From Syntrophobacterales bacterium Delta_01 (GTDB taxonomy: Bacteria; Desulfobacterota; Syntrophobacteria; Syntrophobacterales; Syntrophobacteraceae), in NCBI GenBank assembly GCA_001603845.1, contig LUZZ01000029.1, forward strand, positions 1 to 33,853: DNA of 33,853 nucleotides, read 5' to 3'. The translations under genes and the position numbers were made by a program. Below the pieces are notes generated by a model. That model was not told where the DNA came from, did not search any database, and saw nothing but the letters and a program-made list of their open reading frames with translations. Positions within the stretch are counted from its first letter, which is position 1, and every line of letters begins with the position of its first letter. Below are positions 1-33,853 of the stretch, in pieces.

Positions 1-2
1 GT

Positions 3-24
3 AATATATACTATAGTATATATT
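3..24. promoter_or_regulatory. 22-bp perfect palindrome, candidate VapBC autoregulatory operator
   Basis: aatatatactatagtatatatt equals its own reverse complement and lies just upstream of the vapB start. Confidence 0.65.
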
Positions 25-45
25 TTTGACCGCATGGAGGTTGAT

Positions 46-318
46 ATGCCCGAAACACGGATTGCCAAATTATTTAAGAACGGCAACAGCCAAGCAGTCC
101 GGCTGCCTGCCGAATTCCGCTTCGAGGGCAGTGAAGTCTACGCTACACGCGATGAGGTGACCGGCGATGTTATATTGTCCAAGCATCCCGGAACCAAAGC
201 CTGGCAAGACTTTTTCGAACTGATGCGCTCCATCGACGTGCCGTCCGATTTTATGGCCGAACGCCCGATGAATGTGCCGCCAAAGGAGCGCAACCTGTTT
301 GAGGACGAAGAGGATTGA
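46..318 (+). CDS. vapB: VapB/VagC-type antitoxin (AbrB-like swapped-hairpin domain)
   Basis: MPETRIAKLFKNGNSQAVRLPAEFRF motif; followed by an overlapping PIN-domain gene. The ORF track begins at an upstream ATG (34). Confidence 0.85.
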   Translation: MPETRIAKLFKNGNSQAVRLPAEFRFEGSEVYATRDEVTGDVILSKHPGTKAWQDFFELMRSIDVPSDFMAERPMNVPPKERNLFEDEED

Positions 319-719
319 AAATGCTGCATATGCTCGACACCGACATTGCAAGCTATATCATCAGGAAGCATTCCCCCTCTCTTGAAGAGAAGCTGGGCAC
401 CATTTTGCCGTCCATGGTTTGCATCTCCGTCATGACACGGGCCGAGTTGCTGTACGGTTTGAAACGTTTGCCATCCCACCATCGACTGCATGTCGGAGTG
501 CACCGATTTTTGAGAACCGTCCGGGTACTGCCATGGGAATCCGACGCAGCCGATTTCTACGCTGATATCCGCCACAAACTTGTGCTGACCGGCCAGTCCA
601 TCGGCGAAATGGACATGATGATTGCCGCCCATTCACTGGCAGTTGGCGCGATATTGGTTACCAATAACGTTCGGCACTACAACCGCATTCCCGGCCTGGC
701 ACTGGTGAACTGGGTTTAA
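315..719 (+). CDS. vapC: VapC-type PIN-domain toxin
   Basis: MLDTDIASYIIRK...E(L)LYGLKR...GEMDMMIAAHSLAVGAILVTNNVRHYNRIPGL, a typical PIN ribonuclease pattern; overlaps vapB by 4 nt. Confidence 0.9.
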   Translation: MKMLHMLDTDIASYIIRKHSPSLEEKLGTILPSMVCISVMTRAELLYGLKRLPSHHRLHVGVHRFLRTVRVLPWESDAADFYADIRHKLVLTGQSIGEMDMMIAAHSLAVGAILVTNNVRHYNRIPGLALVNWV

Positions 720-745
720 AAAAGAACCTGTAAACCGTTTCCCGT

Positions 746-1252
746 TCAACTCCGGGTAAGTCTTCCTATAATCTCCCGGTGCTGCGGGTAGAGTTCGACC
801 AGGCGGTCGCGCGCGGCCAGTTCGAAATCCTGGTAATCGAAGCCGGGCACCACCGTGCAGCTTACCAGCGAATAGTCGGCCCCACCGCTTATTTCGGCCG
901 CAAACCAGCATCCGGGCTCGACCACCGCCTGGAAAAGCCGGTCTTCCTCGGGGTCTTCCCCCAGCTTCTTTTCGATTAAATTTCCGTCGGGTTCCAGGAC
1001 GTGGAGATCCAGCGGACCGCCGGCGCAAAAATTCCAGATTTCCACCGATTTTATCCGGTGAAAAGCCGAAAACTGCCCCTTTTCGAGAAGATAGAAAATG
1101 GAGGACACCACCGGGCGGTCTCCGGGAAACCGGCGAGGGAGGGAGCCTTTTCTCACGATTTCAGGCGAGCGGTACGCCGGGGCGAAGCGGCCGCCTTCGG
1201 GGTGTTCCGCCAGCCCCAGCGTTTCTATCCAGTAGCGCGCGCTTTTTTCCAT
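746..1252 (-). CDS. Cupin_5 (DUF985) family protein
   Basis: LGLAEHPEGGRFAPAYRS...SSIFYLLEKGQFSAFHRIKSVEIWNFCAGGPL...VVPGFDYQDFELA is characteristic of the family. Confidence 0.85.
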   Translation of the reverse strand: MEKSARYWIETLGLAEHPEGGRFAPAYRSPEIVRKGSLPRRFPGDRPVVSSIFYLLEKGQFSAFHRIKSVEIWNFCAGGPLDLHVLEPDGNLIEKKLGEDPEEDRLFQAVVEPGCWFAAEISGGADYSLVSCTVVPGFDYQDFELAARDRLVELYPQHREIIGRLTRS

Positions 1253-1277
1253 TCGGTTTTTCTCTATCGCCGCGAAA

Positions 1278-1592
1278 TCACATGGACACCTTCTTGGCGA
1301 TGTTTCGCATCTGGATGCCGTGAACGAGGGACGCCCCGCCGCGGATCGCCGCCGCCACGTGCACCGCTTCGGTCATTTCGCCGAGGTTCGACCCCTTCTC
1401 CAGGCAGGTGCGCGTGTAGGCGTCGATGCAGTAGGGGCACTGGACGGCATGGGCCACCGCCAGGGCGATCAGGGCCTTTTCCCTTTCGGTAAGCTCGCCT
1501 TCGCCGAACACGGCGGCGTAGTAGTCGAAAAACTTCTGTCCCAGTTCCGATGCTTCGTCCGAAATTTCGCCGAACTTGGCAAGATCGCTCAT
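1278..1592 (-). CDS. Carboxymuconolactone decarboxylase/AhpD-like protein, ArsS-associated peroxidase-like type
   Basis: HAVQCPYCIDAYTRTC (CxxC) and GEMTEAVHVAAAIRGGASLVHG. Start placed at internal Met (1592) because the upstream part overlaps the extended ArsS ORF. Confidence 0.8.
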   Translation of the reverse strand: MSDLAKFGEISDEASELGQKFFDYYAAVFGEGELTEREKALIALAVAHAVQCPYCIDAYTRTCLEKGSNLGEMTEAVHVAAAIRGGASLVHGIQMRNIAKKVSM

Positions 1593-1647
1593 GTGATAAT
1601 ACGAATCCACGGACCACCTCTCGAAAGTTTGGATGCAGGTCGGATTT

Positions 1648-2697
1648 TTAACTCGGATCGGCCCCACGGGCCTCGATCGCCCCGCCTCAGGTGAACCCCG
1701 ACCCGGCCGTGCAGGCGTAGCAATGATCGCCCACCGCGATGGGGACTCCGGCCCCGGGAGGCGCCTTCAGGCTCGATATATGGACTCTTCTTCCGCTCAT
1801 GGGCAGGTCGGCCGCCTGGTTGAAATCGCAGTCGTACAGGAACCCGTCCCAGGAAACGGAAACGAGCGTCCGGCACATCAGCCCGGGAAGCGTGCAGGCA
1901 TTGAAGCTCGAAGCGAGCTTCTTCATGTAGGCGTCCAGGTTTCCGGTCCTGACCAGCCATTTGCGAAACCTTCCCAGCGGGACGTTTCCGAACGTGTACA
2001 GGTGCGAAAAGACGATGCCCCATTTTCTTTCCAGGTCGCGCCGGAACTTCTTCTCCGCCTGGTCCTGGGGAGCGGGCAGAAAGGCCCCCGAGGGGTTGCT
2101 CACCAGGTCGAGTTCGAGACCGGTGCCCGGCCGGCCGTAACCTTTCGCATTGAGTTTGCGCAGGGCTTCGATATTCTTGTCGAATACCGCATCGCCGCGC
2201 TGGGACTCGGTCTGCGACCGGTTGAGCGACGGCAGCGACCCGACCAGCGCGACCCCGTGGCCCCGGCACAGCTCCAGCACGTGATCGTAGGCCGGGTCGG
2301 CGATCAGGGTAAGATTGGAACGGAGGATGATCCGGGGCGCGAGAGGGGCGAGCCCCGCGATGAGTGCGGGCAGATGGGGGTTCAGTTCCGGAGCGCCCCC
2401 GGTGATGTCGATGACGCCGAACCGGAATTTGCGGGCAAAGTCGATCACCCGGCGCACCGTTTCGAGGTCCATCACCTCGGGCCGTTCCGGCCCGCCTTCC
2501 AGGTGGCAGTGGCGGCACGCCTGGTTGCACAAAAAACCCACGTTTACCTGCAACACCACCGCCTCGGTCCGGGTGAGCTCCAGCCCTTCGCGGTCAAGGC
2601 GCAGGGCGAAAGGTTCGATTCCAGACTCGATCGGGGCACCGGCCGGCGGTAAGGCGGCGGCGCTCGCGCAGTCTTGCATTTTTCCCATTTTCTTCAT
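1648..2697 (-). CDS. arsS: ArsS-type radical SAM protein, probable selenoprotein (UGA=Sec at 1687-1689)
   Basis: Radical SAM CNQACRHCH, Cys-rich C-terminal domain ending CYACTAGSGFT-(UGA)-GGAIEARGADPS-UAA. The ORF track stops at the UGA (1687). Confidence 0.8.
1656..1678 (-). promoter_or_regulatory. Candidate bacterial SECIS hairpin downstream of the UGA
   Basis: RNA GAUCGAGGCCC-GUG-GGGCCGAUC: 5-bp upper stem, 2-nt bulge, 4-bp lower stem; loop starts with G, 19 nt after the UGA. Confidence 0.65.
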
Positions 2698-2870
2698 TCC
2701 GGGTTGCAGTACGGGTTTCCGGATGGAGGATAAGCACTCTCAGCCCGATTTAAAGAGGCGGACGGCACCGGGGTCGAACCAATCGGCCGCACGGAACGGG
2801 CAGTGCCTAATCGACGGCGCGAAGTGCAGGGCCGGGAGGAAGCCGGCTTGCCGTGCAGCACCAGATCCGT

Positions 2871-3096
2871 TGCCCCGAAGGGGCTGCATAGGGATGGCCC
2901 CGTGTCGCGCGAGCGCCACCCCGGGAACGATCACGACACACAATTGGAGATACCCTGAAGGGGTTGCATCGTGGGCATTATGAGAAGTTCATCCATTATG
3001 CAGCCCATTCAGGGCATCAATTTCATCGACGACCCGCTTCCCCAGGGTGGCGCTCGCGCTGACCCTGGGCTGATCTATTGAGCCCCTTCGGGGCAA
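2871..3096. repeat. Palindromic intergenic repeat element (nested inverted copies)
   Basis: A ~65-bp unit at 2871-2936 reappears as a diverged reverse complement at ~3028-3096. Inner arms ccctgaaggggttgcat (2953-2969) / atgcagcccattcaggg (2998-3014). Confidence 0.7.
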
Positions 3097-3241
3097 AGAT
3101 TCCGACGGGAATTCCACCTTTCTCGGATCACGATCTGTGGGGATCTGCCTTCATCCTGCTGCGCATTCCGGCACCGGCCCCCAAAGCGGTGCCCCCCTTC
3201 CATTTTGGGATGGCGGCGGCTCCCGGCGGCGGACGGGGCCG

Positions 3242-3772
3242 CTATTTTTCCCTGGCGTCGGCGTAGCGGGCCAGCGTAAACAGAAAATCCGCCAGCCGGT
3301 TCAGATATATGTGCACATCGGGACAGTCGAGTTCTCCGGCTTCTTTGAGGGCCATCGCCCGGCGTTCGGCCCGGCGGACGATGGTCCTGGCCAGGTCGAT
3401 GGAGGCCCCGGTGCGGTTTTCTCCCGGAAGGATGAACCGGCGAGGCAGGGGCACCTCCTGTTGTAGCTGCCCGATCCAGGTTTCGATTCTTTCGGTGCGC
3501 TGCGCCCCGATCTCGTATTTGCACCGGGCGCCGGGCTCCGCGTCCTCGGAAAGCTGCGCCCCCAGGACCAGCAGATCTTCCTGGACCGTGCGGATCATCT
3601 CCCGCACCGTGTCGTTTTGCGCAAACGACCGGGCAAGCCCCAGGGCCGAGCTTGCCTCATCGAGCGTTCCGTAGGCCTCGGGCCGAAGGCTCGCCTTCGA
3701 CACCCGCCGGCCGTTGAGAAGGCTCGTGGTCCCCTGGTCTCCCTTTTTGGAAAAAACGAAAGCATCGTCCAT
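3242..3772 (-). CDS. pduO: PduO-type cob(I)alamin adenosyltransferase
   Basis: KKGDQGTTSLLNGRRVSK...AYGTLDEASSALGLAR...FILPGENRTGASIDLARTIVRRAERR. Confidence 0.9.
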   Translation of the reverse strand: MDDAFVFSKKGDQGTTSLLNGRRVSKASLRPEAYGTLDEASSALGLARSFAQNDTVREMIRTVQEDLLVLGAQLSEDAEPGARCKYEIGAQRTERIETWIGQLQQEVPLPRRFILPGENRTGASIDLARTIVRRAERRAMALKEAGELDCPDVHIYLNRLADFLFTLARYADAREK

Positions 3773-4914
3773 CAGGTTGCCTCATTCAGATCGGTCGAAG
3801 GGTTGAGGAAGTATTTGAACCGTTGCTGTTTTCCAATAGCGCAGTAAACTTCGTAGCTGATGGTGCCGCACAGGGCGGCGATTTCTTCCGCGCTGATCCG
3901 TTCCCCTCCCTGGGCGCCCAGCAGGACTACTTCGTCGTCCTCGCACGCTTCGGGGACCTGCGTCACATCGACGGTGATCATATTCATGGACACCCGCCCG
4001 ACCACCGGGGCGCGCTTTCCGCGCACCAGCACCTGCCCCCGGTTGGACAGCGCCCTGAAATACCCGTCGTCATAGCCCACGGGGATGGTGGCGATGCGGC
4101 TTTCCTGCCGGGTCACGAAGGTGCGCCCGTAGCCGATCGGCCGGCCGGCCGGAACGGTCTTGAGCTGGATGATCCGGGATTTGAACGTCATCACCGGCCG
4201 GAGATCCACCGAGTCGGAAGGCTCCCCGGAAGGCGGGGAACCGTAGAGCATGATGCCGGGCCGCACCAGTTGGAAGTGCGCCTGCGGGACTTCCAGGGTG
4301 CCGGCGGAATTCGAAATATGGCAGTACGCAAAGCTGATGCCCTGTTGCGAAGCCTCCCCGATAGCCCGCACAAACCGCCCCGCCTGGTATTCGCAGTAGG
4401 ACTTGTCGCGCTCGTCGGCATCGGCGAAATGGGACAGCACCCCTTCGAGCACGATGCCCGGAAACTCCTTTATCTTTTCGGCAAACGAGCAGAGTTCTTC
4501 GGCGGGAATGCCCAGCCTTCCCATCCCGGTATCCAGCTTTATGTGCACCCTGGCGGGCATGCCCAGCCTGCGGGCGGCCTTGCTGAAGTCGCGCGCCTGG
4601 TCCGCGCGGAAGATGGCCGGGCGGACGCCGAGACGTATCGCCTCTTCCATGTCCGCAGGCTCGATCCCCAGGAGCACCAGCACCGGCAGGCCGATATTGT
4701 TCCGGCGAAGTTCCGCGGCCTCCCAGAATTTGCTCACGGCAAAAAACGAAGCGCCGCATTTTTGCAGTTCGCGGGCAACCGGGATCATCCCGTGCCCGTA
4801 GGCATCCGATTTTACGACCCCCAGCACCCGGCACTCCGGCGCAACCCGGTCGCGGGCCTGAAAGAAATTGTGGCGCAGGGCCGACAGGTCTATTTCGATC
4901 CAGTTGAGCGGCAT
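3772..4914 (-). CDS. alr: Alanine racemase
   Basis: LNWIEIDLSALRHNF...GVVKSDAYGHG (PLP lysine motif)...VGRVSMNMITVDVT. TGATG stop/start overlap with the downstream adenosyltransferase. Start chosen at MPLNWIEIDL. Confidence 0.93.
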   Translation of the reverse strand: MPLNWIEIDLSALRHNFFQARDRVAPECRVLGVVKSDAYGHGMIPVARELQKCGASFFAVSKFWEAAELRRNNIGLPVLVLLGIEPADMEEAIRLGVRPAIFRADQARDFSKAARRLGMPARVHIKLDTGMGRLGIPAEELCSFAEKIKEFPGIVLEGVLSHFADADERDKSYCEYQAGRFVRAIGEASQQGISFAYCHISNSAGTLEVPQAHFQLVRPGIMLYGSPPSGEPSDSVDLRPVMTFKSRIIQLKTVPAGRPIGYGRTFVTRQESRIATIPVGYDDGYFRALSNRGQVLVRGKRAPVVGRVSMNMITVDVTQVPEACEDDEVVLLGAQGGERISAEEIAALCGTISYEVYCAIGKQQRFKYFLNPSTDLNEAT

Positions 4915-5118
4915 GGGATAATTCCGCCTCCACATAAAGTTAAAACGCCGGACATCCCCGCCCGGCACGAATTTTCGAATCCCCGGCAATTACTGGTGAA
5001 CTTACCGGTTCGACACGTTATACTTACTCCGATCCGCATCCAGACGCCCACTCGGGCGACCGCGATAATGTTAGGCGATTCGGATTCCAATGGAAAGCAA
5101 AACCTCATAAGGACCGTT

Positions 5119-5316
5119 ATGCAGGGTTATTTCATCACCGTGATCGGATTGATCTGTTTTTTCGAAGGGCTGCCCTATCTCGCGACCCCCGAACAGGTCA
5201 AAAAATGGCTGCAGTGGCTTCTGGACGCCAAGATATTCCACATGCGCCTCCTCGGCGGGGCACTGATGCTGGCCGGCCTTCTGCTCGTCTACCTGGGACG
5301 CAGGCATGGAGGATGA
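5119..5316 (+). CDS. DUF2065-like small membrane protein (65 aa)
   Basis: MQGYFITVIGLICFFEGLPYLATPEQVKKWLQWLLDAKIFHMRLLGGALMLAGLLLVYLGRRHGG; internal start within ORF 3823..5316; overlaps the queA start. Confidence 0.75.
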   Translation: MQGYFITVIGLICFFEGLPYLATPEQVKKWLQWLLDAKIFHMRLLGGALMLAGLLLVYLGRRHGG

Positions 5317-6385
5317 AAAAGAGCTTTCCTTCCGGCTCGGGGACTACGATTTCCAACTTCCGCCCGAGCTGATCGCCCAGTTCCCCGCACCGAACAGGGA
5401 GGATTCGCGCCTTCTCGTACTGGACCGCGCCCGCAACTCGGTCGAACACAGCCGGTTTCGGTCGATCGGAAAGTTTTTCGACCGCGGAGACCTGCTGGTG
5501 GTAAACGACACGCGGGTGGTGCGCGCCCGCCTCACCTGCCGCAAGCAAAGCGGAGGCCGGGCCGAACTGCTCGTCCTCGATCCCTACAAGTCCCCCGAAG
5601 ACGGCGCCCGGCAGGGATACACCTGCCTCGTCAAAGCGTCCAAACGGGCGCGGGCCGGCCAGGTCCTGTGCCTGGAAGACGGCACTCGCGCCGAAATAGC
5701 CTCTCCCCTGGGCAACGGAAAAGCCCTGGTGCGGTTTCCGGAAGGCGAGGCGATCTTCGATATCCTGGACCGCCTGGGAGAAGTCCCCCTTCCGCCCTAC
5801 ATCGTTCGCCGCCCGGGCTGCGACGCCCCGGTGGACGACGCTTCCTGCTACCAGACCGAATACGCACGGAAGCCGGGTGCGGTGGCCGCGCCGACCGCCG
5901 GGTTGCACTTTTCGCGCCCGCTCCTGGAAGAGCTTGCCGCCGCCGGGGTGGAAACCGCCGCCGTGACCCTGCACGTGGGCTACGGGACCTTCGCCCCCCT
6001 GAGGTGCGAAGACATCCGCGAACACAAAATGCATTCGGAGTTCTTCGAAGTGAGCGCCGAAGCCGCCGAAGCCGTGAACCGGGCGAAGCGCGACGGAAGG
6101 CGCGTGGTGGCCGTGGGAACGACCGTGGTGCGAACGCTCGAATACATCCACGCACTCCGCGGAAAAATCGACGCCTGTTCGGGCTCCTGCGACCATTATA
6201 TCTATCCCGGCTACCGGTTCGGAGTCATCGACCGGCTGGTCACCAACTTCCACCTTCCCGGATCGAGCCTCATCCTGCTGGTATCCGCCTTCGCCGGCCG
6301 CACCGCCATCCTTTCCGCCTACGCCGAAGCGGTGCGCGAGCGCTACCGGTTCTACAGCTACGGGGACGCCATGCTGATTCTGTAG
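5306..6385 (+). CDS. queA: tRNA preQ1(34) S-adenosylmethionine ribosyltransferase-isomerase
   Basis: YDFQLPPELIAQFP...DDLLVVNDTRVVRARL-like motif, GAVAAPTAGLHFS, DRLVTNFHLPGSSLILLVSAFAG. Confidence 0.95.
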   Translation: MEDEKELSFRLGDYDFQLPPELIAQFPAPNREDSRLLVLDRARNSVEHSRFRSIGKFFDRGDLLVVNDTRVVRARLTCRKQSGGRAELLVLDPYKSPEDGARQGYTCLVKASKRARAGQVLCLEDGTRAEIASPLGNGKALVRFPEGEAIFDILDRLGEVPLPPYIVRRPGCDAPVDDASCYQTEYARKPGAVAAPTAGLHFSRPLLEELAAAGVETAAVTLHVGYGTFAPLRCEDIREHKMHSEFFEVSAEAAEAVNRAKRDGRRVVAVGTTVVRTLEYIHALRGKIDACSGSCDHYIYPGYRFGVIDRLVTNFHLPGSSLILLVSAFAGRTAILSAYAEAVRERYRFYSYGDAMLIL

Positions 6386-6570
6386 GGTTACCGGTTGCGG
6401 GTTCAAGCGGCGGCCGGGACCTGTAAGCTTCCGTCCTGATTTTTGCCGGTATACGGAACGGACCTTCCGATTGATTCCATAATGTCCGATTAAAACTCCA
6501 GTGTTAAAGTTTCCGGCACCGTCCCCGATTAAAGAATAGGTGCAGGGGCAAAGGCCGTGGCTCATCCAAT

Positions 6571-6592
6571 CGTCGGTCCCGCGGGACCGACG
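6571..6592. promoter_or_regulatory. 22-bp perfect palindrome within a structured leader region
   Basis: cgtcggtcccgcgggaccgacg; followed by hairpins gccgg/ccggc (6626-6642) and gcccgc/gcgggc (6653-6670). Confidence 0.5.
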
Positions 6593-6715
6593 GCAAAGAG
6601 GGCTTCAACAAGGTTTTTTGCCCCGGCCGGATAGCTGCCGGCAAAATCTTATGCCCGCAAGGCAGCGGGCGGATAAACAGGGACCATTGTTCGTACCGGA
6701 GGACAGCTTTTTTCG

Positions 6716-7738
6716 ATGAACACCGAACTGACCATATTGATCGTTGAGGCCATGTCGGTCTACTTTTGCGTGCTGTGGGCCCACTCCCTGCGCAAACACG
6801 CCGGCCTCGCACCCTTCTACGCCCTGCTGGGGGGCATCACGGCGGTCATGTCCTGGGTGACCGATGCCGGAGTCAAGGTGGACGTGGCGGGCATTACGTT
6901 CATGGTCGGTTCGACGGTTTTTTACACATCGCTGCTGCTGGGGATCTTCGTGGTGTACGTGTTCGACGGGCCTCGCGCCACCCGCATCGCCATCTCCACC
7001 GTGGCAGGGGTGTCCATCATGGTGCCGATCATCGCCGTGGTCCTGCACATTCAAATGAGAATTGCCGGCCACCCCACCCTGGGCTACGTACCTCTGCCCG
7101 GTCTTCGAATCAATGTCGCATCGGTCCTGGCCACCGTGGCGGACTTGGTGTTCCTGGCCATCGCCTGGGAATCTTTCGGCAAGCCGGGCCTCAAAATACG
7201 GCTGTGGATGCGGTCTTTTCTCACCCTGCTGGGAGTGATGTGGCTGGACGTGCTGCTGTTCGCCACCGGGGCCTTCCTTGGCAAAGCCGATTACTTCAGC
7301 ATCATGAAGGGCACGCTGCTCAGCCGGCTCATCATTTCCATGTTCGCCAGCCCGTTTCTCTACCTCTACCTGAACTGGCAAAACCGCAAAACGGGCATGA
7401 CCTTCGAAAACCGGCCGGTTTTGACCATCCTCAAGGAACTGTCCGAAATCCAGGTGGAACTCAGCCTCGCCCAGCAGGAAATCGAACGCCGCAAGCAGGT
7501 GGAAAAGGAAAAGGAGGGGCTCATTCGGGAGTTGCAGCAGGCGCTTTCCGAAGTCAAGACCCTGCGGGGCTTTCTGCCGATCTGCGCCAACTGCAAGAAG
7601 ATTCGCGACGACGAAGGGTACTGGCACCAGATCGAGGCATACATCCAGGAGCACTCCGAAGCCGTGTTCAGCCACGGCATCTGCCCGGCCTGCGCCGAAA
7701 AGCTCTACCCCGAACTCAAGGGAAAAATCAAGAAGTAG
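6716..7738 (+). CDS. Multi-TM sensor protein with coiled coil and C-terminal Cys motif domain (possibly VUPS/vitamin-uptake-like sensor)
   Basis: Several hydrophobic helices, then a coiled coil (QQEIERRKQVEKEKEGLIRELQQALSEVKTL), then LRGFLPICANCKKIRDDEGYWHQIEAYIQEHSEAVFSHGICPACAEKLYPEL. Confidence 0.6.
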   Translation: MNTELTILIVEAMSVYFCVLWAHSLRKHAGLAPFYALLGGITAVMSWVTDAGVKVDVAGITFMVGSTVFYTSLLLGIFVVYVFDGPRATRIAISTVAGVSIMVPIIAVVLHIQMRIAGHPTLGYVPLPGLRINVASVLATVADLVFLAIAWESFGKPGLKIRLWMRSFLTLLGVMWLDVLLFATGAFLGKADYFSIMKGTLLSRLIISMFASPFLYLYLNWQNRKTGMTFENRPVLTILKELSEIQVELSLAQQEIERRKQVEKEKEGLIRELQQALSEVKTLRGFLPICANCKKIRDDEGYWHQIEAYIQEHSEAVFSHGICPACAEKLYPELKGKIKK

Positions 7739-7830
7739 GGTCGCGGCCGCACGCACGCCGCGTTCCCCCGGCCTTCGGGACCTTTCGCATTTTTGAATTC
7801 GTGATTAATTAAACGTTTCCGGGGACGGAT

Positions 7831-8772
7831 ATGAATATCATACTGCTGGAAATGCTGGCCTGTCCCGCCTGCCTGCCCATGGAAGTCCCGCTGGAGCTGG
7901 AACGGGCCGGGGAGTCGGGCGATGACGTGGTGGAGGGCGTGCTGCGCTGCCGCCGCTGCGGGGGCGGCTACCCGATCCGAAACGGAGTGGCGGTGGTGGT
8001 CGCCGGAGGTCCAAACGCGCGGGAGCGGCCCGCCGGGCGCTACGAGGACCCTTCCGGCCTGTCGGCCTACCTGTGGAGCCACTACGCGGAACTGTTCGAA
8101 GACCCGGAGGCCACCCCGGCCTACGCGCAGTGGAGCGACCAGATGCCGCCTTCGGGCGGAATAGGGCTGGACGCGGGGTGCGCGGTCGGAAGGTTCACCT
8201 TCGAGCTGGGCCTCAAGTGCGATTTTGCCGTCGGGCTCGACCGTTCGGAAAGTTTTATCGCGGTGGCGCGAAAACTGGCACGGGCGCGCGAGCTTACTTT
8301 CGAACTGAAGGAAGAGGGCCGGATCTGTTCGACGAAAACCTTCACCCTGCCCCCGCACTGGAAGCCGGAAAAGGTGGAATTCATCGTTGGCGATGCCCAG
8401 GCGCTCCCGTTCCGGTCCGGCTTTTTTTCGGGCGTCGCCTCCCTGAACCTGCTGGACAAGGTCCCGCGGCCGCTGGCCCACGTCATGGAAGCCAACCGGG
8501 TCGCCCGCGCCACCGGGGCGCGGCTCCTGATATCCGATCCCTTTTCGTGGTCCGAAGAGGTGTGCGCGGCCGAAAACTGGCTGGGAGGCACACTCGACGG
8601 GAAATTCCCCGGGCCGGCCATGGAAAACATCTCGCGGCTGCTTTCGGGGCGGAGCGGGGTCGTCTCGCCTCCCTGGAAGGTTTCGCCTCCGGGCGCGGTC
8701 TGGTGGAAGATAAGAAACCACCGGAACCACTACGAAGTCATTCGCAGCCATTATGTCAGGGCGGAACGCTGA
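7831..8772 (+). CDS. SAM-dependent methyltransferase with N-terminal Trm112-like zinc ribbon
   Basis: MLACPACLPMEVPLELE...LRCRRCGGGYPIRNGVAVV, then GIGLDAGCAVGRFTFEL (SAM motif I) and VGDAQALPFRSGFFSGVASLNLLDKV. Confidence 0.8.
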   Translation: MNIILLEMLACPACLPMEVPLELERAGESGDDVVEGVLRCRRCGGGYPIRNGVAVVVAGGPNARERPAGRYEDPSGLSAYLWSHYAELFEDPEATPAYAQWSDQMPPSGGIGLDAGCAVGRFTFELGLKCDFAVGLDRSESFIAVARKLARARELTFELKEEGRICSTKTFTLPPHWKPEKVEFIVGDAQALPFRSGFFSGVASLNLLDKVPRPLAHVMEANRVARATGARLLISDPFSWSEEVCAAENWLGGTLDGKFPGPAMENISRLLSGRSGVVSPPWKVSPPGAVWWKIRNHRNHYEVIRSHYVRAER

Positions 8773-8801
8773 ACAACCGCCTACAAGGATAAAAAGGTCT
8801 C

Positions 8802-9611
8802 ATGATCAATCTCGATTTGCTCGAAGGGGTCGCCCGGCGAGCCGGAAAGGCGATCCTGGAAATCTACGCCACCGATTTTACCGTCCAGCGCAAAGCGGAC
8901 GCCTCCCCCCTGACGCTTGCCGATACCCGCTCCAACGGCATCATCACCGACTGGCTGCGCTCCGCGTACCCGGCAATCCCGGTCGTTTCGGAAGAGGGAA
9001 AGGAAATTCCCTACGAAACCCGGCGCCGGTGGGACCGATTCTGGCTGGTCGATCCGCTGGACGGGACCAAGGAGTTCGTGAAACGAAACGGAGAATTCAC
9101 GGTCAATATCGCCCTGATTGAAGAAGAGACGCCCGTTCTGGGCGTTATCTATATTCCCGTGCAGGACAGGCTGGTGATGGGAGACGTGCGCGAGGGCTGC
9201 TGGGAAGTGACCGGGGGCGAACGCAGGCCCTTGCACGTGGCCGAAAACCCGCCCGAGGGGACGGTGCGGATCGTGAGGAGCCGCTCGCATCCCTCCCCCG
9301 GCCTCGAACGGATGCTTTCGCTCATGCCGAACCACCAGATCGTCAACCGCGGCAGCTCCATCAAGTTCTGCTCGGTAGCCCGCGGGGAGGCGGATTTCTA
9401 CCCCCGGTTCGGCCCCACCTGGGAGTGGGACACGGCGGCGGGCCAGGCGATCGTCACGGCGGCCGGGGGGGTAATGGTGGACATGGCGGGAAAACCCTTC
9501 ACGTACAACAAGAAAAAACTCCTGAACGGGCCTTTTCTGGTCTCATCGAGCATGCAGTTCCTGGTCAAATCGGGTATTCTGGAAACAGCGGCAAGGGTGT
9601 GGGGGAAATAG
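8802..9611 (+). CDS. cysQ: 3'(2'),5'-bisphosphate nucleotidase / inositol monophosphatase family
   Basis: VVSEEGKEIPYETRRRWDRFWLVDPLDGTKEFVKRNGEFTVNIALIE; WEWDTAAGQAIVTAAGG. Confidence 0.9.
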   Translation: MINLDLLEGVARRAGKAILEIYATDFTVQRKADASPLTLADTRSNGIITDWLRSAYPAIPVVSEEGKEIPYETRRRWDRFWLVDPLDGTKEFVKRNGEFTVNIALIEEETPVLGVIYIPVQDRLVMGDVREGCWEVTGGERRPLHVAENPPEGTVRIVRSRSHPSPGLERMLSLMPNHQIVNRGSSIKFCSVARGEADFYPRFGPTWEWDTAAGQAIVTAAGGVMVDMAGKPFTYNKKKLLNGPFLVSSSMQFLVKSGILETAARVWGK

Positions 9612-9665
9612 GGGGAAAAGGGTATCGGGCACGGACACCCGAGCACTTGCCTTTAGGAGGGAACG

Positions 9666-12272
9666 ATGTCCAAGTTGAAACGATGGCTGCTGATCCTGAT
9701 CGCCGCCGTGGTGGCGGTGGGCGCTGTTGTGCTCGCGGCGAGCTTCATTGCGTCCAGCTACCTCGTGGAGTACTGGTGGTTCGAATCGGTGGGCTACACG
9801 GCATACTTCTGGCAAAGGCTGCTCTACCGTTATGCCGTCCTGGTTTCCGTTTCGGTTGCTTTTTTCCTGATTTTTTTTCTCAATTTCTGGGTGGCTTCCC
9901 GCTACCTGGGGGCCACGCAGCCGGCCGCGTCCAATTCCACGTCCCGGAAGTCCTTCCGGGAACTGCTGAAGATGTTCCGCACGGGGTCGATGTTTATCTA
10001 TACCCCGCTGTCGCTCATCCTGGCCATCGCGGTGGCCCTGCCCCTCTATAAGCGCTGGGGGGACTTCCTGCTCTACCTGTTCGCTCCCCAGTCGGGCATG
10101 TTCGACCCCTATTACGGCAAGGACATCAGTTTTTATCTCTTTTCGTACCCGATCTACACGCTGATCCAGGAATACCTCCTGCTCGCGTTCAGCGTCCTGT
10201 TCGTGAGCGTCCTGGTCCTCTACCTGCTGGAAAGAAGGCTGCTGGCCCGCCGGGAACTGCGGATGCCCCGCGGCGCGCGCCTGCACCTCAGCATCCTGGT
10301 GCTCCTGATCTTCCTGATCGAAATCTGGGACTTCATCCTCCAACGCTACGGGCTGCTCTACTTTTCCGGCCACCAGCCGCTTTTCTTCGGCCCCGGCTAC
10401 ATCGAGATGAACATCATCCTGCCGCTCATCTGGGTAGCCCTCGCGGCCCTGGCCGGAACGGCGTTTTCGTTCATCTACCTCATCAACACCCGCAAGGGGC
10501 TCAAGGTGTTCGGCGCCTTCGCGGCCGCGTTCATCCTGGCATCCATCGTCCGCTATTCGGACTTTTTGCCCAAGACCTTTCAGAGATATTTCGTCAAGCC
10601 CAACGAAATTTCCTTCGAACGCTCCTATATCGCCAAGAACATCAACTCGACGCTGGCGGCCTACAACCTCAATAACGTGGAGGTCCGGAACTTCCAGCCC
10701 GAACGGGTCCCCACCGACGTCGATGTGCCTCACGTCCAGGCGATCCTCCGGAACATCCCGGTCTGGGACGGCGAGTTGCTCGACGACGTATTCAAGCAGC
10801 TCCAGGAACTGCGCACCTACTACGATTTTCCGTCGGTCGACGTGGGCCGCTACACCGTAAACGGGCTCTACCAGCAGGTGTTCCTTTCGGGCCGCGAGAT
10901 CAACCACGCCCGGATCCCCGAAGGGGCACGCAACTGGATCAACGAGCACCTCTCCTACACGCACGGCTACGGGACCGTGATGACCCCGGCGGGCCAGGGC
11001 GGCGACGAGCCCATGGTGTGGTTTTTGCGGGGCATTCCGCCCGAATCCGATTACGGCTTCAAGATTGAAGAGCCGGGCATATACTTCGGGGAGGTCCCGA
11101 ACCGCTACGTGATCGCTCCCAACGATTCGGGAGAGATCGACTACCCCAAGGGGGAATCCAACGTCATGACGAGCTACCGGGGCAAGGGCGGCGTCCCCGT
11201 GCACTCGCTTTTCAGGCGGCTGATTTTCGCGGCCTACTTCAAGGACAAGAACCTCGTTTTCACCGATAAGACCAATCCGCAGAGCCGCATCATTTTCCGG
11301 CCGAACATCCGGGACCGCATCCGGACGCTCGTCCCTTACCTGAGCTTCGATCGCGACCCGTACCTGGTGGTCACTCCCAAAAGGCTCTACTGGATTCAGG
11401 ACGCCTTTACCTCTTCGAACTCCTACCCGGCTTCCGCCTCTTACGGCGCCGATTTCGGGGAAGTCAACTACATCCGGAACTCGGTCAAAATCGTCGTCGA
11501 TGCCTACGACGGAACGGTGGACTTCTATATCTTCGACGAAAAGGACCCCATCGTGCACGCTTACAGCCGGATCTATCCCGGCCTGTTCAAAAGCGCCGAC
11601 CGGATGCCCGCCGACCTGAAGGCGCACGTGCGATACCCGCAGGACCTTTTCGAAATCCAGATGGCCGTTTACGCCAAGTATCACCAGATCGACCCGGAAG
11701 TCTATTACCAGCAGGAAGACATCTGGGAGTTCGCCAAGACTTACAAGGGGCAGGAAGCAGCGTCGATACGGCCGTACTACCTGACCCTGGACCTGGTCGA
11801 TCCCAGCCGGTTCGACTTCCTGCTGCTGCTGCCCATGAGCCCCAGCGGGCGCGACAACCTGCGCGCCCTGGCCCTGGTGAGCTGCGACTCGCCCTACTAC
11901 GGCAAGATCATCGTGTACAATTTCCCGAAAGGCGAACTGGTCTACGGCCCGTCTCAAATCCATGCGCTGATAAACCAGGACACCAAGGTGGCCGAACAGT
12001 TCACCCTGTGGGACCAGGTGGGCTCCGAGGTGGCGAGGGGCAACATGAGAATTCTGCCCATCGGCAGGGTTATCCTGTACATTCAGCCGGTGTACCTGAA
12101 ATCGTCGACGACGCTCAAGATCCCGGAATTGAAACGCCTCATCGTGAGCCAGGGACAGCTCGTGCTGATGGAACCGTCCCTGGAGGAAGCCTACCAGAAG
12201 ATGGAAGAAAGGATCAAAACCGAGGTGCAGAAGGTGGACAGGCGCTTCGCCCCTCTCCTGCCGCCGCAGTAA
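9666..12272 (+). CDS. UPF0182 family large membrane protein
   Basis: 868 aa, N-terminal multi-TM region, then a large domain with DVPHVQAILRNIPVWD, YTHGYG, YPKGESNVMTSYRGKGGVPV, TSSNSYPAS...NYIRNSVKIVVDAYDGTVDFYI. Confidence 0.9.
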   Translation: MSKLKRWLLILIAAVVAVGAVVLAASFIASSYLVEYWWFESVGYTAYFWQRLLYRYAVLVSVSVAFFLIFFLNFWVASRYLGATQPAASNSTSRKSFRELLKMFRTGSMFIYTPLSLILAIAVALPLYKRWGDFLLYLFAPQSGMFDPYYGKDISFYLFSYPIYTLIQEYLLLAFSVLFVSVLVLYLLERRLLARRELRMPRGARLHLSILVLLIFLIEIWDFILQRYGLLYFSGHQPLFFGPGYIEMNIILPLIWVALAALAGTAFSFIYLINTRKGLKVFGAFAAAFILASIVRYSDFLPKTFQRYFVKPNEISFERSYIAKNINSTLAAYNLNNVEVRNFQPERVPTDVDVPHVQAILRNIPVWDGELLDDVFKQLQELRTYYDFPSVDVGRYTVNGLYQQVFLSGREINHARIPEGARNWINEHLSYTHGYGTVMTPAGQGGDEPMVWFLRGIPPESDYGFKIEEPGIYFGEVPNRYVIAPNDSGEIDYPKGESNVMTSYRGKGGVPVHSLFRRLIFAAYFKDKNLVFTDKTNPQSRIIFRPNIRDRIRTLVPYLSFDRDPYLVVTPKRLYWIQDAFTSSNSYPASASYGADFGEVNYIRNSVKIVVDAYDGTVDFYIFDEKDPIVHAYSRIYPGLFKSADRMPADLKAHVRYPQDLFEIQMAVYAKYHQIDPEVYYQQEDIWEFAKTYKGQEAASIRPYYLTLDLVDPSRFDFLLLLPMSPSGRDNLRALALVSCDSPYYGKIIVYNFPKGELVYGPSQIHALINQDTKVAEQFTLWDQVGSEVARGNMRILPIGRVILYIQPVYLKSSTTLKIPELKRLIVSQGQLVLMEPSLEEAYQKMEERIKTEVQKVDRRFAPLLPPQ

Positions 12273-12705
12273 ACGAAGCGGACCGCCCGGTTGATACAAG
12301 GGGGGCAGACTCCGCTCGGACGCCGAAGGGGCGCGAAAAAAACACGGGGAAAAGATGCCGGGGCACTTCCGGTGTTTCCGCCGTTCCCGTGCCAGCCGGC
12401 TTCAAGGCCGCCCGCGCGGGGTGCTCCGCCCCCCCTGCCGCCCGTCTTCCGACTTCCGTTTGGAGATGGTTTTCGTGGTATTTTATGTTAGAATCAGGTT
12501 TTTAGAGAGGTTTTGCAACGGTTACTTCCATATACTAACGAAGAAGTAATAATTCTGCGTGTCTCATAAGCCCTGATATATAAGGCCCCAGCGCTTCCGG
12601 TCCCCGCGGCGGCGGTTTAGCTCTTTGCATTTCGCTTTGTTGGTGGTAAAATTAATACGCTTCGCATTCTTGGTCTGGCAACACCCCGAGCGTGGAGGAT
12701 ATATA

Positions 12706-13206
12706 ATGTTTAAAATTGGCGATCTGGCGGTCTATCCGGCCCATGGCGTAGGGAAAATAGAGTCCATCGAATCGAAAAGTATTGCGGGCAAGCGGCTGGA
12801 CTTCTATATCATGCGCATCCTGGATAATGACATGAAAATCATGATCCCGGTTCCCAACGCTGAAACGGTCGGATTGCGAGGCCTGATCACCCAGACGGAA
12901 ATCCCGAGGGTGTTCGACATACTGCTCAGAAGAGAAGTTTCCGTCAACGGAGGGACGTGGAACCGCCGGTATCGCGAGTACATGGAAAAGATTAAGACGG
13001 GTTCCATTTTCGAACTGGCCGAAGTGCTGCGTGATTTAACGGTCCTCAAGGGGGACAAGGAGCTCTCTTTCGGCGAAAGGAAGATGCTGGATACTGCAAG
13101 GACTTTGCTCCTTAAGGAACTCTCGATTGTGCAGAAAGTCACCGAAGATGAGATCGAAAAATCTATCGGCGACCTCTTGAGACAGCCGGCCGGGCCAGTA
13201 TTTTAG
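12706..13206 (+). CDS. carD: CarD family transcriptional regulator
   Basis: MFKIGDLAVYPAHGVGKIESIE...KIMIPVPNAETVGLR; start at internal ATG after GGAGG. Confidence 0.92.
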   Translation: MFKIGDLAVYPAHGVGKIESIESKSIAGKRLDFYIMRILDNDMKIMIPVPNAETVGLRGLITQTEIPRVFDILLRREVSVNGGTWNRRYREYMEKIKTGSIFELAEVLRDLTVLKGDKELSFGERKMLDTARTLLLKELSIVQKVTEDEIEKSIGDLLRQPAGPVF

Positions 13207-13313
13207 CCTTTCTCGACTAATCTCCACCGCCAATTATTTCGACCTTTCATGCGAAACCCTCCCCGGATGAACTGGTTTTTTTGTGTCTGCGCTCACATCT
13301 TAGTTGAAAGGGG

Positions 13314-14363
13314 GTGATACGATTGAAGTGGGGTTGGCTTGTTCTAAAAGTGGCCTTGATAGTGATCTGTGCCCTTGGCGGGTACCTGATAGCAGATCAG
13401 CTTACCCAAACGAGCCTGACAGGGTATGTATGGGCACCCTGGGCGGGTTTGCTGGCCGGCATTTTGTTCGCTTTAGCCGGCCTTTCTGTTGAAAAGCTGA
13501 TAAAACACATTCCGCTGAAGGTCCTGGCGGGCGGCACCATCGGGTTGGTGATGGGTCTTTCCATTGCCAAGTTGATCGGGTTTGCGTTCGCCACCGTGCA
13601 GAATTCGACGATCAGCGTCGTGGTTTACGTCATCTTATCCAGTATTTTTGGGTACATAGGAATGGTACTTGGCACTATTAAGATAGAGGAAATCCGCATG
13701 CCGAATTGGCCGTGGTTCGCCCGAGGGGGGCAGCGCGGCAACCCTCTTACCAAGATCCTCGATACCAGCGTCATTATAGACGGACGCATCGCGGACATAG
13801 TGGAAACGGGTTTTTTGGGCGGAGTGCTGGTGATTCCCGAGTTCGTGCTCCAGGAACTTCAGCACATCGCGGACAGTCCCGATCCGACGCGGCGCGTGCG
13901 TGGAAGGCGCGGCCTGGATATCATCAAGCGTCTTCAGCAGGAAAAGCTGATCGAAGTGAGAATCGACCGGCAGGACTTCGACAACATCAACGAAGTCGAC
14001 GCCAAACTGGTCGCACTGGCATTGAGGCTCAACGCCAAAATAGTGACCAACGACTATAACCTGTCCAAGGTGGCCGAAGTCCAGGGCATCAGGATACTCA
14101 ACATCAACCAGCTCGCCAATGCTTTGAAACCGGTGGTGCTGCCCGGCGAAGTCCTGCGCCTGCAGATCCTCAAAGAGGGAAAGGAGCAGGGACAGGGGAT
14201 CGCCTACCTGGAAGACGGAACCATGGTGGTCGTGGAAAACGCCAGCAGGTACCTGGGCAAGGAAGTGGAAGTCTCGGTGACGAGCATTCTGCAGACCACC
14301 GCCGGGCGCCTGATTTTCACCACCCTGAAAGACTCCGAGCTTTCATCGCGCCATCAGCACTGA
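13314..14363 (+). CDS. PIN/TRAM domain protein (YacL-like), GTG start
   Basis: N-terminal TM helices, PIN domain ILDTSVIIDGRIADIVETGFL...AKIVTNDYNLSKVAEVQG, C-terminal TRAM; adjacency to carD. Confidence 0.9.
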   Translation: MIRLKWGWLVLKVALIVICALGGYLIADQLTQTSLTGYVWAPWAGLLAGILFALAGLSVEKLIKHIPLKVLAGGTIGLVMGLSIAKLIGFAFATVQNSTISVVVYVILSSIFGYIGMVLGTIKIEEIRMPNWPWFARGGQRGNPLTKILDTSVIIDGRIADIVETGFLGGVLVIPEFVLQELQHIADSPDPTRRVRGRRGLDIIKRLQQEKLIEVRIDRQDFDNINEVDAKLVALALRLNAKIVTNDYNLSKVAEVQGIRILNINQLANALKPVVLPGEVLRLQILKEGKEQGQGIAYLEDGTMVVVENASRYLGKEVEVSVTSILQTTAGRLIFTTLKDSELSSRHQH

Positions 14364-14382
14364 CCCGGATAAATCCCACCCC

Positions 14383-14426
14383 AAAGGCGGCGAGGGCACT
14401 ATTGACTGTGTCCTCTCCGCTTTTTT
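14383..14426 (+). terminator. Rho-independent terminator after the PIN/TRAM gene
   Basis: Imperfect stem aaaggcggcgagggcac / tgtcctctccgctt followed by a T-run. Confidence 0.6.
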
Positions 14427-14506
14427 GGGCAGTGGTCCATTTCTAATTAATTTTTGGGATCTTCTGAAACCTATCACGCTGACCTGGCCCTATTCCGAAT
14501 TATGAA

Positions 14507-14830
14507 GTGTGCCAAACACCGCAAGTGGCCTGGTTTTCATTTGACTCCGGTATTAATTTGGGGTTTAGTAGTGATCTGCTTGAGGCGAGAATTGATTACC
14601 GCAGGCGAGGAAAGTTGGCAATGACAGATTACCTGTTTACACATTTCAACTTTATCAGTGGACTGGCTCGTGGACTTGATCTCGGTGATGCTCTAACCGA
14701 ATTCAACAGGTCGCTGTCCAGCGAAGAGGCTGACACAACCGCTATTAGGGCAGATTGGATGGCGGTAGGGAAAGACATTTCTCTTGCCATAGCCGAAGTT
14801 GATGTCGAGACCAAAGCAAGCTCAAAATAG
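14507..14830 (+). CDS. Hypothetical protein (107 aa)
   Basis: ORF only, no recognised family; in an AT-richer accessory segment. Confidence 0.35.
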   Translation: MCQTPQVAWFSFDSGINLGFSSDLLEARIDYRRRGKLAMTDYLFTHFNFISGLARGLDLGDALTEFNRSLSSEEADTTAIRADWMAVGKDISLAIAEVDVETKASSK

Positions 14831-15238
14831 CATTCCTCAGCAAAAACCAAACCAAGTCGTCCAGGCAGGCGCCGCTGCCGTTCAGTTTCACGGGCCTCTC
14901 CCGCTCCCTCAATTGCTTGAAGGATACGAGAAGGTTGTGCCCGGTTCCGCCGAACGCATCATCAGGATGGCGGAAGAGCAGCAAGCGCACAGGCACAGTC
15001 TGGAACAGCAAGCCCTTCGAAGTGAATCTAGAAACAGCCTCTTCGGTATCGTGTGCGCCTTTTTGATCGGGATGACCACTGTTGTTTGCGGTTCCGTGGT
15101 GCCTATTCAGGAATACAATGGCCGGGATACGCAATAAGTGGGACCGGGTTGGTTTCTCTCGTCGGGACATTCATCTACGGAACCAGGGCACGCAGGCAGG
15201 AACGGGAAGAGAAATTCCGCGCGATGCGGTCCACTTAA
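14799..15238 (+). pseudogene. DUF2335-like membrane protein, apparently frameshifted
   Basis: GPLPLPQLLEGYEKVVPGSAERIIRMAEEQQAHR...TM helix in the 14799 frame; the second TM and tail GYAISGTGLVSLVGTFIYGTRARRQEREEKF continue in the frame of ORF 15053..15238. Confidence 0.65.
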
Positions 15239-15960
15239 ACACAACCGGTTCGGCGCACAAGTCGCTGAAAACGGCATCGCAATTAATTGGACTTCACGGC
15301 CCTTCCCCAAAAACCGCCCCACTCCTCTAAAATTGAATGAAGCTGTCAGGTTTTTGAAAAAGTCGAGAAAAATTCAAATAGACCTTCCTGAAACGTGACT
15401 ACGCCCAAATTAAACCAAACGAAGAAACTGGTCCTGCTCCAGGCCGACCGGCCAAAGAAACCGCACAGAATCTAGGGGTTTCCTTTTGGGAAGGCCACCA
15501 GTTCCTCGGTATTTTGCGATTTCGACAGCGGCAGGAAAGATCTTTCGAAATGACGCCGCAAACACGGGCTTTCGAGCCGATTGCGGATATGTACGCCTTC
15601 AGTGTCAAAATAGATGGCGAGTGGGGTCTCCCGCTCGCTTTCACAAACCTTCCCGACGATGGTATAAAACATGCCAACCTGCCCCGCCGCTCTCCAGCGG
15701 ATTATACTGATTGAAAATCACTACGTGATCGTGTAAATAGACTTGTTTCCCGCTCATTCTAGCCGTTCTAGCAGGGTCGAAGTTGAAGCATCTGGTTCCC
15801 ATTTAGAGTTGCCGTCGCGCCGCATTACGCAAATAATCGAGTTTTTGCTTTTGAGTACCGTATGTTATGGGGCTGTCAGGTTTCCAACGGCTCTGATCTG
15901 AATTACAATATTACAATTCCAGATCAGCCAGCGGGCGTGGATCGCCTCCTGTGAAATTCA

Positions 15961-17757
15961 ATGCTTTCCGGGAAGAAAATGGGACAATTCAGAGCTTCTC
16001 TGTCTTCGACATTCTCGAAACATCAAATTCTGCGTTGGGGCGTTTACGGAGCGATAATCGGCAGCTTGAGCGGCATTGCCGCTTGTACCATGCTGTATGC
16101 CCTGGAGTGGGGATCCTTTTTCCTGCTCGAACGCCTGGCGGGCTACCACATGACCAAACCCGCCGGGGAACACCTCGTCCCGCTTGTCTCGCATGCGCCT
16201 CTCAGGTTGTGGGTACTCCTGCTGCTTCCCGCCATCGGAGGCATCATCTCCGGGCTGATCGTGTATACCTGGGCGCCCGAAGCCGAAGGGGACGGCACCG
16301 AGGCCTTCATCGACACGTTCCATAACAAGAAAGGACTGGTCAGGCCGCGGGTCCCGTTTCTCAAGGGAGTGGCGTCGATCATCACCATTATAACGGGCGG
16401 CAGCGCCGGCCGTGAGGGACCGATCGCCCAGGTGGGCGCCGGACTCGGCTCCTGGATCGGGCAGATCTTAAAACTCAGCGTTCGTGAACGCAGGCTGCTG
16501 CTCCTGGCGGGATGCGCCGGCGGGCTCGGCGCCATCTTCAGGGCACCTCTGGGGGGCGCTTTGACGGCGATCGAGGTGCTCTACCGGGAAGATTTTGAAA
16601 CCGAAGGCATCATCCTGTGCATTATTTCTTCCGTCGTCGCCAATTCCGTGGTTACGACCATCTTCGGCACTCATGCAATCTTCGATATTCCGCCGATTAA
16701 ATTTTCTCACCCGTTCGAACTGGCCGCATACGGGGTCCTGGGGTTGGCGTGCGTCCCGCTCGGGGCTTTATTCGTAACCACCTACTTCGGCCTGAGAGAC
16801 CACTTCTTTCGCAAGATCCGGTTGAACAAAGCCCTGATTCCCGCAATCGGAGGCATTATGGTGGGGATCGTCGGAATGTGGAAACCGCAGGCGATGGGCG
16901 GCGGGTACGGCACCATCCAGCAGGCGCTTCTCGGGCAGCTTCCCATGGGCCTGCTGTTCACCCTCTCGATATTAAAGATCGCCACGACGTCGTTCACCAT
17001 TTCCTCGGGAGGCAGCGGCGGTGTTTTCGGACCGGCACTGTTCATCGGGGCGGCGATGGGCGGCGCAGTGGGACAACTCGGCCACCATTTTTTCCCGCAT
17101 ATCGTGACCAATCCGGGGGCATTCGCATTGGTGGGCATGGGGGCTTTCTTCGCGGGGGTCGCAAAGGCGCCGGTGGGCGCCCTGTTGATGGTTTGCGAAA
17201 TGACCGGAGGCTACAGCGTGGTCATACCCCTGATGTTCACCTCCGTCCTGGTCATTCTTCTTACGCAGCGCTGGAACCTCTACCGGATGCAGCTCCTCAA
17301 CAAGTTCCAGTCGCCCGCCCACCAGAGCGAGAGGGTGATCAACCTATTGCAAAGCATCCGGGTGGACGAGGTTTATCACAAGGAAATCCCGGTTCCCCTG
17401 CTGCCCGAGGACATGACTTTCGCCCAGTTGAAGCGGTTCATGGCCCGCACCCGCGAGTCTTTCTTTCCGGTGGTGGACGAATCCTTTCGCCTCAAGGGCA
17501 TTTTGTCTTTTCCGTACGTGCGCGAGGTACTCTTCGACAAGTCCATCGAGGACCTGCTGGTGGTGGGCGAGCTGAGCCTGCCTCCGGTAAGCATCGGCAT
17601 CGACGAAACGCTCTACGATGCTTTCGTGAAGTTCCTGCAGTCCGGCTACAGCCAGATTCCGATCGAAAACAACAGTGCGGGGGTCGTGGGGCTTTTGCGC
17701 CTCAAGGACTTGATGGAGGCATACCACCACCAGTTGAAGGTGATGCAGGAGGAGTAA
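15961..17757 (+). CDS. ClC family chloride channel/antiporter with C-terminal CBS domains
   Basis: GGSAGREGPIAQVGAGLGS, GGSGGVFGPALFIGAAMGG, about 10 TM helices, C-terminal CBS-like region. Confidence 0.93.
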   Translation: MLSGKKMGQFRASLSSTFSKHQILRWGVYGAIIGSLSGIAACTMLYALEWGSFFLLERLAGYHMTKPAGEHLVPLVSHAPLRLWVLLLLPAIGGIISGLIVYTWAPEAEGDGTEAFIDTFHNKKGLVRPRVPFLKGVASIITIITGGSAGREGPIAQVGAGLGSWIGQILKLSVRERRLLLLAGCAGGLGAIFRAPLGGALTAIEVLYREDFETEGIILCIISSVVANSVVTTIFGTHAIFDIPPIKFSHPFELAAYGVLGLACVPLGALFVTTYFGLRDHFFRKIRLNKALIPAIGGIMVGIVGMWKPQAMGGGYGTIQQALLGQLPMGLLFTLSILKIATTSFTISSGGSGGVFGPALFIGAAMGGAVGQLGHHFFPHIVTNPGAFALVGMGAFFAGVAKAPVGALLMVCEMTGGYSVVIPLMFTSVLVILLTQRWNLYRMQLLNKFQSPAHQSERVINLLQSIRVDEVYHKEIPVPLLPEDMTFAQLKRFMARTRESFFPVVDESFRLKGILSFPYVREVLFDKSIEDLLVVGELSLPPVSIGIDETLYDAFVKFLQSGYSQIPIENNSAGVVGLLRLKDLMEAYHHQLKVMQEE

Positions 17758-17927
17758 AGCCCGCCGCTTCGCGAGGAAAGTGCCGGCCGGCACGGGGAGT
17801 TACAATCCACATGTTTCCGGCCGGCAAAAACGTGCCCCCGGAGAACCGGAAATCTCCGGAAAAGCGCGGGGCACGCGCGTCCCGCACCGGAAAATCAAAA
17901 GCCGGGAAAATGAGAAATCCCGGCGCC

Positions 17928-18094
17928 GGGGGTACCCCAATGTTGTTGACTTTAGTCTCCTCCCCCTTTGATGGGGGAGGCAGGGTGGGGGTGAAAAACC
18001 GAGCGATATCAACCCCCTCCCCCTGCCCCTCCCGCCAAGGGAGGGGAGTTCATGAAGCGTCGCTCCTAAAGTCAACAGCATTGCGGGGGTACCC
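17928..18094. repeat. MITE/REP-like palindromic element (~167 bp)
   Basis: Left end gggggtaccccaatgttgttgactttag; right end ctaaagtcaacagcattgcgggggtaccc (near-perfect reverse complement). The interior arms are also inverted G/C-rich sequences. Confidence 0.75.
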
Positions 18095-18371
18095 TTGCCC
18101 GCCGCATGAATCCGAAGGCCGCCGCTTCTATAGCTCCTGCCTGCCTGTGCTGAAGACCCTGAGCTTTCGACAGGCACCCTTCCATTCCATTCCGCCCGGT
18201 CCAACCCTTTCTACGCCGATCATTTGAAATAAGGCTCCCGCTTCTGCGGAACACGCATCGGCGGTTCCCACACGCGGACAGGCGGGCGGAAAGCCCGGAA
18301 ATCGATTGACAATGCCGGATGCCGCCCCTAAGTTGAAAACCCTTGCCAATATTACAGAAAGGGTAGCGGCC

Positions 18372-18833
18372 ATGCAGTACGAGGAAGGAAAGATCGGGCG
18401 CATCTTTGTGCTCAAGCTGGAAACCGGGGAACGAATTCCGGACATTATCGAAGAGTTCGCGCACGAGCACGGCGTGCGCAGCGCCATGGTGATGTACGTG
18501 GGGGGCGCGGGAGAGGAAAGCCGCCTGGTGGTGGGGCCGGACGCGAGCTGGAACGACAAGATAGTACCGCTGGTCCACGCCCTTGACGGTCGTCACGAGG
18601 TCCTTGCGGTCGGCACGCTTTACCCCGACGAGGAAGGCAATCCCATCCTTCACATGCACGCCGCAATGGGCAGGGAAGGCAAGGCCGTAGCGGGATGCAC
18701 CCGCGCGGGGGTCGATGTCTGGCTGGTGGGAGAGGTGTTGATGATAGAGATCGCCGGCACCACCGGACTGCGAAAAACGGACACGGAAACCGGCTTCAAG
18801 ATACTTCAGCTCGCCGGCTTCGGGCGGCAGTAA
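18372..18833 (+). CDS. PPC/DUF296 domain DNA-binding-like protein
   Basis: MQYEEGKIGRIFVLKLETGERIPDIIEEFAHEHGVRSAMVMYVGGAGEE...HMHAAMGREGKAVAGCTRAGVDVWLVGEVLMIEIAG. Start revised from the TTG at 18306. Confidence 0.85.
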   Translation: MQYEEGKIGRIFVLKLETGERIPDIIEEFAHEHGVRSAMVMYVGGAGEESRLVVGPDASWNDKIVPLVHALDGRHEVLAVGTLYPDEEGNPILHMHAAMGREGKAVAGCTRAGVDVWLVGEVLMIEIAGTTGLRKTDTETGFKILQLAGFGRQ

Positions 18834-19071
18834 GGCGGGGCGGGCAGGCGGCAGGGATGAAAGAACGATCCGGGCACCGGGTTCGGGATACGGATCTCTT
18901 CCGGCGTTTTCGGCCTTCGAATGGAGCGTTTTGTCTCGCGTAAAACTAAATCTTTGTGAAAAATCATTGCGAAATATTCAAAGGATTTGCGAATTGGACC
19001 CGGTTCATGGTAATTGTTCAGGCAATTCTAAGTATTTATAGTTTGCCGTCTCCAAATGACCGGAAAGTCCA

Positions 19072-20457
19072 ATGGTGGTTAAACCCAGAATCCTGATCGC
19101 AGACGATGAGCCGCTCACGCTGGAGCTTATTGTCGAGCGCCTCCAGGCCGAGGGATATGAAGTCGAAGTCGTGGCTTCGGGGGAAGAAGCCGTTTCGGCC
19201 GCGCGTAACAGCAGCTTTAATGTGCTCCTGACCGACCTCTCGATGCCCGGAATGAGCGGCATCGAACTCCTGGCCCATTTTGCCGGCAAGCATCCCGAGA
19301 CCCTGGTCATCGTCCTTACCGGCTACGGCACCATCGAAACGGCGGTGGAGGCCATGAAGCGGGGGGCTTACGACTACCTTTCCAAGCCGGCGAATATCGA
19401 CGAAATACTACTCACGCTCAAGCGGGCCATCGAACTCAAGGATTTAAAAGAAGAAAATGTCCTGCTGCGCTCGCAGCTCCAGGACCAGCACCGCCTGGAC
19501 CGGCTGATCGGCCAGTCCCCCGCCATGCAGGCCCTGTATCGCATCATCCGCAGGGTGTCCAAGACCGACTCCACGGTGCTCGTTACCGGAGAGAGCGGTA
19601 CGGGCAAAGAGCTCATCGCCAACGCGATCCACTATAACGGCAGCCGCCGGGACATGCCCTTCGTACCGATCAACTGCGGCGCCATCCCCGAAGAACTCCT
19701 GGAAAGCGAGCTGTTCGGACACGAAAAAGGCGCGTTCACGGGAGCGCTCAAAGAGAGGCGGGGCCGGTTCGAGCTTGCGCACAAGGGCACGGTGTTCCTC
19801 GACGAAATCGGCGAAATGAGCCCCAAGCTCCAGGTGAAGCTTCTCCGGTTTCTCCAGGAGACGAAATTCCAGAGGATAGGCGGGACGAAAACCATTGAAG
19901 TGGACGTGCGCATCCTCGCGGCCACCAATAAGGACCTGGAAAAGGCGGTGGCGGACAGCGAGTTTCGCGAAGACCTCTTCTACCGGTTGAACGTCATTCC
20001 CATCCACGTACCGCCGCTGAGGGAGCGGGAAGGCGACGTCCCGCTGTTGATCCGGCATTTTTTGAGGCAGCACTGCCGCAAGAAGGACATTCCGCAGAAA
20101 AAGATGTCCAAGGGCGCAGTGGAAAGCCTCCAGATGTACGAGTGGCCCGGAAACGTGCGGGAGCTCGAAAACGTGATCGAAAGGCTGGTGATCCTGACCG
20201 ACGGCGACGAGATTGAGATCTCCGATCTTCCGAAAAGGATGCAGATTCCCAGGCAGGCGGAGATCGCGAAAATAGAGTTCGGCGAAGAGGGGATAAACCT
20301 CAAGGACACCCTGGACGAACTCGAAAACCGCCTGATCCTGGACGCCCTCCAGAAAGCCAGCGGCGTCAAGAACAAGGCCGCCAAGCTGCTGGGCCTCAAC
20401 CGGACCACCCTCATCGAAAAAATGAAAAAAAAGCAGATAGAATTTCCGGTCGGGTAG
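19072..20457 (+). CDS. Sigma54-dependent response regulator (NtrC/AtoC type)
   Basis: REC domain (LIADDEPLTLELI, LLTDLSMPGMSG), AAA+ GESGTGKELIANAIH and ESELFGHEKGAFTGA, C-terminal Fis-type HTH. Confidence 0.95.
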   Translation: MVVKPRILIADDEPLTLELIVERLQAEGYEVEVVASGEEAVSAARNSSFNVLLTDLSMPGMSGIELLAHFAGKHPETLVIVLTGYGTIETAVEAMKRGAYDYLSKPANIDEILLTLKRAIELKDLKEENVLLRSQLQDQHRLDRLIGQSPAMQALYRIIRRVSKTDSTVLVTGESGTGKELIANAIHYNGSRRDMPFVPINCGAIPEELLESELFGHEKGAFTGALKERRGRFELAHKGTVFLDEIGEMSPKLQVKLLRFLQETKFQRIGGTKTIEVDVRILAATNKDLEKAVADSEFREDLFYRLNVIPIHVPPLREREGDVPLLIRHFLRQHCRKKDIPQKKMSKGAVESLQMYEWPGNVRELENVIERLVILTDGDEIEISDLPKRMQIPRQAEIAKIEFGEEGINLKDTLDELENRLILDALQKASGVKNKAAKLLGLNRTTLIEKMKKKQIEFPVG

Positions 20458-20613
20458 TTGCGCCCTTCCGAAAACCGCCCCGTTCTCCCTCATGGAAATC
20501 CCCCCGGGAAGATCACCCGATGGAAAGCCCCGAAGGACGGCAAAAACGGCTCCCCCGGCCCGGAAACACTGCCGTGGCCCAGCCGGAGGAACCCTGAGTT
20601 TTCGTCGGCAAAC

Positions 20614-20632
20614 ATTGTAGATTGTCTACAAT
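20614..20632. promoter_or_regulatory. Inverted repeat attgtaga-ttg-tctacaat, candidate operator
   Basis: Perfect 8-bp arms with a 3-nt spacer between the response regulator and the first radical SAM gene. Confidence 0.5.
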
Positions 20633-20885
20633 ATTTATTCTTGACACCAGAATAAAGGCAGGAAGATACTAGAGTTAAGCAAGTTGACCGGACAGGTTTC
20701 CACCCTGGAGAGGCGGGACCGGGGACGGAGATGTTTCCGGCGGGCGTTCTCTCTTTTGTCGACTCGAAGGGGTGTTTTGGGTCAAATTGCTTGATGACGT
20801 CGATGGTCGGGAACTTGTATCCACTAAAGCAACTTCCCGTTTGCTGTACTGAAACGAGTTCGGCCAGGCTCGAAAAACGGCACAG

Positions 20886-21908
20886 ATGAACCTTGTTATC
20901 ACCTATGAGTGCAACCGGTCCTGCCCCTATTGCTTTGCCAGGGGCAAATCGCAGCCGGATGCGAACAGCGGGAGCAAAAGCCCCGGCCCTACTCATATAA
21001 GTTCCGAAGATTTTGATAAGTACCTTGAGTTCCTCAGGAAAGATCGCAGAAGCGATCTAAAGCTCCTGGGCGGTGAGCCCACGCTACATCCTGCCTTCAT
21101 CGAGATGATAAGCCGCTCTCTCGATTCCGGTTTCTCGATCACTTTATTTACAAACGGTTTGTGGCCGCGTTCGGTCCAGGACTTCTTCGAAAAAGACCCC
21201 AGGACGGAGAGGGTCCATTTTATTTTTAACGTCAATGAACCGGCGATGCAGACTGCGCGCGAAAGCTCATGGCAGGCCGAGAGCCTGCGCATTGCAGGCG
21301 CTCGCGGGTGCCTGGGATTCAATATCTACCGGGAAGAGTTCAGTCTCGGGTTCATCCCTGAATTGATCGACACGTTTTCCCTGCAGAAGCATGTTCGTTT
21401 GGGCCTGGCCAGTCCCATATTCGGCCATGACAACAGTCATGTTGCTTCCAGCAGGCTGCGGAGGGTCGGGAAATCGCTCGTCGCCGAGCTGCAGGGGCTG
21501 GAGCGGCGGGACATTCTTTGTTCATTCGATTGCGGCATCCCGCTTTGCATGTTCGACGAGGAGGATATCGGCAGGGTGTTTCTGTCCACGACTCCGTGGG
21601 CATCGCTTTGCCGCAGCGGCATAGACGTCGGACCAGACCTTTCCGTTTGGCCCTGCTTTCCTCTGAGCGGCATATTGAATGTCCCTCTTCTTGATTTCGA
21701 AAGCCGGGATGCGCTCGATGTCTACTTTTCGGAAAAGCTGGCGCCATTTAGAAAGTACGGATGCCTGGAAGAATGCGCGACATGCAAGTACCTGCTTCGA
21801 AAGCAGTGCTGTGGGGGATGCCTGGCACGCACATTGCTGTCATTGCAGGATGGAGGGGATCCCGGTATATTGCAAGCGCTCAAGCGCCTCGAAGGGTGTC
21901 AAAGTTAA
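20886..21908 (+). CDS. Radical SAM protein with SPASM/twitch-like Cys-rich C-terminus, putative RiPP maturase
   Basis: CNRSCPYC (CxxxCxxC), LLGGEPTLHP, C-terminal SLCRSGIDVGPDLSVWPCFPLSG...CLEECATCKYLLRKQCCGGC. Confidence 0.85.
   Translation: MNLVITYECNRSCPYCFARGKSQPDANSGSKSPGPTHISSEDFDKYLEFLRKDRRSDLKLLGGEPTLHPAFIEMISRSLDSGFSITLFTNGLWPRSVQDFFEKDPRTERVHFIFNVNEPAMQTARESSWQAESLRIAGARGCLGFNIYREEFSLGFIPELIDTFSLQKHVRLGLASPIFGHDNSHVASSRLRRVGKSLVAELQGLERRDILCSFDCGIPLCMFDEEDIGRVFLSTTPWASLCRSGIDVGPDLSVWPCFPLSGILNVPLLDFESRDALDVYFSEKLAPFRKYGCLEECATCKYLLRKQCCGGCLARTLLSLQDGGDPGILQALKRLEGCQS
21823..21838 (+). promoter_or_regulatory. Candidate sigma54 (-24/-12) promoter
   Basis: TGGCACG-CACA-TTGCT matches TGGCACG-N4-TTGCW at every specified position; inside the 3' end of the upstream radical SAM gene, reading toward the precursor. 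Confidence 0.55.
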
Positions 21909-21930
21909 AAAGGGCAGAGCATGCGCAGGT

Positions 21931-21959
21931 TTTGCGCCCGCCGGTTCTCCGGGCGCAAA
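21931..21959 (+). terminator. Intercistronic hairpin downstream of the first radical SAM gene
   Basis: tttgcgcccg / cgggcgcaaa perfect 10-bp stem, 9-nt loop; no clear T-run. Confidence 0.4.
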
Positions 21960-22071
21960 TTCAGAAATATGACGGTTCGCCCTTTCCGCTTTTGGACCTC
22001 TTTCGGCCAAACTCAGCGGCCTTTTGGGCGCGGTGCGGACGGCTTGGCTTGCATCTGGGGGGGAGGTCATC

Positions 22072-22170
22072 ATGCGTCAATTTTCCGCATGGTATGTTGA
22101 GCAGGGCACAGGTGGATTGTCAAGAGGGAAACTCAGATTGTGTCACATTTCAAAACTCGTAAGGGGATGA
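22072..22170 (+). CDS. Candidate 32-aa small ORF
   Basis: ATG preceded by gggggggaggtcatc (strong SD): MRQFSAWYVEQGTGGLSRGKLRLCHISKLVRG; ends 4 nt before the precursor ATG. Below the ORF-track size cutoff. Confidence 0.35.
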   Translation: MRQFSAWYVEQGTGGLSRGKLRLCHISKLVRG

Positions 22171-22174
22171 AACC

Positions 22175-22378
22175 ATGCTTTTGATCAATAAGAGCGGCCG
22201 CATTTACGATGTTCCGGAACACATTGCCGACAAGTACGTTGCTACGGGTTGCAGCGCCTCACGTGAAGCCGTCGGCGACATGCTGAGCACGCTGCGCAGC
22301 CAACCCACGGGTTCTTGCGAATCGGTCCATACCCAGAGTTGCTGTAATCTTTACGCAAACTATTGTCCCAATAGGTAA
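22175..22378 (+). CDS. Putative RiPP precursor peptide (67 aa, Cys-rich C-terminus)
   Basis: MLLINKSGRIYDVPEHIADKYVATGCSASREAVGDMLSTLRSQPTGSCESVHTQSCCNLYANYCPNR; RBS aagggga; flanked by two radical SAM genes. Confidence 0.8.
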   Translation: MLLINKSGRIYDVPEHIADKYVATGCSASREAVGDMLSTLRSQPTGSCESVHTQSCCNLYANYCPNR

Positions 22379-22401
22379 ACCCGCCTGTTAGAAAGTGACT
22401 T

Positions 22402-22433
22402 CCTGCCGTGGTACGAGAATCTACCACGGCAGG
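22402..22433 (+). promoter_or_regulatory. Strong intercistronic hairpin between precursor and maturase genes
   Basis: cctgccgtggta-cgagaatc-taccacggcagg: perfect 12-bp stem, 8-nt loop, partial extension of the arms. Confidence 0.75.
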
Positions 22434-22483
22434 TTACTTCAATCTTTCATCCCTTCAACAAACGAAGACAAGGATATACGCTC

Positions 22484-23674
22484 GTGGCACCTGACTGTGG
22501 CATGTTCAAAGACTTGGGCAGTGTGACATTACAGTTGCTCACCGCCTGCAATCTCTCCTGCGCTTATTGCTTCCAGGACGCCTGCAATGTTTCCGCTTTG
22601 CCTCGGGATGACGGCCGAAAGACGATGGACCCCGACGAAGCGGCCCGCACGCTCATCAAGCTTTTCGAGAGCGGCAAGGCGGAGCTGTCGATGGTATTTT
22701 CCGGAGGCGAACCGCTGCTTGCGCCCGTTGAATGGTACGAGACGTTTTTCCGCACGATGGATAGATACCTTCAGCAGTCAGGGAAAAGTCTAGAGTACTC
22801 CATTCAGACCAACATTTCGGTGCTGAAGCCCGCGATCATAGACCTGTTCAAACGGCACCATGTTCATTTCTCCGTCCATTACGACGGGCTGCTGGACAGT
22901 CCCAAGCTGTTGTCGAAGCAAAGACGGGATAATATCGTCACCCTTTTCGAGAACGGGTTCCCCATGACGGCCCTTGTGGTGGGCACTGTCGAGTCCCTGC
23001 AGATCCTCCCGTCCACGATTGAATTTTTCCACGAACACGGCATCCGTTTTTACCGGATCAATTACGTTTCGAGCCAGGGCCGAGGCCATCAGGCATCATT
23101 AATCCCGGCAGAACTCAGGGCCGAGGCCGAATTCGAAGCCGCCTTCCTCGCCTCTCAGTATGATTTCGCGACACGGGATAACGCCGTAATGAACAAGTTC
23201 ATGTTTTATTACGAAAATGTCATACGCGGCATGGACCCCGGCGGGAGACCTCGGCCGCAAAAATGCAGAGCCGGCATTGTGTCGGCGTACATCGCCGCGG
23301 ATGGGTTTGTGTACCCGTGCAGCTTTTTTACGCAGATTACCGGTCCCATGGCAACGGCCGGGGACCTGCCTTCCTCCATGGAGAGCGCCGCCGAAGCGGT
23401 GAGGCGATGTGAGGCGCCGAATTCGTATTACGATCACAAATGTCCACAGTGCAGCGCCTTACCCATTTGCGGCGAGTACTGCGCGCTTTCGCCCGTAACC
23501 GACACCAATTGTATGGAATCCTTCTGCGGCGCCCAGATTGCCCTGCGCAACCTGATGGACAGCAACCGCGAAATTACGGAGCTAATCGCCAAAAGGTACA
23601 TCGAGCACAATCATGCACACCCTCAGGATGTCCCGAGAACCTGCGGTGGGCTGACGAAAAAAAGCGATCAATAG
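22484..23674 (+). CDS. Radical SAM/SPASM peptide maturase (GTG start)
   Basis: CNLSCAYC, FSGGEPLL, C-terminal SPASM CRAGIVSAYIAADGFVYPCSFF...CPQCSALPICGEYCALSPVTDTNCMESFC. Confidence 0.9.
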   Translation: MAPDCGMFKDLGSVTLQLLTACNLSCAYCFQDACNVSALPRDDGRKTMDPDEAARTLIKLFESGKAELSMVFSGGEPLLAPVEWYETFFRTMDRYLQQSGKSLEYSIQTNISVLKPAIIDLFKRHHVHFSVHYDGLLDSPKLLSKQRRDNIVTLFENGFPMTALVVGTVESLQILPSTIEFFHEHGIRFYRINYVSSQGRGHQASLIPAELRAEAEFEAAFLASQYDFATRDNAVMNKFMFYYENVIRGMDPGGRPRPQKCRAGIVSAYIAADGFVYPCSFFTQITGPMATAGDLPSSMESAAEAVRRCEAPNSYYDHKCPQCSALPICGEYCALSPVTDTNCMESFCGAQIALRNLMDSNREITELIAKRYIEHNHAHPQDVPRTCGGLTKKSDQ

Positions 23675-23713
23675 ACCGTTCCCGGCAGCCACTCCACCGG
23701 ATGGTGTCCATTC

Positions 23714-25078
23714 ATGGCATCCAAGAAGACGAGCATGCCCGCCGATAGATTGTTCAACCGGAATTTCACCCTGATCATCGTCGGACAATCCCTGCCGGCT
23801 CTTGCCGATGCACTTTACTCCGTCGTCCTGACGCTGTACCTGAAACGGGTGACCGACTCGGCCTCGGTCCTCGGTATCATGGAGATGCTGTCGTTCCTGC
23901 CGCCGGTCCTGCTGGGGCCGCTCACGGGCGCGCTCGTCGATCGCATAAGCAGGAAGACGGTGATAGTGTGGAGCGATATTCTACGGGGACTTCTCCTGAT
24001 ACTGCTATGCGTTTTCAGCCTCGACTGGTTTTTCAACTTTAAGGTGCTCAATATCGGGATAATGGAGATTCACCTTTCGTTTCCATTTTCCGTCTACGCC
24101 CTGCTCACTGCGACAGTCTTACTGGCCGCCATCGATTCCGCCTTCAGTTCCGCTTTGAACGTGATCACCCCGGAGATATTGTCAAAACGTGAAATCCAGA
24201 GGGGTAATTCACTGCTCCAGGGGGTCAGCGGCACCCTCGGAATGCTGGGCAACGGTCTCGGGGGGATTCTTTTCGCCATGTTCGGGGCGCCTTTGGTGTT
24301 TCTCATCAGGGGAATCTCGCACCTGTTCGCCGCCACCGCCGGTCTGTTTTTGTCCGTCCCCGATAAGTCCTCCGCACTCAAGCCTTCGTTTTCATACAGA
24401 ACCCTGATCGCGGAAGTGAAGGAAGGCTTTCTGTTCATCTGGGCAAACAAGGGCCTGAGGAACTTGATGGTGGTCTATATGCTGTCCAATCTCCTCTTCC
24501 CGATGGTGATGCTGGGAGCGCCCTTCCTGATCACGGACGTCATGAAGCTCAGTGAAGCGTTTTACGGGTATCTGATGAGCGTGATAACGTTGAGTTCCAT
24601 TGTCGGATATCTTATTTTCGGTTCCCTGAGGCTAACGGAAAAACAGAATTACATGGTGATATGCTGGACGTTCTTTGTCGAAGCGATGGTGTTTTTGGCT
24701 CTTTCCTTTACAGTCAATACATATCTCGTGTTTCTCCTGTTTGCAGTCCTTTCTTCATGCATGGCTGTATCACGATTGATAAATACGTCTCTAAAGCAAA
24801 TCGTTATCCCTGAAGAAATCAGGGGAAGGGTCTTCGGTACCGAGAGTTCCATCAACGGTATCCTCGTTCCGGTATCCTTTGCGATTGGCGGTTTTATCAT
24901 AGACCTGCTGAAAAAAAATATCGGGCTTCTTTTCTCCATCATTTTCGTTCTCTATACGCTTTTGGCCATCGCTTTTGTCTTGAGCACGGCCATCAGGCAA
25001 TTCTACCTGACATCGACGCCGGGCACAGGGCGGCCGCAGGTGCGGTCCACATCGATGACGGAGACAATCGAACCGTAG
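23714..25078 (+). CDS. MFS transporter, putative peptide product exporter
   Basis: 454 aa, about 12 hydrophobic helices, LTGALVDRISRKTVIVWSD (MFS loop motif), MFS_3/efflux-like. Confidence 0.88.
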   Translation: MASKKTSMPADRLFNRNFTLIIVGQSLPALADALYSVVLTLYLKRVTDSASVLGIMEMLSFLPPVLLGPLTGALVDRISRKTVIVWSDILRGLLLILLCVFSLDWFFNFKVLNIGIMEIHLSFPFSVYALLTATVLLAAIDSAFSSALNVITPEILSKREIQRGNSLLQGVSGTLGMLGNGLGGILFAMFGAPLVFLIRGISHLFAATAGLFLSVPDKSSALKPSFSYRTLIAEVKEGFLFIWANKGLRNLMVVYMLSNLLFPMVMLGAPFLITDVMKLSEAFYGYLMSVITLSSIVGYLIFGSLRLTEKQNYMVICWTFFVEAMVFLALSFTVNTYLVFLLFAVLSSCMAVSRLINTSLKQIVIPEEIRGRVFGTESSINGILVPVSFAIGGFIIDLLKKNIGLLFSIIFVLYTLLAIAFVLSTAIRQFYLTSTPGTGRPQVRSTSMTETIEP

Positions 25079-26862
25079 TTGTCGTTAAAATAAACCAGGT
25101 GCATTTCCCTGAGAAGGCCCAGTGCGGCACAAACCGATCTCTCGTCTATTTCCGCGTCATATTTCCTGAGCACCTCCAGAAGACCGCGAAGGTCCATGAT
25201 GCTCGAATTCGTCTCGTAGAGGATACGGCAGGCCAGGTCTTTTATCTCAAGATCGACCACGAGTTCGCCGTCGAAGAACTCGCGGTAGAAAATCATATCG
25301 TCCTCCCGGACAACACTGTAACTGTAGGTATGATCATAGTAAAAGTCGTTTACCTTTGAGAAAAGGTCCCAGAGAAAATTCTGCGGCGCGGAAAAGTCGA
25401 ACAGAGAAAAACGGTCAATTCCCTCCACCATCTTTGTGGGCAATAAATGGAAGATCGTATTCTCTCCCCACTTGATTAGATCACCCTTTGCGGTCATATC
25501 GTAGAAGCCCGAATGCTTGGCGAGCCGGAGTGGAATCAGGTTGTGACAAAAGAGGGCCTTGTCGAAATAAAATCTCAGGAAATGCAGGTTGTCGATGCTT
25601 TCCAGAATATCGTAGTCCGTTTCCCCCGTTACCCCGCATATGATGTTTGCCGAAGGGAGCATGATTCCGTATTTGTGCGCAAATTTGACGAGAAATATGT
25701 TGTCAGAAAAATTGGTTCGCTTTCTCATCTTCGCCAGCAGACGGTCCGATAGGGCTTCGTATCCACAATGGATCCTGCCCAGCCCGGCGCGGGGGAACTT
25801 CTCCAGAAGGCTTGTCGTGAGTTTTTTATGGACAACCTCGGCAATCACTTCAATGTTGTTGTCCCGTCTCATGGCGATGAGGTCGTCGAGGATGCTTTCG
25901 AGCCTTGTCGGGTCGTTGGCGACTATGTCGTTATCCATGAAGGCGAAGTAGCGTGCGTGGTATCGATCCAGGAGGTGATTGATTTCCGATTTCAAGACTG
26001 CGGGCTCTTTTTTCCTGTTCTCATACCCCTCTCCGTACACGCAGAACCGGCAAGCGTTCCACATGCACCCCCGGCTCGATTCCAGGGGAAAGATCACGGG
26101 AGAGTCCTTCCGGTTCGACGCCGCGAGGTAGTCGAAGTAGTCATCATAATCGGGAAATATCCCGCTGTTCATATCGAAAAACCTGCCGGTCTCCGTATCG
26201 GACGGCAGCAGCGAGCCGTCTTTGCGAAAAACGAGCCGGGGAACGGATGCGAAGTCATCCATGTGGCCGTCGATACACCGGCATAACTCCAGCAACGGAT
26301 ATTCGCCCTCTCCCCAGATCGCGAAATCAAACAGGTCGCATGCGCTCAGGATGGATTCGGCCTTCTCTCGATTGCGCAGGCCGCCGATAAGGATTTTTGC
26401 TCCGGGAAAATACTCTTTCATGTATTTGGCGAGAACGATGCCCGGGATCCACTGTTCATATTTGCAGGGAATTCCAAAAAGCAGCGGACCGTTGCGCGAA
26501 TGCTTCGAGAACTCCTTCGAGACGAGGGTATCCATGGTGTCTCTGGTTTTTGCCAGATAGTCGCTATTGTCGTTCAGGATGTCCCGGATGGGCCTCTGTG
26601 CCTTGAGCACGGCGTTGGCCTTGCTTTTGGCGATATCGTCGTGGTACTCCCCGGCGATCAGGTAGAGGTAGGGCAGCAGGTCGAAATGGATCGCATCGGT
26701 AGTTTTCCCGGATATGGGCAGCAGCTTATCGAGGAGCATGTTCCAGTATATTACCGTTGTTTGAATATTGTGGTGCAGGAGGAAGCCCTTGAGGGTGGAA
26801 AGCGCGGCGGAGGGCGTATCGATCCGCGCGGGGGGCAGAGCATTGAGTATCACTTCGATCAC
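25003..26862 (-). CDS. B12-binding-type radical SAM protein, RiPP maturation C-methyltransferase-like
   Basis: N-terminal B12-binding-like region (AKILIGGLRNREKAES...FAIWGEGEYPLLEL), radical SAM SSRGCMWNACRFCVYG, C-terminal winged-helix-like domain. Confidence 0.8.
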   Translation of the reverse strand: MIEVILNALPPARIDTPSAALSTLKGFLLHHNIQTTVIYWNMLLDKLLPISGKTTDAIHFDLLPYLYLIAGEYHDDIAKSKANAVLKAQRPIRDILNDNSDYLAKTRDTMDTLVSKEFSKHSRNGPLLFGIPCKYEQWIPGIVLAKYMKEYFPGAKILIGGLRNREKAESILSACDLFDFAIWGEGEYPLLELCRCIDGHMDDFASVPRLVFRKDGSLLPSDTETGRFFDMNSGIFPDYDDYFDYLAASNRKDSPVIFPLESSRGCMWNACRFCVYGEGYENRKKEPAVLKSEINHLLDRYHARYFAFMDNDIVANDPTRLESILDDLIAMRRDNNIEVIAEVVHKKLTTSLLEKFPRAGLGRIHCGYEALSDRLLAKMRKRTNFSDNIFLVKFAHKYGIMLPSANIICGVTGETDYDILESIDNLHFLRFYFDKALFCHNLIPLRLAKHSGFYDMTAKGDLIKWGENTIFHLLPTKMVEGIDRFSLFDFSAPQNFLWDLFSKVNDFYYDHTYSYSVVREDDMIFYREFFDGELVVDLEIKDLACRILYETNSSIMDLRGLLEVLRKYDAEIDERSVCAALGLLREMHLVYFNDNYGSIVSVIDVDRTCGRPVPGVDVR

Positions 26863-27185
26863 AGGAATACCTCATTTCCTTTTCCATTCACGACGATTCT
26901 TCCCTTCGGTCCCCTGGGAGAAAGCCAATATCCATGGTCTTTGATTTTATCGCACACAAATCCCTTATGTTCAAAAAATCCCGTTTCGATTGGACATTGC
27001 AGGGAAGCCATGGTATTGCCGGCAGCGGGCTAACAGGGCTGGACGGTGCCATTGAATCCGTTTACGGATCGGAAAAATACTCCGCAAAATCCCGGTGTAC
27101 CGGATGAGAGCGCAGCCGGCGGTACCGTAAAAACCCCTGGATAGGTATTACCGGTGCAGCCTTTTCGCTTCGAGGGCACAATGAA

Positions 27186-27566
27186 ATGAACAGCAAAGCT
27201 TCCGTGAGACCGTCAAAAGCATCCGCCATTGTTCTTCTCGTCATGGCGCCCCTCTTTCTCGTTTTCGGTGTTGTTTTGTGCGGGGCAGCCGAAGGAGAGG
27301 CACGGCCGTACGTCATGATGTTCCTTGTAATCTGGGTTGCGGCATGCGGTTCCATGATCGTCTACGCCTTGTGGATCCTGCTCTCCAAGCGTCCTCCCGC
27401 CGTAACGGAAATAGACATCGAGGGCACGGAAAGCGACGGCCCCGCCGGTTCCGGGATCGATTTCGATTCGAAATTGAGAAAGCTCGCATCATTGCGCAGG
27501 GACGGGCTTATCAGCGATGAGGAATACAGGGCGAAGCGCTCGGAGATCATGCAGGAAAAATGGTAG
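27186..27566 (+). CDS. Small membrane protein with C-terminal SHOCT domain
   Basis: Two TM helices; DSKLRKLASLRRDGLISDEEYRAKRSEIMQEKW. Confidence 0.75.
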   Translation: MNSKASVRPSKASAIVLLVMAPLFLVFGVVLCGAAEGEARPYVMMFLVIWVAACGSMIVYALWILLSKRPPAVTEIDIEGTESDGPAGSGIDFDSKLRKLASLRRDGLISDEEYRAKRSEIMQEKW

Positions 27567-28049
27567 CCCGCGCGCAGAAAACCGGATAAGGCCGCGACCG
27601 ATTTTTACGGGACGGCGTATCGGCCCCCCGTGTCCCCTGCCGGCTCCCACGAACTCCATACACCGCCTCCGCGCCTCCTGCGGCAGTTCTGTCCGTCTCA
27701 TCGGCCCCTTCCTTCAGGCGCCCATCAAAACCGGACATTTCATGCGCTGCAAGTGCGGACATTTTATTTGCTCCCAACAACATTGCAAATTGCAGTGGCG
27801 GATCCGGACCGGATGCTGTATTATCAAACTCCGCGCTTTCTTCCACTTTATTAAAGTTGTATCGGCCTCGTATCCTGTTCTGTGTTATCGTTGCGCCCTC
27901 CCAAAACCGGAGTGGGAGGTATGCGCAAGCGCGATTCCGGTTCAGCGATATCGGCCTTTGAATGGCTCTTTTTTTGCACGCTCTGTTCTTTGTATCCTGT
28001 AGCTGTTATGCTTGTAAGAGAATAGATCCAGGAAGGATTTGAACGCAAA

Positions 28050-28811
28050 ATGGGGTCTGTACGGGAAAGCCGCGAAACTGACAGTCCACCGAAGAAAATC
28101 AAAAACCACGTATTTCTCAAATTCGCGTTTGTAGTCCTCGTAGTCGCCATTCTGACGATTATCGCCTACGAAACGGGTTTGGTGCGCTTTTTCATGAGCA
28201 AAAAGCACCTCGTGAGTTTCCTGGAATCGCTCGGCCCGTGGTCATTTGCCGGGTTCATCTTCCTCCAGGCGTTCCAGGTGGTTGCCGCACCCGTTCCGGG
28301 GGACTTGACGGGGCTGTTGGGAGGATATCTCTACGGCCCGTGGATGGGGGTCCTCTACTCGACCGTCGGGCTTACCCTCGGCTCTTATATCGCGTTCGCT
28401 CTCGGCAGATCTTTCGGAAAGCCCCTGGTGAGAAAATTCGTGCCCCAGCAAACGCTCAGCAGGTTCAATTTCCTGCTGCATCACAAGGGCGCTTTTATAG
28501 TGTTTCTCCTGTTCCTGATACCCGGGTTCCCCAAGGACTACCTTTGTTTCATCCTGGGGCTGGGAGAGCTGTCGGGGCTGGAGTTCGTGGCCATAGGCGG
28601 GGGCGGCAGGCTTTTCGGAACGATCATGCTCACCATGGGCGGAAATTATATCAGGCTCCACCAGTACTGGCACCTGTGTATTCTTTGCGGAGTCGGACTG
28701 ACTCTGCTTTTTTTCGGCATGGCCTACAGGGACCAGGTGGAACGGGCCTTCCGGCTCATCCACGAAAAGAGCAGGAAAAAACAAACCCGGCCCGCCCCCA
28801 AAATGAACTGA
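28050..28811 (+). CDS. TVP38/TMEM64 (VTT/DedA-like) membrane protein
   Basis: FLQAFQVVAAPVPGDLTGLLGGYLYGPWMGVLYSTVGLTLGSYIAFALGRSFGKPLV...LFLIPGFPKDYLCFILGL. Confidence 0.88.
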   Translation: MGSVRESRETDSPPKKIKNHVFLKFAFVVLVVAILTIIAYETGLVRFFMSKKHLVSFLESLGPWSFAGFIFLQAFQVVAAPVPGDLTGLLGGYLYGPWMGVLYSTVGLTLGSYIAFALGRSFGKPLVRKFVPQQTLSRFNFLLHHKGAFIVFLLFLIPGFPKDYLCFILGLGELSGLEFVAIGGGGRLFGTIMLTMGGNYIRLHQYWHLCILCGVGLTLLFFGMAYRDQVERAFRLIHEKSRKKQTRPAPKMN

Positions 28812-28826
28812 ACCGCCAAAATTCCG

Positions 28827-30371
28827 TCACTCCGGCCCCCGCCGGCCTCTTCTGAGCCCTTCGCAGAAAAACGGCGCGTGGTTGGACGTAAAGTGCGGCG
28901 GGTCCTTGGCCACGATGGGGGCGATGGCGGGATGCCGCTTGAACTCCCTGTCCAAAAAATGCCTCACCCGTGAACGGTCCCAACCCTTCGGATGTGAAAA
29001 ATCGGTATAGAGCGAAAGATCCCCGGCGTAGTGGGGAGAGGTCCCGAACCTTGCCGCGTCCGGGCTGTTTACCGGCATGTTGAAGACGGCGAGGTTCAGA
29101 AAATCGATCATCGAGCTGTGTCGGACGGTATACTCCAGGGTGTGCCGGGCCTCATCGGCCGACTCCGAAGGGGTCCCGAAAAGCAGGTAGACGTAAGTGC
29201 CGATTCCGGCCCTTTTGAGAGCGGCGAGCGCTTTTGAGGCAATCTCCAGGTCGATGCCCTTCCCTTCCGAATCGATCACCCCCTGGTCCCCCGATTCCAG
29301 CCCGAGTTTCAGCATGACGCAGCCCGATTTCCGGAGCGCGCGGCAAAAATCCTCGTCGGCAAGGCTTCGCGTTATCCGCACGAACCCGTACCAGGGGGCG
29401 CCCGGAGGGTCTTTGGCAATCCGGCGAAGCAGGGCCGGGCTGACGGCGCTGTCCAGAAAATGGAGAAGCGCCGGGCGGAAGCGCCCCGCCAGTTTTCCGG
29501 CATCGCCGCGCGCCGCCGCCGGGTGGGCGGGTTCGTACCGGGTGCCCTCGGCCGCTTCCGGGCAGAAGGCGCACCGGTTCCAGTAGCACCCGGAAGAGGA
29601 GCTGTAGGGGACGATCCGGCCGGGAGCCAGGTAATCGTCCAGGGAAAAGAGCGAGTAGTCGGGACAGGGCACCGGGCGCCCTTCCGGTTGTTTCCCGGCA
29701 ATCTCCACCAGTGCCCGCTCGCCGGGGCCGTCGATCAGGTGATCGACAAGGCCCGCAAAGGGATTTTTCCACCGCGGGTTTCGGACCCAGGAGGTGACGA
29801 GGCCGCCGCCGAGCGCGATCCTGACCGCCGGGAAGTGGGCTTTCGCCCACCCGATCATGGCAAAGACGCTGAGTGCCTGGCTCAAGAAATTAAGTGAAAA
29901 ACCTACGACTTCCGGGCTGTCGCGCTCCATCGCCTCCGCCAGCCGCTTCGAGAAATAGCCGTGGAAGGGATTTTTCGCATACTCTTCGGCCGAGCGCAGA
30001 AGGTCCCGGCTCCTGACCGGCGAAAGTTCCGAATGCAAGTAATTGGAAAGGCTGAGGCGCACGGGGCCGTTTCCGGCGGTTTTTTCCAGCAGCCGGTTGA
30101 GGTCGGAAACGGTTCGTTTGTAGCGCTGGAGTTCCGCATAGCCGCCCGGGCTGCGGATGGAGGCCAGGTTTTTTTCGCGCCCGCGCACCGCCCGGAGGGT
30201 CCACCGGTCGGAGCCGTCCACGGGTTGATCGAGCAGGTACAGAACGGCCTCGATATTGGCGTCGATGACCGAGCACTTCACACCGGCCGCCGTCAGCGCC
30301 CCGTAGAGCCTGGCGATGCCGGGCGGCGGTTCGGAGGGTTTTACCAGAGGGGGATTGATTAGAAGGATCAT
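28827..30371 (-). CDS. B12-binding domain radical SAM protein
   Basis: LLINPPLVKPSEPPPGIARLYGALTAAG...VRIALGGGLVTSW; SSSSGCYWNRCAFCPE; LLFGTPSESADEARHTLEY. Confidence 0.9.
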   Translation of the reverse strand: MILLINPPLVKPSEPPPGIARLYGALTAAGVKCSVIDANIEAVLYLLDQPVDGSDRWTLRAVRGREKNLASIRSPGGYAELQRYKRTVSDLNRLLEKTAGNGPVRLSLSNYLHSELSPVRSRDLLRSAEEYAKNPFHGYFSKRLAEAMERDSPEVVGFSLNFLSQALSVFAMIGWAKAHFPAVRIALGGGLVTSWVRNPRWKNPFAGLVDHLIDGPGERALVEIAGKQPEGRPVPCPDYSLFSLDDYLAPGRIVPYSSSSGCYWNRCAFCPEAAEGTRYEPAHPAAARGDAGKLAGRFRPALLHFLDSAVSPALLRRIAKDPPGAPWYGFVRITRSLADEDFCRALRKSGCVMLKLGLESGDQGVIDSEGKGIDLEIASKALAALKRAGIGTYVYLLFGTPSESADEARHTLEYTVRHSSMIDFLNLAVFNMPVNSPDAARFGTSPHYAGDLSLYTDFSHPKGWDRSRVRHFLDREFKRHPAIAPIVAKDPPHFTSNHAPFFCEGLRRGRRGPE

Positions 30372-30394
30372 TAAACGGAACGTCTAAACTACCG

Positions 30395-30655
30395 CTAACA
30401 TACTTCATCCAAAATGCGGCTTATTTCGGCCGAAGACAGTTTAACCTCCTTCACCGATTTAGCATCCCTGAGGCGTCTTACGGCGTCGAGGATTCTTTCG
30501 GCGGCATCCTTTTGAAGGCGGCACCCTGCAACTTTCGTGGTTCCCCTTCCTGCCGGCATTGCGGGCTGCCCGCTGGCCGCATCCCCTAAAACCTTTCGGC
30601 CGGGGCTATTCTTGCCCACTGTTTTTCTCACAGCGGTCTTACTTTTCGGAGCCAT
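30395..30655 (-). CDS. Hypothetical protein (86 aa, basic N-terminus)
   Basis: Overlaps the 3' end of the upstream membrane-protein ORF. Confidence 0.5.
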   Translation of the reverse strand: MAPKSKTAVRKTVGKNSPGRKVLGDAASGQPAMPAGRGTTKVAGCRLQKDAAERILDAVRRLRDAKSVKEVKLSSAEISRILDEVC

Positions 30656-31052
30656 TTTCTTTCTCCTCCGAAGCCAATTTATTCACCAATTTTTCAAAAT
30701 TGCTGCTTAACTCTAATATCTTATTTTGGCTGAAGTCAAGCTGCATCCGTTGTAAGATATTTGAGATAATGCTTGTTCCACCGATACCGGCGAGCAGGCA
30801 CAAGGCCATCTGCTTTATTCCCTGGATTTCATTAACCCCAAATGCCCATGTCAAAAGACTCGCCACCGCACCTATCAGGACATTGCGCAGAAAACCGGTG
30901 TTCAGCACGTGTCCGCCGGTTTCATCCCTGAAGTAGCGCGGGAGCGCAAGATCCTTTTCCAGCCATAAGGCATTTACCAGCCCGCCAATAGCTCCAAGCC
31001 CCAGCACTAGAACGATTTCCAGCCAATTGGCTCGAATTGTCTCCAATATCAT
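30639..31052 (-). CDS. Hypothetical small membrane protein
   Basis: TM segments IVLVLGLGAIGGLVNALWL, NVLIGAVASLLTWAFG, QMALCLLAGIGGTSII, plus a coiled C-terminus. Confidence 0.6.
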   Translation of the reverse strand: MILETIRANWLEIVLVLGLGAIGGLVNALWLEKDLALPRYFRDETGGHVLNTGFLRNVLIGAVASLLTWAFGVNEIQGIKQMALCLLAGIGGTSIISNILQRMQLDFSQNKILELSSNFEKLVNKLASEEKENGSEK

Positions 31053-31138
31053 CTGGATTAGCTCCGTCTGAGAGCAGCTTAGCCGATTTCACCGGAAAAA
31101 TCCGAGAAAATATGGAACTCCGGTATCCGTATCGCAGA

Positions 31139-31888
31139 CTATCTGATGGTAATGGATCGAGTGAGCTTCCTGGTACCTTCGGAATACCAGATGTCGATGA
31201 ATTCTTTGAGCGAGGCCTGTTCGCGGGCCTCGATCTGGAGGACGGCCTGCTTTCGCAGGAGGCCCTTGAGGCTCCTGAACGCGGCGGGTTCCTTGGCCGC
31301 GTATTCCCGGGCTCTTTCGGCGACGGCCGTCCCGAACCGTTCCTCCGGGACCACCTCGTCCACGAACCCGATCCGCAGCGCCTCTTCGGGCGAGTACATC
31401 TTCCCGGAATACAGGATGTCCTGGGCGTTTTTCGAACCGACCAGGAAGGTCAGCATGGCCACGTTCCCCGCGAAAACCGTGGCTCCGAAGGTGATCTCGT
31501 TGAGCGATATTCTGGAACGGCCCGCCGCCATGATGCGATGGTCGCAGCAGATGGCCAGCATGCCGCCGCCGGCGATGGTGTGGCCGTTGAGGGCGGCGAT
31601 CACCGGCTTGGGGAACTGAAAAAGGTACAGGCAAAACTGCTCGAATTTATCCACGAAGGCCAGGAAATCGTCCGGGGAGTAATCGTAGAACTCCGGAGCA
31701 TCGAACCCGAAGGAGAAAAACTTCCCTTTTCCGGTAAGGACCACGGCCCGGACGCCGTCATCCGTTTCCAGGGCGCGGAAGCTTTCGTGCAACCGCTCCA
31801 CCAGCGCACCGTTCAAGGCGTTTACCTTGCCTCGTTCCAGACATACCGTCGCAGTTTCTCCATCCTTGGACACAGTGACGCCGCTCAT
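31139..31888 (-). CDS. Enoyl-CoA hydratase/isomerase family protein
   Basis: ATVCLERGKVNALNGALVERL...PKPVIAALNGHTIAGGGMLAICCDHRIMAAGRSRISLNEITFGA. Start revised to MSGVTVS. Confidence 0.9.
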   Translation of the reverse strand: MSGVTVSKDGETATVCLERGKVNALNGALVERLHESFRALETDDGVRAVVLTGKGKFFSFGFDAPEFYDYSPDDFLAFVDKFEQFCLYLFQFPKPVIAALNGHTIAGGGMLAICCDHRIMAAGRSRISLNEITFGATVFAGNVAMLTFLVGSKNAQDILYSGKMYSPEEALRIGFVDEVVPEERFGTAVAERAREYAAKEPAAFRSLKGLLRKQAVLQIEAREQASLKEFIDIWYSEGTRKLTRSITIR

Positions 31889-31996
31889 AAACGCTCCTTC
31901 GGCTAACGGGGTTCGAAATTGCCGGACGGGTACGTCCCGGGGGATTCGCACCGGATTTCAAATGGAAAACCGCACCGAATACCGGGGGAAAGACGC

Positions 31997-32039
31997 CAAA
32001 AGCCCTGTTCGGCCGGAGGGGGGAAGCCGAACAGGGCTT
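31997..32039 (-). terminator. Terminator hairpin downstream of ilvE
   Basis: Perfect 14-bp stem aagccctgttcggc / gccgaacagggctt, then TTTT on the minus strand. Confidence 0.7.
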
Positions 32040-32212
32040 GAGGGGTTAGGAGAAGGCGACATATTGTCAACCTTACTAAAAACAGTAAGCACCCGGTCTG
32101 AAAAATCAACGGCCCATCGAGGGGCCGCCCCGCCCGGAACCGTCGGCGACGACCGGCCCCGGCGGTTGGTCTTTGGACCTCGAAGGCCGGGAGTCCCCTT
32201 CCTGCGGTCAAA

Positions 32213-33289
32213 CTAAACGTTTAGCTTCTTAATCCAGCCGAAAACGTCTTCTTTCTCACCGTACTGTATGCCGAGAATTTCATCGTAGAGCTTGCGCGCC
32301 CATTCGCCCACGCTGCCGTCCTGCACGGTGAATATTTCGTCCTTGAAAGAAATTTCCCCGACGGGCGAGATCACGGCCGCCGTCCCGGTGGCGAAAATTT
32401 CCTTCATCTGGCCCGACTTCACCGTGTCGATCACCTCGTCGATGCTGATGGCGCGTTCGGTGCATTTAATGCCCCAGTGGCGGGCGAGCTGAAGTACCGA
32501 GTCGCGGGTGACGCCCGGCAGAATGGAGCCCGAAAGAGCGGGCGTGACCAGCTCATCGTCCAGCCTGAAGCAAATGTTGCTGGTACCCACTTCTTCCACG
32601 TACCGCCGCTCGACGGCATCCAGCCACAGCACCTGGGTAAAGCCCTTCTTCTTGGCCACTTCGGCCGCGTAGAGGCTGTACGCGTAATTGGCCATCGTCT
32701 TGGCTTCGCCCAGCCCGCCGCGAACCGCGCGCACGTATTCGTCGCTCACGTAGATCTTCGTGGGGTTGAACCCTTCGGCGTAGTAGGCGGCCACCGGCCC
32801 CGTGATGATGAAGAAAATGTAGTTGTCCGCCGGGCGCACCCCCAGGTGGGGTTCCGAGGCAATCATCGTGGGGCGGATATAGAGAGAGGAACCTACGCTT
32901 TTGGGAATCCAATCCTTGTCCAGCCGGATCAATTCTTCCAGGGCCTGCGCAATGTCCGCCGGGTCGATTTCCGGCATGCACATCCGCCGCGCCGAACCGT
33001 TCCAGCGAGCCCAATTCTTGTCCGAACGAAACAGCGCGATGCTGTCGTCGGCCCACCGGTAACCCTTGAGGCCCTCGAAAATCCCCTGGCCGTAATGGAG
33101 CACCATCGCCGCCGGGTCCAGCTCCAGGTTGTGATAGGGAACGACCCGGGCATCGTGCCAGCCCTTCGAAGTTTCGAAATCCATGATGAACATGTGGTCG
33201 CTGAAAACCCGGCCGAAAACCAGGTTTTTGTCGTCTTTTGGCCTGGGGCGCCTCAGCGCCGGCTCCACAGGATGAACCGCTATCTGCAT
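32213..33289 (-). CDS. ilvE: Branched-chain amino acid aminotransferase (class IV)
   Basis: LHYGQGIFEGLKGYR...GLGEAKTMANYAYSLYAAEVAKKKGFTQVLWLDAVERRYVEEVGTSNICF...ALSGSILPGVTRDSVL. Confidence 0.95.
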   Translation of the reverse strand: MQIAVHPVEPALRRPRPKDDKNLVFGRVFSDHMFIMDFETSKGWHDARVVPYHNLELDPAAMVLHYGQGIFEGLKGYRWADDSIALFRSDKNWARWNGSARRMCMPEIDPADIAQALEELIRLDKDWIPKSVGSSLYIRPTMIASEPHLGVRPADNYIFFIITGPVAAYYAEGFNPTKIYVSDEYVRAVRGGLGEAKTMANYAYSLYAAEVAKKKGFTQVLWLDAVERRYVEEVGTSNICFRLDDELVTPALSGSILPGVTRDSVLQLARHWGIKCTERAISIDEVIDTVKSGQMKEIFATGTAAVISPVGEISFKDEIFTVQDGSVGEWARKLYDEILGIQYGEKEDVFGWIKKLNV

Positions 33290-33319
33290 CGAAAAGCCTC
33301 CGAAAAATAAGATTAAAAT

Positions 33320-33509
33320 ATCAGATGTCGGCTATCAGCCACTGCCAGACAGAACCCTGAATTCTGACACCTGATACCCGACATCTGATTCATTGAAGTG
33401 CAAAATTTAAATAGCAGCACTGCCGGCCGTCAGCCGCCCTCTCGACATCCGATACCCGATATCCGGCATCCGATACCCGTCATCCGCCCGCTCATTGAAG
33501 CGCAAAATG
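33320..33509. repeat. Degenerate ATC/GATA-CCCG repeats with inverted arms and a duplicated gene tail
   Basis: atcagatgtcgg (33320) / ccgacatctgat (33378); gacatccgatacccgatatccggcatccgatacccg; tcattgaag[t/c]gcaaaat at 33390 and 33492. Confidence 0.6.
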
Positions 33510-33853
33510 GGGCGACCGGAGAAACCGGCCGATCTGCCTGCTGTAAAACTGCATCTGGGCCCGGCCCTCCGTTCCCGAACACAGCACGTCTTCTTTTCCC
33601 CTGTCTCCGTTTACCTGCTTGAGGACCACGCCCTTTTCAATATAAAGCTTGAGTGCATTGTCGAAAATGATCTTGGATATGCACTCCGGTCTTTCCACCA
33701 GTTCGAGCTTCAGGGCCTTCTGGCCCACGCTCAGGATTTTTTTCGTAAAATCCTTTTCCGTGTAGCAGCTCTTGCTCAGGTAGCGCAAGCCGCGCAGCAC
33801 CAGCCAGTAGCCTTCGAAATAATTGCGAAGCAGCGCATGGAACGCATGCGCTC
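33492..33853 (-). CDS. plsB: Glycerol-3-phosphate acyltransferase (PlsB-like) C-terminus, truncated by the window edge
   Basis: ALLRNYFEGYWLVLRGLRYLSK...GQKALKLELVERPECISKIIFDNALKLYIEKGV...RQIGRFLRSPHFALQ; frame open to the end of the window. Confidence 0.65.
   Translation of the reverse strand, partial: AHAFHALLRNYFEGYWLVLRGLRYLSKSCYTEKDFTKKILSVGQKALKLELVERPECISKIIFDNALKLYIEKGVVLKQVNGDRGKEDVLCSGTEGRAQMQFYSRQIGRFLRSPHFALQ

Follow-up and report, generated by a model that had tools for sequence, protein, structure and literature searches.

A short peptide with an invariant Cys- and Tyr-rich tail, encoded with two radical SAM enzymes, is a candidate precursor of an unnamed RiPP family

A 67-aa open reading frame in the window, which is the whole 33,853-nucleotide stretch of DNA analysed here, is probably the precursor gene of a radical-SAM RiPP that has no name yet, in which a SPASM enzyme would cross-link the tail of the peptide, a B12-type radical SAM enzyme would modify it further and an MFS protein would export the product. 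The relevant features are the following.

20886..21908, + strand: upstream radical SAM protein, 340 aa; lineage-specific, present in only some versions of the cluster
22161..22166, + strand: Shine-Dalgarno-like AAGGGG, 8 nt 5' of the ATG, found by sequence inspection
22175..22378, + strand: precursor peptide gene, 67 aa; 12 homologues, dN clearly below dS
22175..22297, + strand: leader, residues 1-41 (MLLxNKxGRxYDVPE...MLSTLR); conserved block in the 12-sequence alignment
22298..22339, + strand: variable hinge, residues 42-55; differs in sequence, and in length by 1-2 residues
22340..22375, + strand: core, residues 56-67 (CCNLYANYCPNR); C56, C57, Y60, N62, Y63, C64 and P65 invariant in 12 of 12
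22401..22434, + strand: conserved RNA hairpin between the precursor and maturase genes; 11 of 12 loci, with covariation
22484..23674, + strand: radical SAM/SPASM maturase, 396 aa, with the motif CNLSCAYC; follows the peptide in 12 of 12 loci
23714..25078, + strand: MFS exporter, 454 aa; 11 of 12 loci
25003..26862, - strand: B12-type radical SAM protein, 619 aa; convergent, TIGR03975 at 162 bits

The ORF (22175-22378, +) translates as MLLINKSGRIYDVPEHIADKYVATGCSASREAVGDMLSTLRSQPTGSCESVHTQSCCNLYANYCPNR. Its coordinates and sequence are those given in an earlier sequence-only reading, which also placed the Cys residues at 26, 48, 56, 57 and 64 and YAN at 60-62 correctly; the TG dipeptide, put there at 46-47, lies at 45-46. 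Since 190 ORFs of at least 40 aa overlap positions 12000-33853 of the window, length alone is little proof of a precursor gene. On comparative grounds the 67-aa ORF is a real gene, because the start and stop sites coincide across the 12 homologues, dN is clearly lower than dS in all pairs for which dS is estimable (dN/dS 0.24/1.89 for the window against L002, 0.26/1.05 for the window against L023 and 0.013/0.33 for L005 against L006), and the AAGGGG element precedes the start codon. Sites of the GGAG/AGGA type occur at the equivalent position in most homologues. Searches of NCBIfam, Pfam and PDB sequences with the peptide gave no credible match, and a gene of this kind could easily be overlooked by automatic annotation.

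The tail of the peptide follows the pattern C56 C57 [NCQ] x Y60 [APS] N62 Y63 C64 P65 [NQ] in the alignment of the 12 sequences. A conserved leader and an invariant tail flanking a variable hinge are the classic layout of a precursor, and the alignment and the locus together support the original proposal of a short precursor, with leader and C-terminal core, beside radical SAM enzymes. The C-terminal pattern on which that proposal had been staked is thus invariant in the 12 homologues. The leader/core split drawn at TG found no support, as this dipeptide is present only in the window's sequence and the variable hinge spans residues 42-55, and neither did any role for C26 or C48, both residues being private to the window's precursor. 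The tails of two precursors (L025 and L052) read CGCCCIYxNYCPN, in which Cys takes the place of Asn58 and the hinge holds another Cys. These two peptides carry extra Cys both before and after the CC pair, and the number of Cys thus varies around three that are fixed.

The order of the genes is the peptide, the radical SAM/SPASM enzyme, the MFS exporter and then the convergent B12-type radical SAM gene. The SPASM gene directly follows the peptide in every locus and the exporter is the next gene in 11 of the 12; a search for the MFS gene in G006 gave no match. In 10 loci the B12-type gene lies convergently at the end of the cluster; the other two genomes, G006 and G450, carry it on a separate contig, although these two positions could be imperfect because most of the genomes are metagenome assemblies. 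An orthologue of the B12-type enzyme is present in all 12 genomes, and its retention after separation in G006 and G450 argues for a shared pathway over mere neighbourhood. An encoded leader and core and a co-occurring modifying enzyme, two of the features by which a RiPP is recognized, are both found here. Pfam detected no protease within the cluster and no RRE-type domain in its enzymes. The 3' ends of the exporter and B12-type genes share 76 bp (25003-25078), and an overlap is also seen in several other loci.

The radical SAM gene at 20886-21908 has a decayed copy in G006 (L024), and in L052 a gene with 28% identity to it adjoins that of the peptide; no counterpart was seen in the remaining loci. 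This gene was set aside as the maturase because it is absent from most loci; its product may be an optional third modifier.

Precursor homologues were found in 12 genomes in all, with 55-74% identity, from Syntrophorhabdus, Desulfatitalea and their relatives. The search of a genome collection yielded five precursor relatives (58-69% identity), and others were added from genomes related to that of the window (G012 and G006; G252; and G446, G448 and G450); the records G440 and G441 duplicate L003 and L002. Among 61 relatives, only G000, G006 and G012 carry the peptide together with the SPASM enzyme and a close match to the B12-type enzyme over its full length (E = 0); G053 gave a weak, interrupted peptide match (E 0.02) and G047 one remote match to the B12-type enzyme (26% identical). 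All three genes occur in the same six of 46 genomes in the order of G252, and only in those, and a credible peptide and the SPASM enzyme were identified in the same two of 398 genomes in the phylum sample, the genomes behind these counts not being mutually independent. The sequence-only reading had named relatives that keep the enzymes and lose the peptide as evidence against it; no such genome was found among the 61 relatives, the 46-genome order and the phylum sample. Furthermore, the cluster is patchy in the genus of G440 (five of the 12 listed genomes), which argues that the co-occurrence does not simply reflect shared descent of whole genomes.

Several other matches were rejected. A viral contig (L047) gave a chance match within a family-A DNA polymerase, a match on a Sinorhizobium plasmid (E = 0.4) belongs to a 535-aa ORF resembling an alcohol dehydrogenase and has none of this cluster's radical SAM genes nearby, and the weak matches in the phylum sample (E 0.002 to 0.1) either cover only part of the peptide, are interrupted or are located within longer frames.

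Just 3' of the stop codon of the precursor gene, 11 of the 12 loci can form an RNA hairpin of 15 pairs, 10 of which show compensatory changes. The paired cells amount to 91.9%, compared with 74.3% in shuffled and 31-58% in slid controls, and there are 29 compensatory cells against 9.2 in the shuffles. A search with the hairpin model in the genomes searched gave matches at this locus alone, besides chance-level ones; as the model was built from these same loci, what is informative is that no additional copies appeared. Rfam contained no known RNA matching the hairpin. In L023-L025, the hairpin is followed by a run of T, as in a leaky terminator. The hairpin probably sets the level of the precursor above that of the enzymes; alternatively, it may be the site of a regulator.

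The SPASM enzyme contains the CxxxCxxC motif and Cys at 261, 279, 320, 323, 329, 333 and 348, all of which are invariant in nine aligned sequences, and this combination of CxxxCxxC and seven-Cys pattern places it in the SPASM radical SAM peptide maturase superfamily. The only NCBIfam model that it passes is the generic one for the SPASM domain, TIGR04085 (35.2 bits versus a cut-off of 27 bits). Its highest NCBIfam scores are to PapB (78 bits), the sulfatase maturase (67), QhpD (61), GrrM/OscB (59) and DynA (58), each of them far short of the respective cut-off. The PapB score is below the family cut-off of 340 bits, as are the scores to the 3-CyFE models GrrM/OscB (59 of 310), YhhB (55 of 445) and XyeB (30 of 450). 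Since the enzyme scores under the curated cut-off of every peptide-maturase family, the chemistry is not transferable by family membership. The AlphaFold model is of moderate quality (pLDDT 69.5), with anSME, SuiB, TigE, ChlB and CteB as the best PDB folds.

The nearest NCBIfam model to the B12-type enzyme is TIGR03975, a RiPP radical SAM C-methyltransferase family, which aligns over residues 4-429 with a score below the cut-off (162 of 281.85 bits). The Pfam match to a B12-binding domain is weak (E 0.06), and the fold of a poor AlphaFold model (pLDDT 53.4) matches TsrM, TokK, CysS and OxsB. The ApyD model scored 38 of 750 bits. Judged from sequences and models, the class of both the SPASM and the B12-type protein appears clear and their specific reactions are putative. 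The window also contains a second B12-type radical SAM gene (28827-30371, -), which scores 58 of 600 bits to the PhpK model and is not conserved in the other loci; the ORF after it (30395-30655) has 86 aa and matches no Pfam family.

The sequences themselves show that the gene is real, that its tail is invariant, that the three genes co-occur and that the hairpin covaries; the chemical steps, processing, export and hairpin function set out next are inferred from them. The leader (residues 1-41) would dock the precursor on the SPASM enzyme that is encoded next, and this enzyme, by means of SAM-derived radicals and auxiliary iron-sulfur clusters, would abstract a hydrogen in the CCxxYxNYCP tail, whereupon a cross-link would be closed within the tail. 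The likeliest acceptor is the beta-carbon of Asn62, which could be joined either to the ring of Tyr60, forming a three-residue cyclophane, or to one of the conserved Cys through its sulfur, forming a ranthionine. The B12 radical SAM enzyme would then introduce a second change, probably a C-methylation. The leader would be removed by a protease encoded outside the locus and the mature product exported by the MFS protein, and the hairpin after the precursor gene would probably keep the precursor in excess of the enzymes.

Links from Tyr60 to Asn62 and from Cys to Asn62 fit about equally well. The sequence-only reading had noted an aromatic-x-x motif in the core, and Y60-x-N62 is indeed invariant in 12 of 12. 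It had also proposed that invariance among homologues might tell the Cys pattern from Y-x-N; this comparison could be made, but C56, C57 and C64 are as invariant as Y60 and N62, and it therefore cannot separate a thioether from a cyclophane. Precedents exist for both links. In the triceptides, an aromatic ring is linked to the beta-carbon of the residue two positions on (i,i+2), with Tyr known among the donors and Asn among the acceptors, and links from Cys sulfur to the beta-carbon of Asn are likewise on record (PMC11002830). We slightly favor the Tyr60-Asn62 cyclophane over a Cys thioether, since Y60 and N62 never vary, in contrast to the intervening residue, which can be A, P or S.

We consider it quite possible, though short of probable, that the SPASM enzyme instead links C56, C57 or C64 by S-Cbeta (ranthionine) or S-Calpha (sactionine) bonds, with Tyr60 kept for recognition only. 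Three Cys are invariant, the Cys-Asn precedent applies, and the ranthipeptide maturase PapB is the best NCBIfam model, ahead of GrrM/OscB and YhhB, but the margin is small and all scores are far below the cut-offs. PapB links Cys to Asp or Glu and tolerates Cys-Xn-Asp with n = 0-6 (PMC9413430), whereas residues 56-67 of the core contain no Asp or Glu acceptor, and thioether chemistry would not need the invariant Y60 and Y63.

We also considered a metal site built from the three conserved Cys and the two Tyr, similar to that of copper-binding peptides, which the radical enzymes would only tune. An invariant Cys- and Tyr-rich tail with an exporter is consistent with such a function, but the co-conserved genes include no metal regulator, MNIO, TonB receptor or periplasmic binding protein, and we regard it as distinctly unlikely. 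A peptide-derived redox cofactor for intracellular use, with the Tyr-bearing segment excised as for PQQ or mycofactocin, seems more doubtful still: the SPASM family does include cofactor maturases and Y60 and Y63 are invariant, but the peptide is accompanied by no protease or dehydrogenase and, in 11 of 12 loci, by an MFS exporter. The ORF might also encode an unmodified small protein that is merely located in an enzyme operon, but this is scarcely credible: the peptide strictly co-occurs with the two enzymes, also in genomes that carry the B12 gene away from the locus, and a short tail that is invariant and preceded by a variable hinge is unlike a uniformly conserved small domain.

Several known systems come close to the proposed cross-linked RiPP. 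The triceptide systems, with XncB, OscB/GrrM, YxdB and YhhB as 3-CyFE maturases, likewise combine a SPASM enzyme with a short precursor and an aromatic-x-Asn tail, but the enzyme described here falls below the GrrM/OscB, YhhB and XyeB cut-offs, and the three invariant Cys and the B12-type partner are features absent from triceptide loci as described in the literature compared. The ranthipeptides (PapB/freyrasin, CteB/thermocellin and the Streptococcus Cys-Asn type) share a Cys-rich tail and the top-scoring model; in contrast to them, the SPASM enzyme here reaches 78 of 340 bits, and the cluster lacks C-x3-D/E repeats and has a single short tail and an extra B12-type enzyme. Unlike the TIGR03975 C-methyltransferases, the B12-type enzyme here scores below the cut-off and has the iron-sulfur motif C-x4-C-x2-C. 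The aminopyruvatide pathway (ApyA/ApyD) resembles the cluster in its Tyr-rich precursor end and B12 radical SAM enzyme, which in ApyD methylates Tyr (PMC11117315), whereas the cluster has no P450, MNIO or separate methyltransferase. ApyD was dropped as a precedent for Tyr-Tyr cross-linking, since it is the P450 that forms the cross-link (PMC11117315).

A literature search, mainly of non-subscription papers, returned no paper on this cluster. The precursor and the enzymes fall below every named peptide-maturation cut-off in NCBIfam, and a new RiPP family is the best reading of the sequences. This putative family would add to the known systems a pair of radical SAM enzymes with a substrate tail that is compact and invariant, and it comes from syntrophic and sulfate-reducer-type bacteria, a group in which few natural products have been described. 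The acceptors for two known SPASM chemistries lie within one 12-residue tail, with Asn62 common to both, and the cluster could thus reveal why such an enzyme forms a C-C bond in one case and a C-S bond in another. One bolder and rather unlikely hypothesis is that Asn62 is the hub of a multi-ring tail, in which one SPASM enzyme would form both the Tyr-Asn cyclophane and one or more Cys thioethers, followed by B12 radical SAM methylation and with the precursor dosage set by the hairpin, which would amount to a new RiPP class.

Finally, a remnant of the tail of a second precursor (DGC*NAFANYCPNR) adjoins the separate B12-type gene of G450, in L053 at 7541-7633 (-). It is most likely a pseudogene, since a TGA stands at the position of C57 and the leader is unrecognisable.
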